Of a stretch of 47,505 bases of DNA, positions 1 through 47,505 are shown one piece after another. Source of the DNA: an uncultured Lentisphaeria bacterium (GTDB lineage: Bacteria > Verrucomicrobiota > Lentisphaeria > Victivallales > Victivallaceae). The notes beneath the pieces were generated by a model that was given only the letters and a program-made list of their open reading frames with translations, made no database searches and was not told the DNA's origin. Numbering within the stretch: the stretch's first letter is position 1; the number at the start of each line of letters is the position of its first letter. The stretch is taken from the NCBI GenBank assembly GCA_903831825.1, contig CAIKZE010000039.1, positions 1 through 47,505 on the forward strand, read 5' to 3'. The translations under genes were made by a program, and so were the position numbers.

Positions 1-2
1 AG

Positions 3-2774
3 GATGTTTCTTCCGGCGGCGCGGCGAGTTCCACCACCATTAACGGCGGCTCCCAGAGCGTTCTTTCCGGCGGCAGGGCAAATTCCACCACCGTCAACGA
101 TGGAGGCGAACAGGACGTTTTTGCCGGCGGCGCTGCGAGCAGCACGGTTGTCAGTACCGGCGGTCTTGAAGTCGTCAGTTCCGGCGGCGCGGATATAAAC
201 GGCAAGATTTGCGACGGTGGCACCCAGACGGTTTCCGCCGGAGCAACGGCGTCAAATACTGTTATCAGTGCGACCTATGATTATGCGCGTCAGTATGTTT
301 ACGGAACTGCGGTCAGCGCTTCGATCAACGGCGGCTGGGGTCGGCAATACGTCTCCGGCGGCGGCCTTACGCTTGGAACTATCATCAACAACGGCTATCA
401 GATGGTTTCCTCCGGCGGCGTGGCTTCGGCGTCTGTCCTCAATTTCGGCTACCAGGATGTTTCTTCCGGTGGCGCGGCGAGTTCCACCACCATTAACGGC
501 GGCTCCCAGAGCGTTCTTTCCGGCGGCGCGGCGAGTAATACCATTGTCAATTCCGGCGGCAGCATGTATGTGTCTTCCGGTGGAATTTTAGCTGGAGCAC
601 TAACGATTAACGGCGGACATGTGACGGTAGAGTATAGCGATAATCTGCAACCGTCAGCAATGGGTTTTAAGCTGGCTAGTGCTCAAGCCAACGATGCGCT
701 TTTGACAATCGAGTCCGGCGCGGTCGGCGACATCAGCCACACCACATTCACTCTGAACGTGAATAACACCGCGAGTGGCGCTTATATTCTTGGTTCCGGC
801 GCAGACCTAACCGGCATGAGTAGTGCGGTGTTTACGGTAACGGATAACGGGCAGAATGTCAATGTGCAAGTCGGCTCCAGCTATACTTTTACCGATGGCG
901 ATAAACTGTCGCTCAGTCTGACCAATGCAGCGACCGACCAGTTGAGGGCTACATTCACCGTTAGCGGAGGTGTTGCGGACACATCGCCGCCGACTGTTCC
1001 GGGCGGACTTTCAGTTGGATTTGACAAAAATAAAGACCTTCTTTTCAAATGGACTCCATCCACTGATAATGTGTCCGTTGATCATTATGAGCTAACGTTG
1101 TCTGATTCCGCAGGAAATGTTATCAGCGATTGGCTGTCGGACAGCGCTTCATCATTCCGGTATACACCTAAACCTGGCACGTTTACCTGGCATGTGAAAG
1201 CAGTGGACACTTCAGGGAATGAATCAGCCTGGAGCAAAGTGTCATCGTTTACCGTAACCCCAACTGATACAGTCGGCAACACTTTGGCGACGGCTGGAAC
1301 GCTGGATGTCAATGGTTCCGTCGATGAGTGGGTTGGGTTGGGTGATTCGGCGGACTACTATAAGCTGACTCTGGACAATGCCGGAACGCTGAATCTGAAC
1401 CTTACTGATTTGTCCGATAACGCGAACCTGGCACTGTATGACGCGAAGGGAAAATTGTTAAAATCTTCTTCCGCTAAAGGCACTGCGGATGAAAACATTA
1501 ACAATCTGGCGTTGCTTGGCGGCGATTATTACGTTAAGGTTGCGCCGTCCGACGCAGGCAAAGGCACGGTTAATACCTACTATACGCTGAGCAATACCGT
1601 GGATTATTTCCCGGACGATACAGTCGGCAATACTTTGGCGACGGCTGGAACGCTGGATGTTAATGGTTCCGCTGAGGAGTGGGTTGGCTTCGGCGACCCG
1701 GCGGACTACTATAAACTGACGCTGGACAGCTCCGGTAAACTGAGCATTAATATGACCGGTTTGAGCGGAGATGCCAACATGACGCTGTATGATGCCAAAG
1801 GGAAATCGTTGAAATCATCTTCCAACAAAGGCGTTGCGGATGAAAATATTAACAATCTAGTGTTGCTTGGCGGCGATTATTACGTTAAAGTCGCGCCTGC
1901 CGACGGCGGCAAAGGCACGGTCAATACCGGCTACACACTGAGCAATACGGTGGATTATTTCCCGGAAGATACAGTCGGCAACACGCTGGCGACGGCCGGA
2001 ACTCTAGATGCCAATGGTTCCGCCGATGAGTGGGTCGGTTTCGGCGACCCGGCGGACTATTATAAACTGACGCTGGACACTGCCGGCACGCTGAACCTGA
2101 ACCTTACCGACTTGTCCGGAAACGCGAATCTGACGCTGTACGATGCCAAGGGCAAATTGTTAAAATCTTCTTCCAACAAAGACGTTGCGGATGAAAACAT
2201 TACGAATCTGGCGTTGCTTGGCGGCGATTATTACGTGAAAGTCGCGCCTGCCGACGGCGGCAAGGGCACGGTTAATAATACCGACTACACGTTGAGCAAT
2301 ACCGTGGATTATTTCCCGGACGATACGGCAGGCAATACTTTCGCTGTCGCGCTTCAGGTGTCGGAAAGCGGTCCGGTCAGCGAATGGCTGGGTTTCGGCG
2401 ATAAGGACGACTATTACAAGTTCGAACTGCAAACCGGCACAACGGTGACGCTTAATCTGACCGATATGACCTCCAATGTCAATTTGTATCTTTACGACAG
2501 CAAGAGCAAGCAACTGGCGGCATCCGCGAAGGCCGGCAACGCTGCCGACAGCATCACCAAGACGCTGGCGGCGGGAACCTATTACGTCAAGGCAACACTG
2601 GCAGGCAAGGACAATACGGACTACAGCCTGAATTTCAATATTGATCCGGCGGCGTTCAAGTCCGGCAGCCTGCGGCTGTTCGGCGCAGCCACTCCGTTGA
2701 CCGGCGGCGCGGATACGGCGCTGACTGGCAGCAACGATCCGCTGAAGAAAAATCAGGGTATGTTGGCGAGTTGA
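3..2774 (+). CDS. Large secreted/surface repeat protein, 3' part (5' end outside window)
   Basis: The frame is open from the window edge, so this is the C-terminal 923 residues of a longer protein. Residues 1 to about 215 are serine/glycine-rich strand-loop-strand repeats (SSGGAASSTTINGGSQ type) like those in AIDA-type autotransporter passengers. After a linker, a fibronectin-III-like module lies at about 325-420 (DTSPPTVPGGLSV through DTSGNESAWSKVSSF). Four repeats of 117-118 residues follow, starting DTVGNTLATAGTL and ending YTLSNTVDYFP, with ADYYKLTL and GGDYYVKV cores. They resemble bacterial pre-peptidase C-terminal (PPC) domains, and the fourth is divergent. The tail ends FGAATPLTGGADTAL then a short polar stretch. 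No outer-membrane beta-barrel is visible, so the export or anchoring route is not that of a classical autotransporter. Probable role: extracellular adhesion or matrix protein (inference). Confidence 0.85.
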   Translation, partial: DVSSGGAASSTTINGGSQSVLSGGRANSTTVNDGGEQDVFAGGAASSTVVSTGGLEVVSSGGADINGKICDGGTQTVSAGATASNTVISATYDYARQYVYGTAVSASINGGWGRQYVSGGGLTLGTIINNGYQMVSSGGVASASVLNFGYQDVSSGGAASSTTINGGSQSVLSGGAASNTIVNSGGSMYVSSGGILAGALTINGGHVTVEYSDNLQPSAMGFKLASAQANDALLTIESGAVGDISHTTFTLNVNNTASGAYILGSGADLTGMSSAVFTVTDNGQNVNVQVGSSYTFTDGDKLSLSLTNAATDQLRATFTVSGGVADTSPPTVPGGLSVGFDKNKDLLFKWTPSTDNVSVDHYELTLSDSAGNVISDWLSDSASSFRYTPKPGTFTWHVKAVDTSGNESAWSKVSSFTVTPTDTVGNTLATAGTLDVNGSVDEWVGLGDSADYYKLTLDNAGTLNLNLTDLSDNANLALYDAKGKLLKSSSAKGTADENINNLALLGGDYYVKVAPSDAGKGTVNTYYTLSNTVDYFPDDTVGNTLATAGTLDVNGSAEEWVGFGDPADYYKLTLDSSGKLSINMTGLSGDANMTLYDAKGKSLKSSSNKGVADENINNLVLLGGDYYVKVAPADGGKGTVNTGYTLSNTVDYFPEDTVGNTLATAGTLDANGSADEWVGFGDPADYYKLTLDTAGTLNLNLTDLSGNANLTLYDAKGKLLKSSSNKDVADENITNLALLGGDYYVKVAPADGGKGTVNNTDYTLSNTVDYFPDDTAGNTFAVALQVSESGPVSEWLGFGDKDDYYKFELQTGTTVTLNLTDMTSNVNLYLYDSKSKQLAASAKAGNAADSITKTLAAGTYYVKATLAGKDNTDYSLNFNIDPAAFKSGSLRLFGAATPLTGGADTALTGSNDPLKKNQGMLAS
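1266..2675 (+). repeat. In-frame tandem repeats of 351-354 bp encoding PPC-like domains
   Basis: The GAT of the DTVGN/DTAGN start recurs at 1266, 1617, 1968 and 2322, giving periods of 351, 351 and 354 bp. The 354 comes from one extra Asn codon in the third unit. Units 1-3 are highly similar at DNA level; unit 4 keeps the fold signature but has diverged. The three near-identical units suggest recent internal duplication. Confidence 0.85.
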
Positions 2775-2783
2775 TGAATTTGA

Positions 2784-3196
2784 AGTACCTCAAGCTTCCA
2801 GCTTGGAGAAATCGCAAGCAGGGGATAAACCCCTGGGCCACTCAAAGAGTGGTCCCGCGACTGCGGGAATGCTTGCGGCACTCTTTTAAATAAAGCCGGT
2901 CAGTCGCTCCCAGGGTAATACGCCGCCTCGGGGAATGCTTGCGGTACTCTTTTAAATAAAGCCGGTCAGGCGACCGGCGCTCCCAGGGTAATACGCCGCC
3001 TCGGGGAATGCTTGCGGTACTCTTTTAAATAAAGCCGGTCAGGCGACCGGCGCTCCCAGGGTAATACGCCGCCTCAGGGAATGCTTGCGGTACTCTTGCC
3101 TGGACAAAGTAACCCAAGCTTCCAGCTTGGAGAAAATCGCAAGCAGGATGCTTGCGGTACTCTATTTACAGTCGCAAGCAGGGCTTGCGGTATTCT
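2784..3196. repeat. Palindrome cluster with a 73-bp tandem repeat (about 3.3 copies)
   Basis: This is the 387-bp gap after the surface gene, and it is packed with hairpins. Tandem units beginning gggaatgcttgcgg start at 2865 (66 bp, internally shortened), 2931 (73 bp), 3004 (73 bp) and 3077 (partial). Each full unit holds the hairpin GCCGGTC-AGGC-GACCGGC. The cluster is bracketed by two copies of CAAGCTTCCAGCTTGG (near 2790 and 3113), each followed by cgcaagca. Other hairpins: GGGG-ATAAA-CCCC (2821-2833), CCCGC-GACT-GCGGG (2854-2867), GCAAGC-AGGAT-GCTTGC (3139-3155), GCAAGC-AGG-GCTTGC (3174-3188). The last copy runs into the 3' end of the next gene. No coding potential seen. Confidence 0.85.
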
Positions 3197-4457
3197 TGCA
3201 ACTTGAGGTAAGATTTTCCGGTTTTATTTTCAGGAACAGCCAAAGGCCGCCGATGAATAGGAACCCGATACTTAGAAAACCGAAACAGGATTGTCCGGTC
3301 AGTTCAATCATGATTGCCATCAGCAACGGACCGGCCACCGTGGCGAATTTGCCGAAGACGTTGTAAAAGCCGAAAAACTCCGCGGAATTTTCTCTTGGAA
3401 TCAGTTTGCCGAAGAAAGAACGGCTCAGCGACTGCACCCCGCCTTGCGAGGTGGCGATCAGCATGGCCAGCGCCCAGAACAGAATCAGGCGGTGGTCCCG
3501 GCTCTGGAGCAGGGGGATCATGCTGCCGATAAAGGTGATAAACGTATAGATGATGATGCCCATTACAATAAGCTTTCGCGCAGTATATTTTTCCGCCAGC
3601 CGCCCGTAGAGCAGGGCGCAAGGGCAGGCGACGATCTGGATGCCGAGAACGACCAGCACCAGGCTGGTTGGAGTCAAGCCCAGGTCCTGTCCGTAAGGAA
3701 CGGCCATTTTTACAATGGTGCCGATGCCGTCGATGTACAGGAAATAAGCTCCCAGGAAGATCATGGCGCTGCGATGTTTGCGGATTTCGCGGAGGGTTTG
3801 GAACAATTGCAGAAACGAGCCGATTATCGAATGTTCAGCAGCTTCGGAATGATATTTCTGTTTGACGTTTTTGAGCATTGGAATAGATAGAGCCGCCCAC
3901 CAGACCGCGGTAATGACGAATGCCAGCTTGGTCACGGTTAAACTGTTCTCCTTGCCTCCAAATTGAAACATGAGCAGGATGACAACCATGGGCAGGACGC
4001 TGGAAATATAGCCGAGGGCATAGCCGGCGGATGAAATCCAATCCATTTTTTCGTGAGTTGTAACATCAATCAGAAATGAATCGTAAAAAATGTTAGCGCC
4101 GGAGTACCCGACTACGCTGACGGTAAAAATAATCAGCGCGATCAGCCACTGGCCCTGTCCGATCAGGGTCAGCATCAGAGTGGAGATGATGCCCAGAAAC
4201 AGGAAAAACGCAAAGAACCGTTTTTTGCGTCCCGGCCGGTCGGCCATGGCGCCGAGGGCAGGGGCGAGCACGGCGATTATCAGCGAGGCGACGGAGTTGG
4301 CGATACCCCAGTTGGCGGTGGAGGTCGCGTCCGGGATTCCCGCCGACGCGTAAGTCTTGAAAAATACGGGCATTATCGTGGTGATAATAATCAGTGAATA
4401 CACTGAGTTGGCGATATCGTACCAGATCCAGCCTTTTTCTTCTTTTGTCATCGCCAT
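3162..4457 (-). CDS. MFS transporter, UMF1 / Atg22-like family
   Basis: 431 residues with about 12 predicted membrane segments. The N-terminus KEEKGWIWYDIANSVYSLII is the family signature of UMF1 (ultraviolet/unknown major facilitator) permeases related to the yeast vacuolar effluxer Atg22. An MFS loop motif (ALGAMADRPGRKKR) follows the second helix pair. Substrate unknown; members are thought to be effluxers or permeases in the inner membrane. The final residues (CKNTASPACDCK) and the stop codon are encoded by the GCAAGC-type palindromic repeat of the adjacent cluster, so the original 3' end seems to have been replaced by repeat DNA. Stands alone on the minus strand, 134 bp downstream of queA. 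Confidence 0.85.
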   Translation of the reverse strand: MAMTKEEKGWIWYDIANSVYSLIIITTIMPVFFKTYASAGIPDATSTANWGIANSVASLIIAVLAPALGAMADRPGRKKRFFAFFLFLGIISTLMLTLIGQGQWLIALIIFTVSVVGYSGANIFYDSFLIDVTTHEKMDWISSAGYALGYISSVLPMVVILLMFQFGGKENSLTVTKLAFVITAVWWAALSIPMLKNVKQKYHSEAAEHSIIGSFLQLFQTLREIRKHRSAMIFLGAYFLYIDGIGTIVKMAVPYGQDLGLTPTSLVLVVLGIQIVACPCALLYGRLAEKYTARKLIVMGIIIYTFITFIGSMIPLLQSRDHRLILFWALAMLIATSQGGVQSLSRSFFGKLIPRENSAEFFGFYNVFGKFATVAGPLLMAIMIELTGQSCFGFLSIGFLFIGGLWLFLKIKPENLTSSCKNTASPACDCK

Positions 4458-4498
4458 TCCGGTTCAGCCTTTATTTTAACTGCATAAGAAATCATAAT

Positions 4499-4530
4499 TT
4501 AACCACAAAGACACAGAGACACAAAGTTTT
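4499..4530. repeat. Octamer repeat (CACAGAGA type), copy 1
   Basis: Three degenerate 8-bp units: cacaaaga, cacagaga, cacaaagt. The same family occurs at 5700-5732, so the two copies flank queA in the same orientation. Similar accacagag-cacagag strings are a recurrent intergenic motif in environmental bacterial genomes (recollection, unnamed). Confidence 0.7.
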
Positions 4531-4591
4531 TTTGTTCAAAATCAAGATAATTTTGGATATTGGATATTCGTTTTTCAAGCGAAGCCTCTGC

Positions 4592-5659
4592 TTATTTTAA
4601 CAGCATGCAGTCGCCATAACTGTAGAAGCGCATTTTTTCTTTTTTCGCCAGCTCGTAGGCGGCAAGAACTTTTTCCCGCTCGGTGAAAGTCGATACCAGC
4701 ATCAGCAGCGTGCTTTTCGGCAGATGGAAATTGGTCAGCAGCATGTCCACGGCTTTCGGCTGATACGGCGGATACAGGAAGATATCGGTGCTGCCGGCGC
4801 GCGGAACCAGCGTACCGCGGCTGTCAACGCAACTTTCCAGTACCCGCACGGTGGTAGTGCCTACTGCAAGAATTTTATGTCCGGACGCATGCACGGAATT
4901 AATCATTTCAACGGTGGCTTCCGGCAACAGAAAATCTTCATGGTGCATTTTATGTTGAGTAACATCTTCCACGGCTACCGGTTTGAAGGTTCCGGGGCCG
5001 ACGTGCAGTGTCAGTTCCGCCTGTTTCACCCCTTTGGCACACAGCGCCGCCATAATTTCAGGAGTAAAATGCAGTCCGGCTGTAGGCGCGGCTACCGCTC
5101 CTGATTCCTTGGCGAAAATAGTCTGGTACCGCTCCATGTCGGCCGGTTTGTCTTTGCGTCGTATATACGGCGGCAGCGGGATATGTCCATACTTCTGCTG
5201 GATGCCGTCAATGTCGGCTGAATCAAATTCGATCAGGAATGTTCCATCGTCCAGATGTTGCAAAACGGTAATCCAGTCGTCGCCTGGAGTTTGATTTACG
5301 TCCGACGGTTCCAGCTTCACCCTGGTTTCGGGTGGAGTCCGCTTGCCGGGTTTAATCAGCGCTTTCCATTTTTTCCGGACGGTATCGGCAGGCGAAACCA
5401 GCAGAATTTCAACTTTGGCGGAGCCTGCGGTCCCGTTTTTGATCCCGTACATGCGGGCATGCATTACGCGGGTGTTGTTGAAGATGATTCCATCGCCGGG
5501 ATTCAGATAATTTACGATGTCGCCGAACCGGTGAATCTCGCATGCTCCGGTCTGGCGGTCAAGTACCAGCATTCTGGATGCGTCGCGGTTTTCCGCCGGA
5601 TACTGCGCAATCAGTTCTTCCGGCAAATGATAATCAAAAAGACCGGCTGCCAATTTCAT
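4592..5659 (-). CDS. queA: S-adenosylmethionine:tRNA ribosyltransferase-isomerase
   Basis: 355 residues, the normal length for QueA. It transfers and isomerises the ribosyl moiety of SAM onto preQ1 in the tRNA anticodon, giving epoxyqueuosine. Family signatures seen: LFDYHLPEELIAQYPAE and DASRMLVLDR at the N-terminus, GDGIIFNNTRVMHAR, AVAAPTAGLHFTPE, HVGPGTFKPV, AVGTTTVRVLES, LTNFHLPKSTLLMLVS and a C-terminal RFYSYGDCMLL. Cytoplasmic. No other queuosine genes (tgt, queG) lie in the window. It is bracketed by octamer repeats and looks like a single-gene unit. Confidence 0.96.
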   Translation of the reverse strand: MKLAAGLFDYHLPEELIAQYPAENRDASRMLVLDRQTGACEIHRFGDIVNYLNPGDGIIFNNTRVMHARMYGIKNGTAGSAKVEILLVSPADTVRKKWKALIKPGKRTPPETRVKLEPSDVNQTPGDDWITVLQHLDDGTFLIEFDSADIDGIQQKYGHIPLPPYIRRKDKPADMERYQTIFAKESGAVAAPTAGLHFTPEIMAALCAKGVKQAELTLHVGPGTFKPVAVEDVTQHKMHHEDFLLPEATVEMINSVHASGHKILAVGTTTVRVLESCVDSRGTLVPRAGSTDIFLYPPYQPKAVDMLLTNFHLPKSTLLMLVSTFTEREKVLAAYELAKKEKMRFYSYGDCMLLK

Positions 5660-6055
5660 ACCATAACCTCAACATCAGATTATATCGTTGTTTTAGTTTT
5701 ACCACAGAGGCACAGAGACACAGAGAAAACTTTTTAATATCTTTATTATCTTTGTTTTAGATGCTTTAAGCGTTTATAAAATTGTCATACTAAACGGCCT
5801 GTTTATCAAGTAGTTGCGTTAATGGATGGGCGCGCTCTGTCGAGACCGGGATCGAAAGAAGGTTGTGACGGAGCACAACCCTCCATTGGGTTATCCGCCC
5901 TCGCAACTGTTTCCCTGTTTTTTTGAATTTCCGGTTTCCATTCTGACTTCCGGCTATTAATATGTCGCTTCGCCGGAACTGTCTTATGTCTTTTATTCTG
6001 AATTCTGACTCCTGAATTCTGACTTCCTTCTTTTGGGTTGCGGGCGAAGCCCGCC
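5660..6055. other. Repeat-bearing intergenic region between queA and the rhomboid gene
   Basis: A 396-bp gap with no convincing gene. In order: an octamer repeat at 5700-5732 (cacagagg, cacagaga, cacagaga); a GC-rich element at 5828-5890 with GGGCGCGCTCTGTCGAGA and the perfect hairpin GGTTGTG-ACGGAG-CACAACC (5861-5880); a heptad-repeat element (TTCTGAA/TTCTGAC units) at about 5938-6027; and the hairpin GCGGGC-GAA-GCCCGC at 6040-6054, just past the rhomboid stop codon. That last hairpin could stall transcription but lacks a T-tract on the minus strand. Confidence 0.7.
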
Positions 6056-6931
6056 TTAGTTTTTGCGCATTTGTTCGCGGGCTTTTTTCAATATTGCCAT
6101 TTCATTTTCCGAGAGACTGTTGATGCCGGCATGAGATATTTTATCCAGAATCTGATCCAGTTCGCGCTGGGTGACTTTCTGGCTCGGATTGCGCAGATGT
6201 TCTTCATAATCATTGCCCTGCTGCTGTTGCGGCTGCTGTTGCATTGTCCAGCCGGGCGGCGGCGTGAAAGATTTTTTGGTTCCGGGGATGAGAAATCCGA
6301 ACAGGTCCCATGGAACATTATTGCCGAAGAGAAACTTAATATAGACATAACCGGCCAAAAACCCGCCCAGATGGGCCAGGTGGGCAATATTGTCCTGCAT
6401 GGAAAGTTCACTGAAAACTTCAATAACGGCATAGACGATCACCAGGGTCTTGGTTTTCATGGGAACCGGCAGGAATATCAGGATGAACTCTTTATCCGGA
6501 TAAAGCATGGCGGTGGCGAGCATGATTCCGAACAGCGCGCCGCTGGCGCCGATCAGAACAGCCGGGGAATTCCAGTTGAAAGCCATCCACAGCAGATTGC
6601 CGCCGATGCCGCTGATAAAATAGAGAATCAGAAAACGCCTGGCGCCCAGCACCGGCGCGACAATGGTGCCGAACAGATAGAGCCCCCACATGTTAAAGAG
6701 CAGATGGGAGAATCCGCCGTGCAGGAACATTGCCGAAACAATTTGCCAGAGAGCCATGTTTTTCATGCCGCCGGTTGTCATTGCCAGAGTGGAAAACAGC
6801 TCCGGATTGCCCGATGTCAGCAGAAAACAGAGAACATTGACCGCAATAAGTATGAAAACGGCTTTGACGCCGCCGGCTGCCATTTCGGAATTGCCGCCTT
6901 GCGGCGACATATAATTTCTATCAGATAACAT
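6056..6931 (-). CDS. Rhomboid-family intramembrane serine protease with C-terminal tail
   Basis: Inner-membrane protease cleaving transmembrane substrates. Seen: HGGFSHLLFNMWGLYLFG (oxyanion His/Asn region), catalytic Ser130 in GASGALFGI, catalytic His187 in LAHLGGFLAGY, and six or so hydrophobic segments. After about residue 225 there is a Q-rich linker (MQQQPQQQQ) and a helical tail (LDQILDKISHAGINSLSENE) of the kind often fused to rhomboids in PVC and Bacteroidota genomes (DUF6576-like). Start: ATG at 6931 has GAGGG 10 nt upstream. A GTG at 6964 would add 11 residues but has a poorer ribosome site. Residue numbers use the ATG. Lone gene. Confidence 0.88.
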   Translation of the reverse strand: MLSDRNYMSPQGGNSEMAAGGVKAVFILIAVNVLCFLLTSGNPELFSTLAMTTGGMKNMALWQIVSAMFLHGGFSHLLFNMWGLYLFGTIVAPVLGARRFLILYFISGIGGNLLWMAFNWNSPAVLIGASGALFGIMLATAMLYPDKEFILIFLPVPMKTKTLVIVYAVIEVFSELSMQDNIAHLAHLGGFLAGYVYIKFLFGNNVPWDLFGFLIPGTKKSFTPPPGWTMQQQPQQQQGNDYEEHLRNPSQKVTQRELDQILDKISHAGINSLSENEMAILKKAREQMRKN

Positions 6932-7374
6932 AACAAGGAAACCCTCGAAATAAGGAACTGTCACAAAAGAACCTACGTTTTTATCCCGCTCTCTTGAATG
7001 CTTTTCGCGCCGCTTGTTCGTTACATACCTGCCGGTATGTGCCTCACAAGCAACTCGAAAATCAAATCAAGATATTCGGTAAAAATTCAATAGGTTATTT
7101 TGTTCCACTTCCTAAATATTAAAAAGTAATTGATAATATAGTTCGTAAAACCGCAAACTTCAAAAAATGTCAGGATTATTAAAGTGTAATTTTTAAAACT
7201 GCCGCAGTCGTGATACCGTTTCACATCTTTCGTGCTGGTTGAATTTTATTAAAACTGTCAGCAGTTTAGCCTTGCAGTTGTTTTTAACAAGGATATATTA
7301 AGGCGATTCTAATGTAAATTTTTCGAACAATTTTAAGTTTTAATTATAGCGCAAAAAAAAGAAGGATAATCGCG
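6932..7374. other. 443-bp intergenic region with palindromes and a promoter
   Basis: No gene seen between the divergent rhomboid and the secreted orphan. It holds the perfect palindrome ACATACC-TGCC-GGTATGT at 7023-7040, the inverted repeat AAACTG-TCAG-CAGTTT at 7252-7267, and a sigma70-like promoter at 7272-7299. The middle (7090-7250) is AT-rich and featureless. Confidence 0.6.
7272..7299 (+). promoter_or_regulatory. Putative sigma70 promoter with palindromic spacer
   Basis: TTGCAG (7272-7277), 16-bp spacer, TATATT (7294-7299). The spacer contains the inverted repeat TTGTT-TTT-AACAA (7278-7290), a possible operator. It reads toward the gene starting at 7375. Confidence 0.5.
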
Positions 7375-8001
7375 ATGAAAAAAATTTGCTGTCTGTGTGC
7401 AGTTTTCATGATGACCTGTTTCGCGGCGTTTTGTGCGGACGACGCTGCTAAGGACAAAAGCAAAGAGCAGCCCTTGACTTCCGGTTTTGACAGAACCCGT
7501 CCGAACCAGTTTGTCGAAAATATGAAAATGGTCGGTCGTTATGCGGTTTTGTACATACCTAATCGTCTGCTTGACGCTTCGGACATTATTTCACTGGAAT
7601 TGGGATTCGGCGGTGAAGTGGCTATGCAGTTCCAGGTTACCCGGTACCTGCAGTTCGGCGGATCGCACGGCTGCAATTATTTTGTTACCAAGGGTTTTGA
7701 CCGGCAGTGCGGCGGCGGTTATCGCGACGGCACCAGATTCGGATTGGTTTGTTTCGCTACGGAGAATGTGGTTATTGACGACACTTGCGGTTCTGTCCGC
7801 AAGTCAGTGGTTGATTCCCGAGGGTGGCAGATTGCCGATTTCCGCGCCGATGCATATCGTGACAACGACATTGATTTCTGGGCTGTCGGCGGACGTTTCG
7901 GCTGGCTGTGTGATATCGGATTCAATGTTCACCCGGTTGAGATCGCGGACTTTGTTACCAGTTGCTGCTGCTATGACCTCAGAGATGATGATTTAAAGTA
8001 G
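7375..8001 (+). CDS. Secreted protein of unknown function
   Basis: 208 residues. An AAGGA ribosome site precedes the ATG. The N-terminus MKKICCLCAVFMMTCFAAFC is a signal peptide, with the cleavage or lipidation site unclear (several Cys, no clean lipobox). The mature part is mixed alpha/beta with QFQVTRYLQFGG, GLVCFATENVV and GWLCDIGFNVHPVEIADF. The NRLLDASDI...FQVTRYL layout resembles small exported proteins I have seen in PVC and Deltaproteobacterial genomes, but I cannot name the family. Predicted periplasmic or outer-membrane-associated. Own promoter at 7272-7299. Function unknown. Confidence 0.75.
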   Translation: MKKICCLCAVFMMTCFAAFCADDAAKDKSKEQPLTSGFDRTRPNQFVENMKMVGRYAVLYIPNRLLDASDIISLELGFGGEVAMQFQVTRYLQFGGSHGCNYFVTKGFDRQCGGGYRDGTRFGLVCFATENVVIDDTCGSVRKSVVDSRGWQIADFRADAYRDNDIDFWAVGGRFGWLCDIGFNVHPVEIADFVTSCCCYDLRDDDLK

Positions 8002-8129
8002 TTCGGTGTATAATCAGTTTTTCTTGAAATTGTTCCGGCGGACGCCTTAAACGGTTTCTGCCGGTTTGAATTTTTAAGAATGTTGATGTTAATTTTTTAT
8101 GTTAGTAATATGGAGACGAAATACCAAAT

Positions 8130-9779
8130 ATGCCGCGTTATGAAGAAAAAACTCCAGGATGGATTGCAGCGGCGCTGGTTCTGGTTGTAGCTTTCCTGAT
8201 TATCTACTCCCCCTGGCAATTGAGTGACAGAGAGCTTTACTGGCAGGAAGGATTCTTTGCGGCACAGGCAATGGAAATGGACTATTTTATGCCGATGACC
8301 TTTGCGCATGGTATGGTTATTCAGGACTCGTTTCCGCTTTTTCCCTGGAATGCTGCTGTTGTTCATAACGAATTCGGCTTGTCCATGGAAATGGCTTTGC
8401 GTTTCATTTCAGTAATCGCGCTGGGGATAATTGCCGTGCTGGTCTGGTTTGCCGCAGGCAGTTCCGGCGGAACGCAGGCCGCGGCGGTTGCCGCCGCGGT
8501 GATGATCAGCAACAGCTTGGTTATCGAAAAAAGTATTGAAGGATATCCGAATACGTTAATGCTGCTGGCCTTGACTGCCGCGTGGTTTTCCTGGTTTATG
8601 CTTGGTCCCGGCAGGAGCAACTGGAGCGGCGCGTGGGCGGCGTCTCTTTTCTTTGCCGGTCTGGCTTTCTACACTTTCGGATTTTCAGCGCTGATATATT
8701 TCTTTTTCCCGATGATTTTCATGCGCCGGCCGCTGACGATCTGGACTAAAATGAATAAACCGGGATTTTATATCGGTTTGGCGGTGCTGGTCGGGTTTAT
8801 AATGCTGTGGGCGTTTCCGCATATTATGTTTGCGAATACTTTTCCGTTCAAATCGCTGGAATTCAGGCCGGGTTCGATTTCGGATTACCTTGAGCATCTG
8901 GCAACATTTCCGCTTGATGTCGCAATCCGGCTGATGCCGTGGACGATACTGGCCTGGGCTCCATTCTGTGTTGAATATTTTCCGCTGGACAAAACTCCGA
9001 TTTTCAGCCGTTTTCTGCGCATCATTGTAATTTCCCTGTTTTTTCTGCTCTGGCTCAGTCCGTTTACGGAACCGCGGGATATCATGCTGCTGATTCCGCC
9101 GCTGGCGGTTATGACCGGCATCAACTACTGGCTGGTGGTCAGGCGCTACGGTGACAAACTGCTGATGCTGATGAAGCTGCTCTCGTTTCCCGTGTTTATC
9201 GTCGGCGGCATAATCATTATTTTTTATCTGCTTCCAGCCGATTGGTGGAACAGTATTTTTTCACTTCAGAAAGGTATCGGCTTCAGGACTAACCCCAAAT
9301 ACACCATTATCGGGATGACATGGGGGATGCTGGCGGTGGCGCTCGGCATTGCCTTGATTCATGTGAAAATACGGCCTTATATCTGGTCATATATGCTGAT
9401 TATTGTCTGTGCGGTAATGTTCTTTTACTGGTCATTGATCCATCCTTACAAAGCACAGGACCAGACCAGGAAGTCACTGGGGTGGGAACTGCGGGCCGCC
9501 CTGTCCGCTGAAGGGGTTACTGAAAAAGATACAGTTTATACCGGACCTGGTCTCGGCCTGTACAGTGAATGCTTTTACATGGGGGGAAAAGTTATCACGA
9601 TGAATTCCGTTGAAGAAATCCCCGCGGATCAGAAAGTGGTCTATCTCATCAGCACTGAGTTCCCGCAAGTCCCGGAACGCCGCTGGCGCAATCTGCTGCC
9701 TAATCAGAAGACCTATAAAGATAAACGCATTTGTCTCTGGCAGGGGATTAAGCTTGAAAAGAAAAAGACTTTAAAATGA
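8130..9779 (+). CDS. Integral-membrane glycosyltransferase, PMT/ArnT-like (GT-C fold)
   Basis: 549 residues with about 11-12 hydrophobic segments. The first periplasmic loop carries SDRELYWQEGFFAAQAMEM, matching the D/E-rich catalytic loop of GT-C enzymes that use polyprenyl-phosphate sugars (dolichyl-phosphate-mannose-protein mannosyltransferase/ArnT group). A soluble C-terminal domain (about 440-549) ends KKKTLK. Likely transfers a sugar to lipid A, a glycan or a protein on the periplasmic face; donor and acceptor cannot be told from sequence. Its stop overlaps the rlmN start (ATGA, 9776-9779), so the two are translationally coupled. A paralogous enzyme lies at 12956-14674. Confidence 0.8.
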   Translation: MPRYEEKTPGWIAAALVLVVAFLIIYSPWQLSDRELYWQEGFFAAQAMEMDYFMPMTFAHGMVIQDSFPLFPWNAAVVHNEFGLSMEMALRFISVIALGIIAVLVWFAAGSSGGTQAAAVAAAVMISNSLVIEKSIEGYPNTLMLLALTAAWFSWFMLGPGRSNWSGAWAASLFFAGLAFYTFGFSALIYFFFPMIFMRRPLTIWTKMNKPGFYIGLAVLVGFIMLWAFPHIMFANTFPFKSLEFRPGSISDYLEHLATFPLDVAIRLMPWTILAWAPFCVEYFPLDKTPIFSRFLRIIVISLFFLLWLSPFTEPRDIMLLIPPLAVMTGINYWLVVRRYGDKLLMLMKLLSFPVFIVGGIIIIFYLLPADWWNSIFSLQKGIGFRTNPKYTIIGMTWGMLAVALGIALIHVKIRPYIWSYMLIIVCAVMFFYWSLIHPYKAQDQTRKSLGWELRAALSAEGVTEKDTVYTGPGLGLYSECFYMGGKVITMNSVEEIPADQKVVYLISTEFPQVPERRWRNLLPNQKTYKDKRICLWQGIKLEKKKTLK

Positions 9780-10831
9780 GCGCCGCAAGTAAACAGTTGC
9801 TTTGTTCCCTGACTGCCGATGAGGTCAAGACTTGGGTTGCCGCGCATGGCGCTCCGGCTTTTCGCGCTTCTCAAATTCTGGACTGGATCTATAAAAAAAG
9901 AATTATTACACCAAACTTGATGAGTAATCTGCCGCCTGATTTGCGGCTGGCTTTAAGTGAAGATTTCATCTGTGTCTCATCCGTTATTGAAAGTGAAGTC
10001 GCTGCCGGTGACGGCACCTCGAAACTGCTGTTGCGGCTGCGCGACGGCGAAGCCGTTGAAATGGTGATTATCCCTGCTCCGGACAGAATGACGTTCTGCC
10101 TGAGTACTCAGGTCGGCTGCCCTGTGCAGTGCCGTTTCTGCGCCAGCGGCGCCGACGGCCTGGTCAGGAATCTCGACGCGGGCGAAATGGTTGAACAGTT
10201 TTTTCACGGCTGCGCTAAAATCGGCGGCTTGCCGGACAATGTTGTGTTTATGGGAATTGGTGAAGGCCTGCTCAATTTCGGCAATCTTGAAAAGGCGATC
10301 CGGCTGCTTTGCGATTCCGAATATGTCGGATTTGGCGCGCGCCGGATTACCGTTTCGACCAGCGGTTTTGTGCCTGGCATGCGCCAACTGGCCGATCTCG
10401 GCCGCCAGGTTAATCTGGCAGTTTCGCTCCATGCCGCTGATGACGCGACGCGCGCGGCGCTTATTCCCGATAAACTGCGTTATCCGATCAGGGAAATCCT
10501 TGACGCCTGTGAATATTACCGTGAAAAAACCGGACGGATGATTACTTTTGAATATACCTTGATTGACGGCATTAATGATAAATCCGGCGACGCCGAAAAA
10601 TTGGCCGCCATTGCCAAACGCATGCATGCCAAAGTCAACCTGATTCCATATAACCAGACAACTGCGGATTTTCACCGTCCGCCCGATAAAGTCATACGAA
10701 ATTTTCAAGCCATTCTTGAACGCTGTGACATTCAAGTCACGCTGCGCATGGAAAAAGGTTCGAAAGTCAGCGCCGCCTGCGGTCAGCTCCGCGCCAAACA
10801 CGCATCCGGAGAACACAGCAAGCAAGAATAA
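9776..10831 (+). CDS. rlmN: Radical SAM 23S rRNA (A2503)/tRNA C2-methyltransferase
   Basis: 351 residues, typical of RlmN. Methylates C2 of A2503 in 23S rRNA and A37 in some tRNAs. Seen: the N-terminal helical domain (FRASQILDWIYKK), the [4Fe-4S] motif C115-PVQ-C119-RF-C122, RNLDAGEMVEQ, NVVFMGIGEGLLN, RRITVSTSGFVPGM, NLAVSLHAADD, FEYTLIDGIND, NLIPYNQT and the catalytic methyl-carrying C335 in SAACGQL. Odd: the highly conserved GEP of the radical SAM core reads GEG here. Starts inside the stop of the upstream glycosyltransferase. 'RlmN-like' would be a safer label if the GEG change matters. Confidence 0.9.
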   Translation: MSAASKQLLCSLTADEVKTWVAAHGAPAFRASQILDWIYKKRIITPNLMSNLPPDLRLALSEDFICVSSVIESEVAAGDGTSKLLLRLRDGEAVEMVIIPAPDRMTFCLSTQVGCPVQCRFCASGADGLVRNLDAGEMVEQFFHGCAKIGGLPDNVVFMGIGEGLLNFGNLEKAIRLLCDSEYVGFGARRITVSTSGFVPGMRQLADLGRQVNLAVSLHAADDATRAALIPDKLRYPIREILDACEYYREKTGRMITFEYTLIDGINDKSGDAEKLAAIAKRMHAKVNLIPYNQTTADFHRPPDKVIRNFQAILERCDIQVTLRMEKGSKVSAACGQLRAKHASGEHSKQE

Positions 10832-10854
10832 TCTGTTGAAAATCACGATTAAAC

Positions 10855-10883
10855 TTGATTGTTTCCGGAAATCTTCTTATATT
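10855..10883 (+). promoter_or_regulatory. Sigma70-like promoter, shared-architecture copy 1
   Basis: TTGATT (10855-10860), 17-bp spacer beginning GTTTCCGGAAAT, TATATT (10878-10883). The spacer palindrome TTTCCGGAAA is the perfect version of a motif found in the same place in two other promoters (14907 and 18404). Drives the S9 peptidase gene. Confidence 0.7.
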
Positions 10884-10942
10884 TCTCCTGTAATTATGAA
10901 ATAAAGCGATTTGCATCATTACAAATGGAGGAATCCTGAAAT

Positions 10943-12901
10943 ATGAAAGAAGTCCCTTTGATTGCACGCCGGTTGTTCTTTGGTAATCCTGATCGTGCCT
11001 CCGTCCAGATCAGCCCTGATGGTAAGCACCTTTCCTGGCTGGCTCCTCTCGACGGAGTACTCAACGTGTGGGTTGCCTTGCGGGAGAATATCGCTGCTGC
11101 CCGGCCTGTAACACATGATACCGCGCGCGGCATTCGTATCTATTTATGGTCCTACACCAATAACCACATCTTATATTTGCAGGACAAGAATGGCGACGAG
11201 AATTGGCGTTTGTATGCCACGGAACTGGCAACCGGAAACACCCGGGATCTCACTCCGTTTGAAGGTGTACAGGCTCAACTCAATTTCGTCAGTCATAAGT
11301 TTCCTGATGAGGTAGTGGTCGGCCTGAATAATCGAAATCCTCAATGGCATGACATTTACCGCATCAACTTGATTACAGGAGCAATGACTCTGTTACTGCA
11401 GCATGATCGTTTCATCAGCGTGACTGCGGACGATGATTATCGACTGCGGTACGCAGCTCAGACAACCCCGTCCGGCGGCGTGGATTTGTATATTCCGGCA
11501 AACGGTAATTGGCAACTTTGGGATTCGATTGCCGCTGAGGACGTGATGACCACCTCGCTGATCAGTTTTGACAAGACCAACCGGATGATTTTTATGAAAG
11601 AAAGTCGCGGGCGCAACATCTCGGCGCTCGTAGTAATGGACCCTGAAGCGAAGACATCCCGCATTCTGGCGGCGTCTCCTGAATCCGATGTTTTAGGCGT
11701 GATGAGTCATCCGACCGAAAAACATATTCAGGCCGTTTCCTTTTTCTATGAGCGCATACGCTGGCAAATACTTGATTCGTCGATTGAACCGGACTTTGAT
11801 TATTTGCGTACATTAACTGACGGCGACATTGAAGTAACCGGACGTTCTCTCGACGACCATTACTGGGTGGTCGTCTTTACCGTTGATGACGGGCCAGCCC
11901 GTTTTTACCTGTATGACCGCCATAACCGTGTTGCGAAATTTCTTTTCACCAACCGGAAAAACCTGGAAAACCAGCCTTTGTCCAAAACGCGGTCTGTTAT
12001 TATCAAATCCAGGGATGGACTTGACCTTGTGGCCTATTACTCCATACCTTTAGGCGCCGACAGTAATCACGATGGAATCCCGGATCAACCGTTGCCTGCC
12101 GTCTTCGCACCGCACGGAGGACCATGGTGGCGGGATTTTTGGGGTTACAATCCATGGCACCAATGGCTTGCCAACCGCGGCTATGCGGTGCTGTCGGTCA
12201 ACTTCCGCGCTTCTACCGGATTCGGCAAAGCATTCATTAATGCCGGAGATCGTGAATGGGGCGGCAAGATTATCGAGGATCAGGTGGATGCAGTCCAATG
12301 GGCCATCCGGACTGGAGTCGCCGACCCTGAGCGTGTGGCCGTGATGGGCGGCAGTTTCGGCGGATACTCAACTCTTGCCGGGCTGACGTTCAACCCTGAA
12401 CTGTTTGCTTGCGGCGTGGACTTGTTTGGCGTTGCGAATCTCATCACATGGATTGAGTCCGTTCCACCCTATTGGAAGCCCATGTTGGATATGCTTATTA
12501 CCCGCGTCGGCGATCATCGCACCGAAGAAGGCCGTTCACTTTTGAAAAAGCATTCCCCTTTGACTTATGTGGATCGTATTTGCCGACCGCTGCTGATCGC
12601 GCAAGGAGCCAACGACCCGCGAGTAAGACAGGCGGAATCTGATCAAATTGTGCAGGCGATGCAGGCCAGGGGAATACCTGTCTCCTATGCGCTGTATTCG
12701 GACGAGGGACACGGTTTTGCCCGTTCGGAGAATAATCTGTCGTTCTACGCGATTGCCGAGGGCTTCCTGGCAAAACACCTGGGAGTGCGTCACGAACCTA
12801 TTGGTAATGACTGCGACGGATCAAGTATTCAGGTGCTGACCGGAGCGGAAGATATTCCCGGATTGGAAGAAGTTCTTGCTGTCAGACGGCAAGGCTCATA
12901 A
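10943..12901 (+). CDS. S9 family (prolyl oligopeptidase-type) serine peptidase
   Basis: 652 residues. Residues 1 to about 370 form a beta-propeller (VQISPDGKHLSWLAP, NVWVALRE, LYLQDKNGDENWRLY). About 380-640 is an alpha/beta-hydrolase domain with the catalytic triad Ser471 (GGSFGGYS), Asp558 (GANDPRV) and His590 (EGHGF). The SF-HG-G features (APHGGPWWRDFWGYNPWHQW) and the length fit the S9C acylaminoacyl-peptidase/DPP-like group. No signal peptide, so cytoplasmic peptide hydrolysis is likely. A strong GGAGGA ribosome site precedes the ATG, and the gene has its own promoter at 10855. Converges with the glycosyltransferase at 12956. Confidence 0.92.
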   Translation: MKEVPLIARRLFFGNPDRASVQISPDGKHLSWLAPLDGVLNVWVALRENIAAARPVTHDTARGIRIYLWSYTNNHILYLQDKNGDENWRLYATELATGNTRDLTPFEGVQAQLNFVSHKFPDEVVVGLNNRNPQWHDIYRINLITGAMTLLLQHDRFISVTADDDYRLRYAAQTTPSGGVDLYIPANGNWQLWDSIAAEDVMTTSLISFDKTNRMIFMKESRGRNISALVVMDPEAKTSRILAASPESDVLGVMSHPTEKHIQAVSFFYERIRWQILDSSIEPDFDYLRTLTDGDIEVTGRSLDDHYWVVVFTVDDGPARFYLYDRHNRVAKFLFTNRKNLENQPLSKTRSVIIKSRDGLDLVAYYSIPLGADSNHDGIPDQPLPAVFAPHGGPWWRDFWGYNPWHQWLANRGYAVLSVNFRASTGFGKAFINAGDREWGGKIIEDQVDAVQWAIRTGVADPERVAVMGGSFGGYSTLAGLTFNPELFACGVDLFGVANLITWIESVPPYWKPMLDMLITRVGDHRTEEGRSLLKKHSPLTYVDRICRPLLIAQGANDPRVRQAESDQIVQAMQARGIPVSYALYSDEGHGFARSENNLSFYAIAEGFLAKHLGVRHEPIGNDCDGSSIQVLTGAEDIPGLEEVLAVRRQGS

Positions 12902-12955
12902 TGATTGTGTCGGGCCGCAATTTCTTCATCTGCTATTGATGAACAGGATAACTGT

Positions 12956-14674
12956 TTACGGTTGATTTTTGGTCCGGTAAAGCGTCAGCGGATATTGATG
13001 ACCGGGGATTGTTGTTTCCAATTGTTCCATCCTGGATTTTATCTCATCCGGCAACTGCATTATCCTGCTTTCGGGAGATATAATGAATTTGAATTTAAAA
13101 ATTTGTTTCTCCGCGTCATAAAAATCGGAAGGCTTTGAACAGCGCTCATAGTCCCGTCCGATGTAGAATACTGCTTCGTCAACCCATGAACCGTAATAGC
13201 CGATAACCGCATCCTCCGGCAGATGTGTCAATGCCGCCTGGCAGAACGGTTTGGTGGTTTTGAACTCACTGGTGACCGGATCAAGCCAGAGATAATACCA
13301 GACTAAAAAAGTCAGCATGACCGCAAGAAAAGCATTCGCTGCCGGCAATATTCTGCCCTGTTCTGATAATTTTCCGATCATATACAGCAACCCCATCAAC
13401 AGTGCGGCGACGGCTATAAGCAGAATGAAATGCTGATTCAACAGGTTACTTGTTTGAATTATGGACATCCCGTCCCTGTCCGGGAAATGGGCTATTTTTT
13501 GATCTATGCCGAGTTGTCCGATTTGGCGCAAAACGCCGGTTTTCAATAATCCGGCGGCGATAACCATTATACTCAGCAGACTGAACCAGTATATTTTCCA
13601 TTGCCGGGTCAATTTCGGAGATTGCTCAGACACTAGAATCAAGTAACGTCCCAGCAATATCGCCAGCGCCGGATAAAGCGGGAGTATGTAATCCCCGCGC
13701 TTGATTGCCGACAAACTGAAAAAAACGAATACCGCCAGCGTCCATGTCAATAAAAACCATGTATCCTGACGCAATGACATGAATTTTTTGCGGAATGAAT
13801 AAAGACAGAACGGGGTAAGCAATGACCACGGTAACGCTCCCGCGAACAATTTCGGAAAGTAATAAAAAAAGATTTTGCGTTTTCCTTCACAGTAGGTGGT
13901 GTTGATGCCAAGGAAACGGTCAATATTCTGGTTCCAGAAAAAATCAAAAGCGAAATCGCCCTGGGTACGAACGCTTTCATAAACATACCATGGCACATTA
14001 ATCACTAATCCGATAATTAATCCGCTGACCGGTTTAAGTTCCCATATCATTCGCCAGTTTCGCTCTTTGAGTGCCATTGCCAGAACAGTCAGGCCTGCCA
14101 ATACCACCGAAACCGGTCCTTTGACCAGTACGCTTAATGCCAATACAAAATAGAACAGATACAAACGCCAGTTGGCCTGCCGTTTTTCAAAGTATCCCAG
14201 GTACAGGAAGATCATTGACAGCATATAAAATGAGCACAGCACAATGTCAATTCTGGCAATTCTGCCGAGATTGACGAACCCGATCATAGTGGCAAGCATG
14301 TATCCGGCCAATATTCCGGTGCCGGTCCCGTAAATTCTGCCGCCCAGCCAGCAGGTCAAAATAACGGTGATAATTGCGGCAATCACTGATGGCAGGCGCA
14401 CGCTGAATTCATTGACCCCGAAAACTTTACCGGTGATGGCACAAAACCAATATGCCATGATCGGCTTTTCCGTTTCAGGTTCCCCTGCAATTACAATATT
14501 GAGATAGTTGCCGGTTTGCAGCATATTGCGCGCGACAATCGCCGCCCGTCCTTCCTGCGCTGAATATATGCCGGTTCCGCCGATGTTTATAAAGAAAACC
14601 ACACAGGTAAAAGCTATAAGCAACGTCCATTGAAACGCCGTTTTATTAACAATATTCCATTTAAAAGCTGCCAT
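12956..14674 (-). CDS. ArnT-like integral-membrane glycosyltransferase (PMT_2 type)
   Basis: 572 residues. About 12 membrane segments precede a soluble C-terminal domain (from about 470). The first loop GTGIYSAQEGRAAIVARNML followed by EPETEKPIMAYW is the classic GT-C/ArnT signature (acidic catalytic loop plus the E-KPP/KPI motif). ArnT enzymes move aminoarabinose or similar sugars from undecaprenyl phosphate to lipid A; this one is best called a lipid-linked sugar transferase of unknown specificity. No arn operon surrounds it. Only 54 bp separate it from the converging S9 peptidase gene, with a weak hairpin TTCATC/GATGAA between. Confidence 0.85.
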   Translation of the reverse strand: MAAFKWNIVNKTAFQWTLLIAFTCVVFFINIGGTGIYSAQEGRAAIVARNMLQTGNYLNIVIAGEPETEKPIMAYWFCAITGKVFGVNEFSVRLPSVIAAIITVILTCWLGGRIYGTGTGILAGYMLATMIGFVNLGRIARIDIVLCSFYMLSMIFLYLGYFEKRQANWRLYLFYFVLALSVLVKGPVSVVLAGLTVLAMALKERNWRMIWELKPVSGLIIGLVINVPWYVYESVRTQGDFAFDFFWNQNIDRFLGINTTYCEGKRKIFFYYFPKLFAGALPWSLLTPFCLYSFRKKFMSLRQDTWFLLTWTLAVFVFFSLSAIKRGDYILPLYPALAILLGRYLILVSEQSPKLTRQWKIYWFSLLSIMVIAAGLLKTGVLRQIGQLGIDQKIAHFPDRDGMSIIQTSNLLNQHFILLIAVAALLMGLLYMIGKLSEQGRILPAANAFLAVMLTFLVWYYLWLDPVTSEFKTTKPFCQAALTHLPEDAVIGYYGSWVDEAVFYIGRDYERCSKPSDFYDAEKQIFKFKFIISPESRIMQLPDEIKSRMEQLETTIPGHQYPLTLYRTKNQP

Positions 14675-14980
14675 ATTTTATTATGTCCATATTCATTAAC
14701 GTAATCCAGCCGAAAACTAATTATTTACCAAGCGATTCAACGCGCAAATATTACTTAAAATAAACAATTAATATAAGCTCTCCGAATAGAAATTTCAAAG
14801 AGATTTCAGAAAATACCCGCTATCCCTAAACGTTTGAAAATTTGAAAGAGACGGGTTTATATTTTAGTAATCTGCCCTGATAATCAACAGAAAAATGTGC
14901 CTTTACTTGATTGTTTACGAAAATCTACATATATTACCCTGTAATTTATGATATGCAGAAAAACTGTGGAATGAGCGAGA
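14675..14980. other. AT-rich divergent intergenic region
   Basis: 306 bp between the ArnT-like gene (minus) and the 14981 gene (plus). Apart from the promoter at 14907-14935 it is AT-rich, and I see no gene or RNA in it. Confidence 0.5.
14907..14935 (+). promoter_or_regulatory. Sigma70-like promoter, shared-architecture copy 2
   Basis: TTGATT (14907-14912), 17-bp spacer beginning GTTTACGAAAAT, TATATT (14930-14935), then ACCCTGTAATT. Spacer and flanks match the promoters at 10855 (downstream TCTCCTGTAATT) and 18404 beyond the core hexamers, which suggests a common regulator or common ancestry. Confidence 0.7.
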
Positions 14981-15631
14981 ATGGGGCAAAAGCGAATGAA
15001 TAAAAGTATGTTGACTGTACGTATTGCTGTCTGCGTCTGGATTATGGCGGTCGTAAATGTTTTCGCGGAACCGCAAGAAGGCAATCAGGAGCCGGCAGAA
15101 CTGAAAAAACTTCGCGAGTCGTACAAACGGCAAGTTGAACAAACCATCAATCCCGTCCGATTACAGTACATTGCGCAATTAGAACGTCTGAAAAAAACAT
15201 ATACCAGTCAGGACAATCTCAAGGCTGCTCTTGCGGTCCAGACAGAATTGGAGAAGTTACGTGACGGTTCAGACAAGGCAGACATATCCGCTTCCGGCAA
15301 TATCAGAATCAAGGCGCGTGTTGATGGGCGCGACAAGCTCATCTTTAAGGATAATAAATTGTGGTTCCGGCATGTGGATTGTGACCGGCCGAAAGATATT
15401 TCAATTGACGGAAAAAAATGGAATCCCGCATGGAACGGGAATGAGTCACGGCATTTCGAAACACTTTTCCAGCCTTTATCCAAGGCAGCGGTTAAAGTGA
15501 AGAAATTGAAGGGACGCGGTTCTGTGTCCATTGATGAATACCCGAACGATGAGAATGAAAAGACTCTGGTAATTGCCATAGATGACAAAGAGAATGGATC
15601 TGATGAGTACGAATTTGTTGTGTCGTGGTGA
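14981..15631 (+). CDS. Exported coiled-coil protein of unknown function
   Basis: 216 residues. N-terminal signal peptide (MLTVRIAVCVWIMAVVNVFA) cut near AEPQ. Residues about 35-90 are an amphipathic helix, ELKKLRESYKRQVEQ through LERLKKTYTSQDNLKAALAV, the 'L-x-x-L-x-x-x-Y...GDL-x-A' helical module common at the front of exported PVC-group proteins. A compact C-terminal domain (about 105-216) contains KLWFRHVDCDRPKDI and GKKWNPAWNG. Start is uncertain: ATG at 14981, 14996 (GGGG upstream) or 15008. Own promoter at 14907. Function unknown. Confidence 0.75.
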   Translation: MGQKRMNKSMLTVRIAVCVWIMAVVNVFAEPQEGNQEPAELKKLRESYKRQVEQTINPVRLQYIAQLERLKKTYTSQDNLKAALAVQTELEKLRDGSDKADISASGNIRIKARVDGRDKLIFKDNKLWFRHVDCDRPKDISIDGKKWNPAWNGNESRHFETLFQPLSKAAVKVKKLKGRGSVSIDEYPNDENEKTLVIAIDDKENGSDEYEFVVSW

Positions 15632-15692
15632 TATGCAATGTCTACCAACAAAACGGAGTGCTCTATAGCGTTGGATATTAAGGGATAAGATT

Positions 15693-16064
15693 ATGGAAGA
15701 AATTTCTCCTATTGAGAAAATTGCGGCCTTAATTTTGAATCAAGCAGCCGAAATGAAGTCACAAGCTGTTTTGTTAGATAAAAACGGAAATGCGAAAAGC
15801 ATCATATTGAAGTTCAAGCTTGCCGGACATTGGAGGATGGATTTTGATCGACCGCCAAAGTATTTGTGGTCCAATCTGCGCAACGTATATCTGCTTTGGG
15901 CAGGTGCCGATTATTGGAAGAAAGGAGCATTTAGCGGAATTATCAGACAGCATTTTATTATTCAAGAATGGTCGCTCAATGTTTCGGAATCGCACGATGT
16001 ACTTGAATTTAAACCGATAGCAAAAAATATAGACGGAACCGGTGAATCGACGGTTCGGTCATAA
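15693..16064 (+). CDS. Small protein of unknown function, weakly like a GspE/PilB N-domain
   Basis: 123 residues with AAGGG 8 nt before the ATG. Residues 5-60 (IEKIAALILNQAAEMKSQAV then ILKFKLAGHWRMDFDRPP) are laid out like the N-terminal subdomain of type II secretion/type IV pilus ATPases: a 'LL-x-A-x-x-x-x-A-S-D-I-H' helix, then the 'R-F-R-I-D-G' strands. The DIH and RIDG residues themselves are not conserved, and there is no Walker-type ATPase domain downstream. It may be a free-standing or eroded derivative of that fold. Lies 61 bp after the 14981 gene on the same strand. Confidence 0.55.
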   Translation: MEEISPIEKIAALILNQAAEMKSQAVLLDKNGNAKSIILKFKLAGHWRMDFDRPPKYLWSNLRNVYLLWAGADYWKKGAFSGIIRQHFIIQEWSLNVSESHDVLEFKPIAKNIDGTGESTVRS

Positions 16065-16130
16065 TAGTCGCCATTAAATCATTTTTTTCCACAATAGATT
16101 GCTTCAAGTAACTGACTTGTTCAACCGCTA

Positions 16131-18212
16131 CTATGATTTGTTTTTTCCGCCGGCGGAAAACTGATCATGTGATATTTTCAATTGTCGCAGAATCTCTTTC
16201 TCTGAGGTTAAGGGCAGGGCGCATGATTTATTGCGGCAAATGTAGGCGGTGGTTTTGCCGTCAATGGCGGTTAGTGACTTGGTGAACGGTGCGAATTGTG
16301 CAAGTTCTGCTTCGTTTTCCGGAGTTTTTACCAGCAGATACAGCGATGGATTGTAATATGAATCCGCCGCCTTGAGAATCTTTGATGTCGACGCATTTTC
16401 TGTTGGCGAAGTCACTACCGCCATTTCCGTATTGAGAGTATCGGAAGTAATAAATCCCGCCAGCGCATGAAGATAGGCGGACGGGTTCCGGGAGATTTTT
16501 ACCGTAATATCATGAATCATTTTATTTGCGATTTCAGCATAGCATGAATTCCCGGAGTAATATGCCAGCTTCAGGTTATTATGCAGCATCATTGAGTTGC
16601 CGGATGGTATGACGCCGTCATTAACTTCCAGCGGACGAATAATCAGCGGCTCCGCATCGCCGGCGGTCATGTAATAACAGTTTTCTCCGGCTGCGGTAAA
16701 ATGTTTCTGCACGACGGCGCAAAATTTTTCCGCATGGTTAAGCCAGGCTAATTCGCGGGTCGTGTGATACAGTTCCAGCAGGGCGGCAATGACGAACGAA
16801 TAATCGTCCAACATGCCGGGAATTGCGGCATTGCCATCATCGTAACAATGTGCAAGGCGATATTCCGCCGCTGCCGCCCGGTCCAGTACCGGACGTATTG
16901 CCTGCTCCGCCGCCGCAAGAAATGACTGTTCTTTCAACGTGCGCGCCGCGTGTGCCAGCGCTCCAATCATCAATGCATTCCAGTCAGTAAGTATTTTCGT
17001 GTCTTTGGAAGGGCGAATGCGTCGCACCCGCAGTTGGAACAGCTTATTGCGCATCTCGTCCGGAATCGCGGCGGAGGCATCCCGGCGCAAGCGGAGAATA
17101 TTGCCGCCGATTCTGGCATGAGCTGCTTCGTCCAGGTAATTTCCCGCTTCGGAGATGTCTGTGCAACTGGCAAGAACGCTGAATTCGGATTCCGTCAGCG
17201 CGGATTTCAATTCAGCAAATGTCCAGATATAAAAACGTCCTTCGCCTCCGGCGCTGTCGGCGTCCTCGCCGGAATAAAATCCGCCATCCGGCGAACGCAT
17301 GTCACGCAAGACGTAATTAATGATTTCACGCGAGGTGTCGGCGTAAAGCGTTTTACCGGTTACTTCAAATGCCTCCAGATAGGCCTCAAGCGTAAGCGCC
17401 TGGTCATACAACATTTTTTCAAAATGGGGAACATGCCATTCCGCGTCGGTGGAGTAGCGATGAAAACCGCTGCCAAGCTGGTCGTAAATTCCGCCGTTGC
17501 GCATCTTCGTTAAGGTATTTTCCACCATCTTCAGCGCATAATTGCAATCATATCGCCACGCATAACGCAACATGAACAGCAGATTGTGGGGCGTAGGGAA
17601 TTTGGGCGCTTTGCCGAAACCGCCGTTCAGCGAATCGTATGCGGCGGCGATTTCATCAAATCCGGTGTCAATCATGGTTTTAACCGGCAAGGTTCCCCCG
17701 GCGGGTTCAACTGCCGCTTGCCGGAGAATGCTGCAAATCTGTTCCGCCGAGATATCTATTTCACTGCGCTTGTTCCGCCATATTTCGGCGATAGCGGGCA
17801 ATAGCTGAAGCATCCCGGCGGAATTCTGAATCGAAGTTCGCGGAATATAAGTGGCGGCAAAAAATGGTTTTTTCTCCGGGGTCATGATTATCGTCATCGG
17901 CCAGCCGCCGCGTCCGGTCAACATTTGGCAGACGGACATATAAATTGCGTCAACGTCCGGGCGTTCTTCGCGATCAACTTTGATGCTGATGAAATCTTTA
18001 TTCATCAATTCCGCCACGTCCGCGGATTCAAACGATTCTTTTTCCATTACATGGCACCAGTGACAGGTTGAATATCCCACCGAAAGGAATATCGGTTTAT
18101 CCTGTTCTCTTGCGGTGCGGAAAGCCTCTTCGCCCCAGGGATACCAGTCAACCGGGTTGTGCGCATGCTGCAACAGATACGGACTTTTTTCATTGATAAG
18201 CCTGTTAGCCAT
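16131..18212 (-). CDS. Thioredoxin-domain protein of the YyaL / SSP411 (DUF255) family
   Basis: 693 residues, full length for the family. The N-terminal thioredoxin-like domain begins with [20 protein letters not shown] and has the redox motif C50-HW-C53-HVM, then [15 protein letters not shown] and GRGGWPMTI. The remainder is an (alpha/alpha)6 barrel like N-acylglucosamine 2-epimerases/cellobiose epimerases ([77 protein letters not shown]). No signal peptide is seen; probably cytoplasmic. Biochemical role unproven (human homologue SPATA20). Single gene, ending 66 bp from the converging 15693 gene. Confidence 0.94.
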
Positions 18213-18403
18213 TATACTCCTCCCTTGGCAATATGTCTGCGATTCTGCAAGGTATTATACGCAATTCTCATATTTCAAGATGGCATCGGTTAGCGCAAAA
18301 TTCAAGCGGAATAACATCAATGTAATTTTGGACATGGGACCCTTTTATTCGCGATTTCTCCTAAGATTTTATATCTTTATGTACAAAAAAATTATGCTTT
18401 TAC

Positions 18404-18432
18404 TTGATTTTTTACGAAAATATTTATATATT
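18404..18432 (+). promoter_or_regulatory. Sigma70-like promoter, shared-architecture copy 3
   Basis: TTGATT (18404-18409), 17-bp spacer beginning TTTTACGAAAAT, TATATT (18427-18432), then TTACC. Same architecture as 10855 and 14907. Drives the desaturase gene. Confidence 0.7.
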
Positions 18433-18486
18433 TTACCATCAATTGAATGATAAATTGCCAGTCCAATACAGAACATGAGGAATAAT

Positions 18487-19518
18487 ATGGCGGAGACTGA
18501 AACAGCAACTTCCCCAACGATTCAAAAGGAGCAGAGCCAGGGATACGCCTGGCCCCCCTGGTATGCGATCCTGTCAAACTACCGGGAGCCAAGTATCAGA
18601 AAAGCTTGCTGGCAGTTGATGAATACAGTTCTTCCTTACTGCATCCTCTGGGTATTGATGATTTTATCGATCCGGCGCGGCTATCCGTATGCGCTGACTT
18701 TGGCGCTGACGGTGGTTGCCTCCGCCTTTCTGGTCAGGATATTCATCCTGTTTCACGATTGTGTGCATGGGGCGCTTTTCCGAAGCAAGGGCGCGAACAC
18801 CTTCTTCGGATATTGTTTCGGAGTTTTGGTGTTTACTCCGTTCGAAGACTGGCGGTTCAGCCACCTTCGGCATCACGCCAGTTACGCGGACCTCGATGCG
18901 CGCGGGTTCGGCGATATCTGGACCATGACTCTGACGGAGTATGAAGAATCCCCGAAGGGGAAACAATTATTCTACCGGATTTACCGCAACCCCTGGGTGC
19001 TGTTTGGACTGGGCGCGTTGTTCAGTTTTCTCCTTCGCTATCGGATGCCGACCCGCAAATCGGCGCACAAGGAGCGTATGAGCGTTCTATTTACTAATCT
19101 GCTCATCTGGGCAGTAGTGCTGATTGCGGCCTGGAACATCGGCTGGCGGACGTATCTTCTCATCCAATTGCCTTTGATCTGGATAGCCGGGGCGGCGGGA
19201 GTTTGGCTTTTCTATGTGCAGCACCAGTTCGAGGGGGTATATTGGTCGCGCAAGCGGGAATGGGATGCATTGCAGGCCGCCATGGAAGGAAGTTCTTTCT
19301 ATAATTTGCCGACGGTGCTGCGTTGGATTTCCGGCAATATCGGCTATCATCACGTCCATCATTTATGTTCCCGTATTCCAAATTACCGGCTGAAGGAATG
19401 CTACGATGCTATTCCGGCGCTGCAAGCCAGACCGCCACTCACGCTCAGGAAAAGTCTTTCAACCATCCGGCTGAAAGTATGGGATGAAGAACGCAAAGAA
19501 CTCGTCGGTTTCCGCTGA
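18487..19518 (+). CDS. Membrane fatty-acid desaturase
   Basis: 343 residues from the ATG at 18487, which has GAGGAA close upstream. An ATG at 18475 adds four residues without a ribosome site. Di-iron acyl-lipid desaturase with all three histidine boxes: H90-DCV-H94, H126-LR-HH130 and H288-HV-HH292. QHQFEGVYW before the third box is typical of the omega-6/Delta12-type group. Four to six hydrophobic segments. Introduces a double bond into membrane lipid acyl chains, needing O2 and an electron donor. An O2-dependent enzyme is notable if the organism is an anaerobe. Preceded by the shared-type promoter at 18404. Confidence 0.93.
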   Translation: MAETETATSPTIQKEQSQGYAWPPWYAILSNYREPSIRKACWQLMNTVLPYCILWVLMILSIRRGYPYALTLALTVVASAFLVRIFILFHDCVHGALFRSKGANTFFGYCFGVLVFTPFEDWRFSHLRHHASYADLDARGFGDIWTMTLTEYEESPKGKQLFYRIYRNPWVLFGLGALFSFLLRYRMPTRKSAHKERMSVLFTNLLIWAVVLIAAWNIGWRTYLLIQLPLIWIAGAAGVWLFYVQHQFEGVYWSRKREWDALQAAMEGSSFYNLPTVLRWISGNIGYHHVHHLCSRIPNYRLKECYDAIPALQARPPLTLRKSLSTIRLKVWDEERKELVGFR

Positions 19519-19559
19519 ACTTTATTTAAAGCGCCCGGCAGTCGTATTCTTGCTGGAAT

Positions 19560-20477
19560 CTATTGAGGCCATTCTTTGCAGAGCGCCTTGAATTCCGCAT
19601 TGTTGTTGAGTTCCTTGAATGACAGATCATTGACCGGATTGGGTAACTCCACATATTTTTCCAGATTGTCCCGGTATTTCAGCGTCAGCTTGAGATGCTC
19701 CAGCGCTTTAGAGAAATCGCCTTGTCCGGCGCAAGCGCAGGACAGATTGTAATGGAACAGCGGATATTCAGGATCTTTCAGCAATGCTTCCTCAAAAACT
19801 TTTCGCGCGTCCTTGAGTCTGCCGTAGTTGCTGTACGAGACTCCGAGCGCGATAATTGCCATCCGGTGTTTTGAATCTTTTAAATTGCCGCAATGGTCGC
19901 GTTCCAGCCACTTTTGCAGACATTCTATTGCTTCCTGGTATGATTTGCCCCGATACAATTCCACTCCGTATTCCAGCATCTCATCAGGAGTGGAATCATT
20001 TATTTTTATAAGGTTGAGCATGGCTGAAAGCTGTCCCGCCGCCAAAGGCGAATTAACACAGTAAAGATGCGCATTCATGCATATCCCGCCTTCCGCCCGG
20101 TAGGCATTGATATGTTTGTATGTTCCGTCCGGAGTATCGGCATTCCACTCGACAATGGCAAATTTATTATATCCGTACTTTCTGATACGGGTACTGAACA
20201 ACGGATTTTTTTTATCAATGCGCCACCATTGTTCGCGGAGGAGGGTGCTGTCAAGTATCTGATGGTTATACTCGGCGGTTATCGAAAAATTGATCCCGGT
20301 TTCAGGCAGTTTGGCGGCGACATAATAAGTTTTGTGGTTTTTAGCTGTTCTTGATTCGATGAGCTCAAACCCGCTAAGGTCAAGATCAATGCGTTTTTCC
20401 CCCAGCAGCAGCGTGCTGCCATGTGCCGCCATGACGGACATCCAGAATATAATGAACAGAAACTTAGTCATTGTCAT
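19560..20477 (-). CDS. Exported TPR-repeat protein
   Basis: 305 residues. Signal peptide MTKFLFIIFWMSVMAAHG; AAGGA lies 4 nt before the first ATG. Residues about 25-165 form a beta-rich domain (KRIDLDLSGFELIES, FSITAEYNHQIL, YGYNKFAIVEWNADT). About 170-270 hold tetratricopeptide repeats (GVELYRGKSYQEAIECLQKW, LGVSYSNYGRLKDARKVFEE, FHYNLSCACAGQGDFSKALE). A periplasmic scaffold role is likely (family inference). Starts 17 bp after the stop of the GntR/LacI regulator on the same strand, so the two may be co-transcribed. Confidence 0.8.
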   Translation of the reverse strand: MTMTKFLFIIFWMSVMAAHGSTLLLGEKRIDLDLSGFELIESRTAKNHKTYYVAAKLPETGINFSITAEYNHQILDSTLLREQWWRIDKKNPLFSTRIRKYGYNKFAIVEWNADTPDGTYKHINAYRAEGGICMNAHLYCVNSPLAAGQLSAMLNLIKINDSTPDEMLEYGVELYRGKSYQEAIECLQKWLERDHCGNLKDSKHRMAIIALGVSYSNYGRLKDARKVFEEALLKDPEYPLFHYNLSCACAGQGDFSKALEHLKLTLKYRDNLEKYVELPNPVNDLSFKELNNNAEFKALCKEWPQ

Positions 20478-20494
20478 TGCATCCTTCCAGTAAT

Positions 20495-21541
20495 TTATTC
20501 TACCGGACGGGCGGTGCTGCGTCGAACAATAAGCGTGGTATTGATTATAGTTTCGGCGGGAGGTGTTTCGCCGCGCAGAATGATTTGCAGATTATTGCGG
20601 ATGGCTTCGGCTATTTTCGGGGTATGCTGGCTGACGCTGGTCAGATCGAGGTCTTCGGCCACCGTGGTATTGCCGAAGCCGCACAGCGAGCAGTCTTCCG
20701 GAACTCTAATGCCTTTTGAGGCAAGCAACCTGAAGACCCCGGCTGCGATGGTGTCATTGCCGCATAATATTGCCGTGGGCGGACGCTTTATGGCGAACAG
20801 TTCTCTGGCTGCATAATATCCCCATTCGCGGGATGGTTCTTTGCATTTAATATATTTTTCCGGAACCTCAATATCATGTTTTTTAAGTACGTCGAGAAAG
20901 CCTTTCAGCCGGAGTTCCGAGGTATGTTCATAAGTTCCGCTGATATGCGCAATTCTGGAATGTCCAAGACTGACAAGATGCTCAGCAATCTTTTCTGCTC
21001 CTTCATAGTCGTCAGAAATGATGCGCGGAATGTTTAATTCAGGTATAAACAGATCAAAAAAGATTACAGGAATTTTCAACTCGCGATATTTGCCGGCACA
21101 TTGGGAATTCGGGGCGGCAATTAAGGCTTCCGCGCCGGACTCTACCATGAAATCCAGTATTTTTTCTTCTTTATCTTTGATCCTGTTGGTGATATGGACT
21201 ACCGGATGCAGTCCGGCTTCACTGAGAAATTTTTCCAGCTCGGCGAAAATCTTGTAATAAAACACTTCGTCATCAGGGAAGATAAAGCCGACAATTCCGG
21301 TTTTCCTGGATAATGACGGCCTGGTTCCGACAAAGTTGCCGCGGCTTGGTTCCTTGTAAATCAAATTCTCCATTTCCAGCAACCGCAACGCTTTACGCAG
21401 AGTCAGGTGATTGACGCTGAACATATCGGAAAGAATACGTTCTGAGGGCAGGGGATCGTTTTTCTTCAGGCGCTTTTCTTTGATAAACAGCCTGATAGTC
21501 TCTGCCAGAGCGATATATTTTTCAGGTTTCCCGCGTTTCAT
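20495..21541 (-). CDS. GntR/LacI hybrid transcriptional regulator
   Basis: 348 residues. Residues 1-75 are a GntR-type winged helix (ALAETIRLFIKEKRLKKNDP, LPSERILSDMFSVNHLTLRK, ALRLLEMENLIYKEPSRGNF). From about 80 onward is a LacI/PBP1-type periplasmic-binding-protein-like sensor (VGFIFPDDEVFYYKIFAELE, IAEHLVSLGHSRIAHISG, AILCGNDTIAAGVFRLLASKGIRVPED). This AraR-like architecture normally senses a sugar or related small molecule. It is divergent from the 21789-24922 operon. Four near-identical palindromes between the two units are its best candidate operators, one lying inside the operon promoter, which fits repression. Confidence 0.93.
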   Translation of the reverse strand: MKRGKPEKYIALAETIRLFIKEKRLKKNDPLPSERILSDMFSVNHLTLRKALRLLEMENLIYKEPSRGNFVGTRPSLSRKTGIVGFIFPDDEVFYYKIFAELEKFLSEAGLHPVVHITNRIKDKEEKILDFMVESGAEALIAAPNSQCAGKYRELKIPVIFFDLFIPELNIPRIISDDYEGAEKIAEHLVSLGHSRIAHISGTYEHTSELRLKGFLDVLKKHDIEVPEKYIKCKEPSREWGYYAARELFAIKRPPTAILCGNDTIAAGVFRLLASKGIRVPEDCSLCGFGNTTVAEDLDLTSVSQHTPKIAEAIRNNLQIILRGETPPAETIINTTLIVRRSTARPVE

Positions 21542-21583
21542 GGGTCTTTTATACTTTCGCTGTTATAATGTTTATTACAGCTT

Positions 21584-21611
21584 ATTATACATCGTCCGCA
21601 AGGAAAATCAA
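21584..21611 (-). promoter_or_regulatory. Putative promoter of the GntR/LacI regulator
   Basis: On the minus strand: TTGATT (21611-21606), 16-bp spacer, TATAAT (21589-21584). The predicted start is about 35 nt before the regulator ATG at 21541. Confidence 0.6.
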
Positions 21612-21638
21612 TCAACTCAATACTATATTAATTTAAAT

Positions 21639-21753
21639 TATATCGATATATTATTATATCGATGTAATAGTAATTATGAATATAAAAAATATTTATATCG
21701 ATATATTAAAAATAACAAAAAAAGATAAATGCGGTCTTGACTATATCGACTCC
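21639..21753. promoter_or_regulatory. Cluster of four TATATCGATATA operator palindromes
   Basis: Sites: 21639-21650 (TATATCGATATA, perfect), 21655-21666 (TATATCGATGTA), 21694-21705 (TATATCGATATA, perfect), 21742-21753 (TATATCGACTCC, half-conserved). Centre spacings are 16, 39 and 48 bp. They lie between a GntR-type regulator and the divergent operon, and the fourth sits in the spacer of the operon promoter. Binding by the adjacent regulator is inferred. Confidence 0.75.
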
Positions 21754-21765
21754 ATCAGGTATCTT
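21737..21765 (+). promoter_or_regulatory. Promoter of the 21789-24922 operon, overlapped by operator 4
   Basis: TTGACT (21737-21742), exactly 17 bp, TATCTT (21760-21765). Operator-like TATATCGACTCC starts at the last base of the -35. A GGAG ribosome site precedes the ATG at 21789. Confidence 0.65.
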
Positions 21766-21788
21766 TTAATTAACGCGGAGATTTACTT

Positions 21789-22814
21789 ATGTCAGAAGTG
21801 TTAAGAAAAAGTGATAAAAATATAGTGGAACTGAATTCCGGTTCCGGTAAAATATTTATTGCCCCCGGCCTGCAAGGACGGGTGTTTTGCAGTTTAGGCA
21901 GCGAGCTTATCCATCGATTTGATGATAAACTGGCATCCAGACCGCATCCGGAAGAATTTAATAATATCGGCGGTAATTCACTTTGGCCCGCACCGGAAGG
22001 CGGCGATTTTGCATTTAATTATCTTCCCGGTTCCGGCTGGCTGGTTCAGAAAGGCATAAATTCCGACTGTCCCGGAGTAACCCGATCTGATAAGACTTCG
22101 GCGGTTGTGGAAAAAGAGATTGTTTTGAAGAACCGTAAAGGCGTTTCAGCCGGTATCAGATTTGTCCGGGATGTCAGAATTAAAGACATTTCCAGCGTCT
22201 TGTCAGGATATGAACTGGAAGGAATTGCATATTGCACCGAAGACTCGCTGGAGATGCTTGAACCTCGCAGTCCGTCTGAGTTTATGATCGGGGCCTGGTC
22301 GCTGGAACAGTTTCCGCTTCATGACGGCATTATCGCTTTCGGCCGTTTATCTTGCCCGGCGGCAGGCTGCGTCAATGATGATTTTTACGGGGACGCGTCT
22401 GCCCGGATGGCTTATGATTCAAACATTTTTACGTTCAAACTGGGCGGCGCTGACCGTTTGCAGATCGGCATCAAAAAAAGTTTCGGACCGCAGTTAATCG
22501 GCTCATATGACAAGTCCCGTTCGTTGCTGATTATCCGCCGGACGGTTTTACAGGACGGTGTTTATTTCAATATCGCGGATAACGACCAGAAGCGCGGCCC
22601 GTTTTCGGCGGCTGATGCTTACAGCATTTTTAACGGCGGGGCTCTGGGCTTTTACGAACTTGAAACGATAGCGCCCATGATAGTGGAAAACGGTTTGGTT
22701 AAAGGCAGCAGGCTGCCCTCGGAAACGCTCATATTGCGCGGCGAGGCAAATAAACTTGCGGCTTTTCTCAATAGTTCTGAAATAATGGTCAGTTCTGACC
22801 TGATAATCAATTAA
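21789..22814 (+). CDS. Galactose-mutarotase-fold-like protein (DUF6786-like)
   Basis: 341 residues, no signal peptide. The layout looks like cytoplasmic DUF6786-type/aldose-epimerase-superfamily beta-sandwich proteins: GLQGRVFCSLGSELIHRF, then NSLWPAPEGGDFAFNY, GVTRSDKTSAVVEKEI, SSVLSGYELEGIAYCTEDSL, FMIGAWSLEQFPLHDG, VNDDFYGDASARMAYDS and GIKKSFGPQLIGSYD. Members are presumed to bind or epimerise carbohydrates; no catalytic residues can be assigned with confidence. First gene of an operator-controlled operon with a polysaccharide deacetylase and an M24-fold protein, so a role in uptake or breakdown of a modified sugar is plausible (inference). Confidence 0.7.
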   Translation: MSEVLRKSDKNIVELNSGSGKIFIAPGLQGRVFCSLGSELIHRFDDKLASRPHPEEFNNIGGNSLWPAPEGGDFAFNYLPGSGWLVQKGINSDCPGVTRSDKTSAVVEKEIVLKNRKGVSAGIRFVRDVRIKDISSVLSGYELEGIAYCTEDSLEMLEPRSPSEFMIGAWSLEQFPLHDGIIAFGRLSCPAAGCVNDDFYGDASARMAYDSNIFTFKLGGADRLQIGIKKSFGPQLIGSYDKSRSLLIIRRTVLQDGVYFNIADNDQKRGPFSAADAYSIFNGGALGFYELETIAPMIVENGLVKGSRLPSETLILRGEANKLAAFLNSSEIMVSSDLIIN

Positions 22815-22824
22815 AGGTATGGAT

Positions 22825-23703
22825 ATGGATAAAATTAAAGTTGTTCTGGGATTTGACATGGAAACCGATATCGGCAGTTGGACTCCATGGTACGATGGGT
22901 TGAAAAATGGTACGCCGGTTATTTTGAATATTCTCAAAAAACACGGAATTACCGCCACATTCTTTTTTACCGGCGACAGCGCCAAAAAGAATCCGAAAGC
23001 GGTTAAGGCCGTGAAAACTGCCGGACATGAGATTGGCTGCCATACGCTGTTTCATGAGACTATCGGGGAAGCGCTGTTCGAAATTCCGGGAATGATGCCG
23101 ATATTGCCGGAGGAGGTGGAAAACCGCATTCGTCTGGCCACGGAATGGGTTGAAGAAGTCGCCGGCGTTCGTCCGGTATCGTTCCGCTGTCCGCGCTTGT
23201 TCGGTTCCACTGCCGTGGTCAATGCGCTGGAAAATCTGGGATACAAGACCGATGCCACTTATCCAATGTATTATTTCCGTGAACAACTGATTCCATATCA
23301 TCCCGCTAAAAAAGACTGGACCAGGAAAGGACGGATGAAGATTGTTGAACTGCCGAATTTCGCCGACCTGTCCATGAAGTCAAAGGATGAATTTGGCCGC
23401 GATATGGATCAGTGGCCGCTGTTCAGGACTGAAAGCGCGGATAAAGTCATGGAACATATTAACGGCTATATTGCTTTTTGCAGTAAAAAGGGCGTCGAAC
23501 CGTTCCTCTGCTTCTATTTCCACCCGTGGGAATTCTGGCCGATGCGTGAAGGGCTGATTCATTACGGGGAAGGCGCGGTCATGCCTGATCCGTTCATTAT
23601 CAAGAACTGCGGAAAATATGCGGAGGAGCAGTTTGACCTTCTGATTGGCCGCCTGAAAGAGCTTGGCGCGGAATTTTATCAGGCGCGTCAGATTACAACA
23701 TAA
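22825..23703 (+). CDS. Polysaccharide deacetylase family protein (NodB-like)
   Basis: 292 residues from the ATG at 22825, with AAAGG 7 nt upstream; the ATG at 22819 lies too close to it. The metal-dependent deacetylase barrel is recognisable: motif 1 GFDMETD (first Asp kept), HGITATFFFTGD, motif 2 GHEIGCHTLFHE (HTxxH metal pair), motif 3 RPVSFRCPRLFG, and a late FYFHPWEF. No signal peptide, unlike cell-wall deacetylases, so an intracellular N- or O-deacetylase acting on a small glycoside or amide is more likely. Second gene of the regulated operon, 10 bp after the previous stop. Confidence 0.9.
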   Translation: MDKIKVVLGFDMETDIGSWTPWYDGLKNGTPVILNILKKHGITATFFFTGDSAKKNPKAVKAVKTAGHEIGCHTLFHETIGEALFEIPGMMPILPEEVENRIRLATEWVEEVAGVRPVSFRCPRLFGSTAVVNALENLGYKTDATYPMYYFREQLIPYHPAKKDWTRKGRMKIVELPNFADLSMKSKDEFGRDMDQWPLFRTESADKVMEHINGYIAFCSKKGVEPFLCFYFHPWEFWPMREGLIHYGEGAVMPDPFIIKNCGKYAEEQFDLLIGRLKELGAEFYQARQITT

Positions 23704-23767
23704 AAGAGAGCAGATGAACTTTAGTTACCTTAAAAGTATTTAACCATAAAAAACAGGAGAATCAATC

Positions 23768-24922
23768 ATGTTTACAATCCCGAAATCAGAGTATTTGAAA
23801 AGAATCAAAGACTTCCAGAAGAACATCAAGGCCGCCGGGCTGGATGCCTGTCTGGTGCATGGCAACGAAGCGGATTTCGCCAACGTTCGCTATCTGAGTG
23901 AATACTGGCCGACTTTTGAAGCAGGCGGAGTGTTTGTTCCGGCGGAAGGCAAGGCGATATTGATTATCGGCCCGGAAAGTGAAAACTATGCCAAAGGCCG
24001 CAGCGTTATTCCCAATATCATGAAGATGGTCGAATATCGTGAATCCGCCGAACCGAACTATCCCGGCATTGCGGTAGCGCATTATCCGGATGTGGTGAAG
24101 GCTTCCGGCTGCAAAAAACTCAAAAAACTCGGGTTGGCCGGTTATTCGGTCATGACCCTGCCGGTTTATATGTCGTTGCAGAAAGAACTGCCTGGCGTCG
24201 AACTGATCAAGGCTGATCAAACGCTGCTGCCGCTGCGCTTTATCAAGAGCGCCAATGAACTGAAATGTATGCGCCGCGCCTTTGAGATCAGCGAACTTGC
24301 AATCGATGCGATTCTGGCTGAAGTCAAACCCGGGATGACTGAATTTCAGGTTATCGGCATTGCCCAGCGTGAAATCTACAAACACGGCGGCGAGTATGAA
24401 GGCCATGCGCTTTACTGTTTCTGCGGTGACCGCACCAATAACGCCATTTGCCGTCCGACCAGCAATAAACTGATCAAAAATGAAGTCATTCAGTTGAATA
24501 TCGGCGCGCGCGTCGGCGGATATTCCTCCAGTGTCGGGTTGCCGTTCTCCATCGGCAAACTGCCCGCCCGCAAAAAACGCCTGGTGGAATTCGGGCTGGT
24601 TGCGCATGAAAAAACCATGGATTTGATGGCTGCCGGCAAACCTGCCGCCGCTGTTGTCAAGAAATATGAGGAATGGGTAAAGAAACAAGGGTTCGGCAAA
24701 TACCTGCTTTACGGACCGTGTCACGCTATCGGCATGATGGAAGTCGAACAGCCCTGGATGGAATCGGTATCCACTTACGACTTGCAGGAAAACATGACGT
24801 TCCAGGTCGATACTTTCTTCTATGATGAAGACTTCGGCCTGCGCTGGGAAAACGGCGTAGCGGTCAAAAAAGGCGGAGTTGAAAGACTCTCCAGCAAATA
24901 CATCAAGATGGTAGAACTTTAA
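23768..24922 (+). CDS. M24/creatinase-fold protein with altered metal ligands
   Basis: 384 residues, GGAG before the ATG. N-terminal creatinase domain (LDACLVHGNEADFANVRYLS, FVPAEGKAILIIGPE) and C-terminal pita-bread domain. In aminopeptidase P-type enzymes five residues bind the two metals. Here the two Asp are Asn244 (QLNIGARVGG) and Ser255 (GYSSSVG), the first Glu is Asp348 (FQVDTFF), and only His319 (PCHAIGMMEVEQ) and Glu361 (RWENG) remain. This pattern fits creatinase-like, metal-independent amidinohydrolase/amidase chemistry better than peptidase activity. Third gene of the operator-controlled operon and followed by a strong terminator. Annotation as Xaa-Pro peptidase would probably be wrong. 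Confidence 0.9.
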   Translation: MFTIPKSEYLKRIKDFQKNIKAAGLDACLVHGNEADFANVRYLSEYWPTFEAGGVFVPAEGKAILIIGPESENYAKGRSVIPNIMKMVEYRESAEPNYPGIAVAHYPDVVKASGCKKLKKLGLAGYSVMTLPVYMSLQKELPGVELIKADQTLLPLRFIKSANELKCMRRAFEISELAIDAILAEVKPGMTEFQVIGIAQREIYKHGGEYEGHALYCFCGDRTNNAICRPTSNKLIKNEVIQLNIGARVGGYSSSVGLPFSIGKLPARKKRLVEFGLVAHEKTMDLMAAGKPAAAVVKKYEEWVKKQGFGKYLLYGPCHAIGMMEVEQPWMESVSTYDLQENMTFQVDTFFYDEDFGLRWENGVAVKKGGVERLSSKYIKMVEL

Positions 24923-24948
24923 CTCAAAAAACTAAATTTGAACTCTTT

Positions 24949-24980
24949 AAGACCACGCTCGCAGGCGTGGTCTTTTGCTT
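24949..24980 (+). terminator. Rho-independent terminator of the 21789-24922 operon
   Basis: Perfect 10-bp stem AAGACCACGC / GCGTGGTCTT (24949-24958 with 24965-24974) around TCGCAG, followed by TTTGCTTTTT. Confidence 0.92.
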
Positions 24981-25236
24981 TTTACCGGTAAGAATTTATA
25001 GAAAGAACGCTAATGTTGAGTTCCTGAAAACGGATATTCCACATGGGCAAAAAAATCAAGCAAGAGACCTTGAAGGGACAGAGAAAATAGCAGCCGAGTA
25101 CCTTATTCTTGTATAGGATTCTAATTGAAGTATTTTCATTGTACTTGAATTCCAACAAAGCTCAATTAGGTTAAGCCAAGAACAGGATGGTTTAGAGGTC
25201 ATTCCAATATTTTATATTAAGCCTGATGGAAGCTTG
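24980..25236. other. Intergenic stretch with an open frame lacking a start codon
   Basis: No complete gene. From 25129 the frame of the next gene is open without ATG, GTG or TTG until 25234. Its translation includes EVIPIFYIKPDGSLMPGRRP, which looks protein-like. It could be the eroded 5' end of a longer gene. Confidence 0.4.
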
Positions 25237-25794
25237 ATGCCTGGCCGCCGTCCTGAAACGAACACTCTGTATATGATAAATATGATTAATTTACTAAGAA
25301 TACTTGTGTTAATATCTTCTTTATTCTGGTCATATTTCATAATCATTGCAAGCTCCCAAATGTACGGGATATTTCGGATTTATTACGGATATCCTAAAGG
25401 CCAGGACTGGATTGTGCTAATTCCGGCAATTACCAAACTGGCTATTGATTACTTCTGGATTCCATTTTCTCTAGTGATTATTACAGGGTTGTTTTCCATA
25501 ATCAACTCCTATTTTTCAAAAATCGAGGGAAAGAACATTTTTATAATGCAAATGACTTTGTGGATACATTTTTTCATAGCCTGGATAATTCTTTTTTGTT
25601 TTTTCTATGTTGGCTTTACTGGCGGCGGGTGCTTACATCATGGTCCGGAGTTTGAAATGGAACGATTTCAAAACTGCTGTTTCGGTTTCTTTCCAATAAC
25701 ATTGTTTGCATTGCTGCTTGTTCCTTGCAGTTTAATTCTGAATTATAATAAAAAGATCGAGGCGACAGCGTCTCCGCCGGTTACTTTACAATAA
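25237..25794 (+). CDS. Small integral membrane protein of unknown function
   Basis: About 185 residues with four hydrophobic segments: LLRILVLISSLFWSYFIII, then FWIPFSLVIITGLFSII, WIHFFIAWIILFCFFYVGF and FFPITLFALLLVPCSLIL. A periplasmic or cytoplasmic loop holds GGGCLHHGPEFEMERFQNCC. Start unsure: ATG 25237 (GGA 6 nt upstream), ATG 25273 or 25282; the frame is also open well upstream. More AT-rich than the neighbours, like the following lipoprotein gene, possibly a transferred pair. No family recognised. Confidence 0.6.
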   Translation: MPGRRPETNTLYMINMINLLRILVLISSLFWSYFIIIASSQMYGIFRIYYGYPKGQDWIVLIPAITKLAIDYFWIPFSLVIITGLFSIINSYFSKIEGKNIFIMQMTLWIHFFIAWIILFCFFYVGFTGGGCLHHGPEFEMERFQNCCFGFFPITLFALLLVPCSLILNYNKKIEATASPPVTLQ

Positions 25795-25803
25795 ACTTTG
25801 GAT

Positions 25804-26133
25804 ATGGACATGACAATAAAAAATATGCTGCCATTTATGATTATTCTATTATGTCTTTGCTTGTCGGGATGTGGAACTGTTTTGATGAGGGAATACCCGT
25901 CTTTACGAGCAGATGAATTTCCTTACTATCCCGCGACGTGTTATGATGTATCAAACATAGCAGAGGGTGGTGCGTTTTATACCACTGATAGGGTTATTGG
26001 CTGGCTTGTAATAGTTCCTATTCACGTTATTGATCTTCCGATTTCATTAGTTACGGACACTCTGCTTTTTCCAGCAGATTATATCAGGGAAACAAACAAA
26101 GAAGAAAACACCCAAACTAACGCTTCTCGCTGA
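25804..26133 (+). CDS. YceK/YidQ-type small lipoprotein
   Basis: About 110 residues. Type II signal peptide ending in the lipobox LSGC (MLPFMIILLCLCLSGCGTVL). The mature part has the family pattern GT-x-x-x-R-E-YPSL, YYPATCYDVSNI, then IHVIDLPISLVTDTLLFPAD, close to the DLPFS-x-x-x-DT-x-x-LP of YceK/YidQ (DUF1375) lipoproteins. Predicted outer- or inner-membrane lipoprotein; function unknown. Start could be 25804 or 25810 (GGA 7 nt before the latter). Nine bp after the 25237 gene, probably co-transcribed. Confidence 0.75.
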   Translation: MDMTIKNMLPFMIILLCLCLSGCGTVLMREYPSLRADEFPYYPATCYDVSNIAEGGAFYTTDRVIGWLVIVPIHVIDLPISLVTDTLLFPADYIRETNKEENTQTNASR

Positions 26134-26242
26134 CCTGAATCCGGAGCTGGTATTTGTTTTTTGCATTCGCCGGATTAAATTAAGAGGTTTGTTTTATGCT
26201 ATAGGCGTTTGAATATTGTAATCAGGATGGGCGGCGATTAAA

Positions 26243-26875
26243 TTGGGCAATATAAATCAAGTATTTTATTTTGGCAGCATCCCGGTGGTTCTGCCTGAAG
26301 ATACGGTTTATTCGCGTTTGGGACGGAATCGGTTTCTGAACCGGCTGCCGGAAGCGCAGAAGAACCTGATCGGAAAGTATATTGCCGAAGGAGTTGCGTT
26401 GTGCCATCCTGCCGGTTGCTGGTTAAGGCTGAACATCGTTGCAAGAACTGCGGCATCGGTGACGCTGGAAAACGGCGATACGTTCAACAGCGTCAACCTG
26501 GCGGAACTGCTGGCGTCCAGTCAGGCGGCGCTGCTGACGGCGGCAACGGTTGGCGGCGGCATCGTCGAAGCATCCTCAGCGGCTTCCGTTGCCGGAAATG
26601 GGACCAAGGCGCTGGTTTATGATGCGGTCGGGAGCGAAATGGCGGATGAAGCCATCGGCTGGATTCATGAATATGTCGGACAGCAGTTAAAACGCGGCAG
26701 CGAGAAATTAACCCGTCGGCGTTTTTCTCCCGGTTACGGAGATCTGGGACTGGAAAACCAGAAAATTATTTATGATATCTTAAATCTGGAAAAATTAGGG
26801 ATCAGGCTGAATGAAAGTCTGATAATGGTACCTGAAAAATCGGTGACCGCAATTTCCGGAATTGAACGTAATTAG
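26243..26875 (+). CDS. Methionine synthase activation-domain protein (separate subunit)
   Basis: 210 residues starting at a TTG (no in-frame ATG nearby). It matches the C-terminal reactivation domain of cobalamin-dependent MetH: VYSRLGRNRFLNRLPEAQ, LTAATVGGGIVEASSAASVA, VYDAVGSEMADEAIGWIHEY and the SAM-binding RRFSPGYGDLGLENQKIIYD. This domain uses SAM plus reduced flavodoxin to re-methylate oxidised cob(II)alamin. It is 31 bp upstream of a MetH lacking this domain, the split arrangement also known from Thermotoga and some Firmicutes. Confidence 0.88.
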   Translation: MGNINQVFYFGSIPVVLPEDTVYSRLGRNRFLNRLPEAQKNLIGKYIAEGVALCHPAGCWLRLNIVARTAASVTLENGDTFNSVNLAELLASSQAALLTAATVGGGIVEASSAASVAGNGTKALVYDAVGSEMADEAIGWIHEYVGQQLKRGSEKLTRRRFSPGYGDLGLENQKIIYDILNLEKLGIRLNESLIMVPEKSVTAISGIERN

Positions 26876-26906
26876 AGAACATTTTTAACGAGGAATGATT
26901 TAATAC

Positions 26907-29309
26907 ATGACAAGAAGCGAATTTCAACAACTGTTGACGGGAAAAATAGTGATTCTGGACGGCGCCACCGGAACTGAACTGGTGAAACGGGGCATGCCGC
27001 AGGGCGTCTGTCCGGAATTGTGGATACTTGAAAATCCAGCGGCGATGATTGAAATTCAGCAGGCTTATCGTGCGGCAGGCTCGGATATCGTATTTGTGCC
27101 GAGTTTCGGTGCTAACCGTTTTAAACTGGAAGAGTTCGGCTTGGCTGACCGGCTGGCTGAAATCAACTGTTCGCTGGCTGAACTGTCCCGCCGCGCGGCC
27201 GGAGACGGCCTGGTGTTCGGCGATCTGGCGCCTACCGGGAAATTCATCGAGCCGTTGGGCGATATTCCGTTTGAAGATGTCGTGAATGTTTACAAGGAAC
27301 AGGTCGCGGCGCTGCTGGATGGGAAGGTTGACGGGTTCGTCATTGAAACAATGATGGACATTCAGGAAACCCGGGCGGCGTTGCTGGCGGTTAAAGAATC
27401 CTGCGAACTGCCGGTCATGGTGACGATGACTTTTGACGAGCACATGCGGACGCTCACGGGCAGCGATCCGGCTTCCGCGCTGATTACGCTTCAAGCCATG
27501 GGCGCTGACGCGTTCGGCTGCAATTGTTCCACCGGTCTCGGCGATATGCTGGAAATCATCAAAAGAATCAAACCTTACGCCACGATTCCGTTGATTGCCA
27601 AACCCAATGCGGGGATACCGAAACTGGTATCGGGGAAAACGGTATTTGATATGTCGCCCCCTGCATTTGCCGCGTATGTGCCGGAACTGGCCGCCGCCGG
27701 GGTAAATATTATGGGCGGGTGCTGCGGTTCCACTCCGGAACATATCCGTGAAACGGCTCAAAGTGCAGCTCAATGCAAACCGGTACTGCCGGTCATAATA
27801 TCCTTGAGCGCGGTTTCCGCTTCCGGAAGCTATTGTCTGCTCGGCAGCGACAAGCCTTTCGCGATAGTCGGAGAGCGCATCAATCCCACCGGCAAGAAAG
27901 CGCTTCAGGCGGAATTGCGCGAGGGGAAGCTTGCCATGGTAAATAATTTTGCCCGCGAGCAAGCCGCTGCCGGGGCTGCGATTTTGGATGTCAACATGGG
28001 GCTTTCCGGAATTGATGAAAAAGCAATGATGTTAAAGGCAATTAAGATGCTGGGAAACGGGCTGCCCCTCTGCATAGATTCCACCAACAGCGAAGTCATT
28101 GAAGCGGCTCTCCGGATTTATCCCGGACGGGCGTTGGTCAACTCGATTTCCGCCGAAAAAAACAGGCTGGAAAAGACCTTGCCGGCGGCGGCCAAATATG
28201 GAGCGATGTTCATTTTGCTGCCGCTGGCGGATAATGGAATTCCGGAGACGGCTGAAGGCCGCAAGGAAATCGTCAAAAAGGTATTCGAAAAGGCGGAAAA
28301 ATATGGATATTCGAAAGCGGATATCTGTGTTGACGGCCTGATAATGACAGTTTCCTCGAATCAGAATGCCGCCGCGGTTTCGCTGGACCTGATCGAATGG
28401 TGCAGCCGCGAACTCGGGGTCAACACGATCTGCGGCTTGTCCAACGTCAGTTTCGGCATGCCTCAGCGGGGTTACATAAACAATACATTTCTTGTTATGG
28501 CGGTCAGTCGCGGCTTGAACATGGCGATTGCCAATCCGTCGGCTGAAATGCTGATGCCGCTGGTTGACGCCGGCAATGTCCTGAACGGGCGTGATTACAA
28601 AATGAAGCGCTATGTCGAAAAATACGGTGCGACGGAGCAGGGGGGCAAGGTCCTGGTCATCGTGAAAAGCGATGATCCCGCGCGGCATGTATTCAATTGC
28701 GTCGTTACCGGCGACGAAGAGAGCATTGACGGTGCGATCAACAAGGCGCTGGCGGGCGGAATAACGGCGAAAGAAATTGTTGATAAAAGTTTAATTCCCG
28801 CCATCAACCGGGTAGGGGAGCTTTATGACTGTAAAGAATATTTTCTGCCGCAACTAATTATGAGCGCCGATACCATGCGGAAAGGATTTGAGGTGCTGGA
28901 GCCGTTGCTGGAGGAACATAAATCCGCGAACGACAAGCCGAAAGCGGTAATTGTGCTGGCGACGGTGGAGGGAGATATTCACGACATCGGCAAAAATATT
29001 GTCGCTTTGATGTTAAGAAATTACGGTTTTAAGGTAGTTGACCTGGGAAAAGACATTTCCGCCAGGCACATTGTTGCCGCGGCCAGAGAAAACAATGCCG
29101 CCGTTATCGGCCTTTCGGCCTTGATGACGACAACAATGATTAAGATGCCGGAAGTTATTCAACTGGCGAAAACAGAAGGGTTGGACAAAATCAAATTCAT
29201 GGTCGGCGGCGCTGTCGTTGATCAGAGTTATGCCGATGAGATCGGGGCGGATGCTTATGCCGCGGACGCAATGGAAGCGGTCAGGATTGCACAGAAATTT
29301 ACTGCTTGA
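26907..29309 (+). CDS. metH: Cobalamin-dependent methionine synthase lacking the activation domain
   Basis: 800 residues, against about 1,200 for E. coli MetH. Domains in order: homocysteine-binding barrel (about 1-290; ILDGATGTELVKRGM, Zn ligands in GCNCSTG and MGGCCGSTPEH); methyltetrahydrofolate-binding barrel (about 315-570; FAIVGERINPTGKKALQAEL, ILDVNMGLSGIDEKAM, CGLSNVSFGMPQRGYIN); cobalamin cap (about 590-670); B12-binding Rossmann domain (about 675-800; VEGDIHDIGKNIVALML with the DxHxxG lower ligand, then SALMTTTMIKMPEV). Makes methionine from homocysteine. Reactivation is supplied by the upstream 26243 gene. No riboswitch seen upstream. Confidence 0.95.
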   Translation: MTRSEFQQLLTGKIVILDGATGTELVKRGMPQGVCPELWILENPAAMIEIQQAYRAAGSDIVFVPSFGANRFKLEEFGLADRLAEINCSLAELSRRAAGDGLVFGDLAPTGKFIEPLGDIPFEDVVNVYKEQVAALLDGKVDGFVIETMMDIQETRAALLAVKESCELPVMVTMTFDEHMRTLTGSDPASALITLQAMGADAFGCNCSTGLGDMLEIIKRIKPYATIPLIAKPNAGIPKLVSGKTVFDMSPPAFAAYVPELAAAGVNIMGGCCGSTPEHIRETAQSAAQCKPVLPVIISLSAVSASGSYCLLGSDKPFAIVGERINPTGKKALQAELREGKLAMVNNFAREQAAAGAAILDVNMGLSGIDEKAMMLKAIKMLGNGLPLCIDSTNSEVIEAALRIYPGRALVNSISAEKNRLEKTLPAAAKYGAMFILLPLADNGIPETAEGRKEIVKKVFEKAEKYGYSKADICVDGLIMTVSSNQNAAAVSLDLIEWCSRELGVNTICGLSNVSFGMPQRGYINNTFLVMAVSRGLNMAIANPSAEMLMPLVDAGNVLNGRDYKMKRYVEKYGATEQGGKVLVIVKSDDPARHVFNCVVTGDEESIDGAINKALAGGITAKEIVDKSLIPAINRVGELYDCKEYFLPQLIMSADTMRKGFEVLEPLLEEHKSANDKPKAVIVLATVEGDIHDIGKNIVALMLRNYGFKVVDLGKDISARHIVAAARENNAAVIGLSALMTTTMIKMPEVIQLAKTEGLDKIKFMVGGAVVDQSYADEIGADAYAADAMEAVRIAQKFTA

Positions 29310-29569
29310 AGCAGCAGTGACATTGCTTTATATTGAAGACTGCTTTGTTTTTTGTTAATTTATGTGTTATTCTCTTGATTTTATAAATGTCTGCGTTATT
29401 TTACCATTATAGAGTTTTAATGCGTGTTAAAAATCATGAATCTGATACTTTTGCTTCATGAATTTTTTTGTAATATTATTCTATATTTAGTGTTTGAAGT
29501 TTTTGTATACCGCATTATGTTGTGCAAAATTGATAATTAAAATAAATATAATCAGGAGTTTTATTATCC

Positions 29570-30157
29570 ATGTTTAAACAGTTATGGCATCCGGAAATGA
29601 TTCAACATCATATTATGCAGCACAATGGCAAAGAGCCTCTGAACTCATATTACTATGCGACCCACTATCCCGATGTTTACGCGGCGGCGGAGCGTATTTT
29701 CGGATCATGGGGCGAAGCCATCGAGTCCTGCGGTCTTGATTACAGTCTGATTAAGAAATACAAGTCATGGACAAAACAGGCGGTGCTGGATGAAATCAGA
29801 CGGCTTGCCAAAGAAGGCGAACCGCTTTTTTCGCAAAATGCCCAGAAGCAGCATAAACCGCTGTATATGGCGGCGATTAAACGTTTCGGCAACTGGGGCA
29901 AAGCGATCCAGGGTGCCGGCGTGGATTATAAGAATGTCCGCTTGCGTCGGAGTATGACAAAAGCAGATATCAAGAAAGAAATTCTGGAGCTGTTTCGTCG
30001 CGGAGAAGTGCTGTCATACACCAATATGCGTGAGAATTATATGTATCTGCAGGCGGCGGCGATGAAAAAGCTGGGCGACGGCAGTTGGGCCAGAGCCCGC
30101 CGCGAATGCGGGATATTGACCAATTACCGGCTGCGTCCGGATCGCCGTCAGGCTTAA
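29570..30157 (+). CDS. Homing-endonuclease-associated repeat protein (no nuclease domain)
   Basis: 195 residues made of three roughly 55-65-residue repeats. The clearest is residues 66-120: SWTKQAVLDEIRRLAKEGEP, then LYMAAIKRFGNWGKAIQGAG, VDY. The first (about 5-57) and third (120-182, ending WARARRECGI) are variants. This matches the 'HNH endonuclease-associated repeat' helical unit (W-T-x-E-x-I...GEPL...LY-x-A-A-x-x-x-F-GSW-x-x-A). No HNH or LAGLIDADG nuclease is present, so it may be a stand-alone DNA-binding protein. An AGGAG site lies upstream and a strong terminator downstream; it is a single-gene unit. Confidence 0.8.
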   Translation: MFKQLWHPEMIQHHIMQHNGKEPLNSYYYATHYPDVYAAAERIFGSWGEAIESCGLDYSLIKKYKSWTKQAVLDEIRRLAKEGEPLFSQNAQKQHKPLYMAAIKRFGNWGKAIQGAGVDYKNVRLRRSMTKADIKKEILELFRRGEVLSYTNMRENYMYLQAAAMKKLGDGSWARARRECGILTNYRLRPDRRQA

Positions 30158-30183
30158 ATAATTTTTTTCCCCGTAATATTTTC

Positions 30184-30217
30184 GCTCCTGAATGTTTTGC
30201 ACGTTCAGGAGCTTTTT
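30184..30217 (+). terminator. Rho-independent terminator after the repeat protein
   Basis: GCTCCTGAATG / CGTTCAGGAGC (30184-30194 with 30202-30212, one mismatch) around TTTTGCA, then TTTTTATTTT. Confidence 0.9.
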
Positions 30218-30384
30218 ATTTTATCCTGACAGTATCCGGGCGGCTTAACTTTCGAACAGCACACGCAGGAACTGGTTCAGAAAAAAGAACTGCTGTATTT
30301 CAACGTTTTCTCCACAAAAATAGTCATTTACCGGTTTTTTCCCGTAATTTATTGATTTGTGCAATAAAAATATGAATTCTGCGT

Positions 30385-30416
30385 TATATTAGTTGTTAAT
30401 GTGAATCCATTAACAA
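30385..30416 (+). promoter_or_regulatory. panD -10 element and adjoining inverted repeat
   Basis: TATATT at 30385-30390 is followed by the perfect 9-bp inverted repeat TTGTTAATG-TGAATC-CATTAACAA (30393-30416), which would overlap the transcription start. It may be a repressor operator or a 5'-leader hairpin. The -35 is weak. Confidence 0.55.
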
Positions 30417-30435
30417 TTGAGAGATGATTTATACG

Positions 30436-30801
30436 ATGCAAAAGATTATGTTAAGCGGCAAAATTCATACCGCCAGACTTACGGGATGTGAGCTTGATTA
30501 TGAAGGCAGCCTGGAGATAGACCCTGAGTTATTGAGTGCTGCCGGCATGTTGCCGTATGAGAAAATTCTGGTGGTAAATCGTTCCAACGGTGAGCGGCTT
30601 GAAACCTATGCGATACCAGGCCAGGCCGGCAGTAAACGGTTCTGCCTCAACGGACCGGCTGCCTATAAGGGCAAGGTCGGTGATGTAGTGACGATTATGG
30701 CTTTTTCGATGTGTTCCCAGGAAGAAGCCGTGAAGATTAAGCCGAAAATAATTGTCCTTAATCAAGATAATGTTATTGTTCAGCGGAAAGGCGGCGCTTA
30801 A
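30436..30801 (+). CDS. panD: Aspartate 1-decarboxylase precursor
   Basis: 121 residues. Pyruvoyl enzyme making beta-alanine from aspartate for pantothenate/CoA. With the ATG at 30436 the N-terminus (MQKIMLSGKIHTARLT) aligns column for column with E. coli PanD and the self-cleavage site is Gly24-Ser25 (DYEGSLEIDP), as in the characterised enzyme. Other signatures: LVVNRSNGERLETYAI, NGPAAYKGKVGDVV and IKPKIIVLNQDN. The ATG at 30424 would add four residues. No panB/panC nearby; instead two pilin-like genes follow at 30822 and 31056. Confidence 0.95.
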   Translation: MQKIMLSGKIHTARLTGCELDYEGSLEIDPELLSAAGMLPYEKILVVNRSNGERLETYAIPGQAGSKRFCLNGPAAYKGKVGDVVTIMAFSMCSQEEAVKIKPKIIVLNQDNVIVQRKGGA

Positions 30802-30821
30802 ACGCCGGAAGGAACTGCCTG

Positions 30822-31016
30822 ATGTTCAGCCTGCTGAAAAAAATCAGGGTTATGTTGAAAGCAAATGATTGCAGCCGGAACGGGCAGATTATAGCGGAAT
30901 ATGCAATTATGCTGGCGCTGTGCGCCATTGTTGCGATTTCACTTTTAATACTGATGTTTTATTTCTCCGAATACGGGTGGAGAGTAATTAATTTGGTGAG
31001 TATTGATTATCCATAA
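30822..31016 (+). CDS. Flp-like type IVb pilin-type protein 1
   Basis: 64 residues, AAGGA before the ATG. A polar leader (residues 1-21) ends in a prepilin-peptidase-type site, RNG/QIIAEYAIMLALCAI, with Glu at mature position 5 and Tyr at 6, then one long hydrophobic helix and a very short tail (GWRVINLVSIDYP). This is the signature of Flp/Tad-type pilins and TadE-like pseudopilins. Follows panD by 20 bp and precedes a second such gene. No tad assembly genes are in the window, so it depends on a machine encoded elsewhere. Confidence 0.75.
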   Translation: MFSLLKKIRVMLKANDCSRNGQIIAEYAIMLALCAIVAISLLILMFYFSEYGWRVINLVSIDYP

Positions 31017-31055
31017 TTTAAGGTTATATTATTATTAACAAACAGGAGGTTGGTA

Positions 31056-31289
31056 ATGAGAGTCAAAAAAACAAATGCTAAAGGTCAGGCAGTTGTAGAA
31101 TATATCATTATTATTGTGATTGTTGCTATTGCTGCGCTTGTCGTTCTTGGCGCATTCAGTGACCGCTTGAGAGCCATGATTGCGGGCGTTACAACGTCTC
31201 TCGGCGGAACAGAGCAAACTGTCGATGCCGGTTCATCGTTACAGAAACTTAAGGATCTCAAGGAAACCGGAACTGATACCACTCCGTAA
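31056..31289 (+). CDS. Flp-like type IVb pilin-type protein 2
   Basis: 77 residues from the ATG at 31056, which has AGGAGG 6-7 nt upstream; an in-frame TTG at 31050 lies inside that site and is not the start. Leader MRVKKTNAKG, cleavage G/QAVVEYIIIIVIVAIAALV with Glu5-Tyr6, hydrophobic helix, then a polar C-terminal tail (LGGTEQTVDAGSSLQKL). Longer tail than its neighbour at 30822, so it could be the major pilin with the other a minor one (inference). Confidence 0.82.
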   Translation: MRVKKTNAKGQAVVEYIIIIVIVAIAALVVLGAFSDRLRAMIAGVTTSLGGTEQTVDAGSSLQKLKDLKETGTDTTP

Positions 31290-31316
31290 ACTGATTATCT
31301 TTTACGAATGCAGTTT

Positions 31317-31355
31317 AAGCCATTCATGAATTTTCATGGATGGCTTAATTTTTTT
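31317..31355. terminator. Bidirectional-type terminator between pilin 2 and PBP2
   Basis: AAGCCATTCATG / CATGGATGGCTT (31317-31328 with 31335-31346, one mismatch), loop AATTTT, followed on the plus strand by AATTTTTTT. Lies between converging genes. Confidence 0.85.
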
Positions 31356-31386
31356 GTGCGTCCGGCAAGCAGAAACTTTCAGACAG

Positions 31387-33333
31387 TTACTCAGCTTCGG
31401 TGTCTTCAGCATTGCTGTGAGTATTAATGGAGGGCGAGGCATCTTCAAGGTCGGGGATGGTTTCATCAGAAGTATCTTCCGAGGTGTCAACCGGTGTTTC
31501 AATCTCTTTGCCGCTCAGCCATTCGGTAAAGAAACGGGCGGCCAGCGGTGCGCAGGAACGTCCGCCGGTTTCGCCGTTTTCAACCAGTATGGCGACGGCA
31601 TAGGTTTTGTCTTCATAAGTAGTGCCGAAGCCGATGAACCAGGTGTTTTTGTGTCGGTTATAAGAGGGCCCTACTTCCGCGGTTCCGGTTTTACCATAGA
31701 GGTCAATGACTTCGTTTTTTGCATTTTTCCCGCTGCCGTGAGGCGAGTTAACCGAAAGATGCATTCCCTGTCTGACGATGTTGAGGTTTTCCGGGGTCGT
31801 TTTCAGATGTCCTTTGACTTCCGGTTGAGTTAATTGCAGCAGATTGCCGAAAGGATCGCGAATTTCCTTTAATATATACGGGCGGTAAACAGTTCCGCCG
31901 TTGGCTATGGCGGCGCAATATACAGCAGCCTGGAGTGGGGTGATCAGGATGATGCCCTGGCCGATGGAAAGCAGCGCGGTGTCATATTTGTTCCATTTGT
32001 AGCCGGTGGCGCGTTCTTTAAATTCGGATGTCGGTATTTGTCCTTTCATATCAGGCAGGCAGAAACCGGTGCTGCGGCCGATACCGGCGGATTGCAGGAC
32101 TTCGGAGATGGCGTCAAGCCCGGCGATGCAGCCGTTTTCAATGAAATAATTATTACAGGAGTTTTCAATGGCTCCGGTCATGGTCAGCGGTCCATGACCG
32201 CCCGACTGCCAACTGGCGCATCTGATTTTGGAATTGCCGATGCGAGTTTGTCCATCGCACACGACCTGTTTGTTCGGAGATACTCCGCTGTTCAGGATAG
32301 CCATTGCCACCAGCGGTTTCAAGATGGAGCCTGGAGTATAGACTCCGCTGGTGGCGCGATTAAGCATCGGCTTGCTTGGATCTTTATTAATATTGCTGTA
32401 ATATTCCTGATAAATCTTCGGAGAGAAATTTCTCAGATCAAAAGTCGGGGCGGACGCCATGGCGATAACGGCGCCGGTTTCGGCATCCAGCAGCACAAAC
32501 GCGCCTTTATTGCCGCGCATGACAGAATCGGCGATTTTCTGCGCTTTCCAGTTGATGGTCAGAACGATGTTGTTTCCATCCATCGGCTTAATGCCTTCAT
32601 CCAGGGTTTTGTAAACGTAGCCGCGATGGTCCACCTCCACCAGGCTGTAACCGGGGATGCCCCGCATGCCTCTGACGCCGGGATTGCCGATGACGTCGAA
32701 AATGTCGAAAGTCTTTTCCACGCCGCGTTTGCCGACCAGGTCCGGAATGTAGTAAGAGTATTCGTCACGGTCTTCGGCGCTTACCGGGTCTTCCGGCCGG
32801 GTAAAACCAATGATATGGGCGGCAACACTGCCTTCCGGGTAAACCCTGGTTGTACGGGGAACGATTCCCAACCCTTTGATGCCGGGGGATATTTCATGCA
32901 GGATGAACATTTCTTCGCGGTTCAGGTCTTTAAATACAGGGAACGGCAGGCCGGGGCGGCTATTCAAATGGCGGACCAGGTCCTCTTTGGTAATCGCCGG
33001 ACGTTTTATTTCTTTCGCCAGATAAGCGGCGGTGTCGAGAATATGATTAATCGTTTTATTGCGATCCGGCTGACGCATTTCCTCAAGGTAGAAAAAAGCG
33101 TCGTAGGCCGGTGCGTTATCGGCAAGTATATGCAAGTCCGAAGTCAGGATTCTTCCTCGCAGCGACGGTTCGCGAATTCTGCGGATGGACTGTTTGGATA
33201 TTTTTTCCCGGTGCTGCGGCCCCTCCTGGATCTGTTCAACCCAGAGTTTTAGCATGAGTATGCCGTATCCGGCAAGCAGGATAAACCCGATAATTACTAT
33301 TCTGGAAGTGTAAGTAGTCAAATTGATCTTCAT
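31387..33333 (-). CDS. mrdA: Penicillin-binding protein 2 (elongasome transpeptidase)
   Basis: 648 residues from the ATG at 33333 (AGGAAA upstream, one base after the mreD stop); the frame is open further upstream but those codons overlap mreD. One membrane anchor (IVIIGFILLAGYGILMLKLW), a pedestal domain (PSLRGRILTSDLHILADNAP, GLGIVPRTTRVYPEGSVAAH) and the transpeptidase with S336-IL-K339 (YTPGSILKPL), SCN and KTGT (LYGKTGTAEVG). Cross-links peptidoglycan in lateral-wall growth with MreCD/RodA. The C-terminus is an acidic Asp/Glu/Thr-rich tail. Third of mreC-mreD-mrdA; rodA is not adjacent. Confidence 0.94.
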   Translation of the reverse strand: MKINLTTYTSRIVIIGFILLAGYGILMLKLWVEQIQEGPQHREKISKQSIRRIREPSLRGRILTSDLHILADNAPAYDAFFYLEEMRQPDRNKTINHILDTAAYLAKEIKRPAITKEDLVRHLNSRPGLPFPVFKDLNREEMFILHEISPGIKGLGIVPRTTRVYPEGSVAAHIIGFTRPEDPVSAEDRDEYSYYIPDLVGKRGVEKTFDIFDVIGNPGVRGMRGIPGYSLVEVDHRGYVYKTLDEGIKPMDGNNIVLTINWKAQKIADSVMRGNKGAFVLLDAETGAVIAMASAPTFDLRNFSPKIYQEYYSNINKDPSKPMLNRATSGVYTPGSILKPLVAMAILNSGVSPNKQVVCDGQTRIGNSKIRCASWQSGGHGPLTMTGAIENSCNNYFIENGCIAGLDAISEVLQSAGIGRSTGFCLPDMKGQIPTSEFKERATGYKWNKYDTALLSIGQGIILITPLQAAVYCAAIANGGTVYRPYILKEIRDPFGNLLQLTQPEVKGHLKTTPENLNIVRQGMHLSVNSPHGSGKNAKNEVIDLYGKTGTAEVGPSYNRHKNTWFIGFGTTYEDKTYAVAILVENGETGGRSCAPLAARFFTEWLSGKEIETPVDTSEDTSDETIPDLEDASPSINTHSNAEDTEAE

Positions 33334-33334
33334 G

Positions 33335-33850
33335 CTATTTCCTGATGGTAAGCTGGTGTTTGGCATCAACGTAAGCCGGCAGTCCCAGCGATTTGCCGAA
33401 ATGATCGCATACGACAATTATAAACGGCAGGAACAGAGCACAGAAGCTCATGACAAAGAACATTGACGGCAGCCATTCATCAAAAATATAAATGCCCCAG
33501 CCGTTATTGTAGATTTTGATCAGCATTTGAGGAAGAATTGTAATCATCGCGGTAAGAATTCCGGGAATGAAATTGATGGAGGCCGGCCGTACCTGCTGAT
33601 ACAACAGCCAGAATGCCGCCAGTCCGCAAACGGCCAGGAATATCAGTGGAGTCTGGTTCGATACGCCGTAGAGTATATCCAATACCAATCCGGAAACAAC
33701 CGCGCAGAACATGCCGCGCTGCCAGCCGAAACAGACAGTTATATAAAAAATCATGGTAGCTGTTATGGGCAGGAAAACTCCCAGATTGCCGATCAGAATT
33801 TGACCGATGATGGAAAAAAACATGAGAAGAAATATGTAAAACATGATCAT
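33335..33850 (-). CDS. mreD: Rod-shape-determining protein MreD
   Basis: 171 residues, mostly hydrophobic, with five to six membrane segments (MFYIFLLMFFSIIGQILIGN, FLPITATMIFYITVCFGWQR, GMFCAVVSGLVLDILYGVSN). The R-G...G-L-x-x-D-x-x motif between segments and the position between mreC and PBP2 identify MreD. Membrane partner of MreC in the elongasome. Stops one base before the mrdA ATG. Oddly separated from mreC by about 250 bp of repeat DNA. Confidence 0.87.
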   Translation of the reverse strand: MIMFYIFLLMFFSIIGQILIGNLGVFLPITATMIFYITVCFGWQRGMFCAVVSGLVLDILYGVSNQTPLIFLAVCGLAAFWLLYQQVRPASINFIPGILTAMITILPQMLIKIYNNGWGIYIFDEWLPSMFFVMSFCALFLPFIIVVCDHFGKSLGLPAYVDAKHQLTIRK

Positions 33851-33897
33851 GGGCTGTATCTCACATTTAGTGTCTTTATTTCATTTTTAACAATAAA

Positions 33898-34100
33898 TTC
33901 AGAAGTCAGGAGTCAGAAGTCAGAATGGAAAGCATAAAATCAGAAGCCAGAATAAAAGGCATACTTAACCAACCCTGATCTCCTGCCTTACTCCCATATA
34001 TTATGTATCCCGAGTTATATCTTTATTCTTTAAATTGTCTTTTCTTTCTTGTATTCATTCTGACTACTGTCTCCTGACTTCTGACTTCTCTGTCTTCCAT
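33898..34100. repeat. Inverted pair of heptad-repeat elements between mreC and mreD
   Basis: Left arm from about 33900: gtcagga, gtcagaa, gtcagaa, tgg; then an AT-rich centre; right arm to 34100: ttctgac, tactgtc, tcctgac, ttctgac, ttctctg. The arms are opposite in orientation, so the whole is an imperfect long inverted repeat in the middle of the elongasome operon. Same family at 5938-6027, 42053-42262 and 46290-46378. Confidence 0.75.
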
Positions 34101-34963
34101 CAGTCTTTTTTTACCGCGACGATGACGTATCTGATGTTATCCATGTCCACTGCCGGTTTAACTTTGGCCGACATGTATAGTTTACTGCTGAAGACCGAGG
34201 GTGACCGTTCAATATCAACAAGCTGTCCGATGTAAAGTCCCGGCGGAATCTCTTCTCTGGCGCCGGCAGTGACTACGGCTTCACCGGGGCTGTATATTTT
34301 ATTGCACGACATATAGGTCAGATTGGCCAGGCCTTCACTCATGGGGCTTTCGCCGCCATTGACAAAGCCGAATGATCCTGACCTCGGAAGAATAGCTGCA
34401 ATGTGGGTTTCCGGATTGACCGTAGTGGAAATTTCGGCAGAATGGCGCGAGACGCTTCGGACAATTCCGAGTACGACGGCTTCGTCTTTACGTTCCCGTT
34501 CGCCGCGGGCGAGTACGACGGCACCTTTGATGATACCGTCATTGCTGCCCTTGTTGACGGTGAAAACTTCCTGCCATGCCTGCGGATTGCGCATTATTAC
34601 TTCCGCAAAAATGAAATTGTAGCCTGTTCGCGGCTCCAGTTTCAGCAGGCGGCGCAGTTCTTCATTATCCATGTAGAGTTCCGCGATAACGGCGATTTTT
34701 GCCGCGAGTTTCCGGTTCTCCTCAAGCTGCTGTTCCAGTTTATGCGCAAGCGTCTGCTTGTCATGAATCAGCAGCGTTTTATCCGAAAGATAATATTTGA
34801 AATCTGAAGGAATCGAGAGGTAAGGGTAAAAGAAATCGCTGACAGACCTTGAAAAAGCAAGCCTGAGTGTCTGGAATGCAGAAGTTCCCAGCAGAATCAG
34901 CAAGGCTGAAGCTACCAGGAAATAAATCACTTTAACGAATCTTTTACTCTTTGACCACGGCAT
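34100..34963 (-). CDS. mreC: Rod-shape-determining protein MreC
   Basis: 287 residues. Short cytoplasmic start, one membrane helix (VIYFLVASALLILLGTSAFQ), a coiled coil at about 65-115 (HDKQTLAHKLEQQLEENRKL then ELYMDNEELRRLL), and two beta-barrel-like periplasmic segments (FTVNKGSNDGIIKGAVVLA, GIVRSVSRHSAEISTTVNPE, VVTAGAREEIPPGLYIGQLV). Periplasmic scaffold linking MreB to PBP2. Starts one base after the stop of the FabK-like gene, so coupled to it. Its 3' end abuts the heptad-repeat element. Confidence 0.93.
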   Translation of the reverse strand: MPWSKSKRFVKVIYFLVASALLILLGTSAFQTLRLAFSRSVSDFFYPYLSIPSDFKYYLSDKTLLIHDKQTLAHKLEQQLEENRKLAAKIAVIAELYMDNEELRRLLKLEPRTGYNFIFAEVIMRNPQAWQEVFTVNKGSNDGIIKGAVVLARGERERKDEAVVLGIVRSVSRHSAEISTTVNPETHIAAILPRSGSFGFVNGGESPMSEGLANLTYMSCNKIYSPGEAVVTAGAREEIPPGLYIGQLVDIERSPSVFSSKLYMSAKVKPAVDMDNIRYVIVAVKKD

Positions 34964-34964
34964 T

Positions 34965-35996
34965 TCAAATGTTGTTCAGTTTGTTTTTTACGTTATCCAA
35001 TTCATCGGAAGCCTCGGACAACAGTCTGTCGATGAGCGCTTTTACCGGGAGAATATCCTTGGCCAGGCCGACGGACTGTCCCGCCATCAGCGATCCGTAT
35101 TCGACGTCGCCGTCAACCACGGCTTTGCGCAAAGCACCGACCCAGTATTTCTCAACTTCGGCCTGAGCCTGTTCGCGGTGAATTATGCCTTCATGCATTT
35201 CCTTGAGCAGACGCAATTGAAGCGCTCCAAAGTTTGCCAGCCCTTTGTTGCGCAGCGAACGCACGGCAACTACCGGCAGTTTGGAATCGTATTGCGGAGT
35301 GGAAACGGCATCCCTGGCCTCGGCCCGCATAAACGCGTCTTTGAATTTCGGATGCGCGCAGCATTCATCGGTCATCACAAACCGGGTTCCAAGCTGCACG
35401 CCGCTGGCGCCCATCATGAACATGTGCGCCATCATTTTCCCGGTGGCAATGCCGCCGGCGACGAAAACCGGAATTTTTTCGCTGACCTGGAACAGTACCT
35501 GCTGTAAAAGCACCATTGCGGAAACGTGTCCGATATGGCCGCCGGCTTCGCTGCCTTCCAGAATGATGGCATCCGCGCCGAAACGGATCATGCGTTCAGC
35601 AATTGACAGGGTTGACGCGAAGCACATGACCTTCGCGCCGCTTTCCTTGGCGATCTCAATTTCTTTTTCTTTCGGAAAGCTTCCCGCGAAAACGATATAT
35701 GGCATTTTCATTTCCTTGAGCATGGCAAGATGATCGCGATAAGCCGGAGCAATAGTAATCAGGTTCACGGCAAAAGGTTTGTCCGTGAGGTCCTTGGTCT
35801 GTTGAATCTGCTGCCGCAGGATTTCAACCGGCGCGTTGCCGCCGGCCAGTGAAGCGAAACAGCCATTGTTGCATACCGCGGCAACCAGGCCGGGTTCCGA
35901 GACCCAGGTCATTGCTCCGCAAATAATAGGGTATTTGCAGTTCAGGAAGTCACTGCCGCGTTTCATCATGCATTCAAGATTTTTGTTACAAGCCAT
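34965..35996 (-). CDS. FMN-dependent FabK / nitronate monooxygenase-family protein
   Basis: 343 residues, TIM-barrel flavoprotein. Seen: PIICGAMTWVSEPGLVAAVC near the N-terminus, ADAIILEGSEAGGHIG (conserved His and FMN-phosphate region), PVFVAGGIATGKMMAHMFMM and GASGVQLGTRFVMTDEC. Family members are either enoyl-ACP reductase II (FabK, last step of fatty-acid elongation) or nitronate monooxygenases; the sequence alone does not settle which. Linkage to mreCD-PBP2 favours an envelope/lipid role (inference). AAGGA 6-7 nt before the ATG; it is the first gene of the operon. Confidence 0.9.
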   Translation of the reverse strand: MACNKNLECMMKRGSDFLNCKYPIICGAMTWVSEPGLVAAVCNNGCFASLAGGNAPVEILRQQIQQTKDLTDKPFAVNLITIAPAYRDHLAMLKEMKMPYIVFAGSFPKEKEIEIAKESGAKVMCFASTLSIAERMIRFGADAIILEGSEAGGHIGHVSAMVLLQQVLFQVSEKIPVFVAGGIATGKMMAHMFMMGASGVQLGTRFVMTDECCAHPKFKDAFMRAEARDAVSTPQYDSKLPVVAVRSLRNKGLANFGALQLRLLKEMHEGIIHREQAQAEVEKYWVGALRKAVVDGDVEYGSLMAGQSVGLAKDILPVKALIDRLLSEASDELDNVKNKLNNI

Positions 35997-36017
35997 TATT
36001 CATCCTTATTTCTGTTT

Positions 36018-36079
36018 AATAAAAAAAATAACGATAAACCATTAATAAATTTTGCCTGGTGCGGCATCCGTGGTTTATC
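36018..36079 (-). terminator. Terminator (or attenuator) upstream of the FabK-like/mre operon
   Basis: On the minus strand GATAAACCA (36079-36071) pairs perfectly with TGGTTTATC (36041-36033) and is followed by GTTATTTTTTTTATT. An alternative stem CTGGTG (36084-36079) / CACCAG (36061-36056) is mutually exclusive with it. It ends transcription of the 36145 gene, and could also act as an attenuator for the downstream operon. Confidence 0.65.
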
Positions 36080-36144
36080 ACCAGCCGGATACAATACGCC
36101 TTTAAACGGCTTTTTGCAATATATTTTGCAGGAAAGACGGTCGA

Positions 36145-37488
36145 TCAATCCTCAAGGAACTTTTTTTCCACTGAATCAAGATATTTGTTCAGGGATGGCC
36201 ACATCGCATAGTCTTTTCTGCTGACTTCATTGATTTCACGACTGTAGAGAGTGGCCGGCGACAGTTTCGCATTTTCCACGTTCGATAAATAGTCTTCAAT
36301 CGCTTCCTGTTTTTTCAGTTCTTTATCGAGATCGGCAAAGGCGGTGATCAGTTGCTCTTTGGATTTGCTTTCGGATTTGTTGCCTATGCCGTTTAATGCT
36401 TGATTAAGATTGTCAATCGCGTCCGTAAGCAATTGCGGACAGGCATTTCTGATGGACTCTGCAATATTGATTTTTTCAAGCAGTACGGCATTTTTATTCT
36501 CGACTAACGGCAGCTTTTCCGGTAAATCCGTAATATCCATCGTCTCCTCTTTCGTTTCGTTTTTTCCTTTCTTTACCATACATGTCACTTTTCTGAGAAC
36601 TGCTATTTTTTCTTCTATTTGTTTAGCTGTAAAAGGGTTAAACAGCGAAAGCGCTCTTTCTTTGACTACTGCGTCAAACCATGACTGGACTTTCTTCTCA
36701 TCCGAATCGTTGGACGATGAATTTTTAAAGTATTTTTCCAGAACCACCCGTTCCACGGTTGAGGAAAATATTTCCTCCGGCGAGTACTTTTTCTGCACGG
36801 ACAAGAAGATAATGTCGTTTAAAATATGTTCAGACCCGGACGAAATGACTTCGATTTTTTTTACCAGAAAGCTGCAAACTTCTTCATAAAACTCAAAAGC
36901 CGCGCCATCGTTTTCATGGTAGAGCGGCTGCGATATTATTTTTCTTAACTCAGGAATTTTTCCTTCAATCGCACATGCTCTTAATCCCGGTATGTAATCT
37001 ATGTCAAAGATTTTTGAAGATGTATATCGTTCCCGTACCATTCCAAGCATTCCGGTCAGCATCCATTGCGGCAATGCATTGAAATTTCCTTCCGGCTTGA
37101 TTCCAAGACGGCATAGTATCATCACTGAAATCAGATATTTATTAACCTGATAGTCATCTTTCCATTGTTCATATTGATTGCTTACGGATACTGTTACGAG
37201 ATCATCTGTTTGCTGCAGCGTTACTTTTTCTTTTACGTCAGGAGTAATTAAAATTTTACAATTCAGCACTCCGCGTGCGTGGTTATTTTTAATCAGGCGG
37301 CTGACAACCGCGTCCAGTTGTTTGAAGTGGTCCATGAAGATAAAATACTGACTGTCAGATTTTTTAAATTGAACGGACAGTCCGGGAGAGACGGCAACAC
37401 TGCTTTCCGCCATGAGCGTTTCGCAGCAGAACAGAATGCCGAACATGGCTGGAACCATCATCAGTCTCGCTGATATTCCCTTTGTCAT
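36145..37488 (-). CDS. Large exported protein of unknown function, peptidase-MA-like remnant
   Basis: 447 residues from the ATG at 37488, which has AAGGA 5 nt upstream; earlier in-frame codons overlap the divergent thiD promoter region. Signal peptide (ARLMMVPAMFGILFCCETLMA). Residues 20-210 are laid out like gluzincin peptidase-associated domains of PVC proteins: CKILITPDVKEKVTLQQTDD, VNKYLISVMILCRLGI, then PQWMLTGMLGMVRERY in the place of 'P-x-W-L-x-E-G'. There is no HExxH, so probably not an active protease. C-terminal half helical and Lys/Glu-rich. Function unknown. Single gene on the minus strand. Confidence 0.7.
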   Translation of the reverse strand: MTKGISARLMMVPAMFGILFCCETLMAESSVAVSPGLSVQFKKSDSQYFIFMDHFKQLDAVVSRLIKNNHARGVLNCKILITPDVKEKVTLQQTDDLVTVSVSNQYEQWKDDYQVNKYLISVMILCRLGIKPEGNFNALPQWMLTGMLGMVRERYTSSKIFDIDYIPGLRACAIEGKIPELRKIISQPLYHENDGAAFEFYEEVCSFLVKKIEVISSGSEHILNDIIFLSVQKKYSPEEIFSSTVERVVLEKYFKNSSSNDSDEKKVQSWFDAVVKERALSLFNPFTAKQIEEKIAVLRKVTCMVKKGKNETKEETMDITDLPEKLPLVENKNAVLLEKINIAESIRNACPQLLTDAIDNLNQALNGIGNKSESKSKEQLITAFADLDKELKKQEAIEDYLSNVENAKLSPATLYSREINEVSRKDYAMWPSLNKYLDSVEKKFLED

Positions 37489-37626
37489 GACAGTCCTTTT
37501 CATTTTTTTGTAAAACACGTTTCTAAGTTTCGCTCCGGCGGTTGTTTTTTGCCAATCCGGAAGTAATATATTCAGGATATCTTGAAATATAATTTGGATT
37601 GGAACAAAACACAAGAAATATGATTG

Positions 37627-38481
37627 ATGAAAAGTAGTGAAAATAAATTTTATCCGTCGGTAATGACAATTGCGGGCAGCGACAGCGGCGGCGGCGCCGG
37701 TATTCAGGCCGATTTGCGGACATTTGCCGCTTTCGGTGTTTTTGGCTGTTCCGCGATTACGGCGGTGACTTCACAGAACCCGAGCGTCGTGAACCGCATT
37801 GACCCGCTGCCTGCGGAATCCGTAGCCTGCCAGATAACTACCGTACTTGAAAAAATCGCAATCCGGACGATTAAAACCGGAATGCTTTTCAATGCGGATA
37901 TCATCAACGCGGTCTGCGATACTCTTGAACACAAAAAAATTCCGCTGATTGTTGATCCGGTAATGATTGCCACCAGCGGAGCCTGTCTGCTGGAAAAGGC
38001 GGCGATTAAAGTCATGCTTGAACGGCTTTTCTCGATGGCGTCATGGATTACTCCGAATATCCCGGAAGCTGAACTCATTACCGGAGTTCGCATAAACGGG
38101 AGAAAGGCAATGATTACCGCAGCTCTGGAGTGTGCGGAAAAGTGGAATTGCGGCTGTATTCTCAAGGGCGGACATTTGCGCTCTAAATCCGGTGTCGCCG
38201 CGGATATTGTGTGTTATGAAGGAAATTTGTATGAATTATGTTCGCCGCTGGTGGAGGATTGTAAAGCATCTCACGGCACCGGCTGCACTTTAAGCGCGGC
38301 TCTGGCTGCCGCCTGGGCGCTGGAAACCCCATGGGAAAAGGCTTTGACTATGGCCAAGGGGTTTGTTTACGGTTCACTCGCGGAGTCTGTGGAAATTGGT
38401 GATGGCATTGAAGCTATGTACCCGCCATTTGAATCATCATGGCAGGCCAAGGCAATGCTTTCAAAAATTGAGGAAATCTAA
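37627..38481 (+). CDS. thiD: Hydroxymethylpyrimidine/phosphomethylpyrimidine kinase
   Basis: 284 residues from the ATG at 37627 (a TTG sits directly before it). Ribokinase-fold enzyme phosphorylating HMP and HMP-P for thiamine synthesis or salvage. Signatures: VMTIAGSDSGGGAGIQADLR, FGCSAITAVTSQNP, IKTGMLFNADII, PLIVDPVMIATSGACLL, TPNIPEAELITG, ILKGGH and the anion-hole/catalytic SHGTGCTLSAALAA. No TPP riboswitch seen in the short upstream gap. Other thiamine genes absent. A weak terminator at 38493 separates it from the amidase gene. Confidence 0.94.
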   Translation: MKSSENKFYPSVMTIAGSDSGGGAGIQADLRTFAAFGVFGCSAITAVTSQNPSVVNRIDPLPAESVACQITTVLEKIAIRTIKTGMLFNADIINAVCDTLEHKKIPLIVDPVMIATSGACLLEKAAIKVMLERLFSMASWITPNIPEAELITGVRINGRKAMITAALECAEKWNCGCILKGGHLRSKSGVAADIVCYEGNLYELCSPLVEDCKASHGTGCTLSAALAAAWALETPWEKALTMAKGFVYGSLAESVEIGDGIEAMYPPFESSWQAKAMLSKIEEI

Positions 38482-38492
38482 ATTAAAACTGC

Positions 38493-38512
38493 TGCGGCTT
38501 AACCGCATTTTT
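38493..38512 (+). terminator. Weak terminator after thiD
   Basis: Short stem TGCGG-CTTAA-CCGCA (38493-38507) followed by TTTTTAT. Confidence 0.5.
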
Positions 38513-38535
38513 ATAATTCTGGAAGGTTTTTAGTC

Positions 38536-39519
38536 ATGTTCAGGTATTTTTTTCTGGTTCTGGCAATATTCGGATGCATGGGATTTTTATCTCCGGCGGC
38601 ATGTTCTGCCGCCGGTTCTGAAAATATCCGTTCTACTTCGGCGATGGGGAGGCGATATGTCTATTTGCGGGATGTCGCAAGATATTACAATATGCGTTAC
38701 TACGGGTGGAATGACCGTGTAGTTCTTTACAACAACGATTTTAAGCTGACATTTTTCCCGCAAAAAAAATATGCTTTGGTTAACAATATTAAGATCGGGT
38801 TGTTGTTTACCTCATATGCTTCCGGCCCCAATTCTTTTATCAGCGATAAAGATTTCCTGCTGACGATTGACCCGCTGATCCGGGCCAATGCCATACCTCA
38901 ACATCGTTTAAGATTGATTATGATTGATCCGGGCCACGGCGGCAAAGACAATGGCGGAAAATTCAGATACAGGGAAAAAGACATTGCTTTGAGAATCGCC
39001 AATCAGTTGTCCAATGCATTGAGGAAAAAAGGTTTTACCGTAGCTATGACCAGGACTTCCGACCAATTCATCGAACTTCCTCAGCGTTCAAAACTTTGCC
39101 GCGACATAGGCGCTGACATGTTCATTTCGATCCATTGTAATTCGGCTTCAAATTCGGACGTCAGCGGGATCGAAACTTTCTGTCTGGCCCCGTTCGGCAC
39201 TTCCTCCACTAATTCCACCAGCGGCTTTGTCGCGGAACATCGTGAAGAGGGAAATCGTTATGATCCGAATAATATGGGGTTGGCTTACGAAGTGCACAAA
39301 TCCCTGATTGCGCGCACCAAAACGTTTGACCGCGGAATCAAGCGGGCCCGTTTCATGGTTCTTAAAAATGCGCCATGCCCCGCGGTGCTGGTCGAGACCG
39401 GTTTCCTTTCCAACAAAACCGAGGAAATGCAGTTGGGAAGCGACTGGTATCAGAATCTTGTCGCTCAGGCAATTGCTGACGGCGTTGTGAATTACAGCCG
39501 CGACAGTTCCAGTAAATAG
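38536..39519 (+). CDS. N-acetylmuramoyl-L-alanine amidase (Amidase_3)
   Basis: 327 residues. Signal peptide (MFRYFFLVLAIFGCMGFLSP through CSAAG). Residues about 35-120 form a copper-amine-oxidase-N-like/AMIN-type beta domain (YVYLRDVARYYNMRYYGWND, VVLYNNDFKLTFF). Catalytic domain about 125-320: zinc ligands in MIDPGHGGKDNGG, REKDIAL and FISIHCNSA, and catalytic Glu in VLVETGFLSN. Cleaves the amide between MurNAc and the stem peptide; periplasmic, used in cell separation or wall remodelling. A GGAAGG ribosome site lies upstream. Confidence 0.94.
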   Translation: MFRYFFLVLAIFGCMGFLSPAACSAAGSENIRSTSAMGRRYVYLRDVARYYNMRYYGWNDRVVLYNNDFKLTFFPQKKYALVNNIKIGLLFTSYASGPNSFISDKDFLLTIDPLIRANAIPQHRLRLIMIDPGHGGKDNGGKFRYREKDIALRIANQLSNALRKKGFTVAMTRTSDQFIELPQRSKLCRDIGADMFISIHCNSASNSDVSGIETFCLAPFGTSSTNSTSGFVAEHREEGNRYDPNNMGLAYEVHKSLIARTKTFDRGIKRARFMVLKNAPCPAVLVETGFLSNKTEEMQLGSDWYQNLVAQAIADGVVNYSRDSSSK

Positions 39520-39585
39520 TCTATTTGATTTTTTATCTGAACGGCGTATCTTAATATTTATAAGTTTAGTTTTTATGGATTTATC

Positions 39586-39760
39586 ATGAGCAAGACAGAT
39601 TATAATTATAAAGTTCTGACTTTTTCCTTAGCGCCTGTGCTGAAGAAAGAGTTGGAATTGCTTGCTCATAATCCCGCCCCGCGACGATGATCCTGCCATT
39701 TATGTGTTTCCGTTAACCGCTGAATTTTCCGTAAAATTATTGCCGTGGAAGAAGTTGTAA
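39586..39760 (+). pseudogene. Frameshifted small gene remnant
   Basis: ATG at 39586 opens a 34-codon frame (MSKTDYNYKVLTFSLAPVLK, then KELELLAHNP) that hits TGA at 39688. The +1 frame continues across CCGCCCCGCGACGATG as RDDDPAIYVFPLTAEFSVKL, then LPWKKL, to TAA at 39760. The two halves read as one sensible polypeptide of about 57 residues, so a single-base indel in the C/G-rich stretch near 39673-39685 is likely. Family not recognised. The rest of the 344-bp gap (39520-39585 and 39761-39863) shows nothing else. Confidence 0.45.
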
Positions 39761-39863
39761 CTGGAAACAGTATTCTTTTTGATTTTTTGCTCGAACGGTG
39801 TACAGTAAGTCTTTTCTTTTAAAGTGTTTTAAATTAAATTTCATATATGGAGATTATTTGAAG

Positions 39864-41057
39864 ATGAGTGACAGTAATTATAATAAGACTGCCGAACGGT
39901 ATCAGAAATATGTAATGCAGACCTATTCCCCGAAACTGGTATTGGTAAAAGGGCAGGGGACGCATGTCTGGGACAGCGAAGGAAAGCAATATCTGGACTT
40001 TGCCGCCGGCATCAGCGTCTGCAATCTGGGACATTGCCACCCTGCGGTCTCTGAAGCAATTAAGCAACAGGTTGACCGGCTGGTGCATGTTTCCAACCTT
40101 TACATGAACGAAATACAGCCGCTGCTTGGCGAAAAACTGGTCAAGGCTGGTTTTGACGGCGTGGTATTCTTTGCCAACAGCGGGGCTGAAGCCAATGAAG
40201 GCCTGATTAAGCTGGCAAGGAAATGGGGCTCTGAAAAAGGCAAGTTTGAAGTAATTTCGATGGTGGATTCATTCCATGGCCGGACGCTGGCAACGCTGGC
40301 GGCCACCGGACGGAGCAAATACCGGAAAGGTTTTGCTCCGGATACCCCCGGATTTGTTCAGGTGCCGTTTAATGACATCAAGGCCCTTGAAGCTGCCATC
40401 ACCGATAAAACCGCGGCAGTCCTGCTGGAGCCTGTTCAGGGCGAAGGCGGAATAATGCCTGCCGATCCGGTTTATCTTAAAGCCGTCCGGGAACTTTGTA
40501 CCGCAAAAGGGATCATGCTGATGTTTGACGAAGTGCAGTGCGGCGTTGGCCGGACCGGCACGTTTTATGCGTTTCAGGGATACGGCATAGAGCCGGACGC
40601 GCTGTCCATGGCGAAAGCCCTGGGCAACGGTTTCCCGCTGGCCGCATTTATGGCGAAAAAGGAGTTTGCGCAAGTCCTTACTCCCGGAACTCATGCCAGC
40701 ACTTTCGGCGGAACTCCGCTGGCCTGTGCCGCCGGATGCGCCGTACTGGATACGATCAGCAAAGAAAAAGTGCTGGAAAACTGCGTCAAGCAAGGCGAAT
40801 ACTTACGGAAAAAGCTGCTTGAGCTTGCTAAAAAATACAAGTTCATCAAGGAAGTAAGGGGCAAAGGCCTTATGATCGGCGTTGTCATGGATTGTGAAGT
40901 CGCCAAGTTGATGGCGGAAATGATGAATAACGGCCTGATTACCCTTTCCTGCGGCGAAAATGTACTGCGGCTGCTGCCGCCTTTGACCGTATCCGGGGAC
41001 GAGATTGACCAGGCAATAGCGATTATGGACAAGAGTTTTGCCGCGGTTGGAAGCTGA
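39864..41057 (+). CDS. argD: Acetylornithine aminotransferase
   Basis: 397 residues from the ATG at 39864, which fits the family start; the frame is open 22 codons upstream without support. PLP fold-type I class III aminotransferase: QYLDFAAGISVCNLGHCHPA, FFANSGAEANEGLIKLARKW, SFHGRTLATLAATG, LLEPVQGEGGIMPA, MLMFDEVQCGVGRTG and the PLP lysine in ALSMAKALGNGFPLAAF. Converts N-acetylglutamate semialdehyde to N-acetylornithine; a role in succinyl-ornithine or GABA metabolism cannot be excluded by sequence, but argF follows 37 bp later, supporting arginine synthesis. Confidence 0.93.
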   Translation: MSDSNYNKTAERYQKYVMQTYSPKLVLVKGQGTHVWDSEGKQYLDFAAGISVCNLGHCHPAVSEAIKQQVDRLVHVSNLYMNEIQPLLGEKLVKAGFDGVVFFANSGAEANEGLIKLARKWGSEKGKFEVISMVDSFHGRTLATLAATGRSKYRKGFAPDTPGFVQVPFNDIKALEAAITDKTAAVLLEPVQGEGGIMPADPVYLKAVRELCTAKGIMLMFDEVQCGVGRTGTFYAFQGYGIEPDALSMAKALGNGFPLAAFMAKKEFAQVLTPGTHASTFGGTPLACAAGCAVLDTISKEKVLENCVKQGEYLRKKLLELAKKYKFIKEVRGKGLMIGVVMDCEVAKLMAEMMNNGLITLSCGENVLRLLPPLTVSGDEIDQAIAIMDKSFAAVGS

Positions 41058-41094
41058 GACTGATTTAATCATTAAAAATTCAGTGGAGTGAAAA

Positions 41095-42006
41095 ATGTTT
41101 CGGAATCTTTTAACAGTAGAAGACGTTTCCCGTGAAGAACTTTACAAAATCTTTGAACTTTCTGCCAGGCTGAAACGCGAACGGGATTGTTCCGGTTATT
41201 TTCCACTGCAAGGAAAAAGCGTCGGTATGATTTTCGCCAAGTCCTCGACCCGCACAAGGGTATCTTTCGAGGTGGGAATCAGGGAACTTGGCGGCTCGCC
41301 GCTTTATCTGGATCAGGGTAAGCTTCAGATGGAACGCGGAGAATCCATTGCCGATACCGCCAGAGTATTGAGCCGTTATCTGCATGCCATTGTAATCCGC
41401 ACTTATCATCAGTCCGAAATCGTGGAATTGGCTAAATTCGCAACGATCCCGGTCATCAATGCTTTGACTAACGAGTATCATCCGTGCCAGATTCTCGCCG
41501 ACCTGTTCACGATTTATGAATACAGTGAAAAACTTGAAGGCGTTAAACTGGTATTTTGCGGCGACGGCAGAAGCAATGTCGCTAATTCTCTGATTACCGC
41601 TTGCAAGATGTCCGGCGTCAATCTGGTGATTGCCGCGCCGGAAGGCTTTAATCCGGCACAGTCTCTGCTGGATGCCGATATTGGCGCAGGCACCGCGGTC
41701 TGGGAGAAAGACCCGTTGAAAGCGGTCGGGAATGCGGATTACATCTATACCGATGTCTGGGTCAGCATGGGATTCGAAAAGGAAGCCGAAAGCAGAATCA
41801 AACTGTTGCAGCCATACCAGGTCAACACCGAACTGGTCGAAGCCGCGTCTCCGGACGTGAAGATTCTTCACTGTCTGCCGGCCCATCGCGGTATGGAAAT
41901 CACCGATGAGGTGATGGATTCTCATCGCTCAATTGTTTTTGACCAGGCCGAAAACCGGCTTCATGTCCAGAAGGCTATTCTGGCGCTCTTATTCGACAAT
42001 CAATAA
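41095..42006 (+). CDS. argF: Ornithine carbamoyltransferase
   Basis: 303 residues, standard length. Carbamoyl-phosphate loop SSTRTRVSFEVG, GESIADTARVLSRYLHAIVIRTY, NALTNEYHPCQILADLFTI (HPCQ), DVWVSMG and the ornithine/catalytic HCLPAHRG near the C-terminus. Makes citrulline from ornithine and carbamoyl phosphate. In an operon with argD (37-bp gap). A heptad-repeat element follows, then mntP. Confidence 0.96.
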   Translation: MFRNLLTVEDVSREELYKIFELSARLKRERDCSGYFPLQGKSVGMIFAKSSTRTRVSFEVGIRELGGSPLYLDQGKLQMERGESIADTARVLSRYLHAIVIRTYHQSEIVELAKFATIPVINALTNEYHPCQILADLFTIYEYSEKLEGVKLVFCGDGRSNVANSLITACKMSGVNLVIAAPEGFNPAQSLLDADIGAGTAVWEKDPLKAVGNADYIYTDVWVSMGFEKEAESRIKLLQPYQVNTELVEAASPDVKILHCLPAHRGMEITDEVMDSHRSIVFDQAENRLHVQKAILALLFDNQ

Positions 42007-42052
42007 CATGAGATACTGAGACGGACTTTGTGTCCGCCACCCAAAAGCATGA

Positions 42053-42262
42053 AGTCAGGAGTCAGAATTCAGAATTCAGAATAAATAAAGACAAAGAATA
42101 AAGACAGAATTCAGGAAACAGAATAAATGCATAAAACGGTAAAAGCAGCTCAGAACTTCAGTATGGACGTTTATATGTCTTCCATTCTGGATTTTGCATC
42201 CTGTCTCCTGAATTCTGAATTTGTGTCTTCCATTCTGACTCCTGAATTCTGAATTTTGTCCT
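42053..42262. repeat. Inverted pair of heptad-repeat elements between argF and mntP
   Basis: Most of the 296-bp gap. Left arm: gtcagga, gtcagaa, ttcagaa, ttcagaa (42055-42080), then TAAATAAAGACAAAG-like purine-rich DNA. Right arm (42178-42262): ttctgga, then tcctgaa, ttctgaa, and ttctgac, tcctgaa, ttctgaa. Arms are in opposite orientation. A small hairpin CGGAC-TTTGT-GTCCG lies just before, near 42024. No Mn riboswitch (yybP-ykoY type) is recognisable ahead of mntP. Confidence 0.75.
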
Positions 42263-42302
42263 AAACGCTAAAAATATATAATTTTGAAATAAAGATATTA
42301 AG

Positions 42303-42869
42303 ATGTCATTTCTGGAAATCCTGCTGGTCTCATTCGGCGTCGCAATGGATGCTTTTGCCGTATCAGTTTCTGCTGGAGTAGCGGCAAAAAAAATCAAACT
42401 GCGCCAGGCATTGCTGATGGGCGCTTTTTTCGGCGGTTTTCAGGTACTGATGCCGCTGATCGGCTGGTGCGGCGGCAATGCCTGTAAACAATTAGTCGAG
42501 TCTTTTGCCGATTGGGCGGCTTTTACTCTGCTGGTATTAGTCGGCGGCAAGATGATTTATGAGGCTTGCGGAAAAAAAGCAGAGGGTGAAGAGCCGGCAG
42601 ACCCGTTTAAACTGAAAATTCTGTTCATTCTGGCGCTGGCCACCAGTATTGACGCGCTGGCGGTGGGAGTAACTTTCTCCTTTGTCAATGTACCGCTCCT
42701 GCTTTCGGTGTCCATGATGGGGCTCGTGACATTCATCGCTTCGGTCGCCGGCGTTTATATCGGCGAATTGTTCGGACATCTCTTTGAAAGAAAATTTGAA
42801 TTTGCCGGCGGGCTGGTTATTATTCTTATCGGTATAAAGATTTTGATTGAACATTTTGGGAAAGGATAA
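42303..42869 (+). CDS. mntP: Manganese efflux pump MntP
   Basis: 188 residues, six membrane segments. Family signatures: SFGVAMDAFAVSVSAGV at the N-terminus and its inverted-repeat counterpart ALATSIDALAVGVTFSF in the second half (both with the conserved Asp), plus MGAFFGGFQVLMPLIGW and FASVAGVYIGELFG-like IASVAGVYIGELFG. Exports Mn2+ from the cytoplasm. Nine bp before the serine dehydratase gene, so co-transcribed. Confidence 0.95.
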   Translation: MSFLEILLVSFGVAMDAFAVSVSAGVAAKKIKLRQALLMGAFFGGFQVLMPLIGWCGGNACKQLVESFADWAAFTLLVLVGGKMIYEACGKKAEGEEPADPFKLKILFILALATSIDALAVGVTFSFVNVPLLLSVSMMGLVTFIASVAGVYIGELFGHLFERKFEFAGGLVIILIGIKILIEHFGKG

Positions 42870-42878
42870 GCGCATTAC

Positions 42879-44246
42879 ATGGACAACGGAATAAATACGT
42901 CTGTTTTTGATATCTTCAAGATTGGTCCCGGACCTTCAAGTTCCCATACAATCGGTCCGATGAAAGCCGCCAATAATTTTATCGCCAGTGTTTTACAGAT
43001 TCCGGCGGCAGAACTGGGCAACGCCGACAAAATCGAGGTTATCCTCTACGGTTCCCTGGCCTCCACCGGCAAAGGGCACGGCACCGACAAGGCCGTGCTG
43101 GCCGGGCTGCTCGGACAGAAACCGGAAACCTGTGATACCGATTTGCTGCTTGGGCTGCTGACTGATTCCAGAAAAACTTATAAGATCGCGTTAGGCAGGC
43201 AGAAAATAATTTTCCGCAAGGAGAATATAATTTTTGACGGGAAAGAACATGATTTCCCATATCAGAACACGCTTATTATCAAACTCAAAGCCGGCCGTAA
43301 GGTCTTGCTTGGAAAAGTATATTATTCTATCGGCGGCGGCTTTATCCGTTGTGAAGGGGAAACCCAACCGGAGACCGGTATTCCGGTATTCCGGTATAAA
43401 AATATGAACGGACTGATCCGGCTGGTGAAAAAGTACGATATTCCGCTGGTCGAACTGTTGATGAAAAACGAGTCTGCGGTCAGCGGCTTGCCCGCGGATG
43501 AAATAAATGCGAAGCTGGACAATTTGATCGCAATCATGGAAGATTCCGTGAAGCGCGGCATTCACACTGAAGGCATCCTGCCCGGCCCCATCGGCTTGCA
43601 GCGTAAAGCGGCGGCGTTTTATAAACGCGCGGTGCATATGCATCAGGATGTGGACCGCTTTCTGGCCCTGCTGAACGCTTTCTCCATGGCGGTATCGGAG
43701 GAAAACGCCGCCGGCCATAAAATCATTACCGCGCCCACGTCCGGCTCCGCCGGGGTTATTCCGGGCATTATCTATTTTCTTAAAAACTATCATAAAGTAT
43801 CGCAGAAACGTTTGCGCGAAGGGCTGATGGTTGCCGCAGCCGTGGCTTTTATCGCCCGGCACAACGCCAGCATTTCCGGAGCGGAAGTCGGTTGTCAGGG
43901 CGAGATCGGTGTTGCCGCGTCCATGGCGGCGGCCATGATCAGTTATGTCAACGGCCAATCACTGGAGGTGATTGAAGCCGCCGCTGAAATCGGATTGGAA
44001 CATCATCTTGGCATGACCTGCGACCCTGTCGGCGGTTTTGTCCAGATTCCATGTATTGAACGCAATGCCGTCGGCGCGGTGACCGCTTACAACGCCTACT
44101 TGCTGGCGTCCGTGGGCGACCCCAAGACGCAGAAGGTAAGTTTTGATGAAGTGATTGAAGCTATGCTGGAAACCGGCAAAGAGATGTCCGGGAAATTTAA
44201 AGAAACATCGAAAGGCGGACTGGCAGTCTGTTCGCTCTGCGGCTGA
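42879..44246 (+). CDS. sdaA: L-serine ammonia-lyase (dehydratase), iron-sulfur, single-chain
   Basis: 455 residues: beta domain first (SVFDIFKIGPGPSSSHTIGP, GHGTDKAVLAGLLG), then alpha domain (EGILPGPIGLQRKAAAFYKR, KIITAPTSGSAGVIPG, SGAEVGCQGEIGVAASMAAA, HHLGMTCDPVGGFVQIPCIE). The cysteines in GCQGE, TCDPVGG and PCIERN are the expected [4Fe-4S] ligands. Converts serine to pyruvate and ammonia; oxygen-sensitive. Between mntP and an AraC-family regulator on the same strand. Confidence 0.95.
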   Translation: MDNGINTSVFDIFKIGPGPSSSHTIGPMKAANNFIASVLQIPAAELGNADKIEVILYGSLASTGKGHGTDKAVLAGLLGQKPETCDTDLLLGLLTDSRKTYKIALGRQKIIFRKENIIFDGKEHDFPYQNTLIIKLKAGRKVLLGKVYYSIGGGFIRCEGETQPETGIPVFRYKNMNGLIRLVKKYDIPLVELLMKNESAVSGLPADEINAKLDNLIAIMEDSVKRGIHTEGILPGPIGLQRKAAAFYKRAVHMHQDVDRFLALLNAFSMAVSEENAAGHKIITAPTSGSAGVIPGIIYFLKNYHKVSQKRLREGLMVAAAVAFIARHNASISGAEVGCQGEIGVAASMAAAMISYVNGQSLEVIEAAAEIGLEHHLGMTCDPVGGFVQIPCIERNAVGAVTAYNAYLLASVGDPKTQKVSFDEVIEAMLETGKEMSGKFKETSKGGLAVCSLCG

Positions 44247-44268
44247 ACTTTGAACTGTGGCGGAATAT

Positions 44269-45057
44269 ATGGAAAAAAAGCATTTAGAAGGCAAAGAATA
44301 TTATAATCCGAATATCAGGATTCTGCTTTGCCGGCTGGAAGTAATTGAGCACTGGAAATATTTAAATCTGTCCGCTCCGTTCTGGCGGATATATGCCAAT
44401 TTCAACCAAGGCGCATCCATAACTTCCGCCAGGAAAAAATACGTGCTTGAACCGGGAAAGTTTCTTTTGATTTCCCCGGATACTGAATACAGTTCCGACC
44501 ATGACAATCCTTTTGAACATTTTTACGTTCATTTTCAGGCCGGAGAGCCTTACGATTTCTGTCCCGGCAAAATCTATTCATTTGATATTGCCGGAGAAGA
44601 GCAGAAGCTGCTCAATACCATCACCGGGTATCTCAAAAATCCTCCGGAATCCATTCGCACGATTTCCATGCCGCTGCTGGTGCTCTGTTATACCCTGCTT
44701 GCCAGTGTGCCGCAGTCCGATCTGGTTGAATCATGGAATGATCGCCGGGTGATTGATGCGATTAATTTTATTGAGAAGAATATGCAGCAGAAGATCACCA
44801 ATGAAACCCTGGCGGAAATCGCCGGCATGAGCCAGAATGCTTTTGCGCGCCTGTTCAAAGAGCAGACCGGCATGTCGCCGCAGAATTTTCTGGCGCACAA
44901 GCGGGTCACCAAAGCCTGTATGCTGCTGCGTTACTCAAAATACAGTATCGAGGACGTCGCTGAAATGAGCGGGTTTTGCGACCGCTATTACTTCACTCGC
45001 GTCTTCACCAATCTGCGCAATATCAGCCCCGCGGCCTTTCGCAAGCTGAATCATTGA
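44269..45057 (+). CDS. AraC-family transcriptional regulator
   Basis: 262 residues from the ATG at 44269 (GGCGGA just upstream); a GTG at 44257 would add four residues. N-terminal cupin sensor (LNLSAPFWRIYANFNQGASI, LEPGKFLLISPDTEYSSDHD, FYVHFQAG). C-terminal AraC HTH pair (IEKNMQQKITNETLAEIAGM, SQNAFARLFKEQTGMSPQNF, YSIEDVAEMSGFCDRYYFTR). Regulators of this make normally sense sugars. Directly follows sdaA (22 bp), so it may control the mntP-sdaA unit or act elsewhere. An AGCAATATTGCT palindrome follows its stop. Confidence 0.9.
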   Translation: MEKKHLEGKEYYNPNIRILLCRLEVIEHWKYLNLSAPFWRIYANFNQGASITSARKKYVLEPGKFLLISPDTEYSSDHDNPFEHFYVHFQAGEPYDFCPGKIYSFDIAGEEQKLLNTITGYLKNPPESIRTISMPLLVLCYTLLASVPQSDLVESWNDRRVIDAINFIEKNMQQKITNETLAEIAGMSQNAFARLFKEQTGMSPQNFLAHKRVTKACMLLRYSKYSIEDVAEMSGFCDRYYFTRVFTNLRNISPAAFRKLNH

Positions 45058-45160
45058 GCAATATTGCTGTTTTTCTGTAGTCACGCTTGAAAAATCCTGC
45101 TTGAAGATTTTATTACTTTTATATGATTTATAACTATACAAAGTTGTCAGCGGAGGGAAT

Positions 45161-45499
45161 ATGACGGAAAATACTGTAAAAAATAAGCTTGCCGAGCTGC
45201 CGTTTGAGCAGGCGCTTGATAAGCTTGAAAAATTGGTTGAGAAAATGGAAGAAGGCAATCTGCCGTTGGATAAGATGATTGATTGTTTTGAACAGGGAAC
45301 CGCGCTGGCGTCATTATGCCGGAAGAAACTTGACAATCTGGAAAAGAAAATCGAATTGCTGGTGCGCGATGATTCCGAAGGCGGCAAGTGGACGGAATTC
45401 GATGCCGGGTCTCCCCGGAAAGACGCCGCGCTTTCCAGTAACGACGGCAATAGCGACGCGGATGAGCCATCCAAGCCTTCCGGCGATACGCTGTTCTGA
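45161..45499 (+). CDS. xseB: Exodeoxyribonuclease VII small subunit
   Basis: 112 residues; a GGAGG site precedes the ATG. The core LPFEQALDKLEKLVEKMEEG, then LPLDKMIDCFEQGTALASLC, is diagnostic of XseB, which forms a helical hairpin assembling on XseA for single-strand DNA degradation and mismatch-repair excision. The C-terminal 35 residues are an extra polar tail (DAALSSNDGNSDADEPSKPS). xseA is not in the window. The next gene starts 5 bp downstream, so it is an operon. Confidence 0.93.
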   Translation: MTENTVKNKLAELPFEQALDKLEKLVEKMEEGNLPLDKMIDCFEQGTALASLCRKKLDNLEKKIELLVRDDSEGGKWTEFDAGSPRKDAALSSNDGNSDADEPSKPSGDTLF

Positions 45500-45504
45500 G
45501 CACG

Positions 45505-46263
45505 ATGATTTCCACATGGCTAGATAATGTGACTTTTCCGGTCAGCCTTGATGCGCTGACCATCCCGGCTGGCCTGCGTTTGCTGGCGCTGGCGCCGCAT
45601 CCCGACGATTTCGACGCGGTCGCCGTGACTATGAAACGGTTTTTCGCCGCCGGTACGGAAATATTCGTGGCGGTGGCGTCTTCCGGCGCCAGCGGCGTAG
45701 AGGATTCGTTCTGTGCCTTGCCGACAAATTCTGAAAAAGCTCATACCAGAGAAGCTGAACAGCGGCGAAGCTGCGAATTTTTCGGACTGCCCGGCGACCA
45801 TGTGCATTTTCTCCGTCTGGAGGAGGATGAAGCCGGCAGGATCATGGATACGGAAACCAATTTCGCGGCGGTAGCGGCGGTTTTCGATGTATTTTCTCCG
45901 TCGCTGGTTTTTCTGCCGCATGGCAATGACACCAATGCCGATCACCGGCTGGTTTATGCGATGTTGTCCCGGCTGGGCAGTAATTCCGGACACGCTTTTG
46001 CCGCATTTCTGATCCGCGACCCCAAGACCATTGCGTCGCGGATGGATGTATATACGCCATTTGACGAAGCGAACGCTACATGGAAAGCGGAACTGCTCCG
46101 GTTCCATCAATCCCAGCATCAACGCAATTTGAATACTCGCGGGTACGGCTTTGACGATCGGATATTGGCGGGAAATCGCGACTCTGCCCAGCTTTACGGG
46201 ATTAAAGATCACGCTTACGCGGAGATTTTCGAACTGGAATTCTTCCCCGGCAAGAGCATCTGA
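45505..46263 (+). CDS. PIG-L / LmbE-family deacetylase
   Basis: 252 residues. Zn-dependent N-deacetylase fold: LLALAPHPDDFDAVAVTMKR (metal AHPDD-type motif, here APHPDD), AVASSGASGVEDSF, REAEQRRSCEFFGLPGDHVH, and LVFLPHGNDTNADHRLVYAM with the second metal histidine. The family removes acetyl groups from GlcNAc-containing substrates (GlcNAc-PI, bacillithiol or mycothiol precursors, antibiotics). Substrate here unknown. No signal peptide. Co-transcribed with xseB. Confidence 0.92.
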   Translation: MISTWLDNVTFPVSLDALTIPAGLRLLALAPHPDDFDAVAVTMKRFFAAGTEIFVAVASSGASGVEDSFCALPTNSEKAHTREAEQRRSCEFFGLPGDHVHFLRLEEDEAGRIMDTETNFAAVAAVFDVFSPSLVFLPHGNDTNADHRLVYAMLSRLGSNSGHAFAAFLIRDPKTIASRMDVYTPFDEANATWKAELLRFHQSQHQRNLNTRGYGFDDRILAGNRDSAQLYGIKDHAYAEIFELEFFPGKSI

Positions 46264-46289
46264 TTCAGAAAAACTTATTGGCTGCTAAA

Positions 46290-46378
46290 GATTCGACTGC
46301 TCAATACTTTATTCTTCTGCTTTTTGACTTTATTCTTGTATTTATTCTGACTTCTGACTACTGACTACTGACTTCTGT
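46290..46378. repeat. Heptad-repeat element overlapping the UPF0178 gene 3' end
   Basis: Pyrimidine-rich TTTATTCT stretches, then ttctgac, ttctgac, tactgac, tactgac, ttctg (46345-46378). Read on the minus strand it supplies the last about ten codons and the stop of the adjacent gene. Confidence 0.75.
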
Positions 46379-46824
46379 TTGCAATGTTTGGTGAGGAGGC
46401 GGTCCAGTTGATTGGCGAAGGCCTGGCAGTTTTTAGGATTGAACGAGGCGGGGCCGCCGGAAATAATACCGCTGTTGCGAAGGTCGTTGAGCAGGTCGCG
46501 GGTGGCAAGACGTTCTTTGATATTGCGTTCAGTATAAAGTTCGCCGCGCGGGTTAATGGCGAACCCGCCCTTGCTGACGACCCGGTCCGCCAGCGGAATA
46601 TCCGCCGTGATAACGATGTCGCCGGGTTCAGTCAGTTCGGCTATTTTATCATCAGCCGCATCAATTCCGCCCGGCACAGTCAGGCTGGAAATATAAGGCG
46701 AACTCGGCCCGCGCATGACCTTTCCGGCAACCAGTATCAGCGGGACTTTGACCCGTTCCACCGCCTTATACAATATTTCCTTCAAATCTTTAGGAAACGC
46801 ATCCGCATCCACATATATCCGCAT
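46342..46824 (-). CDS. UPF0178 / YaiI-YqxD family protein
   Basis: 160 residues. PIN/NYN-like nuclease-fold family: MRIYVDADAFPKDLKEILYK, PSSPYISSLTVPGGIDAADD, PGDIVITADIPLADRVVSKG, FAINPRGELYTERNIKERLA. The conserved Asp residues (YVDADAFP, ITADIPLA) fit a metal site; activity unproven. The C-terminus KQKSVVSSQKSE is translated heptad repeat and is not expected in homologues. Starts 3 bp after the DUF2007 gene, so translationally linked to it. Confidence 0.92.
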   Translation of the reverse strand: MRIYVDADAFPKDLKEILYKAVERVKVPLILVAGKVMRGPSSPYISSLTVPGGIDAADDKIAELTEPGDIVITADIPLADRVVSKGGFAINPRGELYTERNIKERLATRDLLNDLRNSGIISGGPASFNPKNCQAFANQLDRLLTKHCKQKSVVSSQKSE

Positions 46825-46827
46825 TAA

Positions 46828-47031
46828 TTACCCTTTTTTGTTCAACTCTTCGATTATTTTGACTGCTTTCTCGAAGTCTTCGTTATGGAGCACCCACAGT
46901 TCAGGCCAGGCTTGAGACATGGGCAGTACGCCATATTCGTTCAATATGCATGTCTCGATGCCTTCGTCTTCCAGAAACCCCTTATACATATAGATTTTCG
47001 TCAGGTCAAAATCAGAAAGTAGTTTTTCCAT
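46828..47031 (-). CDS. DUF2007-family small protein
   Basis: 67 residues, AAAGGAG 7 nt before the ATG. LLSDFDLTKIYMYKGFLEDE, then GIETCILNEYGVLPM and ELWVLHNEDFEKAVKIIEEL, is the DUF2007 'putative signal-transducing' ferredoxin-like fold. A small cytoplasmic protein, often a fusion partner or adaptor; role unknown. First gene of a two-gene unit with UPF0178; a promoter is proposed at 47093-47122. Confidence 0.88.
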   Translation of the reverse strand: MEKLLSDFDLTKIYMYKGFLEDEGIETCILNEYGVLPMSQAWPELWVLHNEDFEKAVKIIEELNKKG

Positions 47032-47092
47032 CCAGGAGCTCCTTTCGTTTAGGCCGTTCGCTGAATCTCACATATTATCTTCCTCATTGGTA

Positions 47093-47122
47093 TTAATATT
47101 GCCCCTATGTGAAAGAAATCAA
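47093..47122 (-). promoter_or_regulatory. Putative promoter of the DUF2007-UPF0178 unit
   Basis: Minus strand: TTGATT (47122-47117), 18-bp spacer, TATTAA (47098-47093), about 55 nt before the ATG region. Confidence 0.45.
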
Positions 47123-47214
47123 ATCAAGATTTGAATTGTGAAACAATGCAATATGCCATGAGTTGAGTTTTACTACAATATTTGAGGAAAGAGCGTCCCG
47201 CAGTAAAAAGAAAT

Positions 47215-47291
47215 GAGTCAGTGATAGGCATTTGATCTAATAGATCAAAACGGGGGCGCTTAATGGCTCATTCCCGTAATATCACTGACTC
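47215..47291. repeat. 77-bp structured inverted-repeat element (three-way-junction fold)
   Basis: Perfect 12-bp outer arms GAGTCAGTGATA (47215-47226) and TATCACTGACTC (47280-47291) enclose two further hairpins: TTTGATCTA-A-TAGATCAAA (47231-47249, perfect 9 bp) and ACGGG/CCCGT (47250-47254 with 47273-47277). It could be a mobile-element remnant, a recombination site or an RNA element. Confidence 0.8.
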
Positions 47292-47505
47292 TTTATAAGC
47301 ATTATACAACATGAAAGCAATAATGTCAATAGCTTTTATAAAAAGTAAAATAAGAAAATTATTTGAGAAAATTGAAAAAGTAAACGCACCCCCTCCCAAC
47401 CCCTCAATTGCATTTAGTTTGACAAAAACAGGGGGGCGCATTAAATCTGACAAAACACATATTGTCACATCGCGAGAGTTATGCATAGGGCGCGCTCCGA
47501 CGAGA
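47292..47505. other. AT-rich end region with GGGGG(C/T)GC and TGACAAAA direct repeats
   Basis: No convincing gene. Repeated strings: TTTGACAAAAACA and TCTGACAAAACACA (about 47418 and 47446); GGGGGCGC followed by a TTAA string at 47252 and 47432, with an inverted relative GCACCCCCTC near 47386. The last 18 bases, GGGCGCGCTCCGACGAGA (47488-47505), match 5828-5845 at 16 of 18 positions. That element is cut by the window end. Confidence 0.5.

Follow-up and report, generated by a model that had tools for sequence, protein, structure and literature searches.

In the 47,505-nucleotide stretch of Lentisphaeria DNA analyzed here (the window), a regulator gene and the three-gene operon that it faces belong to a regulon that is well supported by common operators and by co-conservation. 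Our leading but tentative reading, held with slightly less than even confidence, is that a LacI/AraR-type repressor controls here the catabolism of an imported compound of sugar size, with a derivative of a 6-deoxyhexose as a plausible candidate; both substrate and chemistry are inferred.

Organization of the operon and its regulator

All genes of the operon lie on the forward strand. They encode a DUF6786 protein with a galactose-mutarotase fold (21789..22814; Pfam PF20583, 2.9e-25), a cytoplasmic deacylase of the CE4/NodB fold, the polysaccharide deacetylase of the trio (22819..23703; PF01522, 5.1e-22), and a creatinase-fold (M24) protein (23768..24922; M24, 3.9e-29; Creatinase_N, 4.2e-15). 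An intrinsic terminator with an 11-bp stem, a 4-base loop, and a T-rich tail follows on the same strand (24949..24974). The three-gene operon closed by a terminator that a preliminary description had proposed thus stands, as do its signal-peptide-free enzymes, judged by inspection of the three N termini. A consensus scan placed promoter-like sites at 21737..21765 (+) for the operon (TTGACT-17-TATCTT) and at 21584..21611 (−) for the regulator gene (TTGATT-16-TATAAT).

The regulator gene (20495..21541, reverse strand) lies just outside the segment covered by that description, and Pfam matches confirm the GntR/LacI-type regulator named there as facing the operon. A GntR-type DNA-binding head (2.8e-11) is joined to a LacI-type sugar-binding domain (Peripla_BP_3, 5.6e-29), and the solved relatives include the effector domain of AraR (3tb6). 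As with AraR/LacI-type repressors, a helix-turn-helix is coupled to a LacI-type effector domain, and palindromic operators, where binding is predicted, are found at both linked and unlinked target genes.

Operator sites and extent of the regulon

Two full copies of a 12-bp palindrome, TATATCGATATA, sit between the regulator and the operon and represent the predicted operator, for which the family consensus is TATANCGNTATA. Operator 1 (21639..21650) and operator 2 (21694..21705) are 55 bp apart and were recognized by sequence, by genome count, and by their retention in relatives, where such pairs are conserved with a spacing of 55 to 56 or 45 bp. An imperfect copy, TATATCGATGTA, lies at 21655..21666, and a half operator, TATATCGA, at 21742-21753 overlaps the -35 element and spacer of the operon's promoter-like site. 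The whole 5.9-Mb genome holds three copies of TATATCGATATA and none of the mirrored control. The four ATCGAT palindromes counted previously are reduced to three in the intergenic region (21642, 21658, and 21697), the next (21913) falling within the DUF6786 gene; the relevant element is the longer palindrome rather than the hexamer. The window has fewer ATCGAT hexamers than expected (6 versus 20.9), yet three lie within 61 bp of the intergenic region, and this clustering exceeds chance.

The third genomic copy of TATATCGATATA precedes a fourth, unlinked gene, which encodes a TIM-barrel glycosidase-like protein, is split in this assembly, apparently by an insertion, and adjoins the trio in many relatives. 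Because this gene also has an operator, the regulon is not self-contained, as it had earlier been called. The fourth gene likewise has an operator in genomes G001 and G002, and full or near operator sites are present at the split loci of G053 and G058; some loci of the same type, in G010, G028, and G035, have no recognizable operator. In a count over 16 chosen regulon loci, from which site-less loci were left out, 23 ATA-N-CG-N-TAT sites fell in front regions totaling 3.7 kb, and a single one in the remaining 283 kb. The three relaxed operator matches inspected in G000 (C385, C416, and C221) lie within open reading frames unrelated to the module and were set aside as background.

Co-conservation of the module

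Module genes were located by profile searches over six frames. DUF6786 was present in 19 of 22 deacetylase-bearing genomes and in none of the 39 deacetylase-less ones; over these 61 genomes, Fisher tests of presence and absence gave 5e-13 and 2e-11, values that ignore relatedness. The module recurs with synteny over about a dozen phyla, its carriers living in the rumen, the gut, groundwater, and the sea, and a paralogous set was found on C209. Oligosphaera ethanolica DSM 24202 and Membranihabitans marinus are among the named carriers. The preliminary description had made its proposal, a catabolic unit under a sugar-type regulator, depend on co-conservation of the trio, and the co-conservation found here supports it.

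That unrelated hydrolases have become neighbors by chance or purely by horizontal transfer, with no common function, would fit the patchy presence of the module, which was found in 35 of the 289 phylum genomes. Such an origin is extremely improbable in the face of co-presence, cross-phylum synteny, operator-sharing unlinked members, and the paralogous set, and we regard it as already refuted, short of experiment, by the co-conservation tests. Chance clustering was rejected on the presence/absence profiles and on the unlinked loci that share the operator. Our literature search found no paper on DUF6786 or on the trio.

Properties of the encoded proteins

The structure model of the DUF6786 protein (pLDDT, 91) has the galactose-mutarotase β-sandwich and matches aldose 1-epimerases in the PDB (3nre, E value of 1.6e-9; TM scores of 0.52 to 0.60), which bears out the mutarotase-like fold assigned to it earlier. 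The catalytic His-Glu pair of GalM was not found, as no histidine is invariant in alignments of 16 or 39 sequences; E290 and E292 are conserved in the family. In 8 of 45 loci, the place of DUF6786 is taken by ASRT, a predicted sugar sensor, and the two never occur together; the paper on ASRT treats it only in that role and does not mention the trio (PMC2739507).

The CE4 protein retains the Asp/His-His metal motif and the catalytic His (D13/E15, H75/H79, R123, and H235, each conserved in 95% or more of the 71 sequences aligned), and deacetylase activity is predicted. Its N terminus, MDMDKIKVVLGFDMETD, begins straight at the fold, so that by inspection it lacks the export signal of secreted polysaccharide deacetylases. 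The subfamily signature (RDxDQWPLFRT and FYFHPWEF) is very strongly conserved. The protein scores far under every NCBIfam cutoff, and a search of a plasmid collection returned remote deacetylases only.

In the M24 protein, alignment with 2zsg shows two of the five dimetal ligands replaced (N244 and S255), while H319, D348, and E361 are kept; in the C209-type copies, the two replaced positions hold G and V. The five ligands D, D, H, E, and E of prolidase and aminopeptidase P are therefore not all present, and because metal ligands are lost, a peptidase role is unlikely. The protein falls far below all NCBIfam cutoffs, including those for ectoine hydrolase and DddP. The lost ligands, together with the missing histidine of DUF6786 and its exchange for a predicted sensor, might suggest that the M24 protein serves the CE4 protein in a structural or regulatory capacity rather than as an enzyme and that DUF6786 is a sugar sensor only, the unit carrying out a single deacylation. 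We consider this improbable, since invariant polar residues in both domains of the M24 protein (E34, Y42, E51, E70, S71, H319, E325, E327, D348, R359, and E361) exceed what a scaffold needs and creatinase itself is metal free yet active.

Gene neighborhoods and candidate substrates

In homologous loci elsewhere, the neighbors include genes for L-rhamnose mutarotase (RhaM) and RhaT-type symporters, monosaccharide-type ABC transporters, some with dual ATPases, or L-fucose dehydrogenase. RhaM scored above its curated cutoff in two loci, L-fucose dehydrogenase near the module also exceeded its cutoff, and the RhaT-type symporters scored under the equivalog cutoffs. The link to fucose is carried by L123 and L131, because short-chain dehydrogenase (SDR) genes near four other loci fail as fucose dehydrogenases, as do most SDRs near the loci. 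A UxaA-like dehydratase and an Amidohydro_2 protein adjoin RhaM and RhaT in an arrangement that resembles the Campylobacter jejuni fuc operon (PMC6946681). The Lentisphaeria operons contain no transporter, RhaM-type mutarotase, or fucose or rhamnose enzyme; genes of the dehydrogenase-lactonase-dehydratase or isomerase-kinase-aldolase type are absent from the window operon and lie beside some homologous loci only. These neighbors point to monosaccharide-sized, partly 6-deoxyhexose sugars, and the recurring sugar transporters fit the imported substrate proposed earlier.

The intact CE4 motif, the creatinase fold, and the N-acetylhexosaminidases of GH20, GH84, and GH89 among the fold neighbors of the glycosidase-like protein are also what would be expected if the unit opened an N-acetylated or amide-linked amino sugar in the cell, with the CE4 enzyme de-N-acetylating, the M24 enzyme cutting a C-N bond, and the sugar then being processed. 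We judge this unlikely, though still a serious candidate: no gene of the GlcNAc-6-phosphate deacetylase or glucosamine-6-phosphate deaminase type was found among the scanned neighbors, which are part of all neighbors, and those sugar genes that were seen are either generic or deoxyhexose related.

Counted against the sugar reading, creatininase-family and ureidoglycolate-lyase-like genes in two loci suggest nitrogenous substrates. The former lies inside the L105/L049 operon and the latter directly after M24-CE4 in L135. C-N chemistry is possible in light of the folds and of the creatininase-family gene inside one operon. Were the unit to degrade a creatinine-, hydantoin-, or ureide-type molecule, the CE4 protein would resemble the allantoinase PuuE and the M24 protein creatinase, both found among the respective solved relatives (creatinase as 1chm and 7yto, related at the search level), the missing metal ligands would be in keeping with creatinase, which works without metal, and the sugar-type genes would be incidental or related to N-glycosides. 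This appears very unlikely, given that the supporting genes occur in 1 or 2 of about 75 loci and that PuuE is matched weakly (1.4e-5 to 2.8e-5), against the recurrence of the regulator, the mutarotase fold, ASRT, RhaM, RhaT, glycosidases, and sugar ABC transporters.

Proposed function of the regulon

For catabolism of a sugar-sized compound, the reading that we prefer, the domain architecture and site layout suggest that without inducer the repressor would sit on the paired TATANCGNTATA operators and close both promoters, and that the imported sugar or its product would free it. Four cytoplasmic proteins would then be made: the TIM-barrel glycosidase-like, CE4-fold, creatinase-fold M24, and mutarotase-fold proteins. 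The substrate may be a monosaccharide or a glycoside of small size; a rhamnose- or fucose-type 6-deoxy-L-hexose carrying substituents is plausible. Once imported, the substrate would be stripped of glycosidic and acyl or C-N substituents by the glycosidase, CE4, and M24 enzymes, and the mutarotase-fold protein may bind or equilibrate the freed sugar for ordinary catabolism.

It is possible, at a confidence well short of even, that these genes represent an undescribed, horizontally spread pathway for a small deoxysugar derivative. In it, the M24 protein, with its creatinase fold and depleted metal site, and the cytoplasmic CE4 protein would act on sugars in ways not known for either family, alongside DUF6786 and a glycoside hydrolase family that would be new, all governed by one newly defined Lentisphaeria regulator/operator pair. 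If this interpretation of the regulon is right, DUF6786, the CE4 and M24 subfamilies, and a large unnamed TIM-barrel family would each be assigned to a regulon, to a class of function, and to a class of substrate, and the automatic names polysaccharide deacetylase (CE4) and Xaa-Pro peptidase (M24), given by similarity alone, would mislead.

Comparison with known systems

The regulator has the domain architecture of AraR of Bacillus and other LacI-type sugar repressors, its gene is likewise divergent to an operon, and in both cases paired palindromic operators lie a few helical turns apart, an arrangement used for looping. The AraR operator, ATTTGTACGTACAAAT, is unlike TATATCGATATA of the window. 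As in the L-fucose oxidation operons of C. jejuni and Xanthomonas and in L-rhamnose operons, mutarotase, dehydrogenase, lactonase, dehydratase, or RhaT-type genes adjoin the module in several phyla, whereas the enzymes of those operons are all absent from the window operon. To our knowledge, no member of the four module families has been described in a fuc or rha operon.

DUF6786 shares its fold with GalM and YphB (3nre, 3q1n, and 4bze) but differs in lacking an invariant His, and a sequence search for solved relatives linked it to none. The folds nearest to the fourth protein are those of GH138, GH89, GH20, and GH84; it belongs to no Pfam family, sequence searches against solved structures returned nothing, and its own family, with 16 matches in this genome alone, has two invariant glutamates. 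The M24 protein shares the two-domain fold and Creatinase_N with creatinase, ectoine hydrolase, and prolidase and, like creatinase, is without a full dimetal site, its ligand pattern being N, S, H, D, and E. The CE4 protein has the fold and the metal and catalytic residues of NodB-homology deacetylases, including PuuE and the XrtA type, but is distinguished from known members by being cytoplasmic, by its own signature, and by adjoining monosaccharide transporters in other phyla.

Organization and regulation of the gene set

On C39, one of 506 contigs in the 5.9-Mb genome, a regulator whose GntR DNA-binding head is joined to a LacI-type effector domain (20495-21541, minus strand) is divergent from a plus-strand operon (21789-24922). 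The first operon gene encodes DUF6786 (21789-22814), the second a protein of the CE4 deacetylase family (22819-23703), and the third an M24/Creatinase_N protein (23768-24922); an intrinsic terminator (24949-24974) closes the operon. This regulator, operon, and terminator are as first described, and inspection of the N termini bears out the earlier statement that all three proteins lack signal peptides. The window also contains a split MetH (26243-29309), in which a methionine synthase without activation domain (26907-29309) adjoins a separate 210-aa protein (26243-26875) that weakly matches the missing domain.

The preliminary description counted four ATCGAT palindromes; three such hexamers lie between regulator and operon. 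More informative is the longer palindrome TATATCGATATA, of which two full copies, at 21639-21650 and 21694-21705, are spaced by 55 bp and accompanied by an imperfect copy and a half site. Genome-wide, this 12-mer has three occurrences and its mirrored control none. Related loci with this gene set carry the site as TATANCGNTATA; where it is paired, the spacing is 55 to 56 bp (four genomes) or 45 bp (three). In 16 chosen loci, with front regions picked by hand and site-less loci excluded, 23 sites fall within 3.7 kb of front regions versus one in 283 kb elsewhere. As we read them, the 17 testable loci of the window type include about 14 with a full site, and none was found in the loci of G010, G028, and G035. 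The gene set is divided among loci in relatives G053 and G058, yet full or near operators are kept; their separate M24 loci have the near match TATATCACTATA. Downstream of this near-operator, a gene that by eye resembles a xylose-isomerase-type sugar isomerase (L194:3641-4585 in G053; equivalent in L195 of G058) has M24 on one side and a close homologue of the regulator on the other. In relatives G001 and G002, the start of a gene that by eye resembles a GH4-type glycosidase is overlapped by a perfect TATATCGATATA (L187:5372 and L188:4436), with a divergent AraC-like gene alongside. This GH4-type-like gene is possibly a further regulon member; the window's genome yielded no counterpart.

Co-conservation and distribution

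Both the regulon and its co-conservation have good support. Across the window's genome and 60 relatives (61 genomes in all), the deacetylase is present in 22, DUF6786 in 19, all within those 22, and the M24 protein in 25, 21 of them within the 22 (Fisher tests of co-presence, 5e-13 and 2e-11, phylogeny ignored). Presence is patchy within the phylum (35/289 genomes), and a paralogous set lies on contig C209 of the window's genome (deacetylase, 54% identity; M24, 29%). One relative's M24 gene (G027:C211:1089-2171) has four in-frame stops, and the search of that genome turned up no deacetylase partner; the gene appears to be a module copy in decay.

Scanning 84,980 species brought up the deacetylase, with identities of 46 to 73%, in Lentisphaerae, Hydrogenedentota, Kiritimatiellota, Planctomycetota, Verrucomicrobia, Armatimonadota, Bacteroidota, Spirochaetes, Clostridia, Chloroflexi, Actinobacteria, and further groups; many of these genomes are metagenome assembled. 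Near the deacetylase in 45 such loci (L098 to L142), M24 was found in 33, DUF6786 in 19, and ASRT, a predicted sugar sensor (PMC2739507), in 8, never jointly with DUF6786, as if the two were able to replace each other.

A fourth gene in trans

The third genomic copy of TATATCGATATA (C406:15071) is followed about 115 bp downstream by a member of a TIM-barrel glycosidase-like family found near the trio in 18/31 whole-genome loci and 12/45 species-scan loci. Close to the contig end this gene passes into foreign sequence, and its remaining half opens contig C316 (L037:15196-15757 and L088:1-1461). Since both halves align with the intact G002 gene up to one shared point, beyond which repeat-like and insertion-element-like sequence follows, the gene is interrupted in this assembly. 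It is whole in G001 and G002, preceded by TATATCGATATA and TATACCGATATA.

The predicted structure of a relative from L133 (pLDDT, 82) contains a TIM barrel and helical domains, with GH138, GH20, GH89, and GH84 as nearest folds; two glutamates, E332 and E410, are invariant in the family, and the relatives tested matched no Pfam family. This unnamed TIM-barrel glycosidase-like family is expanded in the window's genome (16 matches, e.g., L089, L090, L094, and L097), its members often being 700 to 990 aa.

Predicted enzyme activities

The CE4 catalytic motif is kept across 71 sequences. In the M24 protein, N244 and S255 stand in place of the two metal-binding Asp residues, but H319, D348, and E361 are retained, as are numerous invariant residues across both domains. 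This pattern would be more in keeping with a metal-poor catalyst of creatinase type than with a peptidase. DUF6786 has a mutarotase fold; no invariant His was found among the aligned family sequences, so mutarotase activity is not assured.

Possible substrates

The gene set likely serves sugar catabolism; no named pathway containing it was found in the papers searched. The acetylated or amide-linked amino sugar originally proposed remains a rival substrate. A creatininase-family gene lies between the glycosidase-like gene and M24 in the operon of relative G042 (L105:11063-11809, equal to L049:12854-13600), and, in a genome labelled Ruminiclostridium, a ureidoglycolate-lyase-like gene (L135:8897-9370) comes immediately after M24 and the deacetylase; these two genes count against the sugar substrates considered below and make C-N substrates possible. 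A 57% identical relative of the G042 gene occurs in the window's own genome (L092:6643-7416), beside two glycosidase-like paralogues.

Other neighbors include L-rhamnose mutarotases (two pass the curated cutoff and a third narrowly misses it) and RhaT-type symporters (scoring below equivalog cutoffs) in Bacteroidota, Planctomycetota, and Limisphaerales. In L123, labelled SAR324, an L-fucose dehydrogenase above cutoff adjoins fuconolactonase-like and aldo-keto reductase genes. Several loci contain GHL6/GH42M proteins, which are typical of GH151 fucosidases, and genes for dual-ATPase sugar transporters, a class known for monosaccharides, lie near the gene pair in Clostridia, Spirochaetes, and Tessaracoccus. 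Together, these neighbors and those of L131, described next, favor an imported monosaccharide-sized compound; less firmly, we infer a 6-deoxyhexose, and the order of catabolic steps is likewise one that we infer. In L131, RhaM and RhaT are adjoined by a UxaA-like dehydratase and an Amidohydro_2 protein, a set resembling the fuc operon of Campylobacter jejuni, which likewise contains a dehydratase, a hydrolase, and a mutarotase (PMC6946681).
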